IMG/VR virus record: IMGVR_UViG_3300030098_003401
Location: 1-44,857 of that record
Strand: one strand, 5' to 3'
Length of the DNA stretch: 44,857 nt
Source of the DNA: a virus
The notes beneath the pieces were generated by a model. It did no database searches, had not been told where the DNA came from, and saw nothing but the letters and a program-made list of their open reading frames with translations. Of the stretch, positions 1-44,857 are shown in pieces (within the stretch, counting starts at the first letter, position 1; the number at the start of each line of letters is the position of its first letter). The position numbers were made by a program, and so were the translations under genes.

Positions 1-2007
1 AGTCTGTAAATCACCTTTAAGTTTTTCAATTTCTTCTTGAGACTTTTTAAGAGCTTGATTAAGCTGAGTAATGGTGTCCATTCTCTGTTCAACACCTTCA
101 GCATCAAACACTTCAGTCTTCTTTAGAACTTCTTTTCTATCAATAAGTCCCATTTGATAAGCATCTTTGTAAAACTCAAGTTCCGCATATCTATTACTTG
201 GAAGTGTTGAGCCTGCTATACATATTACATCATACTTACCGACAGTTATATCGTTAAATATCTTTACTTCATTAGTTTTGTCGTCAACCAATCTTTGGTT
301 TAATACAAATTCGCTTAAAGAATTGTTTGGATTAACAACTCTAAATACTTTTTTAGTAGTATACAGTTGCTGCATTAAAGGAATAGCAACTTGAGCTACT
401 CTTGTTAAACCTGCCTCTATATCAGCAAGTTTTGATTTAATCTTTCTTTGGCCAAATTCATCTAAACTTATAGTAGCTTTATACGTTTGAGGTGCTGCTG
501 CTGTATTTCCTTGCATCATTTCGTATATACCTAACTGATGGTCTATATCATTTTTAGCAGTCATTTCATTTTGATAAAGCTCATTAGGTAAAGGAGAAGG
601 TTGCACAGGCATCGGAGCACCATCGGTCGGGTCATAAGATATAGCAACACCAGGTTGAGCCCACTTTTGCTCAAACTCAGCCATATCAACACTTCCTTCT
701 GGAACAAGTATTTTTGTATTTGTGCTAGTTGTTGCATGCGCTATAATTAATGACCTTGTTTTATTTATATATTCTTGCATTCCTTTTACAAGCCTTACAT
801 CTCCAACAGGGTAAGGAGTTCTTGTGTGAATATTTATAAAAGGAACAATAGGGTATTGGTCAATAGGTAGTATTCTTTTATAAAGAAGCTTATCTCCTAT
901 AACAACACATTGGTGTACTCTTGTAGATAAAACTTTAACTACCTCTACTAAACCTTGCTCTACTAATTGTCCATAAGTAACTTGTTCTGCTTGGATTTGA
1001 ATAGGCTCTGATTGAGGTACTTGAGCTTCAGGGCCTAAGTCTGCAGCCCTCATGTCTGCCTCCATGCCTATAGAATCGCTTAATTGCTTTAATTGTGCTT
1101 GTTGTTGTAACTGCTGAAGCAAAGCTTGCGCTTGAGCTTCTTCTTTTATTATATTTCCTTCTATTATCCAAACAGTATCTTGAAGGTATTCGTTAAATTT
1201 TTCTTCATCTAGTAAATCCTCTTTTCCACTAAATTTTTCAAATATTCTGTACTCTGATATATGACACTTATAATACCTTTCATATCCTCTTACATAGTTA
1301 GTGTTATCTAAGGTTCCTACATCTTCAGGGAATTGAACTGCTCCATCAAAGTTTCTACCTGTTTCTGGGGCATTAAAGTCTTGCTCACTATCAGCAGCTT
1401 CTATATCTTTTTTGTACATAGGATATAGTTTTTTAGCCTGGTCTTTTGTAAAAAGCCTTGAAACTATTATATTCTCAGCATCATCAAAAAATCTATGCTG
1501 ACTATTAGGGTCAACATAAACATCTAAGGGGTCAAGGTCATGAATACAAACCTCGCCTTTACCCATATCCATCATTGGGTCTTGATATACCTGTATATAT
1601 CCTAAACCAGAAACATAATAATCATCTACTACTTTTCTTATAACGCTTCTACCATCAGATATATCGTACATATAAGATAGTAAAGCACTTACTACATTTG
1701 CAATTTTTTTATCAGAATCTTCTCTAGGTGCAACCCTAAAAGAAGGTCTGTTTGCAGTTATCATAGACTTAGCTGTCTCTACTGCAGGATGAATCCTGTT
1801 TACTACAATAGCAGCTTGACCTCTGCTTTTTAAAACTTCGGCTTGCTCAGTAGTCCACTGTTTTCCTAAACGAAATTCTTTATCTTCTTTAGCTTCAATA
1901 GCCCAAGTATCTCTTTTTTTGGAGTATCTTTGATAGATATCTATAGTTTCGTTAACAAAATCTCGTTCGCTATGGGCAGGTTTTGTATTTTTATCTTTAT
2001 ATGCCAT
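1..2007 (-). CDS. Portal protein, P22-gp1-like (3' end outside window)
   Basis: The portal forms the dodecameric ring at the capsid vertex through which DNA is packaged and ejected. The visible 669 codons begin with MAYKDKNTKPAHSERDFV, followed by a helical N-terminal region with a WTTEQAEVLKSRGQ segment typical of long P22-type portals. The stretch VDDYYVSGLGYIQVYQD and HDLDPLDVYVDPN belong to the wing/crown region. A Gln-rich insertion lies around residues 280-310, and a final coiled coil is cut by the window edge. No stop codon is seen, so the C-terminus (barrel) is missing. The start at 2007 lies 22 bases after the large terminase stop, the usual terminase-portal order. The assignment rests on the family pattern and position, not on a search. 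Confidence 0.85.
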   Translation of the reverse strand, partial: MAYKDKNTKPAHSERDFVNETIDIYQRYSKKRDTWAIEAKEDKEFRLGKQWTTEQAEVLKSRGQAAIVVNRIHPAVETAKSMITANRPSFRVAPREDSDKKIANVVSALLSYMYDISDGRSVIRKVVDDYYVSGLGYIQVYQDPMMDMGKGEVCIHDLDPLDVYVDPNSQHRFFDDAENIIVSRLFTKDQAKKLYPMYKKDIEAADSEQDFNAPETGRNFDGAVQFPEDVGTLDNTNYVRGYERYYKCHISEYRIFEKFSGKEDLLDEEKFNEYLQDTVWIIEGNIIKEEAQAQALLQQLQQQAQLKQLSDSIGMEADMRAADLGPEAQVPQSEPIQIQAEQVTYGQLVEQGLVEVVKVLSTRVHQCVVIGDKLLYKRILPIDQYPIVPFINIHTRTPYPVGDVRLVKGMQEYINKTRSLIIAHATTSTNTKILVPEGSVDMAEFEQKWAQPGVAISYDPTDGAPMPVQPSPLPNELYQNEMTAKNDIDHQLGIYEMMQGNTAAAPQTYKATISLDEFGQRKIKSKLADIEAGLTRVAQVAIPLMQQLYTTKKVFRVVNPNNSLSEFVLNQRLVDDKTNEVKIFNDITVGKYDVICIAGSTLPSNRYAELEFYKDAYQMGLIDRKEVLKKTEVFDAEGVEQRMDTITQLNQALKKSQEEIEKLKGDLQT

Positions 2008-2028
2008 AATTTTTACCCCTAATATACA

Positions 2029-3522
2029 TTACATTGTCATCCAATCAAATACTTTTTTAATTTTAGTCTTATTTATTCTTTCTGGGTCAAACTCTTTTAG
2101 CCTGCAAGCTTTGTGTCCATCTAGTGCTGTCCATACCGAATCCATTATGTCATCATGCTTTCCTCTAGGGTAAGATAAAAACTCTTGTTGAGCGCTTATA
2201 TCTTCAGGTCTAAAGTAAAAAAGCTTTCTTGCAAACATAGGAACTAATGATAAAAGCCTTTCGCTTTTTGAATTTCTAGGTTTAACACCTTTTTCTAAGC
2301 CTGGTATGTAAATCTCTTCTTTACTCATTAGCTCTCTTACAGCTACTCTTAAAGCTTCCTGGTATCCTACTGTTTCTATTTTCATTCTTCTCGGTCTATA
2401 TTTTTTATAAGTATCTATAATTACTTGTGGCTGCTCTGCAGGAGATATCCTATTTCGATAAATATCGATAATATACTTATTGTTATCATTATCAACAGCA
2501 ATTGTAGAAACCACAAAATAGTCAGCCCTAGAAGAAAGGGAGCTAGCAGGGTCCACACCACAGTAGATTTCCACTGGTACAATCTTTTTTTCATCTCCTA
2601 CCTCTCTTACTAAACAATTCTGCCCATTTATTCTTTCATAATCATAATGATGCAACTGAACCCAGTCTGGTTTAAATGGAGCATCATCAGGAGATTGAGC
2701 TATATTCATATACTCTTGATAGAACCCATTTAAGTTTCCAACAGATTCAAATTCTTTTTTAATTCCTAGTATTCTTTCTTTGGGAAATCTTTCAGGCCAA
2801 ATACTTTCCTCATTCTCATCCCATATAGAATACCATAATGTTTTCCATGTTTCAGATTCTTTAGCCCAATACAAAAAACAATCTTCAGATATAACAGTAC
2901 CTATCATGCATATTTTACCTTCATCAGACAAAGATGGGATAACAGCTTCGGTCATCCACTTTCTATTCTTTGCTCTAGCTTCTCTGGTATATGCATTTAG
3001 CTCAGATTCAAAGTCATCAACTATAATTAAATTAGGTCGTGTATCACCTTCGATAAATCCACGTACTCTTTGACCAGTACCCACAGCTACTATTCTAGAG
3101 CCATTAGCTAATACTATGTCTGTGTGTGTCCACCTTTTTGCAGTAGCAGGACCAAGGTCTCCAAAGGTTTTTTTAAGATTATCACTATGCATTAAGTGAT
3201 ATTTAATTCTTGATAAAAAGTTTATAGACTGTGCTTGGGATTCTGATATAATTACTATAAACAAATCTTCAGTTGATGCTTTAAAGGCTATTTTCCATAG
3301 AGGATAAATAAGAGTGGTGACAGTGCTCTTAGCCGTCCCTCTAGGGGCAGCTATCAACACTCTTCTTTCGTCGTCGTCAGCTAAGGCAGAATACACTTCA
3401 TGGTGGAACGGTGGTGTATGTTTACGGAGGGCAGTCGGGAAGCAGTACCTTCCAAACAACGCCATATTATTCCGTAACTTCTGAAGAGCTCTTAACTCTT
3501 CATACTTAGCTTCATAATCCAT
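2029..3522 (-). CDS. terL: Terminase large subunit
   Basis: This is the ATP-driven DNA packaging motor with a headful or site-specific nuclease. The 497-aa length is normal for the family. The ATPase domain shows a Walker A variant AAPRGTAKST at residues 58-67 and a Walker B LIIVDDFE ending near residue 172. The RNase H-like nuclease domain shows the first acid at D324 (GVDPASS), a second at E382 (IETVGYQEA) and the third pair at D456-D457 (KHDDIMDS). All catalytic acids are present, so the enzyme should be intact. It lies directly upstream of the portal and downstream of a putative small terminase in one leftward operon. The ribosome binding site before the ATG at 3522 is weak, so it may be translated partly by coupling to the gene before it. 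Confidence 0.95.
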   Translation of the reverse strand: MDYEAKYEELRALQKLRNNMALFGRYCFPTALRKHTPPFHHEVYSALADDDERRVLIAAPRGTAKSTVTTLIYPLWKIAFKASTEDLFIVIISESQAQSINFLSRIKYHLMHSDNLKKTFGDLGPATAKRWTHTDIVLANGSRIVAVGTGQRVRGFIEGDTRPNLIIVDDFESELNAYTREARAKNRKWMTEAVIPSLSDEGKICMIGTVISEDCFLYWAKESETWKTLWYSIWDENEESIWPERFPKERILGIKKEFESVGNLNGFYQEYMNIAQSPDDAPFKPDWVQLHHYDYERINGQNCLVREVGDEKKIVPVEIYCGVDPASSLSSRADYFVVSTIAVDNDNNKYIIDIYRNRISPAEQPQVIIDTYKKYRPRRMKIETVGYQEALRVAVRELMSKEEIYIPGLEKGVKPRNSKSERLLSLVPMFARKLFYFRPEDISAQQEFLSYPRGKHDDIMDSVWTALDGHKACRLKEFDPERINKTKIKKVFDWMTM

Positions 3523-3532
3523 TTTTAACTAT

Positions 3533-3991
3533 TTAAGACTGTCCCCAGTTATTTCCTTTCATTCTTATCATTTCAGTTATAGCTTTTTTTCTATTCTGCC
3601 AATCCAATTCTTTTCTTTCTTCACGAGCCCAAAACTTCATATCTTTCATATTCATATTTTTATGAGCGTATTTGTTTTTCATTGTTTTTCTAGCTTTTTC
3701 TATTAAAATCTCAGACATAGGTTTATACTCAGGCATAACTGTTCTTTTTCCATTTATCTTCCAAACTGACCCAGCAGACGCTGCTACATCGCCTTGGTCT
3801 CTAAGGTTATACCTATTATGACCAATTACTGTTAATTGGTCTTTTTTCTTTTGAATCTCCCAAGGAATTTGTCTATAACGGCCTCTAATAAAATTTCCCG
3901 ATTTATCTACAACATGATGCCCACTTGCTATATTCCATTTTTTTATCTGTTTAGCAAGTCTTAATATAATATGGGCCATTGCCTTAGTCAT
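3533..3991 (-). CDS. Hypothetical protein between small and large terminase genes
   Basis: I do not recognise this 152-aa protein. It is basic, with a Lys/Arg-rich N-terminus (LRLAKQIKKW) and a charged helical C-terminal half rich in MKDMKFWAREERKE-type segments. The middle contains VIGHNRYNLRDQG. Its ATG overlaps the stop of the preceding gene in a TAATGA junction, and GGAG lies just upstream, so it is translationally coupled. Sitting between the putative small terminase and the large terminase, it could be a packaging accessory factor, but that rests on position only. Confidence 0.7.
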   Translation of the reverse strand: MTKAMAHIILRLAKQIKKWNIASGHHVVDKSGNFIRGRYRQIPWEIQKKKDQLTVIGHNRYNLRDQGDVAASAGSVWKINGKRTVMPEYKPMSEILIEKARKTMKNKYAHKNMNMKDMKFWAREERKELDWQNRKKAITEMIRMKGNNWGQS

Positions 3992-4749
3992 TATTCATCT
4001 CCTTTAACAGTAGTTCTTTGAGCAACTAATTTTTGTTCTTCTTCTCTAAGCTCATCTATAAGCTTAGTAGTAGACGTAGCTTCTATTGTATCTGTAGTTT
4101 TAACAAGATGTTTGTCTTTCATTCCATGCATATCCTGCAAGTTTTCTACAGCTCTCATAAGATTAGTAACATCTTTCTTATCTTTAGCCATCATTATAGT
4201 TCTTTCTAATAAATCAAGGGTATAGTCTTCCGACATACCATGACTCTTTAATAAATTTGATAACTCTTCTCTTACCATACCTTTAAAAACCTCCGTTCTC
4301 ATGTAACGCTTTATTCTTCTATCTTCATTAGCATTTACTTCGCCACATACCTTAGCTATAGTATCCTCTGTGTTCATTGTTTGAGCATATACCATTGCTA
4401 AGTTCTGCATCTTTTTTTGTTTAGCTTTGACCTCTATAGGTCTTTTACCCGACAAGGTTGTATTTGACTTACGACCTTTTACTTTAAGTTCTTTTGTTTT
4501 GTATTTTGGATTATAGAAGGTGTATCCCCATGCGAATCTAAGATAGACATTATCAATCTCGTGATTTGACGTATATTCTTTTCTTTTAATAACCTTTGAT
4601 ACGAATCCATCGTCAGATAAGGCCCATTCCCCCTCTTTTGCATCTTTCCAACTACTATATTCAAGTCTTTCTTTATCCGCTTCTTCTTTTGTATATATTT
4701 CATAGGTCTTAGCCCCTATATCTTTATGCTTAATAGTAATTGTATACAT
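3991..4749 (-). CDS. Putative terminase small subunit
   Basis: The 252-aa protein has two parts. The N-terminal ~100 residues are beta-rich and unfamiliar. The C-terminal half (from about residue 105) is helical, with a DEDRRIKRYM-like charged region, MVREELSNLLKSHGMSEDYT and MAKDKKDVTNLMRAVENLQD. This resembles the oligomerisation core of phage small terminases, which recognise DNA and load the motor. Position supports it: same operon, two genes before the large subunit. The start overlaps the lysozyme stop as TAATG. No clear helix-turn-helix motif is visible, so DNA binding is inferred rather than seen. It could instead be an unrelated packaging factor. Confidence 0.5.
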   Translation of the reverse strand: MYTITIKHKDIGAKTYEIYTKEEADKERLEYSSWKDAKEGEWALSDDGFVSKVIKRKEYTSNHEIDNVYLRFAWGYTFYNPKYKTKELKVKGRKSNTTLSGKRPIEVKAKQKKMQNLAMVYAQTMNTEDTIAKVCGEVNANEDRRIKRYMRTEVFKGMVREELSNLLKSHGMSEDYTLDLLERTIMMAKDKKDVTNLMRAVENLQDMHGMKDKHLVKTTDTIEATSTTKLIDELREEEQKLVAQRTTVKGDE

Positions 4750-5153
4750 TACTTTGCTTGTTTAACAATATCAGACAGCTTCTTAGCACGATTAGGTGTT
4801 TGACGAGCCCATTTAGAATCGAGCATCTCTACACTACAAGCTTCGTAATTACCAAGCCTTAAAAGAGCTATTGTCTTCTTAAACTTAGAAAAACCACCTA
4901 ATCCTAATTGATAACACATCTCTACCACTACATCTTGTACAGATTCTGGTAAATCAATGACAAAAGGAAACTTCATAGCTATTCTTTTCTTTAAACTGTC
5001 AAGCTTTCTAATGAGTATCATTTCTGCTATATCTTCATCCATAACTAAATCTTTTATGGCAAATCCATAGCCTATAGTATCATACCCTTCGGTACACTTG
5101 TAGACCTTATCTCTAAAGCCTTCTGATATTTTAACACTTTCAATTAACGACAT
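4749..5153 (-). CDS. Endolysin, T4-type lysozyme (GH24) with Cys at the Asp20 position
   Basis: This muramidase hydrolyses the MurNAc-GlcNAc bond of peptidoglycan at lysis. The N-terminus matches T4 lysozyme: SEGFRDKVY (E11 catalytic acid), then KCTEGYDTIGYG, in which C20 and T26 fall at T4 positions 20 and 26. The family normally has Asp at position 20, so this is a natural Glu-Cys-Thr triad. The C-terminal half keeps the helical fold, including SKWARQTPNRAKKL near the end, the conserved W-A-x-Q-T-P-x-R-A. The length of 134 aa is slightly short for the family. There is no signal peptide, so export needs a holin. It sits apart from the holin-like genes near 41.5 kb. GGGGT precedes the ATG. 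Confidence 0.9.
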   Translation of the reverse strand: MSLIESVKISEGFRDKVYKCTEGYDTIGYGFAIKDLVMDEDIAEMILIRKLDSLKKRIAMKFPFVIDLPESVQDVVVEMCYQLGLGGFSKFKKTIALLRLGNYEACSVEMLDSKWARQTPNRAKKLSDIVKQAK

Positions 5154-5627
5154 TTAATACCCCGCTTCATTCATATAATCTTCGGCTTGAGGTGCCGAGG
5201 TTTTTTTTCCTCTCAATTCTTGCAAAAAATCTAATAATCCACCAAATCCTTTATCTTGAGCAGGAGAAGGTACAGGTAATCCTAAGTTTTCATAAAAAGA
5301 ATATTTATCACCTTCTGATGCAATAAGATTTCCATCTGGAGAAACACTAAAAGAAACAGGTGACATGCTATCATAATAATTTTCTCCAAAAGGCAACTCA
5401 TTATAAGCATCAACAACTGACTGTGGCATTACTTTGCCTCCTGAAAAAAGATGCTGAATAGCAGCTAATTCAATAGGATTAATCTTTCTTCCTGTTAGAT
5501 TTGTTACACTTTTTTCCATATCATCCATATCACCCATGTATTGGTCGCTGTAAGGACTAAAGTAATCATCTGCGTATTGTTCTTCTAAAAACCTTTCGGG
5601 TAAATCCATTTTATATTGTTCCGCCAT
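5154..5627 (-). CDS. Hypothetical acidic protein
   Basis: I do not recognise this 157-aa protein. It is acidic at the N-terminus, with a Tyr/Asp/Met-rich segment around residues 18-38, and has a short central helix (NPIELAAIQHLFSGG). The rest is low in hydrophobic stretches and looks partly disordered. A strong CAGGAG site precedes the ATG at 5627. It lies directly upstream of the lysozyme gene in the late leftward operon, so a minor virion or assembly role is possible, but no specific function can be supported. Confidence 0.65.
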   Translation of the reverse strand: MAEQYKMDLPERFLEEQYADDYFSPYSDQYMGDMDDMEKSVTNLTGRKINPIELAAIQHLFSGGKVMPQSVVDAYNELPFGENYYDSMSPVSFSVSPDGNLIASEGDKYSFYENLGLPVPSPAQDKGFGGLLDFLQELRGKKTSAPQAEDYMNEAGY

Positions 5628-5639
5628 ATTATCTCCTGT

Positions 5640-6338
5640 TTAATCTAAATCTCCAAGGCCTCTAATCATCCTAAAAAATCTTTCATCTGGACCTTCCATT
5701 ATATCCATTTCTCTAGAATATGCTTCTGCAGCATCTATGTTTTTTCTTTTTAAAGATAGATACCTTTTAGCCAATTTGTCTTTCATAGAAGGAGATATGT
5801 CCATTACTTTTTTATTTCCTACTGTATTTGCTAAAAACTCTCTAAATCCTCTATCTTTTACTATTAAACTATTGAAATTAGCTGCTCTTGCTATACTAGG
5901 TTCATACCTTAAAGCTCTTCCTTCAAAAGGTGTACCTGGAGTGTTCATAGCAGAAGCTTTTCTAGATTCCATTTTTTGTAATCCTCTAGCCATACCAGGG
6001 TCTCTTTTTGATAGTCTCATTGCTATCTGCCTTTTTAAAGGATTAGAGCCAAAAGGGCTATCGCTTTGGTAACCTAACCCTTTATTTCCTACAAGTGAGC
6101 CATAAGCATCTCTTGGAGGCTTTGGATATTCCCCTCTTACCATTTGAGGTTTGTTAAATGTTCCTGTTCTTTTAAAATAATCTAAATCTTTCAAAGTAGG
6201 TTTAGAACCTACCTTAACTCCTGGTGTTCCAGGGCTTTTAGTGGGTATACTTTTTGTTGATTGTTTGTATAACTTAGCTGCAGCCTTCTTACCACCTGGG
6301 CTTCTAAGTAACATCTGTAAAATCTTTGCTAATGCCAT
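5640..6338 (-). CDS. Hypothetical basic protein
   Basis: This 232-aa protein is unrecognised. It is strongly basic and rich in Lys, Arg, Pro and Gly, with many SPGG, TPGV and KSPG segments in the first 80 residues. Repeated KR/RK-flanked helices follow, with an acidic tail (MEGPDERFFRMIRGLGDLD). There are no membrane segments or known motifs. The start codon overlaps the stop of the 41-aa basic gene by one base and has GAGAGG upstream. Composition and position suggest a DNA-associated or minor virion protein; this is inference. Confidence 0.65.
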   Translation of the reverse strand: MALAKILQMLLRSPGGKKAAAKLYKQSTKSIPTKSPGTPGVKVGSKPTLKDLDYFKRTGTFNKPQMVRGEYPKPPRDAYGSLVGNKGLGYQSDSPFGSNPLKRQIAMRLSKRDPGMARGLQKMESRKASAMNTPGTPFEGRALRYEPSIARAANFNSLIVKDRGFREFLANTVGNKKVMDISPSMKDKLAKRYLSLKRKNIDAAEAYSREMDIMEGPDERFFRMIRGLGDLD

Positions 6339-6463
6339 TAATATCCTCTCTTTGCTTTTGATTTATTCTTTCTAGCTACTTTCTTAGCTTTTTTATACGC
6401 TTTTATACTAGCCTTTGCTGCTTTCTTTGTATGCTTACGCTGTTTTGCTTTCTTACTAGGCAT
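6338..6463 (-). CDS. 41-aa Lys/Ala-rich basic protein
   Basis: This very small ORF is the first gene of the leftward operon. It begins MPSKKAKQRKHTKKAAK and continues as alternating Lys/Ala segments, with roughly half of all residues Lys or Arg and no acidic residues. That composition is like histone H1 tails and phage DNA-condensing or nucleoid-binding peptides. A near-ideal AAGGAG lies 6-7 bases before the ATG at 6463, and the stop overlaps the next start (TAATG), which argues that it is translated. It may coat or condense packaged DNA or bind RNA; no enzyme motif is present. Confidence 0.65.
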   Translation of the reverse strand: MPSKKAKQRKHTKKAAKASIKAYKKAKKVARKNKSKAKRGY

Positions 6464-6493
6464 ATATCTCCTTATTTATGCTATTTAGAGGCT

Positions 6494-6521
6494 AATATAC
6501 AACATATAAACCAATTTCCAA
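6494..6521 (-). promoter_or_regulatory. Candidate sigma70-type promoter of the leftward operon
   Basis: Read on the minus strand, TTGGAA (6521-6516) is followed after 16 bases by TATATT (6499-6494), about 30 bases before the 41-aa gene. Spacing and hexamers fit a host sigma70 promoter, but the region is AT-rich enough for chance matches. A phage polymerase promoter cannot be excluded. Confidence 0.4.
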
Positions 6522-6563
6522 AAATTTTTATAAAAAAATATGTTACGGGGAGTATGACTAAGG

Positions 6564-6652
6564 CTTAGACTAAGTGCAGGTGTTATTTATCTAAGTTGTA
6601 AATGCATATAGACTAATCTAACACCTAGTCTATACCTAGTCTATATAGACTA
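6564..6652. repeat. Operator-like cluster of TAGACTA repeats and palindromes in the divergent intergenic region
   Basis: The core TAGACTA or its complement recurs at least five times. An 11-bp odd palindrome CTTAGACTAAG lies at 6564-6574 and another core at about 6606-6617. A tandem direct repeat CCTAGTCTATA lies at 6624-6634 and 6635-6645, and the second copy runs into a perfect 16-bp palindrome TAGTCTATATAGACTA at 6637-6652. AGGTGTTA (6578-6585) is also repeated inverted as TAACACCT (6629-6636). The cluster sits between the divergent blocks, where a regulator or origin-binding protein would act. Confidence 0.6.
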
Positions 6653-6688
6653 AGAATATAATCAAATAAATAAACTATGCAAGAACTT

Positions 6689-6717
6689 TTTTTTTAACCC
6701 TCAGAAACTTGTATAAT
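6689..6717 (+). promoter_or_regulatory. Candidate early promoter for the rightward operon
   Basis: A consensus -10 hexamer TATAAT lies at 6712-6717, preceded by TTG. The -35 position falls in a T-tract (6688-6695) with no good hexamer, so activation or a different polymerase may be involved. It lies downstream of the TAGACTA cluster and about 50 bases before the leader hairpin at 6769. Confidence 0.4.
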
Positions 6718-6768
6718 GCAACCACTTTTGAAAAATTATAACTAGAATGTGAACGCTAGATATACATA

Positions 6769-6845
6769 GTTGGTACCCGCTTGGTTTTGCGGGCATATGG
6801 TTGGAGCTAGGTTGAAAGTTAATCAAACCAAGCGTGTACAACAAC
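6769..6845 (+). ncRNA. Structured 5' leader with long stem and an alternative hairpin
   Basis: A long imperfect stem closes this element. GTTG (6769-6772) pairs with CAAC (6842-6845), GTAC (6773-6776) with GTAC (6836-6839), then after a 1x1 mismatch CGCTTGGTTT (6778-6787) pairs perfectly with AAACCAAGCG (6825-6834). That gives 18 base pairs enclosing a 37-nt loop. A mutually exclusive hairpin, CCCGC (6776-6780) with GCGGG (6789-6793), uses part of the same strand. The element ends 46 bases before the first early ATG, so it would be part of that mRNA leader. No known RNA family is recognised. Confidence 0.5.
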
Positions 6846-6891
6846 CTTCCCCCTAAGGCAATGCTAACAAAAATAAAACAAAGGAGTTATC

Positions 6892-7209
6892 ATGGATAAA
6901 ATTAAAACAATATTAGCTAAGGTTTGGTTGAACAAGAAAGATGTTTCAACAAAGTTTGTAGATGATGAGCAGAAAGAGATTAGAGGTTATACCTTTAGGT
7001 CACTTGATGTAACTCAGATTGACAAAGAGTTACCTAATCTACAAGCTGAGGCATCTAAACTTGATATGACTGTAAGATTTGGGAAAGGTCAGTTGGAGTA
7101 TGGGAACGCTTGCGATTTCTATAACAACAAGCCTATTAGAAAGTCTTACCTGTATATAGGCAAAGATGCCAGAGAAGAGAAATCTGTAGATATATTAGAT
7201 GCTCTTTAG
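6892..7209 (+). CDS. First early protein, unknown function
   Basis: The 105-aa product is not recognised. It starts MDKIKTILAKVWLNKKDV and contains TFRSLDVTQIDKELPNLQAEASKLDMTV, then a Lys/Gly-rich segment and a SYLYIGKD strand; alternating strands and one helix suggest a small alpha/beta fold. An AAAGGAG site lies 6 bases before the ATG. It is the first gene after the structured leader and is closed by its own terminator, so it can be made alone and early. That arrangement is common for host-takeover proteins, but no such activity is shown by the sequence. Confidence 0.75.
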   Translation: MDKIKTILAKVWLNKKDVSTKFVDDEQKEIRGYTFRSLDVTQIDKELPNLQAEASKLDMTVRFGKGQLEYGNACDFYNNKPIRKSYLYIGKDAREEKSVDILDAL

Positions 7210-7216
7210 AACTATT

Positions 7217-7262
7217 AGAGTGATTATCCTGCGTATATGCGTGGGATAATTGCTCTTTATTA
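7217..7262 (+). terminator. Intrinsic terminator after the first early gene
   Basis: AGAGTGATTATCC (7217-7229) pairs with GGATAATTGCTCT (7244-7256) through 13 base pairs counting two G-U wobbles, with a loop around 7231-7242, followed by TTATTATATATAT. The stem begins eight bases after the stop codon. Confidence 0.75.
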
Positions 7263-7313
7263 TATATATCTTACACATAAAGGTAAATGTTGTAGGATAC
7301 AAGTATTATTAAA

Positions 7314-7378
7314 AATGTGCCTTTTTCAAGTGCAAATGTGTAGTTATACATAGCAAGGTTTGCACATTAATCCTTGCT
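7314..7378 (+). other. Leader hairpins with alternative pairing
   Basis: AGCAAGG (7352-7358) pairs with CCTTGCT (7372-7378), leaving a 13-nt loop. Part of that loop, GCACATT (7362-7368), is perfectly complementary to AATGTGC (7314-7320), so the loop can form a pseudoknot or competing hairpin. The element precedes the 36-aa membrane protein gene by 26 bases and follows a terminator, so it likely belongs to a new transcript leader. No family is recognised. Confidence 0.4.
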
Positions 7379-7404
7379 TATAATTTAAAAATAGGAGGTA
7401 AACA

Positions 7405-7515
7405 ATGGTAGATATAATAATAGGATTTTTAATGGTATCAGCTGGATTCTGGCTTTTAATATTCGCCATGCATTCAATGATTGATATAATTAGTAAATTC
7501 AAAAACAAGAGGTAA
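7405..7515 (+). CDS. 36-aa single-pass membrane peptide
   Basis: This short ORF reads MVDIIIGFLMVSAGFWLLIF, then a short hydrophilic tail ending KFKNKR. One transmembrane helix spans about residues 3-23 with a positive C-terminal end, so the tail is expected in the cytoplasm. A strong AGGAGGT site precedes the ATG, which makes translation likely. It lies among other tiny early genes. Small membrane peptides in this position may block superinfection or modulate the host envelope; this is inference. Confidence 0.65.
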   Translation: MVDIIIGFLMVSAGFWLLIFAMHSMIDIISKFKNKR

Positions 7516-7517
7516 AT

Positions 7518-7658
7518 ATGATAAATAAAACGATAACAAAAAAGTATGCAGGTGGATTAATAGTAACAGTATTTAAGTATAGTGATACCAAGCAGGTGAA
7601 AAAAGAAATTATTGGTATTAAAAACTTAAAAGAAGCCGTCAATGTGGCGACAATATAA
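7518..7658 (+). CDS. 46-aa hypothetical early protein
   Basis: The ORF begins two bases after the previous stop and uses the GAGGT at that gene end as its ribosome binding site. The product, starting MINKTITKKYAGGLIVTVF, is basic, with a short beta-rich N-terminal half and a KKEIIGIKNLKEAV helix. No domain is recognised. It overlaps the next gene by 17 bases. Confidence 0.5.
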   Translation: MINKTITKKYAGGLIVTVFKYSDTKQVKKEIIGIKNLKEAVNVATI

Positions 7659-7788
7659 ATTCACACCTGCTTGGAACAAGGTACAATGGATTCATTGGGC
7701 TACTAATAAGTGGCCTAATGAGTCTGTTAGTAAATTCAAGCGGATGCATAAAAAACAATTAATAGCTATATATCATAGCATTAACTAA
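7642..7788 (+). CDS. 48-aa Trp-rich basic early protein
   Basis: The product, starting MWRQYKFTPAWNKVQWIHW, has five Trp in the first 25 residues, then a basic helix (SKFKRMHKKQLIAIYHS). It is encoded in another frame over the last 17 bases of the previous ORF, with only a weak GAAG upstream, so translation would depend on coupling. Composition is protein-like, but the call is less certain than for its neighbours. No function is recognised. Confidence 0.45.
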   Translation: MWRQYKFTPAWNKVQWIHWATNKWPNESVSKFKRMHKKQLIAIYHSIN

Positions 7789-7798
7789 TTATAACATT

Positions 7799-7926
7799 AA
7801 GAAGAGAGCCAATAACTGGTCCTCCCTTCCAAGTACAGAGGTGTAAAAACCAGAAGTCGCTGAAGGGGAAAATAAGTCCCGAAACATAGGAATGAAAGGC
7901 AAAGGAATATGTGAGGCTCTCTTTTT
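7799..7926 (+). ncRNA. Compact multi-helix RNA closed by a terminator-like stem upstream of the alpha-CTD-like gene
   Basis: A 12-bp closing helix pairs AAGAAGAGAGCC (7799-7810) with GGCTCTCTTTTT (7915-7926). Inside are a two-part hairpin (CTGGT/ACCAG at 7816-7820 and 7849-7853, with CCTC/GAGG at 7821-7824 and 7838-7841), a GGGG/TCCC hairpin (7865-7868 and 7877-7880) and ACATA/TATGT (7884-7888 and 7908-7912). Loop bases CCTTC (7825-7829) can also pair with GAAGG (7862-7866) as a pseudoknot. The closing helix ends in a U-run, so it can act as an intrinsic terminator before the gene at 7981, as in attenuators and riboswitches. Regulation by ligand or protein is inference. Confidence 0.6.
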
Positions 7927-7980
7927 AATATTCTGTAGTAAAATACCCAAAAAAACTTGACAATAAATAAGGAGGTAAAT

Positions 7981-8406
7981 ATGGATAATTTACAGCTTAA
8001 AACACCTGTAAGTGAATGTAGTTTCACAAAGAGAACACAAACAGTTTTAAAAGATGCAGGTGTAAAATATTTAGAAGAATTATCAAATATGTATAACACT
8101 AATATGTTAATAAAAAATATTCGTTTATGGAAGAATGCAGGTCGTAAAACATTAGTAGAAATAGAACAAAAAATAAAGAAAAAAGGTTTGAGTTACTATC
8201 ATGTAAAAGAATCTGATGAAATAAATTACAGCGAAGAAGATAAACAAATTAGAATATTACAAGGCTGCGTAAAAGCATTAGCAATGATATCAGAAAGATT
8301 AGATACAGCTTTTGAAGCAATAGAAGTATTACAAAAGCGTGCTATGAAGGAAGATAAAATAAACATGCAAGACTACGCAAATAAACTATTAAAACTGGAG
8401 GAATGA
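7981..8406 (+). CDS. RNA polymerase alpha C-terminal-domain-like protein
   Basis: Residues 4-71 of this 141-aa protein align by eye with the C-terminal domain of bacterial RNA polymerase alpha, the module that binds UP-element DNA and transcription factors. The matching pattern includes LKTPVSECSFTKRTQTVLKD, then a KYLEEL helix, then NAGRKTLVEIEQKIKKKGLS, corresponding to the alpha GKKSLxEI...L..GL helix-hairpin-helix. The counterparts of E. coli R265 and K298 are R18 and K56; N268 is Thr. Residues 80-141 form an unrelated coiled-coil tail. There is no N-terminal assembly domain. The start at 7981 has AAGGAGGT upstream and is preferred over an in-frame ATG 24 bases earlier. It may redirect host or phage polymerase. 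Confidence 0.7.
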   Translation: MDNLQLKTPVSECSFTKRTQTVLKDAGVKYLEELSNMYNTNMLIKNIRLWKNAGRKTLVEIEQKIKKKGLSYYHVKESDEINYSEEDKQIRILQGCVKALAMISERLDTAFEAIEVLQKRAMKEDKINMQDYANKLLKLEE

Positions 8407-8519
8407 TGACTGAAACAATATATGACTTATTATGGATAACAAAGAGCATTATGGCTATAATACTTATGTTTTTTGCTATGATGTGTTCGTGTAAATATTT
8501 AAGAAAAGGAGGTCAATAA
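8406..8519 (+). CDS. 37-aa single-pass membrane peptide
   Basis: The ATG overlaps the previous stop (TGATG), and GGAGG lies nearby at the end of the upstream gene. The product begins MTETIYDLLWITKSIMAII and continues as one long hydrophobic helix through MFFAMMCSC, then a basic end (KYLRKGGQ). It overlaps the next start (TAATG). It is the second tiny membrane protein in this block, with no recognised family. Confidence 0.6.
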   Translation: MTETIYDLLWITKSIMAIILMFFAMMCSCKYLRKGGQ

Positions 8520-9148
8520 TGAGCCCAGAAGAAGAAAGAACATTTGATATGGGAGCAGAACTACACAGACTAAGTGATAAAATAGATAATATTTATAAGA
8601 ATAATATTGTTATTCCTAAAAAAGTATTATGGAGAAAAGATGGTGAATCATACGATTATCAAGAAATGAGAAATGAGTTTGAATATCAAGTAAAATACTT
8701 AAAGGAGAATCCTATGTTAACTGAAAGACAAAAACGGTTGTTCCAAGAAGATAAACATACATTAATAGATATGATTATATCTCTTGAAGAAGATGTGCAA
8801 TTTCTAAAGAATGAAATTCTTTTAGAGAAAGAAACACGATTGAAAGCAGAAAAAGCACATATTAAAGCTCAAGAAGAGATAGACATGCAAAAGTTAGATG
8901 AAAACGATAAGCCTTTAAAATTAACGCCTATACAAAAAATAAGTCTTGAAAATATGTTAAAAACAATAATGTCAGGAACAGATGAAATACATGAGGCAGA
9001 AAAGAAAGAGGCTAAAGAAGCAGGTTCATCAGGAATAGATAAGGCAGTATCTGCAGAAATACAAATGGTTAAAGAGATTAAAAAAGCCCAAGAAAAAGCA
9101 AATAAAGAAAAAGAGGCTAAAGAGGAGGGAGAAAATGGTTCGCTCTAA
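8519..9148 (+). CDS. Coiled-coil protein, unknown function
   Basis: The 209-aa product is highly charged and mostly helical. Residues 1-70 include LWRKDGESYDYQEMRNEFEYQ. A long coiled coil covers about residues 75-130, and the last 50 residues are almost only Lys, Glu and Ala (KEIKKAQEKANKEKEAKEEG). The ATG overlaps the preceding stop and has a strong AAGGAGG. The 3' end overlaps the next gene by 14 bases. It is upstream of the ubiquitin-like cassette in a continuous run of overlapping genes, so it may be co-translated with it; no function is recognised. Confidence 0.7.
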   Translation: MSPEEERTFDMGAELHRLSDKIDNIYKNNIVIPKKVLWRKDGESYDYQEMRNEFEYQVKYLKENPMLTERQKRLFQEDKHTLIDMIISLEEDVQFLKNEILLEKETRLKAEKAHIKAQEEIDMQKLDENDKPLKLTPIQKISLENMLKTIMSGTDEIHEAEKKEAKEAGSSGIDKAVSAEIQMVKEIKKAQEKANKEKEAKEEGENGSL

Positions 9149-9335
9149 CTACATAGGTAGTGCATGCGATTGTCATATGAATACAACAGAATACAATGCG
9201 TATCAAGCGTTTATGAAAGCAACATTTCATTGCATACTCTGTGAAGATACACATTACAGTAAAGATGGACAACCTCATTCATTGTGTCAAATAGATGACA
9301 GCATAGACTACCCTGAGGATTGGGATTTTGTATGA
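9135..9335 (+). CDS. 66-aa Cys/His-rich protein
   Basis: The protein has five Cys and several His, including GSACDCHMN near the N-terminus, FHCILCEDTH in the middle and HSLCQ further on. The CxC and CxxC pairs with nearby His suggest one bound zinc, but no named zinc-finger family is clear. GAGGGAG lies upstream of the ATG inside the previous gene, and the stop overlaps the next ATG. The C-terminus is acidic (DYPEDWDFV). Confidence 0.65.
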   Translation: MVRSNYIGSACDCHMNTTEYNAYQAFMKATFHCILCEDTHYSKDGQPHSLCQIDDSIDYPEDWDFV

Positions 9336-9523
9336 AAAATATAATGATTAGATACAATGTTGAAATACCTCAAGAAGATATAGATAAAATATGTAAGTAC
9401 TGCAAATGCGGTAGAAGAGATGTAGAAGTATCAATAAGAGACAAAGCTGAACTAGCAGGTCGATTAACAATAAACGACTTTGTAAAAGGCTTTATAACAA
9501 TAAACAAAAAAGGAGAAGAATAG
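9332..9523 (+). CDS. 63-aa hypothetical protein preceding the Ubl gene
   Basis: The start at the ATG of 9332, inside the TATGA junction with the previous stop, is preferred to an upstream alternative. The product starts MKNIMIRYNVEIPQEDIDKI and contains CKYCKCGRRDVEVSIRDKAE, three Cys near a basic patch. A helix-turn-helix-like order of short helices follows but is not clear enough to name. It ends two bases before the Ubl gene and carries that gene's AAGGAGAAG binding site, so it is co-translated with the cassette. Its role is unknown. Confidence 0.6.
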   Translation: MKNIMIRYNVEIPQEDIDKICKYCKCGRRDVEVSIRDKAELAGRLTINDFVKGFITINKKGEE

Positions 9524-9525
9524 TC

Positions 9526-9771
9526 ATGGCTAATTCAAACCCAGAAATAAACCTATCATCGTATAAGAATGGTAACATATTAACTAAAACATCAGCGTAT
9601 GCAACTTTAGGCGATGTATTAACAGCCGAAGGTATTGCAATGACTGAAGCATCTATTGACATTTATGATGTTAATGGACAGGACAAGCCAGGAAGACCTG
9701 GAACAGTTCTAGCACAAGGTGATACAGTGCAAATAGTTAGAAAGTCTAATAAATCTGGTATTGTAGCGTAA
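9526..9771 (+). CDS. Ubiquitin-like beta-grasp protein (ThiS/MoaD-type), cassette modifier
   Basis: At 81 aa this has the size and pattern of a ThiS/MoaD-like Ubl: a TLGDVLTAEGI helix region (residues 27-37), a strand with ASIDIYDVNG (42-51), then VLAQGDTVQIVRKSNKSG (61-78). The last part matches the 'vLa.GD.V.iv....G' end of the fold. The protein ends SGIVA instead of at Gly, so three residues must be removed to expose G78. The JAB peptidase two genes downstream is the obvious candidate. Followed by E2-like, JAB and E1 genes, it is most likely the conjugated or sulfur-carrying modifier. The family assignment is by pattern; the substrate is unknown. Confidence 0.7.
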   Translation: MANSNPEINLSSYKNGNILTKTSAYATLGDVLTAEGIAMTEASIDIYDVNGQDKPGRPGTVLAQGDTVQIVRKSNKSGIVA

Positions 9772-9836
9772 GACCTAATGAAGCCCAAAGCCAAAGCTAC
9801 TAAGTAGCAGAGCTTAGCGCAAACAGTAGGATTATT

Positions 9837-11429
9837 GTGAGCAATTGGAAAGAGAGAGATGTAAGTCTTGAGGAGAAACTCATCTGGATGGGACAAGAGC
9901 ATTCTCTCTCTTTTCTTAACGATAAGGATAATAAAATGGAATATACATACGAAAATAAGAACAACGATTGGAATGGAAACTTAGAACAACAAGTCTGTAT
10001 GAAAATATCTAAACCATTAGAAACTTTACAAAATGTATTTAATGAAATGAAAAAAGAATACATAAACGAAAGAAATGAATTGACAGATGGTTATATAGAA
10101 GAATATGGAGATGATGGCATAACTATGATGGAAGAACGGTTTCCTAAACCAATTAACATAGATGAGCTGACAAATCAAGCTAAAATAATATCTAAAAAGT
10201 ATGAAATATATGGAACTACAAAATATGGAAGTAAAATTGGATTTTTATTTAAAATACCTAATGTAAGAGTTCGATGTAGAACATATATTAATCTTGGTGA
10301 CTATTATTGTTGGTTTTATAAATGGGGTATGAATGATATGAGAGTAGAAATATATCAAGCATATGAAGACGATAATGGAATAAAAGTGTTCAATTACGGT
10401 CAGTATCAGCATCCTCACATATCAGGGCGTAGTCCTTGCTTAGGTAGCTATGAATCACCTATAAGAAATTGTTCGGGACATTTTAATATAGTAGGCTTAA
10501 TAAACAATGTTAAATCATATTTGAATTCTTACTATGGAAGAAGTGTTTATCAAGCAGGAAGTTACTATAAACCGATAAATATAAGTGTTCCTAACTTAGA
10601 TATGATAGAAACATGGAAAGGTAGAAGTTTTAACTTTAGAAACTACAAAGATTACTATCATAAAGACTTTGCTTATAGACCTGGTGATAAAGAATACAAA
10701 GCACTAATAGAAGAATGGAACAGCAAATTCTTTGACAAAAAACATACAGTAACTATTAGCCCAAATGTATTATGGTATTACTTAAGAAGATATGGTGTTG
10801 GTCAAGCTTATTATGGAGCAGATGCTAACGCAGCTACAAAAACAATGATTGTATTAAAACATTTTAATTTAGACAATTATTGGAAAGCTTTCTGTGTATT
10901 AGCTAAATATCTAAATAATGTAAAGAATCAACCATCAATACTAACTAAGCTTTCAGACACGTATCAAAATATATATGCAAAAATGATACATCATGTAATT
11001 AATTATAAAGAAACAGAATATTACATAGGTTATGGAAGAGGTAGAGTTACACCTGATACAGCTGAATCAGAAATAATGCTGGTAAAGAATGTATCTGAAA
11101 TAAAAGATATTCTTCAACCATCTTCATCTAATGTTTGGGATAGATTTTATCTACAAGGAGCAAATGATTTCTATAAAGAAATTAGCGAATTTAAAACAAT
11201 TGAAGACCTGCATAATCAAAAAGAAGACAGGGAATCAAAAAGAATTGGCAAAGCTCTTAAACTTATAGATGAAACAATTCCTAAATATAAAGAATGGAGA
11301 GATGCATACAGTAGAAAAATAATAATACACCTAGATAAAGAGAAAAGGAGATTAACAAATGGACTTAACAATATCATACAAAATTCAAATGCAAATCAAT
11401 TATCTTTTGAAGCGTTTTCCCGAGACTGA
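9837..11429 (+). CDS. E2-like Ubl-conjugating protein with large unknown extensions
   Basis: The 530-aa protein has a beta-rich core at about residues 95-260. It includes YGQYQHPHISG followed by RSPCLGSYES, which matches the E2 active-site signature (HPxI..G..CL) with H192, P193 and candidate catalytic Cys C201. Bacterial E2 relatives in Ubl operons carry the same HPH...CLG pattern. The helix after it (NIVGLINNVKSYLNSYYG) fits the helix after an E2 active site. The ~90 residues before and ~270 after are not recognised and end in a Lys-rich coiled coil. The start is GTG at 9837 with TAGGAT upstream; internal ATGs at 9888 and 9936 are alternatives. Its 3' end overlaps the JAB gene by 71 bases. 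E2 identity is inferred from motif plus neighbours. Confidence 0.65.
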   Translation: MSNWKERDVSLEEKLIWMGQEHSLSFLNDKDNKMEYTYENKNNDWNGNLEQQVCMKISKPLETLQNVFNEMKKEYINERNELTDGYIEEYGDDGITMMEERFPKPINIDELTNQAKIISKKYEIYGTTKYGSKIGFLFKIPNVRVRCRTYINLGDYYCWFYKWGMNDMRVEIYQAYEDDNGIKVFNYGQYQHPHISGRSPCLGSYESPIRNCSGHFNIVGLINNVKSYLNSYYGRSVYQAGSYYKPINISVPNLDMIETWKGRSFNFRNYKDYYHKDFAYRPGDKEYKALIEEWNSKFFDKKHTVTISPNVLWYYLRRYGVGQAYYGADANAATKTMIVLKHFNLDNYWKAFCVLAKYLNNVKNQPSILTKLSDTYQNIYAKMIHHVINYKETEYYIGYGRGRVTPDTAESEIMLVKNVSEIKDILQPSSSNVWDRFYLQGANDFYKEISEFKTIEDLHNQKEDRESKRIGKALKLIDETIPKYKEWRDAYSRKIIIHLDKEKRRLTNGLNNIIQNSNANQLSFEAFSRD

Positions 11430-12108
11430 ATGGTCAGGACCTGCATGGTATAAACTTAAAGAAGATATATGGAATTTAGTATATTTTAAACCTATAGATT
11501 TAGGTAGTCATAGTGCTACAGAATTTGAAGGCGATGATTTGCTAAAAGTTATGAAAGAAGTTCAAAGTAAGGTACCTATAACAGGATGTCATCAAGGAAT
11601 CATACATTCACATCATGGTATGGGAGCGTTTCACAGCGGAACTGATGATACAGAGCTTAAAGAAGGAGCAAATAGAGTAGGATATCCATCTTTAGTAGTA
11701 GCTCATACAGGAGCGCCCTTTGCTTTTAAATACTCTTATGAAGACCAGTTTGGAAATATTCATTTAGAAAAAGGTAAAGTTAAAGTAGAGCATGCTGAAT
11801 ACGAACCTCATAAAGAATGGATAGAGGAAGCTGATAAAATAGAGAAAGAAGCTAAATCTAAAGCACCTTCGTATGTAACATATAATAGGCATCAAGGTAA
11901 TTTATGGGGAGGAAGCTCACAAAATGTAGCCAGATATGATGGTTGGGGAGCTCTTATAAACCAAGATGAAGTAGAGTATAACACAGAGTATGAAAAAATG
12001 CAGAATGCTAAAGAGTTATACAAAGAAGGTAAAATGTCTAAGAAAAAGTATGAAAAACGTAAAAAGAAATGGGAAGAATATGAATCAAACCATTTTGGAG
12101 TTATATAA
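11359..12108 (+). CDS. JAB/JAMM metallopeptidase (Ubl-processing or deconjugating)
   Basis: This zinc isopeptidase shows a complete JAMM site: E24 in TEWSG, then H83 and H85 in IIHSHHGMG, S93 and D96 in FHSGTDD. That is the HxH-x7-S-x2-D arrangement with the upstream catalytic Glu. The first ~125 residues form the peptidase domain; the rest is charged and ends in a Lys/Glu helix (SKKKYEKRKKKWEEYE). GGAG lies upstream of the ATG inside the end of the E2-like gene. The likely jobs are trimming the three residues after G78 of the Ubl and removing Ubl from targets. The 3' end overlaps the E1 gene (TAATG). Confidence 0.85.
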   Translation: MDLTISYKIQMQINYLLKRFPETEWSGPAWYKLKEDIWNLVYFKPIDLGSHSATEFEGDDLLKVMKEVQSKVPITGCHQGIIHSHHGMGAFHSGTDDTELKEGANRVGYPSLVVAHTGAPFAFKYSYEDQFGNIHLEKGKVKVEHAEYEPHKEWIEEADKIEKEAKSKAPSYVTYNRHQGNLWGGSSQNVARYDGWGALINQDEVEYNTEYEKMQNAKELYKEGKMSKKKYEKRKKKWEEYESNHFGVI

Positions 12109-12851
12109 TGCTTAGATATCTTAGAAATAAAGACCTTATTAATCAATCTTTTCTAGGGGAGGTAACAGTAATAGGGGCTGGTGGAATAGCATCGGCCCTT
12201 GTTACTATATTAGCTCAAATGGGATTTAAAAAGTTTCACATTTGGGATAATGATAAACTGGAAGAACATAACTTGAGTACAACAGCTTATCCTGAGCATC
12301 TTTTAGGTATGTATAAAGTTGAATGTGCTACTGTATCAATAAATCAGTTTAATGAAGAAGCTGATATAACACAGTATGTAAAAAGATGGGAACCAGGAGA
12401 TTATTTATCTAATATAGTATTATTAACTCCAGACAACATGGAAACACGCTTAGATGTACATATGGATTGGAAGCGAAATAAAAATAGAAAAGCTCTAATA
12501 GATATGCGTATGGGTGCGTTAACAATGGAAGTTATTTCAGTAGATAAAGATAATGATATATTTGGAAAAACTTGGAAACCAAGTAACAAAATATCAGATG
12601 AGGCATGTACTGCAAAGCATACAATATTTACTGCAAATGTAGTAGCTGGATTAGGTGCAAGTCAGCTATTTAATGTGTTGCATAATAGGTCTTATTGGCA
12701 GTATATTAGGCAGTCGTTGGCACCTCTTTCCTTCGGAAGAGAGTATCCAATTAATAAAATAAACAATGAGGTAGAAAATGGCGCTAAAGAAAGCGAAAGT
12801 AAAACCAGTGTCAGTAAATCCCAGCATAATGCTATTGTACGGACCACCTAA
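12108..12851 (+). CDS. E1-like / ThiF-MoeB superfamily Ubl-activating enzyme
   Basis: This enzyme adenylates the C-terminus of a Ubl and usually passes it to a Cys. The Rossmann nucleotide site is VTVIGAGGIAS (residues 19-29). The acidic switch and following segment WDNDKLEEHNLS (46-57) match the E1/ThiF pattern D.D..e..NLs. C167 in SDEACTAKHT is the candidate catalytic Cys, followed by the conserved NVVAGLGASQLFNVL helix. At 247 aa it is a minimal E1 without extra domains. The last 74 bases overlap the Sak4-like gene, physically coupling the cassette to the replication genes. Conserved zinc CxxC pairs of MoeB/ThiF are absent. Confidence 0.85.
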   Translation: MLRYLRNKDLINQSFLGEVTVIGAGGIASALVTILAQMGFKKFHIWDNDKLEEHNLSTTAYPEHLLGMYKVECATVSINQFNEEADITQYVKRWEPGDYLSNIVLLTPDNMETRLDVHMDWKRNKNRKALIDMRMGALTMEVISVDKDNDIFGKTWKPSNKISDEACTAKHTIFTANVVAGLGASQLFNVLHNRSYWQYIRQSLAPLSFGREYPINKINNEVENGAKESESKTSVSKSQHNAIVRTT

Positions 12852-13434
12852 GGTCGGCAAAACAACTATGCTAAGCAAACTTAATGATTGCTTGATTATT
12901 GATACAGAAAGTGGAAGTAACATGGTTTCTGGTTACATCCATAAAGTAAACAATAGAAAAGAACTCATAAACCTCGTTAAAGAAGCTAAAGATGGGCACG
13001 AATACAAATACTTTGCTATAGATACTATAGACAAAGTTGTTGATTGGGCTGAAAAAGCAGTCTGTCAAGAGTATGAAGTGCCTTCTATAGCTGATTTATC
13101 GTTTGGTAAGGGTTATGCTCTAGTAAGAGAAAAAGTAATGAATACTATTCATGCGTTTAGAGATTGTGTAGACCATTTAATAATAATAGGCCATAGAAAA
13201 GTGGCAAGAGCAATAGTAGATGGAAAAGCAATTGTAGAACCTGAAAGTTTAGACATTACAGGTAAATTAAAAAATATGATTATGTCTGATTGTGATGCAA
13301 TAGGATATGTTCATAGAGAAGAAGAAAAGCTATTAGTTTCTTTTAAAGCAAATGAGTCAGTAGAAGCTGGCAGCAGATGCGAACACTTAAAAGGAAAAAT
13401 AGTTGATTTTGAATGGAAAAACATATATAAATAG
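12778..13434 (+). CDS. RecA-fold ATPase, Sak4-like (AAA_24) single-strand annealing/recombination protein
   Basis: The 218-aa protein opens with a basic leader and then LLYGPPKVGKTTMLSKL, a Walker A P-loop (GPPKVGKT, about residues 22-29). LIIDTESG and YFAIDTIDKV supply the Walker B-type acids, and HLIIIGHRK is the sensor strand. This order is that of Sak4/AAA_24 phage ATPases, which act with an SSB partner and an exonuclease in phage recombination. An SSB-like gene follows directly, and a RecB-type nuclease is in the same operon. GAGGT precedes the ATG, inside the E1 gene. Confidence 0.75.
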   Translation: MALKKAKVKPVSVNPSIMLLYGPPKVGKTTMLSKLNDCLIIDTESGSNMVSGYIHKVNNRKELINLVKEAKDGHEYKYFAIDTIDKVVDWAEKAVCQEYEVPSIADLSFGKGYALVREKVMNTIHAFRDCVDHLIIIGHRKVARAIVDGKAIVEPESLDITGKLKNMIMSDCDAIGYVHREEEKLLVSFKANESVEAGSRCEHLKGKIVDFEWKNIYK

Positions 13435-13445
13435 GAGAAAGTGCT

Positions 13446-14069
13446 ATGGCAATAATAAAACCAACTTCAAAAGGAAGTTCAGGTGGTGGTAATTTTTATG
13501 GTATATGCGATATCGAAGTCTTAGGATTTAACGATAAAAGCTCAAACTTTGAATGGGCTGACATATACTTAGAGGTTATCGTAAAACAAAAAGGTAGTGA
13601 TTACACAAAAACGATAAGATTAGCTGGTTCTTTAGAAAGGGACCCAGATGGCTCCGTTAAAGGTGGCTCTGTATTGAATAGACTATACCACTTCTTTGAT
13701 GTGCTAGGATGTTCATGCGGAATTAACGCCCAAGGTAAATGGGAAACAGAAGACGGACAACCCATCGATGATATAGCTAAATATCTAACTGATAAACACT
13801 CTATAGGCTTCAATTCAGAACCTACCAATTTTCCATATCTTGCATACGTATATAAGGAAAAGCCTAAACAAGTAGGTGGAAAAGTCTTTACAAGAGTTCA
13901 TCATAAAATAAATGTTAATACTGAGGAAGGTAGAAGAAAGCTTGCAGATGATATTAAATGGTTTAAAGATAAAGGTTTCATAAAAGAAGCATCTTTAGAA
14001 CAATCATCTCATGCATCTAAAGAAGAATTAGATGAAGTTTTCGGAAACGATACTTTAGGTAACATGTAA
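13446..14069 (+). CDS. Putative single-stranded-DNA-binding protein
   Basis: The 207-aa protein has a Gly/Ser-rich start (SSGGGNFYGI), beta-strand-rich middle (ADIYLEVIVKQKGS) and an acidic C-terminal tail (SKEELDEVFGND), like the protein-interaction tails of SSB proteins. It lies between the Sak4-like ATPase and the primase-helicase, the usual place for a phage SSB or DUF669-type partner. No strict OB-fold signature can be proven by eye. AGGAG lies 6 bases before the ATG, and its stop overlaps the primase start. Confidence 0.55.
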   Translation: MAIIKPTSKGSSGGGNFYGICDIEVLGFNDKSSNFEWADIYLEVIVKQKGSDYTKTIRLAGSLERDPDGSVKGGSVLNRLYHFFDVLGCSCGINAQGKWETEDGQPIDDIAKYLTDKHSIGFNSEPTNFPYLAYVYKEKPKQVGGKVFTRVHHKINVNTEEGRRKLADDIKWFKDKGFIKEASLEQSSHASKEELDEVFGNDTLGNM

Positions 14070-15826
14070 TGAACTACATTGAGATAGCACAAGGGAGTCC
14101 GAGAAATCGTGGCTCCCTAATTCTCAAGAAAGACCTATTAAAGTATATTAATCCCAATGTTCCTTTGTTTAGAAGTATTTATCTTTATGATAAAGATGCG
14201 TACAAATATTCAAAAGAAAATGGTGGACTAAAAGATTACTTTGGTAAAAGAGATATAGATAACATAATACTTGATATAGATAAGGGGAAAAGCTCAGATG
14301 AACATACAAGAGAAAAAGCCATTTCAATGGTATACAGACTTGAGGAGTTTGATGTTTCGCACAAGAGCATCCAATGTTATTTTTCAGGTTCTGGATATCA
14401 TATTTCTATACCTAATAGTTGTTTTGGTTTTATATGCAGCGATAATATTCATTATATTGTCAAGAATACAGTAGGAAAACTATTTCCTGAAGTAGACAAT
14501 AGTATATTTATGAGAACTGGTATATACAGAATTGCTCATACAGTAAATAAAAAGACAAATCTATATAAAATACCTATAAGTGTAGGTGAGTTGTTTGATA
14601 AACGTATAGATTTTAATGAATTAGCATCTAAAAGCAGAATAGGATATGCTTACTCTGAAAGAATAGGCAATAACGAAATGCAAAAATACATTGTTAATGA
14701 GGCACCACGAGTAAAACAAGCTAATAAAGTAATAGAACCATTAGATGTAGTACCCTGTGTTCAAAGAATGCTACAAGCTGGACCTCAAGAAGGCAATAGA
14801 AATCAAACATTAATGAGAATTGCATCCCATTGCTCAAGGCATGGAATACCTTCTGAATATGCTAAATCAATGATTTTACATTGGAACAATAACAGTTTAA
14901 ATGAAAATGAAGTCATTGAAAAAGTAGAATACACATATAACAGAGGATATAAATATGGATGTCAAGACTCAATAATGCATGCAAATTGCCAAACTAGATG
15001 TATTTATTTCAAAAGAAAAGACTATTTAGTAGATGTAAAGAATGCAGAACAATTGCAAAAGGATTTAGAATTTAGATTAACAACTGATTTTAGTGGTAAA
15101 ACATTAGACTTGGCTAAATCTTTAGGATTAAATGTAGATTGTGAAATATATCCAGGTGAATTGGTTACTATATTTGGGCCAACAGGCTCAGGAAAGACAA
15201 CTTTTGCTCAAAACTTAGCGTTAGGAGTAGATTTTGTTAATGATGCTATTAATATAGATAGTCAAATACCTTGCTTATATTTATCGCTTGAATTATCAGC
15301 CTGGTATATGCATAGAAGAAACCTACAAATAGTAAGTGGTTTAGATAAGGACCAAGTTACAGAAAACTTTGAAAAAGTATATGCTTTACATAAAGAAAAG
15401 ATAGAGCATTTATCAATACAAACTGTGGCTCCAAATTTAGACCAAATACAGCAAAAAGTAAGAGAATTGCAACCAGCCGTAGTAGTTGTCGACTATATCG
15501 ACTTAATCAGTACAAATTCACGGTATATGGGCGAATATGAGCAAATTAAACAAGTTTCTCATTATCTTTCTAATTTAGCTGTAAACATGGACATAATAAT
15601 AATTCAGATAAGTCAGGTGAGTAGAGATTACAGCCGAAACGAAGCATTAGATTTGTATGCAGGAAAAGGTTCTGGTGCAATAGAGAATGCTAGTCGTAAA
15701 GTAATTGGCTTAAATGGACAAGCAAATGATAGTGTTAAATCTGTTCATATGTATAAGAATACAGATGGTGAGTTATTTGACACAGAAGTTGTTTGGCAGC
15801 CTTCATTTAGATTTAGGAGACAATAA
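14069..15826 (+). CDS. AEP-type primase fused to DnaB-type replicative helicase
   Basis: This 585-aa protein would both prime and unwind DNA at the fork. The N-terminal half has the archaeo-eukaryotic primase motifs: DNIILDIDKG (metal acids D69, D71), FSGSGYHISIP (H111), and RIAHTVNKKTNLYKIP. A PriCT-like helical region with GNRNQTLMRIASH follows, then Cys-containing MHANCQTRC. The C-terminal half is a RecA-fold helicase with Walker A GPTGSGKTT at 370-378, Walker B VVVVDYIDLIS, and the DnaB-like IIQISQVSRD and GSGAIENASRKVIGL arginine/glutamine region. The fusion differs from the TOPRIM-helicase of T7. It starts at the TAATG overlap with the SSB-like gene. No DNA polymerase is encoded nearby. 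Confidence 0.85.
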   Translation: MNYIEIAQGSPRNRGSLILKKDLLKYINPNVPLFRSIYLYDKDAYKYSKENGGLKDYFGKRDIDNIILDIDKGKSSDEHTREKAISMVYRLEEFDVSHKSIQCYFSGSGYHISIPNSCFGFICSDNIHYIVKNTVGKLFPEVDNSIFMRTGIYRIAHTVNKKTNLYKIPISVGELFDKRIDFNELASKSRIGYAYSERIGNNEMQKYIVNEAPRVKQANKVIEPLDVVPCVQRMLQAGPQEGNRNQTLMRIASHCSRHGIPSEYAKSMILHWNNNSLNENEVIEKVEYTYNRGYKYGCQDSIMHANCQTRCIYFKRKDYLVDVKNAEQLQKDLEFRLTTDFSGKTLDLAKSLGLNVDCEIYPGELVTIFGPTGSGKTTFAQNLALGVDFVNDAINIDSQIPCLYLSLELSAWYMHRRNLQIVSGLDKDQVTENFEKVYALHKEKIEHLSIQTVAPNLDQIQQKVRELQPAVVVVDYIDLISTNSRYMGEYEQIKQVSHYLSNLAVNMDIIIIQISQVSRDYSRNEALDLYAGKGSGAIENASRKVIGLNGQANDSVKSVHMYKNTDGELFDTEVVWQPSFRFRRQ

Positions 15827-16056
15827 TGATAAAACCAGGCTTATTAATGTGGATATTCAAAGACGAAAAAACATTCTATATAAGATTCTTTAGACTATTT
15901 GGCATAGGAGTAGAAAATGTCAATACAGATATAGGTAAAGGAGTTAGACTCTTATTAGGATTTATGAGCTTTGAATTAGGATTACATATAATAAAAAGAA
16001 GGGGTGTATATGTCGAGAGAGTCAAAGACAGTAAGAGTCCTCAGGCATTTGCTTAG
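15826..16056 (+). CDS. 76-aa hypothetical protein
   Basis: The ATG overlaps the helicase stop (TAATG). The product begins MIKPGLLMWIFKDEKTFYIR and is amphipathic, with FFRLFGIGVENV and a hydrophobic LLLGFMSFELGLHII segment too mixed for a clear membrane helix. Similar short proteins are common next to phage replication genes, but no function is known. Its 3' end overlaps the next gene by 47 bases. Confidence 0.55.
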   Translation: MIKPGLLMWIFKDEKTFYIRFFRLFGIGVENVNTDIGKGVRLLLGFMSFELGLHIIKRRGVYVERVKDSKSPQAFA

Positions 16057-16219
16057 TGGACTTAAACTAACACCTATGGAAGCTTATCGAAGCTACCATA
16101 CAATGCGATTAGGTGCCATAATACATACATTAAGAAATGGATATAAAGGTAAAAGCTATAATATAGTCAACCTAAATCCAAATGGAAAATATGCGGAATA
16201 CCAAATCAAAGAGAACTAA
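16010..16219 (+). CDS. Small helix-turn-helix protein (HTH_39-like)
   Basis: The start is placed at ATG 16010, with AAGAAGGGG upstream; a GTG six bases earlier is possible. The 69-aa product starts MSRESKTVRVLRHLLSGLKL and has LTPMEAYRSYHTMRLGAIIHTLRNG, matching the phage HTH_39 pattern in which a 'tp.eA...y...RL.a.I..LR..G' helix pair precedes a short wing (KGKSYNIVNLNPNGKYAEY). It probably binds DNA as a small regulator, and the TAGACTA cluster is a candidate target. Both the regulatory role and the target are inference. Confidence 0.65.
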   Translation: MSRESKTVRVLRHLLSGLKLTPMEAYRSYHTMRLGAIIHTLRNGYKGKSYNIVNLNPNGKYAEYQIKEN

Positions 16220-16236
16220 AAGAAGAAAAATGGATT

Positions 16237-16267
16237 GGGAGGGGCTTTACATGAAAAAGCTCCTTCC
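16237..16267 (+). promoter_or_regulatory. Hairpin masking the ribosome binding site and start codon of the HNH nuclease
   Basis: GGGAGGGGCTTT (16237-16248) pairs with AAAGCTCCTTCC (16256-16267) over 12 base pairs with two G-U wobbles. The 7-nt loop ACATGAA holds the start codon. The 5' strand contains the whole Shine-Dalgarno sequence, so folding should block initiation. A similar arrangement is known for T4 homing endonuclease genes such as I-TevI. Confidence 0.65.
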
Positions 16268-16667
16268 TATTCATAAGAATCATTCTAAAAAGATTTATCA
16301 TCGTATGATGAAAAAATCATCTACACTTAAATCATCATTGAAAAGGAGAAGCAAGGAATATGAGGTTGAATTTAAAATATCTCTTACAGAAATTAGGAAA
16401 TTACTTTATAAATCTTACGGAAAGTCATGTGTATACTGTAGCACTACTTTGGTTGTCAGCAATATGGCTTGCGACCATATCATTCCTCTTAGTATGGGGG
16501 GCGGTTCAATTCCTAATAACTTACACATAGTATGTGGAAGATGTAATACTAGAAAAGGACCATTAACACATAAAGATTATAAAAGTTTATTAAAAAGTCT
16601 TGGAAAACTTCCTGAGGATGTAGTAAAATACGTACTCAGAAAATTAGCTAAGTCTGAAGTATTTTAA
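16251..16667 (+). CDS. HNH endonuclease
   Basis: The 138-aa nuclease has a basic N-terminus followed by an HNH domain at about residues 60-120. SCVYCSTTL and CGRCNTRKG supply two CxxC zinc pairs, and MACDHIIPLSMGGG contributes the catalytic DH pair. PNNLHIVCGRC supplies the central Asn and last His, so the active site looks complete. The start is ATG 16251, with a strong GGGAGGGG, rather than upstream ATGs at 16182-16230, which lack good sites. It resembles free-standing phage homing endonucleases, though a packaging or host-DNA role is also possible. The upstream hairpin suggests tight translational control. Confidence 0.8.
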   Translation: MKKLLPIHKNHSKKIYHRMMKKSSTLKSSLKRRSKEYEVEFKISLTEIRKLLYKSYGKSCVYCSTTLVVSNMACDHIIPLSMGGGSIPNNLHIVCGRCNTRKGPLTHKDYKSLLKSLGKLPEDVVKYVLRKLAKSEVF

Positions 16668-16668
16668 A

Positions 16669-17080
16669 ATTGGTGATAGTATAAAAACTTCTTAAATCGT
16701 AGAGCTTTATTCGTAAAGTGCATGTAAATAGATTGCCTGGCTGAAAGTTGCAGGAATCACCATAAAATTAGGGCAGGGAACCTTCCATATTCCTCTGAAT
16801 ATAGCAAACACTCTCTACTCTCTGCCCGAATATTTGGGAAGTAAAATATGTTGTTTAATTAATTAACTAATAGTTATAAAATGACTTTGTTAAGAACAAT
16901 ATCTCGTCGAAAAGATGCTTCCCATTAAATTAGTAAGTACACGGTTGACAACACCGATAAAGTTAGGAACCTTCTTGCGTGAGCATTAGGGGGGCCAATT
17001 AAACACTCCATAGTGTTGACGTAACAGGTTAATATTTTCCCTTTACACGTTTCCTTTGTGGTCCTTTAAAACCTAACTTT
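16669..17080 (+). ncRNA. Large candidate structured RNA, about 410 nt, gene-free region
   Basis: No credible ORF covers this region, yet it holds many nested complementary segments. TGGTGAT (16671-16677) pairs with ATCACCA (16756-16762) around a UUCG-capped hairpin (16704-16719). GGGCAG (16771-16776) pairs with CTGCCC (16822-16827), with ATATTC/GAATAT inside (16787-16802). GGGAAG (16836-16841) pairs with CTTCCC (16918-16923), with TAACT/AGTTA inside. CGGT/ACCG lies at 16942-16956. AAAGTTAGG (16959-16967) pairs with CCTAACTTT (17072-17080), enclosing GGGGCCA/TGGTCCT (16991-16997 with 17059-17065) and AACACT/AGTGTT (17002-17017). GGAACCTTC occurs twice (16778, 16966). Size and setting recall large ornate phage RNAs, but no match to GOLLD, ROOL or HEARO is claimed. 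Confidence 0.55.
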
Positions 17081-17124
17081 TGTACTTGCTATATATACTT
17101 AGAATTTGTTAAATTAAGAGTCCT

Positions 17125-17220
17125 ATGTTTGAAACTAAAGAATGTTTTTCATGTGGACAATTAGTAAATGTATTTGATTGTCATTATCAATGCGCAGCCT
17201 GTGGTTACGCAGAGAATTGA
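17125..17220 (+). CDS. 31-aa zinc-ribbon miniprotein
   Basis: The product, starting MFETKECFSCGQLVNVFDCH, has two CxxC knuckles, ECFSCG and QCAACGY, spaced as in a minimal zinc ribbon or rubredoxin-like finger. AAGAG lies about seven bases upstream. The paired knuckles argue that this tiny ORF is real, although it is short enough for a chance find. It directly follows the large candidate RNA. Confidence 0.5.
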   Translation: MFETKECFSCGQLVNVFDCHYQCAACGYAEN

Positions 17221-17260
17221 CATGATATATCAGGTCGGTACGGCTTGAAAAAGAAAAAAG

Positions 17261-17425
17261 ATGTCGTCAAAGTCAAAAAAAGAAAAAGTAGCAGAAAAAA
17301 GGTTAAAATTATACTTGAAGAAGAAGTATGGTAATTCTAAACCTTCTGGATTAGTCACCCAGAGCTATGATAAATGGTTGAATTATTTTAATGAAACAAT
17401 TAGTAATAGAAGAATTTCTAAATAA
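17261..17425 (+). CDS. 54-aa basic hypothetical protein
   Basis: The ORF starts MSSKSKKEKVAEKRLKLYLK and ends YFNETISNRRISK. The first half is a Lys-rich helix; the second has SYDKWLNYF. There is no strong ribosome binding site, only AAAAAAG upstream. It may bind nucleic acid. The call is uncertain and rests on composition and fit between neighbours. Confidence 0.4.
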   Translation: MSSKSKKEKVAEKRLKLYLKKKYGNSKPSGLVTQSYDKWLNYFNETISNRRISK

Positions 17426-17440
17426 AAAAGATATATTGTT

Positions 17441-18202
17441 ATGATAGAGTCTTTAAAAGAGTCTATATCTAAGTATTCTCCTAAAATTGAAAGAAATGAT
17501 GGTGATGAAAGATGGTATAGAATACCAGGAGAAACTAAATGGCTTCCATCAGTTACAACAATGATAGGAAGTGTATTAAACAAAGGAGAAGGATTTGAAA
17601 AATGGTTAGGAGATAATCCTAGCTATGATATAGCTTGTGAAAAAAGAGATAAATCTGCCGAATTAGGAACATTAGTTCACGACCAATGTGAAAAGCTTTT
17701 AAAGGGCGAAACTATTATAGAAAAGCAAAATAAAAGCGTTATGAAAAGATTGATGAGTTTTGTTGCTTGGTATAGGTCTAAAAAACCAATAGATGTAATA
17801 GCTACAGAATTAAAATTAGTCCATAAAAATGTTCCTTATTCAGGTACACCTGATATAGTTTGCTATATAGACAATAAATTATGTTTAGTAGATATAAAAA
17901 CAGGAGCTCCTTACGAATCGCATCAATTACAATTAACCTCATATAAGACTTTATGGGACAATATATTTCCCAATCATACAATAGATAAAATGTATGGATT
18001 ATATTTAAAGGATACTTGGATTTCTAAAATAGAACCTAATTTTAAAGAATATAAATATTGCCCTGAAGAAGTTGAATGTGTTTATAAGCTTTGGAAATGG
18101 CAAAAAGGTGGCAATCCAAGGCCTAAAAACGGCTATCCTTTACACAATTCATTTAAATTGCAAGGAATTAATAGTGAAAAACCAATCGAAGAAATCTTGT
18201 AG
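17441..18202 (+). CDS. RecB/PD-(D/E)XK family exonuclease
   Basis: The 253-aa protein shows the RecB-nuclease pattern: GTLVHDQCE with H80, TELKLV strand with E123, SGTPDIVCY with D138, LCLVDIKTG with D151 and K153, then HQLQLTSYK with Q162. This is the order of phage RecB-like or Cas4-like nucleases. No four-Cys iron-sulfur cluster is visible, which argues against Cas4. It probably supplies ends for the Sak4-like annealing protein or processes replication intermediates. The start ATG 17441 lacks a strong Shine-Dalgarno sequence. Its 3' end overlaps the following gene. Confidence 0.85.
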   Translation: MIESLKESISKYSPKIERNDGDERWYRIPGETKWLPSVTTMIGSVLNKGEGFEKWLGDNPSYDIACEKRDKSAELGTLVHDQCEKLLKGETIIEKQNKSVMKRLMSFVAWYRSKKPIDVIATELKLVHKNVPYSGTPDIVCYIDNKLCLVDIKTGAPYESHQLQLTSYKTLWDNIFPNHTIDKMYGLYLKDTWISKIEPNFKEYKYCPEEVECVYKLWKWQKGGNPRPKNGYPLHNSFKLQGINSEKPIEEIL

Positions 18203-18473
18203 AAAACTAACATTAGAAGAAGAATATGCTTTTGAACATAAAGCTCGTATAAAAGCAGAAGATTACATATCTGAATTATGGGAAATGCACGCAGAGCTCG
18301 AAAATGAGGTGAATAGGCTACAATCTATCATTAATAATGGTAAGTACCCAGATAAAGAAAAAAAGCCTTTAAAAAGCACTATAGGGCTAAATAAAAGAAT
18401 TAAGCAAATAACTGATTGTAAAGAAACAACTGAAAACAATTTATCAAAAATAATAAGGAGAACATTCAAATGA
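18174..18473 (+). CDS. 99-aa coiled-coil protein
   Basis: I place the start at GTG 18174, with AAGGAA upstream, because earlier in-frame starts would overlap the nuclease gene by over 100 bases. The product begins with a basic KNQSKKSCRKL segment and then forms a charged coiled coil (ARIKAEDYISELWEMHAELE, then NEVNRLQSIIN). A Lys-rich linker and a second helix follow. No domain is recognised. The last bases overlap the next ATG. Confidence 0.6.
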   Translation: MKNQSKKSCRKLTLEEEYAFEHKARIKAEDYISELWEMHAELENEVNRLQSIINNGKYPDKEKKPLKSTIGLNKRIKQITDCKETTENNLSKIIRRTFK

Positions 18474-18730
18474 TAAAAACTATAGTATTTTTAAGTATAT
18501 TTAACTTTATATTTAATGCTTCTATAAATGCAATAAATACAGATTATGGAGACTCTATTAGAGTAAGAAAGTATCATACTAATGGAGAGCTAAAAGCAAC
18601 AGGAATAAAGATAAATAAATTTAAAGATGGAAAATGGAAACACTTTGATGAAGACGGTTATTTAAAAAAAATAGAGATATATAAAAAAGGTCGCAAAGTA
18701 AAAACATTAAGTATAGGTGATACAAAATGA
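18470..18730 (+). CDS. Exported YwqK/MORN-like repeat protein
   Basis: An N-terminal hydrophobic helix (MIKTIVFLSIFNFIFNASINA) looks like a signal peptide with a possible cleavage site near residue 21. The mature part has two MORN/YwqK-type units: VRKYHTNGELKATGIKIN, then KDGKWKHFDEDGYLKKIEIY. Such repeats form extended beta sheets and occur in exported bacterial proteins and some toxin-immunity systems. An exported early phage protein could act in the envelope, for example against superinfection. This is inference. AAGGAG precedes the ATG, which overlaps the previous stop. Confidence 0.65.
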   Translation: MIKTIVFLSIFNFIFNASINAINTDYGDSIRVRKYHTNGELKATGIKINKFKDGKWKHFDEDGYLKKIEIYKKGRKVKTLSIGDTK

Positions 18731-18996
18731 AATCAAAGCCAAGCAAACCAAGTAAAAAAGATTTTCAAAGACAAATAGGAGAAATGGGAAACGGATTAAA
18801 CTTTCTATTTCAAGAACTTGGAAGATTAAAAGGTAATTTAGGTGGATTAGAGAATATAATTATGTTCTATGCTGAGTTTAAAAATGAAAGAGTTGAGTTT
18901 GAAAAGTTCTTAGAAGATAAGATAAAAGAGCAAGAAAAAGAAGATGCTAAGTCTAAAGATTTAGCTGATTCTAACTCTAATAATAAAAATAAATAG
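18727..18996 (+). CDS. 89-aa charged hypothetical protein, last gene of the early block
   Basis: The product begins MKSKPSKPSKKDFQRQIGEM and is mainly helical, with FLFQELGRLKGNLGGLEN, an acidic/basic coiled coil and an Asn-rich end. No domain is recognised. Its ATG overlaps the preceding stop, and the gene ends 16 bases from the stop of the converging giant gene. Confidence 0.6.
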   Translation: MKSKPSKPSKKDFQRQIGEMGNGLNFLFQELGRLKGNLGGLENIIMFYAEFKNERVEFEKFLEDKIKEQEKEDAKSKDLADSNSNNKNK

Positions 18997-19012
18997 GTAA
19001 ATAATGGTGAAA

Positions 19013-22000
19013 TTAAGGCTGGTATACGCCTTCTTTTCTGACATCTTTAGCCATTCTACTTATACCATACATAGGAAATCCTGAGAATTTATCTATAAGC
19101 ATCATGGGGTTTTCTATTAAATTGTTTTTAGCCCAAGGGGAAAAGTCTTTTATAATCCTACCAAATGGAGCCATTGTATATATATGATAATTAGCAAATC
19201 TATTCCAATCATCAGCTATAAAAGAATCTATTCCTGCTAAAGGTAATCTAAATATAGGTGGAGTAATTACTTGTAATGGAGCTACACTCTTAGGCCATGT
19301 TCCCATAAAAGCTCTATCTCTTTCTTTATCATTTCCAAATATCCAATCTGCTGTATCTTGTATCCAACTCCAAGGAGCTGGTAAAGCTGTTTCAAATATT
19401 GAATACATAAATACATTACCAAGAGCAAATACTAATAAATCAAGCTGCAATGTTCTTTTAAACTTTTCAAATGCTGGAGTACCCTCTTTTAAGCCAAATA
19501 TTTTAGCTTCTCTTCTAACATCGTTTCTAAATCTAACAGCATTCCATTGCCATAATTGAAAACGAGTCATTATTTTACCTAATGCTGTTCTTGCAAATGC
19601 TGGTCTATAAGGTGCAGAGTATAAAAACTGTGTAGCCTGAACACCTTTTTTAGCTTGTTCAATTAAAAATGGATGGTCTACATTCTCTATAGCTCCATCA
19701 AATCTTTTCCAAGCTTGTACATAATGAGCCATAAAAGCATGTCTTCTAAGCATCATTTCTGGTTTAGACATAAATTGAGAAGCTACTTGCATTAGTGATT
19801 TACTTAGTTTGTGTTTATCCATTAAATCAGCTAATTCTCTTCTTCCTATTTTTCCTTCAGATGTCATATTTTTTATAACATCGTTCATAAATTCTTGTTT
19901 ACCTTGAGCTCTTACTTCAGGGTTAATACCCCATTCATGTCGCATAAAATCAGGAACAACACCATGTTTAACGATAAATCTGTTTATATCATCTTTAGTC
20001 TTAAAAATTTCAGGGTCTATTCTTTTTAAATAGTTTAAATCCATTCCTTGCTTCCAATTATTTAACCCAGCACTTTGAATTGTATGCAAACTACCACCAA
20101 ATACGTTACCCACAGCTGATTTAGGATGTGCAAGTAAAGATGCTAATTCAAATTTAGCCTCCATATTTGATATTCTTGTAAGCATTTGGTACGGAACTTC
20201 TTTCATTAATTTATTTAAATTAGGATATTTTGTCTTATCTTGTATCAATTTATCTTTAATAGTTTCAAGTTTTTTCTTAACTCTATTATCAGCCCACCAA
20301 TAATAAGGTGTACCTTTTAATTTCATTCCTGGGTCTTCATATATTCTTTCAGGTATAATAGAAGGATTACCCATAGCATCCTGAGCGTATAGCTTTAAAA
20401 AGTTTTCCCATTTTTGTAATAAAGTAAATTTACTGCCATCTCCAAACTTTTCTTTATGCCAGCCTTTTTTTACAGCTCTTTTATTAAACTGCTGTATAAT
20501 GCTTCTGGTAAATATCTGATTCATTTGATTAAAATATGTATTAGAAACATTTCTAAGGTAAACTTCATAAGATGGATGCTCTATAGAATATCCAGGCATA
20601 TGCACTTCACGAGACATAGCATTACCTAATTTTTGATTAGCATCCCACCATTTTATAGATTCTTGGCTTATTTTTTTCTGTTCTAATATTTCTTGAGCAG
20701 CTCTATCATAGGCATCAAATATTTCTTGTCCAGGCTCAAGCCAATCTCCTGTTAAATTATGAGTTCTATACATAAGTTTTTTCATTTCTTCTTTTTTATC
20801 AGTTTTATTTAAGGTTCCATCTTTAGAAATAGCTTCAAGCTGTCTTTCCATAGCTTTAAATGCTTCTTTTCTACTGTGAAACATATGAGGAAAATATGTA
20901 TTAAACTCCATAGGGTCAGTCTTTCTAAGCGTAGTTTTAGCCAATTTATCCATAACAACTTTATATTGAGGTAGTATTTTATTTGTTTTAGGGTTTCTAG
21001 GTAATAAATCAATCATCATAGACCTAGCTACTTGTCTTAATCCATCAATACCAAAATCAGTAGGTATAGGCTTTCCTTGTTTATATAATTTTGTCATATC
21101 AGAAATAAATTCTTGCCATTTTATTTTAGGCTCAAGGCCTTCTAAATCATAAGTTTCACCTGTTTCATATTTTTTTAAGGCTTCAGGCTTACCCGCAATA
21201 ACTTCAAAAACTTTTTCATTAGATTTAGCATAAACATCTATAATTCTATCTGCTATTTGTTCACCTGTAAGTTTTTCTCTAACTCCTTCAGGTGAAGTGA
21301 TAGAATAAGTTTTACTTAAAGCTAATTGCAAATCCTTATCTTTTAATATTTCTTGATAATCTCTTTCATATTGAGAAGATTTAGCAACTCTTTCTGGTCT
21401 AGATTTATGTTTATTTTGACCTAAAACTTTATATCTTAAAGGTCTTTGCATTTTTCTGACAGCATATTTTCTAAGCAATTCTCCACCAGTTACATTTTCA
21501 ACATAAAAAGATAGCTCTGCATTTATTTTATTTGTTAGGCTTTCTCCTAATTCAGTAGACTTTTCTCCCATTTTACCTATCCAATCTTGTATAGTATCTA
21601 GCCACCATGTAGGTTTTCTAACAGTCCCTTTTTTTAATTCGCCTTTTTCTTTAAAATAACCTTCTTCTTTTAACCATAAAATATCATACTTCATCATTTC
21701 TCTAGTTATAGATTTAGGAAATAACATCCAATATCTTCCTTTCATATCAGGAGCATCTTCAGCAAATAGTTTTTGCCACAAACTACCACTTCTAAAGTCT
21801 TTAAACAGATTATTCATAGCTATATAATCTTGTTTATTCATTTCAACTAAATTCTTTTTAAAGTAATAACGAGTGATTTCGTTTAGATTAATACCTTCTT
21901 TATTATGATAATAGTGTAAGTTTTCAGCTAATTCATGTATAACTTTTATATCTTCTTTTGGAAGTTTGCCTTTAACAGCTCCTTCATATTGTTCAATTTC

Positions 22001-25000
22001 TACTAAATTGTCTTCAATTAATGGGACTTCTTTGCCTTCAAACTCAATAGTTTTTTTATCTAAGGTCTTAGCAGTTTCTATTCTATCGTCAATTACTTTT
22101 TTAGTTTCTTTAAAAGCACTTGATGTTAACTCTGAATATTTTCTTAAAAATTGCGCTATAGAACCTCTTGCAACTGCATCAGATGCAAATCCTAATTTAG
22201 TCATGCTAGTGTTAGCTCCAGCATTACTATACCAATGTTTTAGATTATTATTTTTTATAGCTATTTCTTTAGATTTTTCTTGTCTATTATAAGAACCTAA
22301 TAAAAAGTAGTCAAATAACCGTCTTTCTTGTGCAGTTTTTAATGTTTTTTTATAATTTGATATTGCATTATCAGTAGCAAGTTGGTCCATTTTAGCAGAA
22401 ATTTCACCTTCTACAGGTTTAGCCCCTGCTTCTTTTTGCAATTCACTAACAGCTTCACCTAATTCAGCTATTTCTACATCTTTGCTTGCAGCTTCTTCTT
22501 TAGAATAATGTCTTTCTAAGTCAAGCCTTTCTTTTGCCATTAAATAACTGTTGTTTTTAATTTCGTCAGCTGCTTTATGAATACGCTTTATAACATCGTT
22601 AGTAAATATTCCTTTGTTTTTATTTATATAGCTAGTAATAAGGTCTAAGCTAACCATATCATGCATATCATTTGTTAGTATAAAATCTTCTGCTCTTACT
22701 ATAATTTCATCTAATATTTCTTTCTTTTCTTTTACAGAAATTTTACCTTCTGCTAAATCCTTATTAAATTGTTCAGGAGTATCGTCTTTATGTCTTTTAT
22801 AACCTAATCCTTTCATAAAAGCATTAAATTTAACAGCATCATTAGCTATAGCTTCTCTCCCTACCCATCTTTCATTTTTATAATCATATTCTTTACCTTC
22901 TATATATGCTTTATAAGTTTTATCTAATGCTTTTTTAACATAGATATTTTGCGGAATAGTAAATGTCGCTCTACCCATAACATCAGCTAGCCAATTATTT
23001 TCTTTGTTTATAACATTCATTTTAGAATAAAGTTCAGTTAGCTTATCAAGGTCTATTTTGTTTAATATGTTATCGCTCCATTTACCTGTAGCTTTAAGTA
23101 ATTTAGCTTGTTTACCTTGTATATTATGTATATCTGAATCAGCATAATCTTTAATAAAATCTATTTTACTTCTTATTTCAGACTCTTGCCACATTTTTCC
23201 TTCTTTATAGTTTTTACCATAAAGTGCAGAGTTCATTTCCATATAATTCTTTACAAGACCCCCTCTTAATTTCCATATAGGGTCAGATTGATTTTTATCA
23301 GCCTTAAATAATTTGTAAAATTGGTCTGCATTTTTAGCTACAACTTTGCCCTTTGAATCAGTTACTTTATCTATAGCAAAATAACTGCTATGCAATTCTT
23401 TAAAATAGTCATTATATTTTTTTAAACCACCTGTATCCATAGGGTCTGAACCAAAAGCAGTCATGGATGCAGATAACCGTCTAGCATAATCAAGCCATTC
23501 TTTTTCATTTCTAGCTTTTATAGTAATAGTATATTCAGGATTATCTTTTTGATTGTAGTCAATAAATTTAAATGTATCTACTCCTTTTTTACCAGAAGAT
23601 ATAAGGTCATGTGCGCCTTTCATTGTTTGGGTCATACCTACAATACCACCTAGTTGAGAACGAGCATCCACAACTCTTTCTGAAATTGTTCTTCTTACTG
23701 AAGGAGCATACATCCATACTTGTTCTTTAGCTGCTTTTTTAGCATAACTTTCTTGACCAAGAGTTAATAAATCTTCCATAGTCATATTAGCATGTAAGCC
23801 ATCAGGTCTATTTACCATACCTTTTTTATTATCAGGAATATATTTAGCATATTTATCCTGCTCTTTAGATGCTTTACGTTTTGGAGCCATCTCATCTATT
23901 AATTTTACTAATCTCTCGGCATGATTATCTTTAGCACGAACACCTTTTCGTTTAACAGTATATTTTAAAGTCTTTCCTTGTAACTTTCCAGATTTTAAAT
24001 CTTTTAAAATAGCGTCTCTTTTAGTAGGTAGAAAACCAACATCACCAGTTCCTCTTAACCAAGCTTCATATCTATTTATAGCATCTGGTATACTTTCCGC
24101 TCTAATAAATCCTTGCCTTTTATAATAAGAAGGACTATTATCATACACTTCTGGAATTACAAATGGATTTCCGTATTTAGAACCTCTCATAACAGATATA
24201 CCTGTATCTGCTATTTTAGTTTTAGGCATTCCTAAATTGTCATATTCTTCTCTTGTTAAATACTTGTACTCTCCATTTATCTTGTTTTTGCTAACATACT
24301 GAACATATTCTTCTTTATTAGCAGCAAAAGCATCTTTCCAAGACTTTTTCATTCCCTTACCATTTCCAGCGGCATCTTTACCACCAAAATAAATAAATGC
24401 TTCATCACCATCAAGGTCAGCTCCACCCATAGCTCTCATAGCTCTAGGATGAACAAGTACTCCATGACCATCTCTACCAGTAAAACCTCCAAATTCTAGT
24501 ATTTGAGCACCTGAAACTGAGTCCATAGGAACCCTTATAAGCATAGCTCTAAATATTTCCTGTAATTCTTTTTCTAATCCTTTTCTTTTAGAAGGGTCTT
24601 TAGCATAATTCCAAAGTTCGCCTAAAGTTTTTATTGGCTTACCGTCTTCTCCTTTTACCTCCAAGTGAGTTTCTAAAGGCATTTTTTTATATCTATTGTC
24701 TAAAAAGAAAATATCATCTCTTTTTTGCAGTAAAACTAAATTAGGATTAACATTATCTAAATCTATCATTAAAGCTTTATCATAAGGTCTCATTCTAGCT
24801 GCAGCAGAATTACCTGCTTTAGGTTTAGCAATATGGCTTAGTATATAATTTTTCATAACAGCAACTCTAAAAGGCCTAATCCATTTGTGTGCATAAATAG
24901 GAGAAGTTTGTACATCTTTTTTCTTAGCTATACTAACACCTACATCTATCAATCTATCAGTTATTGTATTAAAATCATCTATTTCTTGCATATATTCTGA

Positions 25001-28000
25001 TAAATCATCTTCTTTAGTTCCATTTTCTTTAGCTTCTGATACAGCTATTTCTTTATTTAATTTTAATAATCTTTGATAAGCTGCATCTGCAAAAGAACTT
25101 CCTTCGCTAGAGTTTACAACTTCAAGTAACTTGTTAATTCCAATTTTTTCTATATTATTTAAAAGTTTAGCTTCCTTACTTGTAGTAGGATTAGCCATAT
25201 AATCTGTTAAGGCATCATTCCATTTCTTTTCGCCTATATAAGATTTATATATTGTTTCACTAAATACATCTTCTATTATTTCATTTGGTATAGGTTTATA
25301 TGCTGTCCTTGAAGATAAAGCACTAAACATTTGTTTGGGTATTCTAGCTAAATGTTTAACCATATTGTTGTTATTTTTTACACTATAATTATATTTTATA
25401 TGAGAAGGGTTTAAAGAATAAACAGGTGAATTAAGAGATAATTCTTTTTTATTTAACGTATAACTACCAATTTTCCTTCCACCTATTTGTTTAGCAGAAG
25501 ATTCATGAATAATATAATGAATACCATTCTTTTCCATAAAATTACTTAATTTATCTCCTGCCTTGTGAAACATAAATTTGCCATATAAAGCTCCTAAATT
25601 AGCATCTGGAGATACTATAAATGCTTTATTTTGACCTGATGATACATGGCCTGCATCTTTATTATTATAGTCTATAGCTTTATTAGTACCTATGATAGCA
25701 CCATCAACTATCTCATTATAAAGTTTTGCTTCAAATTCTAGTAGTTTTTCTCCATGAGGAGCTAAATCATCAATATCTTTAATAACTATATACTTAAATG
25801 TATTTTCTGTGCCTTTTATATCTTTACCTTTAGAATTTTTTAAAGGTTGTGTAAAAATTTTATCACTAGCAAGTTGTGCATTAGCAAACTTTTGACTTCC
25901 ACTCCATGAAGGGGTAAATAATATTTGCAATCTTTTATTATATGCTAGTGCATTATCAAGATATCCTTTACTCCACAGTTTTCTTAGATTAGAACCTGTG
26001 TAAGTAAAGCCATTCATACCCATATCGTATAACACATTAGATAAAAATCCTTTATCAAATTCTTTGCCTGCATTTTTCAACTTAGGATATTGTTTTTTAA
26101 ACTCTTCTTTTGCTTCTCTATAAAGTTCTCTTTTACTACTTAATAAAGACCTTAGGGTAGGTTGTAATTTAGAAGCTTTATTTACCATAGGATGATGTTT
26201 AACAAAGATAAGTTTATCAGCATCACCTCTACCACCAAACAAATAAAAGTTTTTCTTTTTCATAAACTCTACAATATTTTGCATAACCATATTATATGCA
26301 TCCATATTATCTCTTCTTAGGTCTGATAATTTCATATCTTTAAATTGACCTGTTTTAGATTTAGTGCTTATATGGTCTACAAAAACAAGTTGTCCTAATT
26401 CTTTATCTGGAGAACCTCCTTCTTTTAAAAATACTTCTTCAATAATTTTAATAGGTTCCACATTTTTCTTTCTTACACCACTAACAGTCATAGGCCTACT
26501 AACATCCATACTTTGAACAAACGCTTTAGCTGGAGTAGTAGTTCCTGATTCTGGGTCATAAGTTTTAGGAACATAATTAATTCTTACAAAATTAGTCTGA
26601 ATGCCTTTATTTGCTCGTGTTATCCATTGCCTAAGGTTACCCCTTGCTTCTTCATTTAATGGCGTTTTAAAGCGTTTTTGAAGCTCTTCAGCTAATTTCT
26701 CTGTTTCAACTGTTTTACCTGGCTTAATATACTTGCTTAATATACCTGAAAGTTCTTTACTTATTACTGTTTTTAAATCAGCTTGTAAAGAATATGGCAA
26801 ATCATCAAGCTTCCAAGATTTAGATAAATACTTTTCAGCAAATTGCAATGCTCTATGTCCAACTATAGGCTCAGAAGTACTCATGCCTACATCTATATCA
26901 TTACTATCTTCTACTTCAGTTTCTTTGCTTACTTTATTTAACTTAATGCCTTTTGTAGCGGCAATTATTTCTTCTCGTATTTTATTATTAGTAATAGCTT
27001 GATTTGTTAATTTTGCTATTTGGTCTGAAGCATAAGTATATCCAATTGTTTCTTCACCTGTTTCTTTTAATATGCGCTCTTCTTTATCAAATTGTTTTTG
27101 TAAAGTAGATAGCTTCTTTTGGTTTTCTGCAATATCAATATCAATTTGTTTTAATTTTTCAGTAATCCTATCTACTGCAGGTTCTACTTTTACACCTTCT
27201 TCTGTAACTTCTGTTTTTTGTTCTTTTTTGCGAGTTAATACTTCTGTTTCTATTTCTTTAAGCTTTTTAAAAGACTCAGGAGTAACTTCACCAGTAATTT
27301 TATCTTTTAACTTATAACCGTAAGCTTCTAATGCTTCTATTAAATCGTAAGCTCTCTCAGCTCTTTGTTCTGTAGAGCCAAATGTTTTAAAGATATCTTT
27401 TTCAACTTGTGTCTTAACTTCAGGTTCTAAATTTGACCACTTTTTACCCATTAATTCTGGGCGTAATGTGTATTCTAATTCAGCATTATTAGGTAGTTCT
27501 TTTTGAAAAGATTTCATAAACTCAGCTGAACGCTGTTTATACCAAGGTCTTTCGTTTCCACCAAAATAAGCACCTAATAAATATTCGTAGACTTGTTCTG
27601 CACTAGTAGCACCTCTCATTGTAGCTGGTAATCCTTGGAATACAGAACCAGCAATAGCTCTTGCTACTTTATCTGCTTTAACATCTCCTGTGTTTATTAC
27701 ATTACCTAAACCTCTAAATACTCCACCAAATATAGCACCATGAAAAGCGCTATGCATTACAGCATCTACTCCTCCTTGCCAGGCAGATATACCGCTAGCA
27801 ACACCAAGATTAAATGCACCTTCAGAGATATGTTTAACAGGTCCTTTAGTTAGAAAATCAGCAGCTACTTGTGTTGCTCCAGCCCTACCTTTAGCTGCGG
27901 TATCTAAAGCAGGACCTACTACTTTTGATGCTCTTTTAGTAATTTTTTCTGATAGATATAATGGAACAGATTTAACTTTTGCTACTTTAGAGGCTAACCC

Positions 28001-28387
28001 AGTTAAACCAAAAGCTTTTAAAGGTGTAGCCATTATTCCAGGAGCAAATCCTGCTAAATGCCCTAAACTTCTTGCTATATTTTCATATTCATTATCTGGA
28101 TGGTCACCTGTTTCTAGTGTAGTAAACCCACTTGCAAATCCTTTACCAAACTGCATAATAGCTTCACCAAAACTAAAATCGCCTTCATAAAAAGGCACTT
28201 GATGATACTGAGAATGCATTTTAATACTCTCTACTTGTTGTTGAGAATATAAATTAGGATTTGCTTTATAAGCATTTGCTAAACTACGGGTTTGTAATTT
28301 GTTAAATTGAGGTATAAATTGTTGTGTTGCTTCAGCGTTTACCTGATTTTCTATGCCAGCGACAGTTTGAGTTGGGTTAATTTGCAT
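19013..28387 (-). CDS. Giant virion-type protein with two-barrel RNA polymerase core and DUF4326-like insert
   Basis: At 3124 aa this is a fifth of the window. Its centre has the beta-prime double-psi barrel signature: RVP at 1285-1287, then VLVHPRAMRAMGGADLDGDE with H1313, P1314 and metal-binding D1324, D1326, D1328. This matches the 'HP...aNADFDGDqM' site of cellular RNA polymerases. About 400 residues earlier a candidate first barrel has DGAIIG (D895), KFMFHKAG (K937, K942) and ESSAKQ (K966). A DUF4326-like domain follows at 1400-1500 (SKYGNPF ... INRYEAWL ... LQGKTL). VVDARSQLGGIVG (from ~1572) could be bridge-helix related. The N-terminus (FGKGFASGFTTL) and C-terminus (TRFQLWQWNAV, then hydrophobic helices) resemble large ejected virion proteins. 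It ends the structural operon. The likely role is a packaged polymerase transcribing early genes, as in crAss-like phages. Confidence 0.75.
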   Translation of the reverse strand: MQINPTQTVAGIENQVNAEATQQFIPQFNKLQTRSLANAYKANPNLYSQQQVESIKMHSQYHQVPFYEGDFSFGEAIMQFGKGFASGFTTLETGDHPDNEYENIARSLGHLAGFAPGIMATPLKAFGLTGLASKVAKVKSVPLYLSEKITKRASKVVGPALDTAAKGRAGATQVAADFLTKGPVKHISEGAFNLGVASGISAWQGGVDAVMHSAFHGAIFGGVFRGLGNVINTGDVKADKVARAIAGSVFQGLPATMRGATSAEQVYEYLLGAYFGGNERPWYKQRSAEFMKSFQKELPNNAELEYTLRPELMGKKWSNLEPEVKTQVEKDIFKTFGSTEQRAERAYDLIEALEAYGYKLKDKITGEVTPESFKKLKEIETEVLTRKKEQKTEVTEEGVKVEPAVDRITEKLKQIDIDIAENQKKLSTLQKQFDKEERILKETGEETIGYTYASDQIAKLTNQAITNNKIREEIIAATKGIKLNKVSKETEVEDSNDIDVGMSTSEPIVGHRALQFAEKYLSKSWKLDDLPYSLQADLKTVISKELSGILSKYIKPGKTVETEKLAEELQKRFKTPLNEEARGNLRQWITRANKGIQTNFVRINYVPKTYDPESGTTTPAKAFVQSMDVSRPMTVSGVRKKNVEPIKIIEEVFLKEGGSPDKELGQLVFVDHISTKSKTGQFKDMKLSDLRRDNMDAYNMVMQNIVEFMKKKNFYLFGGRGDADKLIFVKHHPMVNKASKLQPTLRSLLSSKRELYREAKEEFKKQYPKLKNAGKEFDKGFLSNVLYDMGMNGFTYTGSNLRKLWSKGYLDNALAYNKRLQILFTPSWSGSQKFANAQLASDKIFTQPLKNSKGKDIKGTENTFKYIVIKDIDDLAPHGEKLLEFEAKLYNEIVDGAIIGTNKAIDYNNKDAGHVSSGQNKAFIVSPDANLGALYGKFMFHKAGDKLSNFMEKNGIHYIIHESSAKQIGGRKIGSYTLNKKELSLNSPVYSLNPSHIKYNYSVKNNNNMVKHLARIPKQMFSALSSRTAYKPIPNEIIEDVFSETIYKSYIGEKKWNDALTDYMANPTTSKEAKLLNNIEKIGINKLLEVVNSSEGSSFADAAYQRLLKLNKEIAVSEAKENGTKEDDLSEYMQEIDDFNTITDRLIDVGVSIAKKKDVQTSPIYAHKWIRPFRVAVMKNYILSHIAKPKAGNSAAARMRPYDKALMIDLDNVNPNLVLLQKRDDIFFLDNRYKKMPLETHLEVKGEDGKPIKTLGELWNYAKDPSKRKGLEKELQEIFRAMLIRVPMDSVSGAQILEFGGFTGRDGHGVLVHPRAMRAMGGADLDGDEAFIYFGGKDAAGNGKGMKKSWKDAFAANKEEYVQYVSKNKINGEYKYLTREEYDNLGMPKTKIADTGISVMRGSKYGNPFVIPEVYDNSPSYYKRQGFIRAESIPDAINRYEAWLRGTGDVGFLPTKRDAILKDLKSGKLQGKTLKYTVKRKGVRAKDNHAERLVKLIDEMAPKRKASKEQDKYAKYIPDNKKGMVNRPDGLHANMTMEDLLTLGQESYAKKAAKEQVWMYAPSVRRTISERVVDARSQLGGIVGMTQTMKGAHDLISSGKKGVDTFKFIDYNQKDNPEYTITIKARNEKEWLDYARRLSASMTAFGSDPMDTGGLKKYNDYFKELHSSYFAIDKVTDSKGKVVAKNADQFYKLFKADKNQSDPIWKLRGGLVKNYMEMNSALYGKNYKEGKMWQESEIRSKIDFIKDYADSDIHNIQGKQAKLLKATGKWSDNILNKIDLDKLTELYSKMNVINKENNWLADVMGRATFTIPQNIYVKKALDKTYKAYIEGKEYDYKNERWVGREAIANDAVKFNAFMKGLGYKRHKDDTPEQFNKDLAEGKISVKEKKEILDEIIVRAEDFILTNDMHDMVSLDLITSYINKNKGIFTNDVIKRIHKAADEIKNNSYLMAKERLDLERHYSKEEAASKDVEIAELGEAVSELQKEAGAKPVEGEISAKMDQLATDNAISNYKKTLKTAQERRLFDYFLLGSYNRQEKSKEIAIKNNNLKHWYSNAGANTSMTKLGFASDAVARGSIAQFLRKYSELTSSAFKETKKVIDDRIETAKTLDKKTIEFEGKEVPLIEDNLVEIEQYEGAVKGKLPKEDIKVIHELAENLHYYHNKEGINLNEITRYYFKKNLVEMNKQDYIAMNNLFKDFRSGSLWQKLFAEDAPDMKGRYWMLFPKSITREMMKYDILWLKEEGYFKEKGELKKGTVRKPTWWLDTIQDWIGKMGEKSTELGESLTNKINAELSFYVENVTGGELLRKYAVRKMQRPLRYKVLGQNKHKSRPERVAKSSQYERDYQEILKDKDLQLALSKTYSITSPEGVREKLTGEQIADRIIDVYAKSNEKVFEVIAGKPEALKKYETGETYDLEGLEPKIKWQEFISDMTKLYKQGKPIPTDFGIDGLRQVARSMMIDLLPRNPKTNKILPQYKVVMDKLAKTTLRKTDPMEFNTYFPHMFHSRKEAFKAMERQLEAISKDGTLNKTDKKEEMKKLMYRTHNLTGDWLEPGQEIFDAYDRAAQEILEQKKISQESIKWWDANQKLGNAMSREVHMPGYSIEHPSYEVYLRNVSNTYFNQMNQIFTRSIIQQFNKRAVKKGWHKEKFGDGSKFTLLQKWENFLKLYAQDAMGNPSIIPERIYEDPGMKLKGTPYYWWADNRVKKKLETIKDKLIQDKTKYPNLNKLMKEVPYQMLTRISNMEAKFELASLLAHPKSAVGNVFGGSLHTIQSAGLNNWKQGMDLNYLKRIDPEIFKTKDDINRFIVKHGVVPDFMRHEWGINPEVRAQGKQEFMNDVIKNMTSEGKIGRRELADLMDKHKLSKSLMQVASQFMSKPEMMLRRHAFMAHYVQAWKRFDGAIENVDHPFLIEQAKKGVQATQFLYSAPYRPAFARTALGKIMTRFQLWQWNAVRFRNDVRREAKIFGLKEGTPAFEKFKRTLQLDLLVFALGNVFMYSIFETALPAPWSWIQDTADWIFGNDKERDRAFMGTWPKSVAPLQVITPPIFRLPLAGIDSFIADDWNRFANYHIYTMAPFGRIIKDFSPWAKNNLIENPMMLIDKFSGFPMYGISRMAKDVRKEGVYQP
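19015..19037. terminator. Weak bidirectional terminator candidate at the convergent junction
   Basis: AAGGC (19015-19019) and GCCTT (19028-19032) form a 5-bp stem with an 8-nt loop. CTTTTC follows on the plus strand and AATTTC on the minus strand. It lies inside the last codons of the giant gene. The stem is short, so the call is tentative. Confidence 0.3.
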
Positions 28388-28395
28388 TTAAAATA

Positions 28396-29451
28396 TTACT
28401 CGGAGTATAAAGCATTCATAAGCTGATATAAATCCCAAGCAGTAAGTCCTGCTCCAACAGCCCATCCAACAGGTCCTCCCAAAGCACTAGCTCCAAGTCT
28501 TCCTAAAGCTTTAGTTCCAACCTTTTTTAAAGCTGTCTTTCCTAACTGAGAAGAAGTTTTTTTAACTCCTTGCTCCAAAACTTTATCAGCTATTTCTTTT
28601 TGAATAACTGATTTTGTCATTTTTGAAGTTTTTTCTATTCCTAATTTTTTAGCTCGTGCTCTTAATTGGTTTAATGTACCTTCTGAAGCTTCAGTAGCTA
28701 AGGTTAACTTATTATAACCTTTTTTAGCCTGACTTCCCATATAAGCTCCAGCACCTCCTAATGCTATTCCTTGAGCAACATCTGCTTCTGTATCTGTAGC
28801 TCCTAATGCTTTTGCAAGCGGTGAAGCTACCATAGGTGCTAAAAATGGAATTGCAGTTCTTACTCCAGGAATATTTTTTAACATAGGGTTTAAAGCAGTT
28901 AAAGCACCAGCAGTACCTGCTATACCAGCTCCAGCTTGTAATGCAGAGCCAGGCTTACTAAGCCAATCTAAAATTCCCTTTTGTTCTGTTATATAAGGAG
29001 CTATTGTTGTTGCATTTAATGGGTCTTCCATAGCATAACTAGTTAAATATGAAGAAAATGCAGGATTATTTTTAGCAAAATCACGAATATCTTTATCTGT
29101 TGCTCCTAGAGCTTTTACTGATTGTAATTGGTCAGGTATAGATTGTATATTTTGACCTTGCAACATAGGTTCAATATACTGCGTATAATAATTTAAATCA
29201 GGCCTCATATTTTTTTCAGAAGCCTTTTGAATATATCTATTCCATAAACCTTCTTTAGTAATAGGTCCAGCACCTGGTGTAAAGGATAATTTACCATCTG
29301 TGTAAAACAACTTACTTCCTCTTCCCATCATATCTTTTTGTAAGTTTAATTGAAAATCTTCAAGAAAATCTCTTTCTTCTTGTTGCCTATAAGCTTGTTT
29401 TATACCTGGTATATTTAAATCTGCTAGCGTTGATATTCCTTGTACTGCCAT
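28396..29451 (-). CDS. Ejection-type internal virion protein with SAP-like motif and Gly zippers
   Basis: The 351-aa protein begins MAVQGISTLADLNIPGIKQA, a leader shared with the next gene upstream. Residues 171-240 are Gly/Ala-rich and hydrophobic (AGAGIAGTAGALTA). Residues 260-291 (LNQLRARAKKLGIEKT and on) look like a SAP/Rho-N DNA-binding helix pair. The C-terminus has GGPVGWAVGAGLTAWDLY, a Gly-zipper seen in phage ejection proteins. The mixture fits a protein carried in the virion that inserts in the envelope and guides DNA or the giant protein into the cell. A strong AAGGAGA site precedes the ATG. Confidence 0.65.
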   Translation of the reverse strand: MAVQGISTLADLNIPGIKQAYRQQEERDFLEDFQLNLQKDMMGRGSKLFYTDGKLSFTPGAGPITKEGLWNRYIQKASEKNMRPDLNYYTQYIEPMLQGQNIQSIPDQLQSVKALGATDKDIRDFAKNNPAFSSYLTSYAMEDPLNATTIAPYITEQKGILDWLSKPGSALQAGAGIAGTAGALTALNPMLKNIPGVRTAIPFLAPMVASPLAKALGATDTEADVAQGIALGGAGAYMGSQAKKGYNKLTLATEASEGTLNQLRARAKKLGIEKTSKMTKSVIQKEIADKVLEQGVKKTSSQLGKTALKKVGTKALGRLGASALGGPVGWAVGAGLTAWDLYQLMNALYSE

Positions 29452-29481
29452 TTATTTCTCCTTGTTACTTTATATAAAGGT

Positions 29482-29853
29482 TTAAAACCCTATTTGATTT
29501 TGATTTTGTAAAGCTTCTGCAAATATTTTTTTTCTATCACTATAATTATAATTACGATTCATTAAAGCTTCTATATCTTCATCATAACTATCATCAAGAT
29601 TAATATTATTTGGTACTACATTACTAGAATCAGCGCTCATAAAATTGTTTTCTGTAAAACTATTATTTAAAATATTTTTCCATTTATTTATATTTTCACT
29701 GTATTCATCTACATCATATTCTTCAAAAGATTCTTCAAGGCTTTTAGAGGGTTTATTGAAATTGATAAAATCTAAAAGACTTCGTTGATTTTGATATAGC
29801 TTCCTTATTCCAGGAATGTTTATATCATACAATGTTGGTATTCCTTGTACCAT
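29482..29853 (-). CDS. Short protein sharing the N-terminal leader of its neighbour
   Basis: The 123-aa product starts MVQGIPTLYDINIPGIRKLY, matching the first 20 residues of the 351-aa protein just downstream at most conserved positions, including the NIPGI core. The remainder is acidic and Asn/Ser/Tyr-rich and looks disordered. The common leader could be a targeting or docking signal for virion incorporation. Otherwise nothing is recognised. AGGAT precedes the ATG. Confidence 0.6.
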   Translation of the reverse strand: MVQGIPTLYDINIPGIRKLYQNQRSLLDFINFNKPSKSLEESFEEYDVDEYSENINKWKNILNNSFTENNFMSADSSNVVPNNINLDDSYDEDIEALMNRNYNYSDRKKIFAEALQNQNQIGF

Positions 29854-29854
29854 C

Positions 29855-30574
29855 TTAATTTAATCCTGACATTAAAGCATTCTGCAATAAAGCAGCGCCT
29901 GTTTGAGATACATACTGAGGCATAAACTGTGCTTGTTGTTGAGCCATCATTCGGTTGCCTAACATTGATTGGCTTAATGCTTGGTCTAATAAAGCTTTTT
30001 GCCTATACAATTGAGCAGCTTGTTGCATATTTTGACCAGTTTGTGCACTCTGTGCTTGCAATGCACCAGAGATTGCATCTCCTAACATAGATTGGTCTAT
30101 AGCTTTATCAGCATATGTTCCGTACTCTCCAGTAGCCATACTTCTTTGTCTTTGAGCTATATCTGTAAAAGCATCTAAGTTTTGAGCTCTAAGTTGGTTT
30201 CTCATTTGTTGATTTAAAGCACTATTAGGGTCTTCGTAACTACTAGCTAGCTGACCCATTTTATCTGCAGATGCTTGTAATGGAGCTAGGCTAGCATTTA
30301 ATGAAGATAAATATCCTTGATTTATAGACGGATTTGCCATTTGACTAGCGCCATAACCCATCATGCCAAGGCCTAATAAACTTTGAGCTCCTGTACCAAA
30401 AGAACTTAGAAAATTATTTCCTGAAGTTGTTTGTGGCGCTGCTACACCAACTGGTAAAGGATTACCCCCTGGCGCTAAATAAGGCTGTGGAGAATTTCCT
30501 TGGCCTGTTATTAGACTACCAAGCCCTGATATACCGCCTCCAATAAAGTCCCCTATATTTTGTAAAATACTCAT
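29855..30574 (-). CDS. Gly/Gln-rich internal virion protein
   Basis: The 239-aa product begins MSILQNIGDFIGGGISGLGS, a Gly-rich amphipathic stretch. A long Gln/Ala/Met-rich helical region follows (AQTGQNMQQAAQLYRQKALL, then MLGNRMMAQQQAQFMPQY). There is no catalytic motif. Composition and location resemble short T7/N4-type internal or ejection proteins. AAGGAG lies seven bases upstream of the ATG. Confidence 0.6.
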   Translation of the reverse strand: MSILQNIGDFIGGGISGLGSLITGQGNSPQPYLAPGGNPLPVGVAAPQTTSGNNFLSSFGTGAQSLLGLGMMGYGASQMANPSINQGYLSSLNASLAPLQASADKMGQLASSYEDPNSALNQQMRNQLRAQNLDAFTDIAQRQRSMATGEYGTYADKAIDQSMLGDAISGALQAQSAQTGQNMQQAAQLYRQKALLDQALSQSMLGNRMMAQQQAQFMPQYVSQTGAALLQNALMSGLN

Positions 30575-30584
30575 TAAATTCTCC

Positions 30585-31064
30585 TTATCCTATTCCTTGC
30601 CATCCACCACCATATCCACCAGCTTGTTGTTGCATATAGTTTGGTTGTATCATTGGCATAGGCATTTGTTGTTGTACAGGCATCTGTTGTGGTGCTTGCA
30701 TCATATTTTGTGTTTGCATAGCTTGCATTAACATTGGATTTATTCCCATAGGTTGCATCGTATTAGGCATTTGTTGAGGAGATTGTCCTCCTCTTAAAGC
30801 TTGAGCTAGTAATCCTTTAGCTTGTTTTTTAGCCATGTCTTGAAACATATTGCCAGCCATACTGCCTAAACCTTTACCCAAACCACCTAATGCACCACCT
30901 AATGGACCAGCTCCTGCTAATCCTAAGCCACCTAAACCTAGTCCTAGTAATCCAAGACCTTCGCCAAACTTTAACTGTTTAATACCTTGACCTATTCTTT
31001 TAAGGTTTTTACCAGTTCCTATATCTCTTAATCTAAGTTTTTTTATTTTGTCGAAGAATCCCAT
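30585..31064 (-). CDS. Gly-zipper protein with Met/Gln/Pro-rich tail
   Basis: The 159-aa protein has a basic start (FFDKIKKLRLRDIG), then a strongly hydrophobic Gly/Leu segment at residues 37-70 (GLGLLGLGLGGLGLAGAG). The C-terminal 70 residues are almost only Met, Gln, Pro and Asn, and it ends GGYGGGW. The Gly-zipper could insert in a membrane during ejection; the Met/Gln tail is probably disordered. AGGAT precedes the ATG. It is the first of four consecutive ejection-like genes before the giant gene. Confidence 0.6.
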   Translation of the reverse strand: MGFFDKIKKLRLRDIGTGKNLKRIGQGIKQLKFGEGLGLLGLGLGGLGLAGAGPLGGALGGLGKGLGSMAGNMFQDMAKKQAKGLLAQALRGGQSPQQMPNTMQPMGINPMLMQAMQTQNMMQAPQQMPVQQQMPMPMIQPNYMQQQAGGYGGGWQGIG

Positions 31065-31120
31065 ATTTATCCTAAATTTCCAAGGTAATATACTGTATAT
31101 TTATGACTATACAAAACATT

Positions 31121-31786
31121 TTAAAAATTTGTTCCAAAAAAAACTGCATTATCTGATACTGTTGGTGCTAATGTGTAATCTAAAGTAGGTCTATAAATAG
31201 CTGTTCCGATTTCTGCAAACCTAACACCAGCGGCGTTACTTCCTGTTGGCGTAATATCTTTTAAATCGTGGTCAAACTCTATTAAAGCTACAACAAAAGT
31301 ATCTTGACTTACCATATCTGCTAAAGCTGCAGATGTTAATGTTATGCTATTTATACTAGTATGCCAAAAAATTATTTCATCTGAATATTTAGTAACATTA
31401 CTCTCATTGTCTCCTCCACCACTACCATTAGAGCTTCCCGTAGTCCAACCTGTTATATTATCAAAATCTGCATTTGCAAATCCAAAATCATGCGGACATT
31501 TTAAAGCAATAACATCAGCTGTAGTTGTACTATTTCCTGTAATTTTTAAAGTAGCACTTGCTACAGTAGATGTTACTCCTGATGTGTCAAACTTAAAAAA
31601 ACTTCTATAAATTCTGTAGCTAGTTCCCCCACCTCTTGCTGTAGCTACACTTGCTTGTACAGATAAAGAACTACCTGAAAGTCCTCCTTGATACGTACCT
31701 GATGCCGCATCTCGTGCTGTTGACCAACTACCACTATAAATTTTATAAATATACCCATCATCTGTATGCGATGTTATAGTTGGCAT
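31121..31786 (-). CDS. Beta-sandwich tail-associated protein (DNRLRE-like)
   Basis: The 221-aa protein is Ser/Thr/Gly-rich and beta-stranded, with SYRIYRSFFKFDTSGV, then ASATLKITGNS, a pattern like DNRLRE or disaggregatase-related cell-surface beta-sandwiches. It contains a Gly/Ser-rich loop (SSNGSGGGDNES). It follows a fibre gene and a methyltransferase gene, so it may be a tip adhesin or fibre-associated domain for host binding. The call is by pattern. Its ATG has only a weak ribosome binding site and overlaps the preceding stop. Confidence 0.55.
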   Translation of the reverse strand: MPTITSHTDDGYIYKIYSGSWSTARDAASGTYQGGLSGSSLSVQASVATARGGGTSYRIYRSFFKFDTSGVTSTVASATLKITGNSTTTADVIALKCPHDFGFANADFDNITGWTTGSSNGSGGGDNESNVTKYSDEIIFWHTSINSITLTSAALADMVSQDTFVVALIEFDHDLKDITPTGSNAAGVRFAEIGTAIYRPTLDYTLAPTVSDNAVFFGTNF

Positions 31787-32334
31787 TATAATTCTACCTT
31801 TGGCATATTATAAACACTATTATTAAAATATTGATTTGCATCAGGTGTTACAGATATATTTTCAAAGGTAACAGAATCAAAATTATGCTCATTTCTATTG
31901 TCAGTAAAGTTATTCCAATAAGTTATTTTTGCACCTGATTTAGCTTTAGCTAATGCAAAGTCTTTAAAGTTAGCCCAACTATCATCTCCATAAGTATCAA
32001 TAAAAATACCATCGTAAGTTGATAGCCCACTAACACTATTCCAATCACCTTCAATAACAGTAACATTAGATTTATTTGATGCCCAAGCATTTAGTCTTTC
32101 TATAATTTGTGGATGTATTTCTATTATAGTGTGTGAATTTACACCTTGTGATTGTATGTAATCAGAACATATACCCATGCCAAATCCTATTTCTAAAACA
32201 TCTCCACTATTATGACAAATAAACTCTGCACATTTTTGCATTATTTCTGATTCCCATGACATCATAACTTCATCACCAAATTCAGTAATTATTTTTGTAT
32301 CTTCAAATGTTAATATTTCATCTACAAAAGCCAT
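31786..32334 (-). CDS. Guanidinoacetate/arginine N-methyltransferase-like enzyme (GAMT/RMT2 fold)
   Basis: The 182-aa protein uses SAM to methylate a guanidino group if it acts like its relatives. GDEVMMSWESEIMQKCAEFI (20-39) matches the GAMT 'VM..WE.pyM..lA' segment. VLEIGFGMGI (46-55) is SAM motif I, TIIEIHPQII has the ribose-binding Glu72, and YDGIFIDTYG matches the GAMT 'DGI.yDTYp' substrate motif with its catalytic Asp. The start is ATG 32334, overlapping the fibre stop as TAATG; an upstream start would overlap more. Lying between tail genes, it may modify arginine in a tail protein or host surface. The target is not visible. Confidence 0.8.
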   Translation of the reverse strand: MAFVDEILTFEDTKIITEFGDEVMMSWESEIMQKCAEFICHNSGDVLEIGFGMGICSDYIQSQGVNSHTIIEIHPQIIERLNAWASNKSNVTVIEGDWNSVSGLSTYDGIFIDTYGDDSWANFKDFALAKAKSGAKITYWNNFTDNRNEHNFDSVTFENISVTPDANQYFNNSVYNMPKVEL

Positions 32335-34271
32335 TAAAATTGAAAGTCCAATGTTGCTACACCATAGCATATTTCATTATCTGCATCCCAAAAAAATGAA
32401 AGAATATCTACATGGTTAGCATCTGTTGTTAATGTTGGATTACTACCACCTGGGAATTTAACTGCAGCTGATGTACCACCTGCTAATCCTGCTTTATAAT
32501 TAGTAACAGTTCTGCTTCCTGTTCCATCTTGTTTTAACAATACAACAAAATTTCCTGAAGTAGCTGGTAATATAAGATTTAAATCAGTAATATTCCCTGA
32601 GCCAAAAGTAACAAATTGTTTGTTTCCTGTTCTAAAATCTACATTAGTATCAGTTGCATCATAAGTTGGTGTTACAAGGTCAAAACCTACACCACACCCA
32701 TCAAATTCTACATGACCATCAACCTCAATATTTAAATGAGCATCTGCTCCTGCATTATCATTAGTTCTTATTAGTGTTTCTCCTGCTGTATCTGTTTGAA
32801 TTAAAAACCAATCACTTGTAGAAGCACCACCTGCTTCATATAATGTAAGGGTAGATAAATTACTTTTAGCAGATATTCTTGCAAAGTCATCTCCTGCATT
32901 TTTAAAAAAAATTCTTCCAGCTGCTGTACCTGCATCTAAAGTTATATCACCATCAATGTCTAAAGTTAAATTAGCTGCACTTGCTGCTGCATCTACAGTT
33001 GATATAGTTGTTACTCCAGCAGCCTCTACATCAATTCTAAAATAATCATCTTCTGAAGCACCTATATTTTCAAATATAGTAAACCTTGATGTACTTGAAG
33101 CACCATTTAGTCTTGCAAATTCTGCACCATCTTTTTTAAATACTATACCTTTATTAGCATTTGCATCTATATTAATTATTCCATCAGCATCTAAAGTTAA
33201 ACTAGCCTGTGCAGCATCATCATCTACTGTAGCTAAAGTAGTTGCACCATGAGTAGTAGTAGCTATAGAAAAATAATCTCCATTATCTGCACTACTAAAA
33301 CACATTAAATCAAAGCCACCATCATCTACAATTGAAGCTATTCCTACATTTGTATCTGCACCTGTTACTGTTTGAAAAAGGCCGTAATTAGTCTGTGTTC
33401 CAGAAGTACCTCCTGTTATTGTATTATACAACCCATAATTAACAACCAAGCCAACATGCGTAGGACTATCAGAGTTTAATGCAATATCAAACGCTTTATT
33501 AGAAACAATTTGCCCAGAAGCAGATATTCCAGTATGGTCATAATCTAATGATAAACCTATGTTAGTACCTGTAGAAATTAGCTTGCAACTAGAAGTTATT
33601 TCAGTCTTATGGTTTACTGCTGAATTTAATTTTATATCTCCATCAGCTTGGAATGTTAAATCTGCTTCAGTACCTCCTGCATCAACAGTTGTAAGAGTCA
33701 TAGCTCCATTAGTACTAGTAGATATTTCTCCATAATCAGATGTACTTCCTGCCGTACCGTATTGTGTTATTTTACCATTAGTAGTATTGATTGTTGCAGA
33801 CAAGACTCCATTGTCTTTAAAATAAACTTGAGCACCGTCAGCATCAAGGGTTATATCTCCTGCTACATCTATATTTAAATCACTTTGTGTAACTTCTATT
33901 TTATTAGAGCTTAACTGTAATTCTCCTATAGTTGTTGCCGATGGTGAACTTATTCCTAAAATAGACATAGTATTCTTAAAAATACTAGTTCCATCTTCTC
34001 TTATATCAAAAAGCCTACTATTATTAGTATTCCCATCTGGTTGTGCAGCTATAGAAGCCCATCCATGGCTAGTTTTTCCTTGTATCTTATACTGACGTAT
34101 ATTTGCATCATAAACTGCCCTTACAGAGCCATTTAAGACGTTATTTTTATATGTATAAGAATCTTCATCTAATGACAAAAGAAGTTTATTTAATGTGCTA
34201 TAAATTTCTTTTATTGCTCTATTTGTATTAGAGTCTAAAATAACTGGAGGAGATAGCTTTATACCGCTCAT
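32334..34271 (-). CDS. Tail fibre / receptor-binding protein built from internal repeats
   Basis: The 645-aa protein contains about four units of roughly 70-80 residues. Each runs as a TTVDAGGTEADLTFQADGDI-like strand pair, an LDADG-type turn, a phenylalanine/lysine strand (VYFKDNG, IVFKKDGAEFARL, IFFKNAGDDFARI) and a short S/T linker. That is typical of trimeric beta-helical phage fibres. The N-terminal ~60 residues (SPPVILDSNTNRAIKEIYST) are helical and may anchor the fibre to the tail. The C-terminus has a beta region ending in FWDADNEICYGVATLDFQF. No chaperone or autocleavage motif is seen. The ATG overlaps the stop of the large tail gene. Confidence 0.75.
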   Translation of the reverse strand: MSGIKLSPPVILDSNTNRAIKEIYSTLNKLLLSLDEDSYTYKNNVLNGSVRAVYDANIRQYKIQGKTSHGWASIAAQPDGNTNNSRLFDIREDGTSIFKNTMSILGISSPSATTIGELQLSSNKIEVTQSDLNIDVAGDITLDADGAQVYFKDNGVLSATINTTNGKITQYGTAGSTSDYGEISTSTNGAMTLTTVDAGGTEADLTFQADGDIKLNSAVNHKTEITSSCKLISTGTNIGLSLDYDHTGISASGQIVSNKAFDIALNSDSPTHVGLVVNYGLYNTITGGTSGTQTNYGLFQTVTGADTNVGIASIVDDGGFDLMCFSSADNGDYFSIATTTHGATTLATVDDDAAQASLTLDADGIINIDANANKGIVFKKDGAEFARLNGASSTSRFTIFENIGASEDDYFRIDVEAAGVTTISTVDAAASAANLTLDIDGDITLDAGTAAGRIFFKNAGDDFARISAKSNLSTLTLYEAGGASTSDWFLIQTDTAGETLIRTNDNAGADAHLNIEVDGHVEFDGCGVGFDLVTPTYDATDTNVDFRTGNKQFVTFGSGNITDLNLILPATSGNFVVLLKQDGTGSRTVTNYKAGLAGGTSAAVKFPGGSNPTLTTDANHVDILSFFWDADNEICYGVATLDFQF

Positions 34272-37200
34272 TATTTAATCTTTAAAGTTCTATATATTAT
34301 ACCTATAGAATAGATTATTGTATTTTGATTATGTTCACCACCTTGAGCAGAGGTTCCCATTTCAACTTTTATCTTTTTACCTTTTACAACAGCTCCTGTA
34401 GATGCATTTGCATTTATTTTCCACTCGTTAGTTCCAGTAGAAACAAGTGTAGCAACAAGACCATCTATTTTAACAACAGGAGTATCGGGTAGTGTGCCAC
34501 TAGCTTGTATTTTTAACTTTAAGAATCGTTTGTCTACATTATCTTGACCCATTGTAAAGTCTTTTGAATGCCATCTGTAAGCTGCATATTGCTCAGAATC
34601 TGAGCTCATTTGAGCCACTTTAGATGACTGTGTAGTAGCAAAGTCACCTTTGCCAGCAGGATTTACAAAGTAGAAAACTTCTTCTGTAGATTTAGAGTTA
34701 AACATAATATTGTTTTGAAGCAATTGACTTATTTGGTCTCCATCAGCATCAGCAATCTGTAGTTTTCTTGAATCCCATCTTTTCTTTAATATGTGATAAG
34801 TTAATACATCTGTAGTACTAGCTCCTGAAACTATTGCTATACAGCTATATTTTGGAAAGAAATACATCTTAAATAGGTTATTATTATAAACAATGTTTCT
34901 ATAGCCTAATGAATTATTTACATCATTTTCTACAGCATAACTAATTATTTTAACAGTTTGTCCATCATGATGATATACATGGTTTTGGTCTGCAAAGAAC
35001 ATACCATATTCTGTTACTACCACAGCATCTTTATTGCTACATCCAAAACCTTCTAGTACGTCTTCTCTAGCCATTAAACCTGGATTTATTCTATGTATTT
35101 CATTTAGCAAGAATACATATAAACTGCCTTGAAAATATGCTAAAGCTCTAATACTATCCCCAAATGATAGGGTACTACCTTTAAATGGATTAGAGTCAAA
35201 TATACTGTATTGGCCCTGTAAAGACCTAACCAAGACATTATCTCCTTCGTCTATAAAAGGACCTTTGCAGTTTGCTGCAAATAAATAACCATTAGCAACT
35301 GTAGATATTTCATAATCTAAATTTGTGCTTCTATAGCTTTCTTCAAAGCCTGCATAATCTTTAAATGTTTGGCCTTGAGCAATATTGTTTTCCCCCCAAG
35401 TCAATTTGTTTACAAAGTATGTATCACCATTTATTTTTTCTTCAACCCAACCTTTAAAGTTTTGTAACTCTAAATGATAAATATGTGTGTATTCCATTTC
35501 AAATAAATTGTTATCCAATCTATTATTACCTTGCATCCATATATTTACAGCAGATATTCGTCTATTTATATCTTGAGGTATTTTTACAGTTATATGTACT
35601 TTATTAGATGCAGTTCCTGTAGTGTTTATATATTGATAAACTGAATCAGATATAGGAGAGTTTTGATATCCATCGTATTCATAGTTAATTTTAAAGTTTC
35701 TAGGTACACCCTGCATAAAACCCCAACTTATACCTCCTTCGTCTCCACCAGCATCATCTCCAGTTTCAAACTCTAATACTACTTCTTTTTTATATTCTGA
35801 GTTTTGTTCAAGCTTAAATCTAAAGCCTGGAACTTGAGTATCTGTTAAAGTAAGTTCGTTTACACTTGCATCACTAGCAGATGTAATTAAAGTAAAATCT
35901 TGTAATGAAGAGTAGTATATGTTTTCAGTGCCACCTTTGTTAAATAAGCTAAAATAATAGTTTGAATAAAAATGTTTACTTAGATTCCTTCCTAATTCAG
36001 CTCCTGCTCCAGAAGAGTTGTTAGGTTTACCTCTTCCCCATACATTTCCAATTATTAAATCTTTTGCTTCATTAAAATTAAGATTAGATATATTTTTAAT
36101 ATTTGGAGTAAAAATTCTATGAACTCTTGTAAAAAGACCTGATTTAAAACTTTCTGTATCAAGCAATTGATTTTGTCCTTCTTGATTTATAGCACGTATA
36201 GGATAAGCTTGGTTTTGCATATTTTCACTTCTTAAAAACAATGGAGTAGCATCAGGAATTTCAGTAGATTCAGTAAAATTTTCTTTATAAACATTTAGTA
36301 AATATCTATCGTTAGTTCCTCCCATGCTAACCAAATCTGAATAATATAATTTAATTAAAGTATCGTTTACAAAACCTGAAAGCACACCTGGTCCATTTGG
36401 AAAAGCAACATCTGTATCTACTACTGCATCACCCCCATCTAATCCGTTATTATTAGTAGCATATTTATCTTCTAGTGATAATATTTGCAAAAGATTGCTC
36501 TCACCAAAAGTGCTCACAGCTGCAGTTTCACTTAATGCTAAAGTATTGATTGGGCTTACTTGAACATTATCATCTGCTCCTGGATTGTCATGAACAGCAT
36601 CATCTGATACAGAAGCAGTATTTCTCGCATAACCAGCTAATCCATCCCTTCCAGTAGTTATCATTTCTTTTGTATTTCCTGCGGCATCCGTAATGCTTGT
36701 TGGTATAGTATCACCTTGTTCTAAAGTTGTATTTAACCTAATACTTAATCCTATAGCTGAAAGATTATTGTAAGTATCACTATTAGGTTTATATGTAACA
36801 AATAATCCACTAGCTTGCATTCCACTATCATTGTATGTATTACTACCACTGTATTCATGCGTTGTTTTGTTTCTAGCTATAGATAGTATTCCTGAATCTG
36901 GTATATCAGTTCCTAATACTTTCATAACTCTAACAACATCATCAGAGTTGTCATAACAAAGAGTACTTAAATTTAAATCGTCAAATGAGGTCTCGCTAGT
37001 ATTATTATCAGTATCATATCCAAAAGAATTTTGCCTTGTATATAAAGCTCCATAGTTGTTTCTACCGCCATTAGCAATCCAAAGAATAGTTTTTCCTTTC
37101 ATTCCAGTAGCTCTAATACCTTTTGTAAATTCTTGAACACTACTGTTTTGAATATGCGAAAACCACATGTCTTCTAAGAACACAGGATTTGACTGGTCTG

Positions 37201-39400
37201 ATACTTTAATCAAACATCCTACAACATGGTCTACACCATCATATAAATCGCTTAAATCAACTAAACTATAAGGCAAAGGATTAAAATATGCGGTATCAGC
37301 TTTTAGTTTCAAACGTGAATTAGTATTAGCTGCAGTTGACGATATAAATAATTTACTAGTAAACATTCCAGATGATATTTCTCCATCACTTTGTGCACCT
37401 TTGGTTATTTCAACATCTGTAATATCGTAAATTTGTTTTAAAGTAACACGGTCATTTGCAGTATCAATGCCACTTTCAGTTTGAAAATCTTGAGCATCTA
37501 AATACCAATAACTTCCTCCATGAGTAGCAACCCAATTTTTTCGAGTACCTACCGTTTGACCGTCAATCTGATAAGATTTAGTATAATCTTTTAAATCATC
37601 TAATAAAGGACCTGCTGATTGTGTGTAAGTTGTAGTACTTGCTTCAGGAACTGACCTTTTCATAAGTTTAAAGTACATATCAGTTTCGCTTTCGTCACTA
37701 GCTCCATCTACGTCTCTATTGTGCAAATAAAAACCAATTTGGTTAGACTGTATAGAACCACTTTCTCTTCTAACTCCTTTATCTGTAACAGAGGGCAATG
37801 TCATTGATTTACAATTAAAATATACAGTAGACGTAGAAACATCGGCTGTATCCCCATCTATATTGCTAAAGCTACACCATAAATGTCTATGTAATTTAAA
37901 TTGACTCTGACCAGCAGATTCATTTGTTGCATCAGAACCTTCTAAAAATTGAGATGTTCTAAACCATTTATATTTATGCTCTAGTTCACTTTGATTATAT
38001 TTACTCGTATCGCAACTTGATAATAACCAAAGCTTACCATTTCCCGATGCATCAACTGTTTCTAGTATATCTGAAATAATAGGGTCACCAGTAAATCCAT
38101 CTCCAGCTCCTTCTGTATTAAAATCATAATATGGAGCAGAAGGGTAGCCACTATCTTTATCAATTCCCCATTCGCATTCAATAGTTTGACATAAGTTTAC
38201 AGGAACACCTTGAGGATAAATATCATCTTGATTTAAGTCTATTATATCTGTTGAACCATTTAAGTCAAATATTTCAAAACAACTTATATTTCCAGGCTTA
38301 ACATTTAATTCTATTTCTGGAACTACTGCATAACCACTTCCCCAGTTTGATGCACTTCTAGAGTATACCCAAACTCTTAAATCTGTTTTACAGGATACTA
38401 CTTTTGCAATACCATATATTCTAAATGGAAACTGCATTGTTTTATGAGTTTTTCCAGAATCTCCATCTATTACATATAAATAACTATGTCCTTTTATAAA
38501 ACCTACATGAATAGCTCCTGTTTCACTTTTTAATCGAGGCATAACAATATCGCTTCCGCCTGTTGCTGTTGGGAATTGATATGTAATAATCTTATCATAT
38601 GAATTTGTTGCACTTCCTACATCAGGTGAATATACTTCACTATCTTCAAGAACCCAGCCTGGGCTATGCAAAAGACTTGCTTTAGGTATTTTTCCAAGCC
38701 ATTTACTTTTATAAGTTTTACCTGCAGCAATATAATAGCTTTTACCATTAGCTCCTGGAGATATATGTACTTTGCCTGCATGATTCATTTTATATGGAAA
38801 GTTAGTAAAATCATTGTCTCCTTTAGTAGTAATATTTATTCCTGCTCCTATAGTCCCACTTACTTCTGTATTAAATTGTTGTACACCATTTATAGTGCCT
38901 TGTTCATCAAATATAATAAGATTCTCTACGCTTGAGACTGCTCCTGCATCTTTCATGTAGGGCAAAATATATGTAGGCAAAGGTATGTAATAAACTGCAG
39001 TTTTAACAGCAAGAGCTACTGAACCTCCAGTAAATACTCCGTATAATTGGTTTACATATACTCTTTTTGTTGCTTTGTGAACTTTAGCTACACTATAAGC
39101 ATATGCTCCAACTGCTATGTATTGATTAATATAAAAACCTTTTATACTTCCTACTTCAAAATAACTTGACTGATTTGTTGCAGCAGCAGTTAGGCTAGTT
39201 CCTGTAGGTATTTGATATAAAGCATAGTTAGTACTATCACCTTTCCATCTATCTTGTCTAAACCCTACTAAAGTACCACCAGGAGCATTAGGGTCTATGT
39301 TCCTAGCTAAAGAAGCTGAATCATCTGGAATATCCCTAGAATCAGCGTTAGTAATAAGCCCTGAATTAAAATTCTTTATTTCTTTAAGTTGTCTAGCCAT
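34271..39400 (-). CDS. Large tail protein with gp10-like nozzle/stabilisation region
   Basis: The 1709-aa protein begins KNFNSGLITNADSRDIPDDS, followed by ARNIDPNAPGGTLVGFRQD, a start shared by phage tail stabilisation and tubular-type proteins. The late part (about 1390-1560) has GCSNKDAVVVTEYGMFFADQ, NHVYHHDGQTVKIIS and IVYNNNLFKMYFF, then ILKKRWDSRKL, the propeller-like pattern of P22 gp10-like tail proteins. The middle ~1000 residues are beta-rich and Asp/Ser/Thr-rich and unrecognised. It probably forms the tail nozzle or hub and carries extra surface domains. AAGGAAG precedes the ATG. Confidence 0.7.
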   Translation of the reverse strand: MARQLKEIKNFNSGLITNADSRDIPDDSASLARNIDPNAPGGTLVGFRQDRWKGDSTNYALYQIPTGTSLTAAATNQSSYFEVGSIKGFYINQYIAVGAYAYSVAKVHKATKRVYVNQLYGVFTGGSVALAVKTAVYYIPLPTYILPYMKDAGAVSSVENLIIFDEQGTINGVQQFNTEVSGTIGAGINITTKGDNDFTNFPYKMNHAGKVHISPGANGKSYYIAAGKTYKSKWLGKIPKASLLHSPGWVLEDSEVYSPDVGSATNSYDKIITYQFPTATGGSDIVMPRLKSETGAIHVGFIKGHSYLYVIDGDSGKTHKTMQFPFRIYGIAKVVSCKTDLRVWVYSRSASNWGSGYAVVPEIELNVKPGNISCFEIFDLNGSTDIIDLNQDDIYPQGVPVNLCQTIECEWGIDKDSGYPSAPYYDFNTEGAGDGFTGDPIISDILETVDASGNGKLWLLSSCDTSKYNQSELEHKYKWFRTSQFLEGSDATNESAGQSQFKLHRHLWCSFSNIDGDTADVSTSTVYFNCKSMTLPSVTDKGVRRESGSIQSNQIGFYLHNRDVDGASDESETDMYFKLMKRSVPEASTTTYTQSAGPLLDDLKDYTKSYQIDGQTVGTRKNWVATHGGSYWYLDAQDFQTESGIDTANDRVTLKQIYDITDVEITKGAQSDGEISSGMFTSKLFISSTAANTNSRLKLKADTAYFNPLPYSLVDLSDLYDGVDHVVGCLIKVSDQSNPVFLEDMWFSHIQNSSVQEFTKGIRATGMKGKTILWIANGGRNNYGALYTRQNSFGYDTDNNTSETSFDDLNLSTLCYDNSDDVVRVMKVLGTDIPDSGILSIARNKTTHEYSGSNTYNDSGMQASGLFVTYKPNSDTYNNLSAIGLSIRLNTTLEQGDTIPTSITDAAGNTKEMITTGRDGLAGYARNTASVSDDAVHDNPGADDNVQVSPINTLALSETAAVSTFGESNLLQILSLEDKYATNNNGLDGGDAVVDTDVAFPNGPGVLSGFVNDTLIKLYYSDLVSMGGTNDRYLLNVYKENFTESTEIPDATPLFLRSENMQNQAYPIRAINQEGQNQLLDTESFKSGLFTRVHRIFTPNIKNISNLNFNEAKDLIIGNVWGRGKPNNSSGAGAELGRNLSKHFYSNYYFSLFNKGGTENIYYSSLQDFTLITSASDASVNELTLTDTQVPGFRFKLEQNSEYKKEVVLEFETGDDAGGDEGGISWGFMQGVPRNFKINYEYDGYQNSPISDSVYQYINTTGTASNKVHITVKIPQDINRRISAVNIWMQGNNRLDNNLFEMEYTHIYHLELQNFKGWVEEKINGDTYFVNKLTWGENNIAQGQTFKDYAGFEESYRSTNLDYEISTVANGYLFAANCKGPFIDEGDNVLVRSLQGQYSIFDSNPFKGSTLSFGDSIRALAYFQGSLYVFLLNEIHRINPGLMAREDVLEGFGCSNKDAVVVTEYGMFFADQNHVYHHDGQTVKIISYAVENDVNNSLGYRNIVYNNNLFKMYFFPKYSCIAIVSGASTTDVLTYHILKKRWDSRKLQIADADGDQISQLLQNNIMFNSKSTEEVFYFVNPAGKGDFATTQSSKVAQMSSDSEQYAAYRWHSKDFTMGQDNVDKRFLKLKIQASGTLPDTPVVKIDGLVATLVSTGTNEWKINANASTGAVVKGKKIKVEMGTSAQGGEHNQNTIIYSIGIIYRTLKIK

Positions 39401-39605
39401 TTTCTTCCTTTAGGTAATACTTACCATCAGTCTCTTCAAGATACTGCTTAGAATGGGCAATTTTACGCATTCTAGCTATATCTATCTTTATACTTCTAAT
39501 TTCATTTTCCAATATTCTAATTTTTCTAAGCTCAGGATTTATACTTAGCTGTTGTTTTAAATAGCTTTCGATATAGTTTTTAGCAGCTTTTCCTAATCCT
39601 AACAT
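39393..39605 (-). CDS. 70-aa helical hypothetical protein
   Basis: The product begins MLGLGKAAKNYIESYLKQQL and forms a coiled coil (IRILENEIRSIKIDIARMRK) with a short acidic/Tyr tail. Such a small coiled coil may assemble with the tail or act as a chaperone. Its end overlaps the large tail gene start by 8 bases. No family is recognised. Confidence 0.6.
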   Translation of the reverse strand: MLGLGKAAKNYIESYLKQQLSINPELRKIRILENEIRSIKIDIARMRKIAHSKQYLEETDGKYYLKEENG

Positions 39606-39791
39606 TTACTTACCTACAAGCTTCATTGCTATATTATGAGATTCTGTAAAACTTTTACCTCTTAACATAGCTTCTAACATAATTTTTATATGTTCTTGAC
39701 TATGATGAACAGAATGTCTTTGCATTGCAATTTGTTGCCTAGGTGTTAATCTGTCTATATTTATTCCTTTTATCTTCATTTTTCTCTCCAT
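39606..39791 (-). CDS. 61-aa small hypothetical protein
   Basis: The product contains INIDRLTPRQQIAMQRHSVH and HHSQEHIKIMLEAMLRGKSF. Short proteins with this TPRQQ ... HS..H pattern occur near phage tail genes, but their function is unknown to me. It starts within the end of the upstream gene (16-base overlap), and its stop abuts the next start. Confidence 0.6.
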   Translation of the reverse strand: MERKMKIKGINIDRLTPRQQIAMQRHSVHHSQEHIKIMLEAMLRGKSFTESHNIAMKLVGK

Positions 39792-40138
39792 TTTGATAAA
39801 TCTAACATTTGCAATGGCTTTTCTATTATCTGGTCTTTCAGTTTATCGTTCTGAATTTGTATCTTTGTACCACCCTTAACATACGGCTCTCCGTTGGCAA
39901 TTCCAATATCATAAGCAAAGAATATTGTTTTCCACATGCCCACTCGTACAACTCTGGCTGGCCTCCCATTCAAAATCACTACATCGTCCGTATTCAAGTC
40001 TTTTCCCCAAAAGATTTTTATACTCTCTACTAGAGATTCTATTGTAGACTTTACTAGTAAAAGTGCTACACCAGAAAGTATAAAGTATGCTATATACCCC
40101 AATAATCCTTCTGCTTGTTTCTGTAGTTGTTCTTCCAT
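39776..40138 (-). CDS. Minimal MscS-like membrane protein
   Basis: The 120-aa protein has one long hydrophobic helix at about residues 13-42 (GYIAYFILSGVALLLVKSTI). A compact strand-rich region follows (NTDDVVILNGRPARVVRVGM, then WKTIFFAYDIGIANGEPYV). Helix followed by 'D.V.i.g..a.V..vg...T' resembles the TM3 plus beta domain of MscS mechanosensitive channels, without the other membrane helices or the large cytoplasmic cage. It lies by lysis-type genes and could open the membrane. The resemblance is by eye and moderate. A short helical tail ends the protein. Confidence 0.5.
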   Translation of the reverse strand: MEEQLQKQAEGLLGYIAYFILSGVALLLVKSTIESLVESIKIFWGKDLNTDDVVILNGRPARVVRVGMWKTIFFAYDIGIANGEPYVKGGTKIQIQNDKLKDQIIEKPLQMLDLSKWREK

Positions 40139-40150
40139 TAAATCCCATTG

Positions 40151-40930
40151 TTATTTACCTTCTAAATAGTTCCCCCATAAAGAAGTTTTACCGCTTGTTA
40201 TTTCTACTACCTCTACTTTAAAGTCACCATTCTTAAACCAATCAACTATAGCAAATCCATGATTCCAGTTATTAGGACTACCTCTTAGCCATTTATTTGC
40301 TTTTGCAGTCATATCTTTTAAGCATCCCATACTCCATGCACTTATAGTTCCTCCCCATTTTGTTGAGGTGAATCTTTGGAAGTCATGAGTGTGACCATAT
40401 ATTACACTACCACCACCTGCTTCTAAATGCTTTTTAGCATGATGAACAGGAGCATATTTACCATGACAAAAATGAAGTTTGCCTATCTTTAAGGGCTTAT
40501 CTTCAATATAAGGTAAATACTTATAGCCTCTTTCTTTTATTCGTAAAGCTGTTTTTGTTTCATACTTAGGAAGATAAGGATGTTTTTCTACAAAGTTATC
40601 TAACCATAGTTCATGATTACCTTGGATAAAGTATCTTTTCTTGCATTTAACCTTATCTAATACCTTATCTAAGATATCCATTCCTTCATTAACTAGTTTT
40701 ACCTCTCTATCTAGCATAGGTATCAATAGCTCTAAAGGAGGTTGCTCTTTATCTTTCCAATAATGTTTGCTAAATAGCTCCCATTCTCCTGTATCGCCTA
40801 AATCTATATATAAATCAGGCTTTACTATTTCAATTGCCTGGCAAACTACATCTATTGCTTTATAGTCTGCTACAGGGAAGTGCTTGTCTGGTGTGACAAT
40901 TGCACGACTTACAACACCTTTTTTCTTCAT
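40151..40930 (-). CDS. Calcineurin-like metallophosphoesterase
   Basis: The 259-aa enzyme has the full dimetal motif set: PDKH (D15, H17), DLGDTGEWE (D46), IQGNHELW (N105, H106), FCHGKY (H156), and YGHTHDFQ (H180, H182). It should hydrolyse phosphodiesters or monoesters; related phage enzymes act on nucleic acid ends or nucleotides. DTGEW instead of DxxD/GD(x)nG variants is unremarkable. It is placed among late genes between a zinc protein and a membrane protein; a DNA-ejection, lysis or nucleotide role cannot be told apart. AAGGAT precedes the ATG. Confidence 0.85.
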   Translation of the reverse strand: MKKKGVVSRAIVTPDKHFPVADYKAIDVVCQAIEIVKPDLYIDLGDTGEWELFSKHYWKDKEQPPLELLIPMLDREVKLVNEGMDILDKVLDKVKCKKRYFIQGNHELWLDNFVEKHPYLPKYETKTALRIKERGYKYLPYIEDKPLKIGKLHFCHGKYAPVHHAKKHLEAGGGSVIYGHTHDFQRFTSTKWGGTISAWSMGCLKDMTAKANKWLRGSPNNWNHGFAIVDWFKNGDFKVEVVEITSGKTSLWGNYLEGK

Positions 40931-40938
40931 ATGTATCC

Positions 40939-41319
40939 TTAGTTAAATTCATCTTTAGGTAAATACCCCCAATCATCTGGGACCGTGTAAGTATCTTTAA
41001 CTACAGTTAGAAGTTTGTTTGTAACGCATTTATTAAATCTTAGGTATCTTTCATCGCATTTCATACATTGCCATATTAAAGAGCCTGGATAGGCTCCTAT
41101 TACTTCTATACCCATAACAGCTTCGCTTTGACAGCAAGGACAATTATGTGGCCTTTTATTGAAGTGTTTTGTGCCTACAATACCTATTTTTCTAACCATG
41201 TCTCTACCTTCTGGTGAACATACCAAATCGCCACAAATAGTAAGCAAAGGCTCACCAATATGTGGCGAAGAGTCGTCGGGTAAAATAAACTTTATATTTT
41301 GTCTTTTATTTTTGCCCAT
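40939..41319 (-). CDS. Zinc-ribbon protein
   Basis: The 126-aa protein has HNCPCCQSEAV and IWQCMKCDERYLRF, two CxxC pairs about 30 residues apart, forming a zinc ribbon. The N-terminal half contains PHIGEPLLTICGDLVC. The fold could bind nucleic acid or protein. The ATG lies inside the end of the preceding 48-aa gene, so it is coupled to it. Confidence 0.65.
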   Translation of the reverse strand: MGKNKRQNIKFILPDDSSPHIGEPLLTICGDLVCSPEGRDMVRKIGIVGTKHFNKRPHNCPCCQSEAVMGIEVIGAYPGSLIWQCMKCDERYLRFNKCVTNKLLTVVKDTYTVPDDWGYLPKDEFN

Positions 41320-41438
41320 AATTTATCATCTAGTTTAGTTTTAGTAGATTTAACTGCCCATTCTAAAACAACTGTAATCAATTGTTTTTTCCATCCTACT
41401 GGCAATAAAGCTACTATACTTTTAAATAATAATTTCAT
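41292..41438 (-). CDS. 48-aa amphipathic hydrophobic peptide (holin candidate)
   Basis: The product begins MKLLFKSIVALLPVGWKKQL and continues ITVVLEWAVKSTKTKLDDKL. A hydrophobic first half and a second amphipathic segment suggest membrane association. A strong GGAGAT site precedes the ATG at 41438. Next to an XhlA-like gene, it may be a small holin or lysis regulator. Its 3' end overlaps the zinc-ribbon gene by 28 bases. Confidence 0.55.
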   Translation of the reverse strand: MKLLFKSIVALLPVGWKKQLITVVLEWAVKSTKTKLDDKLWAKIKDKI

Positions 41439-41447
41439 CAGTATCTC

Positions 41448-41729
41448 CTATTTATTAAACAACCATGTTATTAAACCTGAAAGAACTCCCATAAAAGTAG
41501 TTCCTATACCAAATATCTTTGAGATAGCTCTCTCGTTTTTCCCAATCCTTCCATTTTGAGTAATCAAAAGTTGCTTTACTTCTGTAATATCATCACGCAT
41601 ACTTTTACTATATGCTTGCAATTCAGCCAATGTAACTAAAACTTGTTCTCTATGTTCTAAAATAGTTTTACTTTTTCTTTTCTTCGGGCTTTGATTCACT
41701 ATCTTTTTTCTCTTTAATTGTTTGTTCAA
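41448..41729 (-). CDS. XhlA-like holin accessory membrane protein
   Basis: The C-terminal part has MRDDITEVKQLLITQNGRIG, a short coiled coil, and then IFGIGTTFMGVLSGLITWLF, a single membrane helix. This is the layout of XhlA-type holin partners. The ORF opens with a Lys-rich segment from a TTG start at 41729; a GTG at 41699 is an alternative, and the true start may be later still because the first part overlaps the 48-aa gene upstream. It probably helps release the lysozyme. Confidence 0.6.
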   Translation of the reverse strand: MNKQLKRKKIVNQSPKKRKSKTILEHREQVLVTLAELQAYSKSMRDDITEVKQLLITQNGRIGKNERAISKIFGIGTTFMGVLSGLITWLFNK

Positions 41730-41814
41730 TAAACTCTATAGCTCCTTGACACTTTAAATACAACTCTTTAGCCATTTCTTGTTGTTTTTTAAGTTCTATA
41801 AGCTTTTCTTCCAT
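41668..41814 (-). CDS. 48-aa charged helical protein
   Basis: The product begins MEEKLIELKKQQEMAKELYL and ends in a Lys/Glu-rich tail (SKPEEKKK). GGAGA lies close upstream of the ATG, so translation is likely. It forms a short coiled coil and overlaps the XhlA-like gene in another frame by 62 bases. No function is recognised. Confidence 0.55.
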   Translation of the reverse strand: MEEKLIELKKQQEMAKELYLKCQGAIEFIEQTIKEKKDSESKPEEKKK

Positions 41815-41825
41815 TGACTTTCTCC

Positions 41826-42581
41826 TTAGTAATCACAAGGGGCGACGAACCCTGTTGATGTATGATTATTCCTTGCTTGTTTTTTAGCTTTTTTAATAGC
41901 TCTTTCATATTCACTGTCAAAATATTGAGCAGCATCTAACTTCATATTTCTAGGGTCCTTATACCCATCTGCTATAGCTTTTGATGCTATTGCAGAATGA
42001 AATCTTGAATGTATTTGAGGGGTAAAAGTTGTACCACTAGTACTAGAAGCTGTTAAATGAACACATCTTGCGATATAATGCAATCTTATTTGCAAGCCTG
42101 TTTCTGATATAGATTGAAAATTACTAACCTTATCATCTCTTGTTACAGCTCTTAAAGATTCTTCAACTAATCCTAATTGAACACCATTTAAATTATCAAT
42201 AGGATACCAATATCTTTTATTGCTAGTTGCGGTAGGATTAGCTAAAGCATTGTCAGGAACTTGAAATTCATCATCATCAATAAGCATAGCTGCATTCTTT
42301 GTTGTTAACCTAGGAATTAGAACGTCATCTACCCAAACATTAAATATTTTTATTATATCCGAGTTACCATTAATAGCATTAGTATTTAACGCTGCATCTA
42401 CAGTATAGCTAGGATAATATCTTTGTCCAGCAACTGTATCTCCTATATCAACATATCTTCTTAATATTTCAGTTTCTGCAGTAAAGTCATCTAAAGCTCT
42501 ATTGACTAACTTTAGTATCTCTGTTTCACCCATATGCGAATGATGTTGTTGAACTAATTCTATAAATTCAATTCTATTCAT
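41826..42581 (-). CDS. Head-tail connector/adaptor-type virion protein
   Basis: The 251-aa protein has an N-terminal helical region (MNRIEFIELVQQHHSHMGET, then EILKLVNRALDDFTAE), beta-rich middle (VDIGDTVAGQRYYPSY) and helical C-terminus. The 'LVNRALDDFTAETEIL...' start recurs in podovirus adaptor and neck proteins. It directly follows a small virion protein and precedes lysis genes. Assignment to an adaptor is by pattern and position. Confidence 0.5.
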   Translation of the reverse strand: MNRIEFIELVQQHHSHMGETEILKLVNRALDDFTAETEILRRYVDIGDTVAGQRYYPSYTVDAALNTNAINGNSDIIKIFNVWVDDVLIPRLTTKNAAMLIDDDEFQVPDNALANPTATSNKRYWYPIDNLNGVQLGLVEESLRAVTRDDKVSNFQSISETGLQIRLHYIARCVHLTASSTSGTTFTPQIHSRFHSAIASKAIADGYKDPRNMKLDAAQYFDSEYERAIKKAKKQARNNHTSTGFVAPCDY

Positions 42582-43042
42582 TATACGCAGGCTACCATAA
42601 ATTCTACATCACAAGCTGCGGTATCAGCAACAGCTGTTATGTTAACTAAATCTTCTAGGGCTACAGTTAAAGCACTTGCAGATGCATCCATTGTATCTAC
42701 AACACCTCCTGATAAATCCCCATTATAAATAAATGATTGACCTTTGTCAACCTTTACTGCAAATTCGTGGTTATTTTCGCTTTTAAAAGTTAAAACTATG
42801 TGATTAGTTGCATCTTTATTTGTTATTCTAATATATCTAACATCACCTTCAATAAAAGTACCAGATGAAACTGCTGTACCCATAGCTATTAATTCTACTT
42901 CTGAAGCTGGAACTGTTACTGTTCTCTCTACCACTTCATGAATATTGCTTATAGTTAAAGTATTTGTATTACCTCTAGCTGCACCATTTAAAGTTACAGC
43001 TTCTGTTATTGTTACCGTCATATCGGCTGCGGTTATAGCCAT
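42581..43042 (-). CDS. Beta-rich virion protein
   Basis: This 153-aa protein (MAITAADMTVTITEAVTLNG ...) is rich in Thr, Val and Ala and made of predicted beta strands, with VRYIRITNKDATNHIVLTFK and a Gly/Ser-rich turn. It looks like a decoration, neck or fibre-base protein. AAGGAGA precedes the ATG, and its stop overlaps the next start. No specific name is supported. Confidence 0.55.
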   Translation of the reverse strand: MAITAADMTVTITEAVTLNGAARGNTNTLTISNIHEVVERTVTVPASEVELIAMGTAVSSGTFIEGDVRYIRITNKDATNHIVLTFKSENNHEFAVKVDKGQSFIYNGDLSGGVVDTMDASASALTVALEDLVNITAVADTAACDVEFMVACV

Positions 43043-43054
43043 AATCTATTCTCC

Positions 43055-43735
43055 TTATCCAATTTGCTCTCCCTTTTCTCCTGTTAATCTTTGCATTTCT
43101 GCTTGGTACATTGCTTGTATAGATTGAAGCTGATTATTTAACATAGTTTGCATCTCGTTATCTTCATCATCTTGCACAGCATCACTTATCATTGTTTGTA
43201 AAATATAAGTAGAAGCTCGTAAAGCTATAGCATGCTCTAATTCATTTGGTATACCATCTATAGCAGAAAGACTATCTGTAGATGCTCCTACTGGATAAGT
43301 TATAAAATAAACTTTAGCAGCTTCTGCTAAATCTGTTCCTGCAGCAGTTGGAGTTGGAAATACATTTAATAGTGTTGTCCCACTTTCAGGGTCTTCAGTC
43401 CATACAGGAGAATGTTTTGTAGGCAGATAAATACTATCAGTACCAATAGTTATTTCTTTATATGTATCTATATCTACTTTTTCACACACTCTTGCTACAC
43501 CACTTGCATCAAATCTTATAACTCTTAAAATTTTCTTACCTTCTACTGCATAAGTTGTATTATCTGTATATAAATCAGCAGGAGCTACTGCATACTTTAA
43601 TAATAAAGAAGTAGGCGCTAAATCAATAACTTCAGCACATGCTGTCTCTAATGCTTCATCCTCACTATTAATACTATTACTAGCATAATCGAAACCGATT
43701 AAGTCTTGTATTCTTTGAGCCATTGTTGCAGCCAT
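43055..43735 (-). CDS. Putative head-tail adaptor/completion protein
   Basis: The 226-aa protein begins MAATMAQRIQDLIGFDYASN and has a beta-rich middle. A helical end follows (NELEHAIALRASTYILQTMI, then NNQLQSIQAMYQAEMQRL), reminiscent of head completion or adaptor proteins that sit below the portal. AGAGGT before the ATG lies in the end of the 34-aa gene. A scaffold or neck identity cannot be excluded. Confidence 0.5.
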   Translation of the reverse strand: MAATMAQRIQDLIGFDYASNSINSEDEALETACAEVIDLAPTSLLLKYAVAPADLYTDNTTYAVEGKKILRVIRFDASGVARVCEKVDIDTYKEITIGTDSIYLPTKHSPVWTEDPESGTTLLNVFPTPTAAGTDLAEAAKVYFITYPVGASTDSLSAIDGIPNELEHAIALRASTYILQTMISDAVQDDEDNEMQTMLNNQLQSIQAMYQAEMQRLTGEKGEQIG

Positions 43736-43738
43736 ATC

Positions 43739-43843
43739 TTACCTCTTTAAGTTCAGTTTTCGTCTTGTATCAGGCTTTAATCCACTAAATGGACTCCCAA
43801 TACTGCCCGAATATACAACTCTTTTTACTTTTTTAGTAGGCAT
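43739..43843 (-). CDS. 34-aa basic peptide
   Basis: The ORF starts MPTKKVKRVVYSGSIGSPFS and ends DTRRKLNLKR. It fits exactly between its neighbours and provides the ribosome binding site of the next gene. No strong Shine-Dalgarno sequence precedes its own ATG, so translation is uncertain. Its start (PTKKVKR) resembles that of the Lys-rich 41-aa gene product. Confidence 0.4.
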   Translation of the reverse strand: MPTKKVKRVVYSGSIGSPFSGLKPDTRRKLNLKR

Positions 43844-43846
43844 TTA

Positions 43847-44329
43847 TTACTTTGCTTTATGTAATGGGTCAATTTGTAATAATATAGCTTCATTCTGAGC
43901 GTTAGCTGTAGTAGTTATTTCTAACCTCATGTAAGGCATAATACCCTTAGCATCTGCATCGTATACAGCAGTAACCATTGCATCGTCTATAGTTACGCCA
44001 TCTAAAATATCTGTATGTAAATCTACATAATTAGTTCCATCTGCAGAACCTTGAACAGAAACATCAACAGCAACTCCACCACTTAAATTTACTCCAGTAG
44101 GATTTACTATTATCATAAAATCACCTAGAATAGGAAAATCAAAATGTTCTGTATAATCTGCATCTGTACCTCCATCCATATCAAAAACACAATAATGCCC
44201 CATTGTTTTGGTAACTCCAAGAGCTACATTTGATAAATCAGTACCTGTTGTATAAGCAAGTATTGCTGCATCTCCTGCAGCTAAATTAGCACTTGTGCTC
44301 CATTTGCCACCTAATTTTTCAGCAGCCAT
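43847..44329 (-). CDS. Capsid decoration-type beta-sandwich protein
   Basis: The 160-aa protein (MAAEKLGGKWSTSANLAAGD ...) has VDVSVQGSADGTNYVDLHTD and MPYMRLEITTTANAQNEAIL, a discoidin-like beta-sandwich pattern. The gene just upstream shows the same kind of layout. It is likely a decoration or minor capsid protein. AAGGAGA precedes the ATG, directly after the stable hairpin at 44356-44379. Confidence 0.55.
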   Translation of the reverse strand: MAAEKLGGKWSTSANLAAGDAAILAYTTGTDLSNVALGVTKTMGHYCVFDMDGGTDADYTEHFDFPILGDFMIIVNPTGVNLSGGVAVDVSVQGSADGTNYVDLHTDILDGVTIDDAMVTAVYDADAKGIMPYMRLEITTTANAQNEAILLQIDPLHKAK

Positions 44330-44355
44330 AATTTTTCTCCTTAATTAAAGTTAAT

Positions 44356-44379
44356 GTAAGGGGACCGAAGCCCCCTTAC
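44356..44379 (-). terminator. UUCG-capped hairpin after the capsid-type gene
   Basis: On the minus strand GTAAGGGG pairs with CCCCTTAC over 8 bp, extended by a G-U and a C-G pair and capped by UUCG, a very stable tetraloop. ATTAACTTTAATT follows, not a clean U-run. It could be a partial terminator or an RNA-stabilising hairpin that sets the ratio of the capsid protein to downstream products. Confidence 0.65.
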
Positions 44380-44396
44380 GATTATTTTACCACTTA

Positions 44397-44857
44397 CTAT
44401 GATGGGTCGGTGCCAATACCACCTATACTAAATCCTATTGAAGAATTAGTTCCATCAAGCCAAAGCTCGGTAGCTTCAGAGCCTCCGCTGTAACCATTAG
44501 CAGCTATCATTACAATTTTAACATATTTTGCATTTTTAGGCAAAATAAATGCTTCAAGAGTATCATCTGCTGTAAGGCCAGTTTCTGCATCACCTTCAGT
44601 TGCCTTGGCATCATACCAAGTTTGCGAACTAGAAGACAATGCGGCTGAAGGGTCTGCACCTACTCCGCCAACAGTCACATCTTGCCCAGAATCCATTGTA
44701 TACTGAACCTTAGCAGTAATATTTGTAGCTTCATCTGCTTGAGCTAAAACTATTCCTTTTCCAACACATGGAAGAGAACTACCAGATGTTTCTACAGCAC
44801 CACCGCTAGAATTAGCAGCAACAGTAATAGTTTCTGTAGCTTTAATGTAACCATCTT
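44397..44857 (-). CDS. Capsid/decoration-type protein (5' end outside window)
   Basis: The frame is open from the right edge (DGYIKATETITVAANSSGGA) to the stop at 44397, so the gene starts outside the window; an internal ATG at 44696 is not the true start. The visible 152 residues are beta-rich and Ser/Thr/Gly/Ala-rich, including LPKNAKYVKIVMIAANG and a Gly-rich loop, like a capsid surface or decoration protein. It precedes a stable hairpin, as major capsid-region genes often do. It could be the tail of a capsid protein with a C-terminal domain. Confidence 0.6.
   Translation of the reverse strand, partial: DGYIKATETITVAANSSGGAVETSGSSLPCVGKGIVLAQADEATNITAKVQYTMDSGQDVTVGGVGADPSAALSSSSQTWYDAKATEGDAETGLTADDTLEAFILPKNAKYVKIVMIAANGYSGGSEATELWLDGTNSSIGFSIGGIGTDPS

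Follow-up and report, generated by a model that had tools for sequence, protein, structure and literature searches.

Ubiquitin-like conjugation in bacteria has so far been described mainly in bacterial defence operons and in operons of plasmids and other mobile elements. The Bil and Bub operons encode a ubiquitin-like modifier (Ubl), an E2, a JAB-type peptidase and an E1 together, and the Bil modifier is ISG15-like, with two beta-grasp domains. Both have been characterised as bacterial immune pathways (PMC13373217). Prokaryotic operons uniting Ubl, E1, E2 and JAB genes include one arrangement (row 6d) in which a standalone small Ubl, a JAB, an E1-like and an E2-like protein are encoded in a single cluster (Iyer et al. 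2006, PMC1779556). In phages lambda and T1, the TAPI-TAPK pair of Ubl and JAB domains belongs to a tail module and occurs without E1 or E2 (PMC1779556). Our literature search, in which most subscription papers fell outside the scope and which does not prove absence, found no published description of a full phage Ubl-E2-JAB-E1 cassette.

The window analysed here is the whole of positions 1 to 44,857 (44,857 nucleotides) of the IMG/VR virus record IMGVR_UViG_3300030098_003401. An ORF check of the window placed consecutive Ubl, E2-like, JAMM peptidase and ThiF/E1 reading frames at positions 9526-12851, upstream of three neighbouring genes:

9526..9771, + strand: Ubl, an 81-aa beta-grasp modifier (AF2, Foldseek, invariant Gly78); predicted mature C-terminus Gly78 (KSNKSG/IVA).
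9936..11429, + strand (the listed ORF opens at GTG 9837): E2-like protein (motif invariance, hhalign, AF2 secondary-structure order), with a putative UBC-like core around H192/H194/C201 (numbered from 9837), a helical C-terminal region and the tail NQLSFEAF.
11359..12108, + strand: predicted JAB/JAMM isopeptidase with a full E-HxH-S-D site (Prok-JAB, invariant residues, CSN5 by profile).
12108..12851, + strand: E1-like ThiF-family enzyme with a nucleotide site and predicted catalytic Cys167 (ThiF, UBA5 profile, invariant residues).
12778..13434, + strand: neighbour, Sak4-like ssDNA-annealing ATPase (phrog_124 1.6e-34; linkage).
13446..14069, + strand: neighbour of presumed identity in the SSB-like gene position (conserved beside the cassette); family searches gave no significant match for its product.
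14069..15826, + strand: neighbour, primase-DnaB-type helicase fusion (DnaB_C 6.7e-18, phrog_19 1.6e-33, phrog_16345 primase 9.4e-17).

The E2-like and JAB genes overlap by 71 nt, and the end of the E1 gene overlaps the start of the gene for the Sak4-like ATPase by 74 nt. The original prediction had read four ORFs with matching active-site signatures in this region, and both the ORF check and the invariance of the signature residues in relatives bear it out. Its coordinates for the E2-like gene, 9837-11429, correspond to an ORF that is present, but translation probably begins at ATG 9936 (M34) rather than at GTG 9837, because relatives begin at this point with MEYTF or MDY. The protein that results is 497 aa in length.

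A scan with the E1 identified 14 close relatives in IMG/VR. Wherever the contig was long enough, these possess the gene order Ubl, E2, JAB, E1, Sak4-like, SSB-like, primase-helicase, and their identity to the window is 90-96% for the Ubl, 79-86% for the E1, 63-69% for the JAB and 36-42% for the E2-like protein. A profile scan returned 272 relatives, 80 of which were retained; besides crAss-like contigs and contigs of 170-180 kb, it revealed a second marine group, with E1s ~50% identical, and a third at ~30%, the marine habitat being suggested by IMG contig names. The contigs of 170-180 kb carry the four cassette genes in this order as well. Linkage was counted over 102 distinct E1 loci, with testable loci as denominators. 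JAB was adjacent to E1 in 81/81 loci, a long ORF occupied the E2 slot in 61/62 (the sole E2-less locus being L094), and in 55/61 the E2 slot was preceded by a small ORF bearing a C-terminal Gly. Most of the six loci without such a small ORF carry Ubls with long extensions (the crAss-like L080 and L085, together with L029 and L093). Two loci with ThiF/MoeB genes and no visible cassette (L023 and L024) were excluded. Dozens of distinct loci keep all four genes together, which excludes chance, and the expectation that the genes would be conserved together and not found separately is upheld by these counts; two loci lack the whole set (L104 and L106, see below).

When the E1 was searched against GenBank phages by tblastn, matches were found in the Fpv phages of the fish pathogen Flavobacterium psychrophilum and in Steigviridae of the Crassvirales, the crAss-like phages of the gut. 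In the Crassvirales (Steigviridae/Asinivirinae) and the Flavobacterium Fpv phages alike, the order is Ubl-E2-JAB-E1 and the invariant residues are identical, whereas the E2 motif reads HSH...C-G and the E1s are 20-25% identical to that of the window. The genes are annotated there merely as 'metalloprotease domain' and 'ThiF'. The cassette is thus present, unrecognised, in phages that have already been sequenced.

The Ubl matched Ub-Mut7C weakly and short of the cut-off in the family search (E 0.0025). Its AF2 model (pLDDT 86.8) consists of a single beta-grasp domain of beta-beta-alpha-beta-beta order with a low-confidence tail, and the structures that matched the model best in Foldseek (E 7e-4 to 7e-3) were those of Ubl, SUMO, ubiquitin and MTH1743. 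The beta-grasp fold expected of the 81-aa protein is therefore supported. It ends in NKSG-IVA, a single C-terminal Gly78 with a 3-aa tail and not a GG end. Gly78 is invariant in 33 Ubls, in which the tails range from 0-11 aa. Following the Gly are no residues at all (KVGG, KSNKSG), one residue (K, R, N or I), IVA, or long extensions. In the crAss-like and Fpv phages, the gene preceding the E2-like gene encodes a ThiS-like N-terminus and a K-x-x-SG motif, and the extension after the Gly motif is well over 100 aa. An invariant Gly78 followed by a hypervariable tail is the pattern expected of a peptidase-processed modifier, and the JAB would be the obvious candidate for trimming the Ubl at this position.

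The enzymes on either side of such a cycle are recognisable to differing degrees. The E1 matched ThiF (2.4e-19), and its best solved relatives by profile were UBA5 (5e-18); Cap2 structures were also among the profile matches, and the match to Citrobacter BubCD was weak. Residues G23, G25, D47, D49, N55, K70, D109, R114 and C167 are invariant in 17 E1 proteins. The JAB fell just short of the cut-off against Prok-JAB (5.9e-5) and matched CSN5 in a profile search, and none of its residues E24, H83, S84, H85, S93 and D96 varies among 14 proteins of three phage lineages. A hidden overlapping gene was considered as a possible cause of the low synonymous divergence of the E1 (pS 0.29), and a windowed profile showed no single block. 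A host-encoded origin was rejected: a one-pattern scan of low sensitivity found no E1 relative in 84,980 species genomes, and plasmids yielded only generic, partial ThiF/MoeB matches.

The E2-like protein matched no family in searches that included the Pfam E2 families. Nevertheless, H192, P193, H194, C201 and G203 are invariant in an alignment of 30 E2-like proteins, and in the third marine group, where HPH is lost, the E2 Cys is retained in 27/27. The AF2 model (pLDDT 80.2) shows a core with a helix (108-121) and four strands (123-130, 133-147, 149-163 and 167-173), followed by a loop bearing H192/H194/C201, two further helices (203-214 and 218-229) and a mostly helical C-terminal part. This predicted order of the core fits UBC, although a Foldseek search of the fairly confident model against the PDB did not find a UBC protein; PDB sequence searches with E2-like alignments returned no E2. 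An hhalign profile-profile alignment of the core to four canonical human E2s placed HPHIS-GxPCLG on HPNI..GxICLD with a modest P of 4.9e-4, and the score was reached by none of 60 column shuffles and by no unrelated alignment. The E2 assignment rests on the motif, the context and this modest profile match, and not on a demonstrated UBC fold.

A further feature of the E2-like proteins is a C-terminal Q-x-x-L-F or QL-x-F, present in 20/31 of the HPH type and similar to bacterial sliding-clamp-binding motifs. Across 469 non-redundant ORF C-termini, Q..[LM]F tails occur 16 times, in all 16 cases on E2-like proteins; neither the L107 group nor the group at 30% identity has the tail. As the tail overlaps the start of the JAB gene, its L-F is partly dictated by the JAB frame. 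The Q codon of the tail, in turn, is possible only where the overlapping JAB codon has C as its third base; such a codon is found in 23/23 motif loci compared with a background of 23-26%, the loci being related and not 23 independent events. The JAB residue at this overlap varies (D, N, S or I), which points to several independent events. The 16/16 specificity of the tail is thus confounded by the E2/JAB overlap and then partly rescued by codon choice, and suggests clamp docking as a working hypothesis. Family searches identified no DNA polymerase or clamp among window ORFs of at least 497 aa, so the partner would be the host clamp. It is conceivable, if rather doubtful, that the tail docks on the host beta clamp and that the Ubl is conjugated to fork proteins, in a viral counterpart of PCNA ubiquitination/SUMOylation.

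Selection differs between the genes. The pN/pS values of the window's group are 0.12 (Ubl), 0.16 (Sak4), 0.29 (E1), 0.31 (JAB) and 0.57 (E2-like protein); the Ubl is the slowest-evolving and under strong purifying selection, while purifying selection on the E2-like protein is weak. In the latter, pN is about 0.17-0.20 around the active site and reaches 0.42-0.50 in the C-terminal half, the fastest-evolving part of the cassette. Such a pattern would be expected if the modifier has to match several enzymes while the surface that the E2 presents to its substrate or partner changes rapidly.

The cassette lies immediately upstream of the Sak4-, SSB-like and primase-helicase genes in 41/43 related marine loci (those with at least 3 kb upstream of the helicase), and in the crAss-like and Fpv phages it adjoins primase, uracil-DNA glycosylase and exonuclease genes. 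The analysis supports the predicted complete Ubl-E2-JAB-E1 set, its E2 putative, within a phage replication block. In the two remaining loci (L104 and L106), which L102 and L103 resemble, the helicase shows 79-82% identity and a DUF932 gene stands in place of the cassette. Absence of the whole cassette there implies that its genes are acquired or discarded together, and the existence of so close a cassette-free subclade shows that it is not indispensable.

We consider the chances about even that the four genes constitute a reversible phage Ubl-conjugation module of the replication/recombination block. As a genetic unit the conjugation cassette is well supported; its chemistry we infer. In the proposed cycle, the JAB would trim the Ubl after Gly78, as the invariant Gly and hypervariable tail suggest. 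The E1, with its complete active site, would adenylate Gly78 and form a thioester on Cys167, from which the Ubl would be handed to Cys201 of the E2-like protein. By means of its fast-evolving C-terminal region, the E2-like protein might then place the Ubl on lysines of phage or host replication or recombination proteins, as the position of the cassette hints, and the JAB would take it off again. Neither an E3 nor a target for the module was identified in this sequence analysis. A role in replication is the best reading, resting on the circumstantial evidence of position. Of the two roles first envisaged, control of replication proteins is therefore favoured, by position only, and nothing specific speaks for the tagging of host defence proteins.

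The latter idea forms part of a broader alternative, counter-defence or host takeover, in which the Ubl would tag and inactivate host proteins such as defence factors or the transcription or replication machinery. Rapid evolution of the E2 C-terminus fits an arms race as well as changing partners, the whole cassette can be lost in close relatives, and the gene order makes co-expression with early replication genes plausible. Yet we saw neither a defence target nor an accessory island, and anti-defence genes are not usually tied so closely to a replication block as the cassette is in 41/43 loci and, in a comparable position, in unrelated groups of phages; we regard this alternative as unlikely, though not negligible. 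More improbable still is interference with competing phages or mobile elements in the manner of bacterial Bil, where conjugation of the modifier disturbs phage assembly. The four activities are shared with Bil/Bub-type operons, which have been described as immune pathways (PMC13373217), whereas the phage genes belong to a core replication module and not to an accessory locus, the Ubl has one domain, and PADLOC gave no match for the Ubl, E2-like protein or JAB.

Finally, the ThiS/ThiF-type sequence resemblance of the Ubl and E1 might point to sulfur transfer, in which the E1 would activate the Ubl, a ThiS/MoaD-like carrier, so that nucleotides, tRNA or a cofactor could be modified, and the E2-like protein would use the sulfur. 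This we hold to be very unlikely: an E2-like protein and a JAB accompany the pair at almost every locus, genes for sulfurtransferases or radical enzymes are not regularly found alongside, and mature Ubls often end in a single Gly (SG), not GG.

Should conjugation be confirmed, a complete cascade in several unrelated phage groups would mean that bacterial viruses themselves use protein tagging, which may be a common and unexamined part of phage life. The cultivable crAss-like and Flavobacterium phages among the carriers make a direct test in culture possible, and a minimal E1-E2-JAB system without an obvious E3 may reveal how targets are chosen.

The original prediction drew a parallel with Bil and PRTRC loci, of which the general similarity stands and a closer link does not. 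The row 6d operons, which we take to be the PRTRC-type set, encode a helical partner protein of which no counterpart was recognised here, and the window cassette is set in a phage replication block. The row 6d E2s possess no upstream His and instead conserve a His downstream of the Cys (PMC1779556), in contrast to the window type, in which HPH lies upstream of C201 in 30/30. The NCBIfam scores were far short of their cut-offs (PRTRC_A, 11.6 vs 101.8 bits; PRTRC_ThiF, 27.7 vs 144.75). On the His placement and these scores, PRTRC membership was rejected. Bil membership found no support, as the 81-aa Ubl has a single domain where the Bil modifier has two, PADLOC found nothing outside the E1 domain, and no known Bil feature was shown. 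Moreover, Bil and Bub are host-borne, whereas the window cassette is phage-borne, its E1 and JAB are separate, and its E2-like protein of ~500 aa has a C-terminal region of its own. What CBASS Cap2/Cap3 has in common with the cassette is Ubl-like transfer chemistry of the E1 type, together with a JAB peptidase. Cap2, though, is an E1-E2 fusion that conjugates the CD-NTase, while the window has separate E1 and E2-like ORFs and a dedicated Ubl; no CD-NTase was noticed among the window ORFs examined or the families searched, and CBASS type II membership was rejected on these grounds. TAPI/TAPK are likewise phage-encoded Ubl-like and JAB domains, but the four genes of the window adjoin Sak4 and the primase-helicase, not a tail cluster. 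The known kinds resemble the cassette in their parts, not in their setting.

A conserved and structured RNA element of about 75 to 150 nt is present in the window and in related loci. Examples are given below by locus handle, with coordinates counted within each locus; further loci also carry copies.

window, 7799-7932, + strand, RNA element copy
L005, 3313-3396, RNA element copy
L006, 1582-1678, RNA element copy
L086, 1707-1816, RNA element copy
L107, 2396-2485, RNA element copy
L068, 4936-5010, RNA element copy
L161, 3718-3797, RNA element copy

Both ends, GAGAGCCAAYAACUGGUCCU at the 5' side and AGGCAAAGGAAUAUGUGAGGCUCUC at the 3' side, were near-invariant across copies. The closing stem shows compensatory changes (9 of 18 pairs). 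The window copy folds with a z of -3.4. A scan of viral sequences revealed at least 119 copies, at least 111 of them possessing both halves. The element is frequently sited in the Ubl-E2 gap or in the gap separating E1 from Sak4. Comparison with Rfam returned no match. A further hairpin lies immediately 5' of the likely E2 start:

window, 9850-9912, hairpin; stem GAGAGAGA/UCUCUCUC, U run

This hairpin (z -2.1) resembles the conserved element in its outer stem but lacks its core.

Within the cassette, pS in E1 (window 12108-12770) was 0.29, about half the 0.55-0.62 observed in Sak4, JAB and E2; no obvious overlapping gene in that interval accounts for the low value. Two related loci encode E2-like proteins with Cys-rich C-terminal regions:

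L076, 4100-5227, E2-like protein, Cys-rich C-terminal region
L069, 3932-5242, E2-like protein, Cys-rich C-terminal region

These regions look zinc-binding and are possibly RING or treble-clef like; neither matched Pfam.

Compared with window 12778-13434, the Sak4-like gene next to the cassette is far more divergent in type across most members of the second marine group (L029-L066), with matches of about 1e-8 to 1e-17 versus 1e-100 or better elsewhere. Cassette, SSB-like gene and helicase are nonetheless all kept, and this single recombination gene may have been exchanged with the cassette left undisturbed.

Elsewhere in the window is a large ORF whose product is likely to be a large injected or polyvalent protein:

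window, 19013-28387, - strand, 3,124-aa ORF, weak PLxRFG polyvalent-protein match

In close relatives without the cassette, a DUF932 gene (family match 2e-12) occupies the same site:

L104, 3626-4420, DUF932 gene filling the cassette position
L106, 59-853, DUF932 gene filling the cassette position
L102, 63-857, DUF932 gene filling the cassette position

These relatives thus provide a natural comparison for cassette function.
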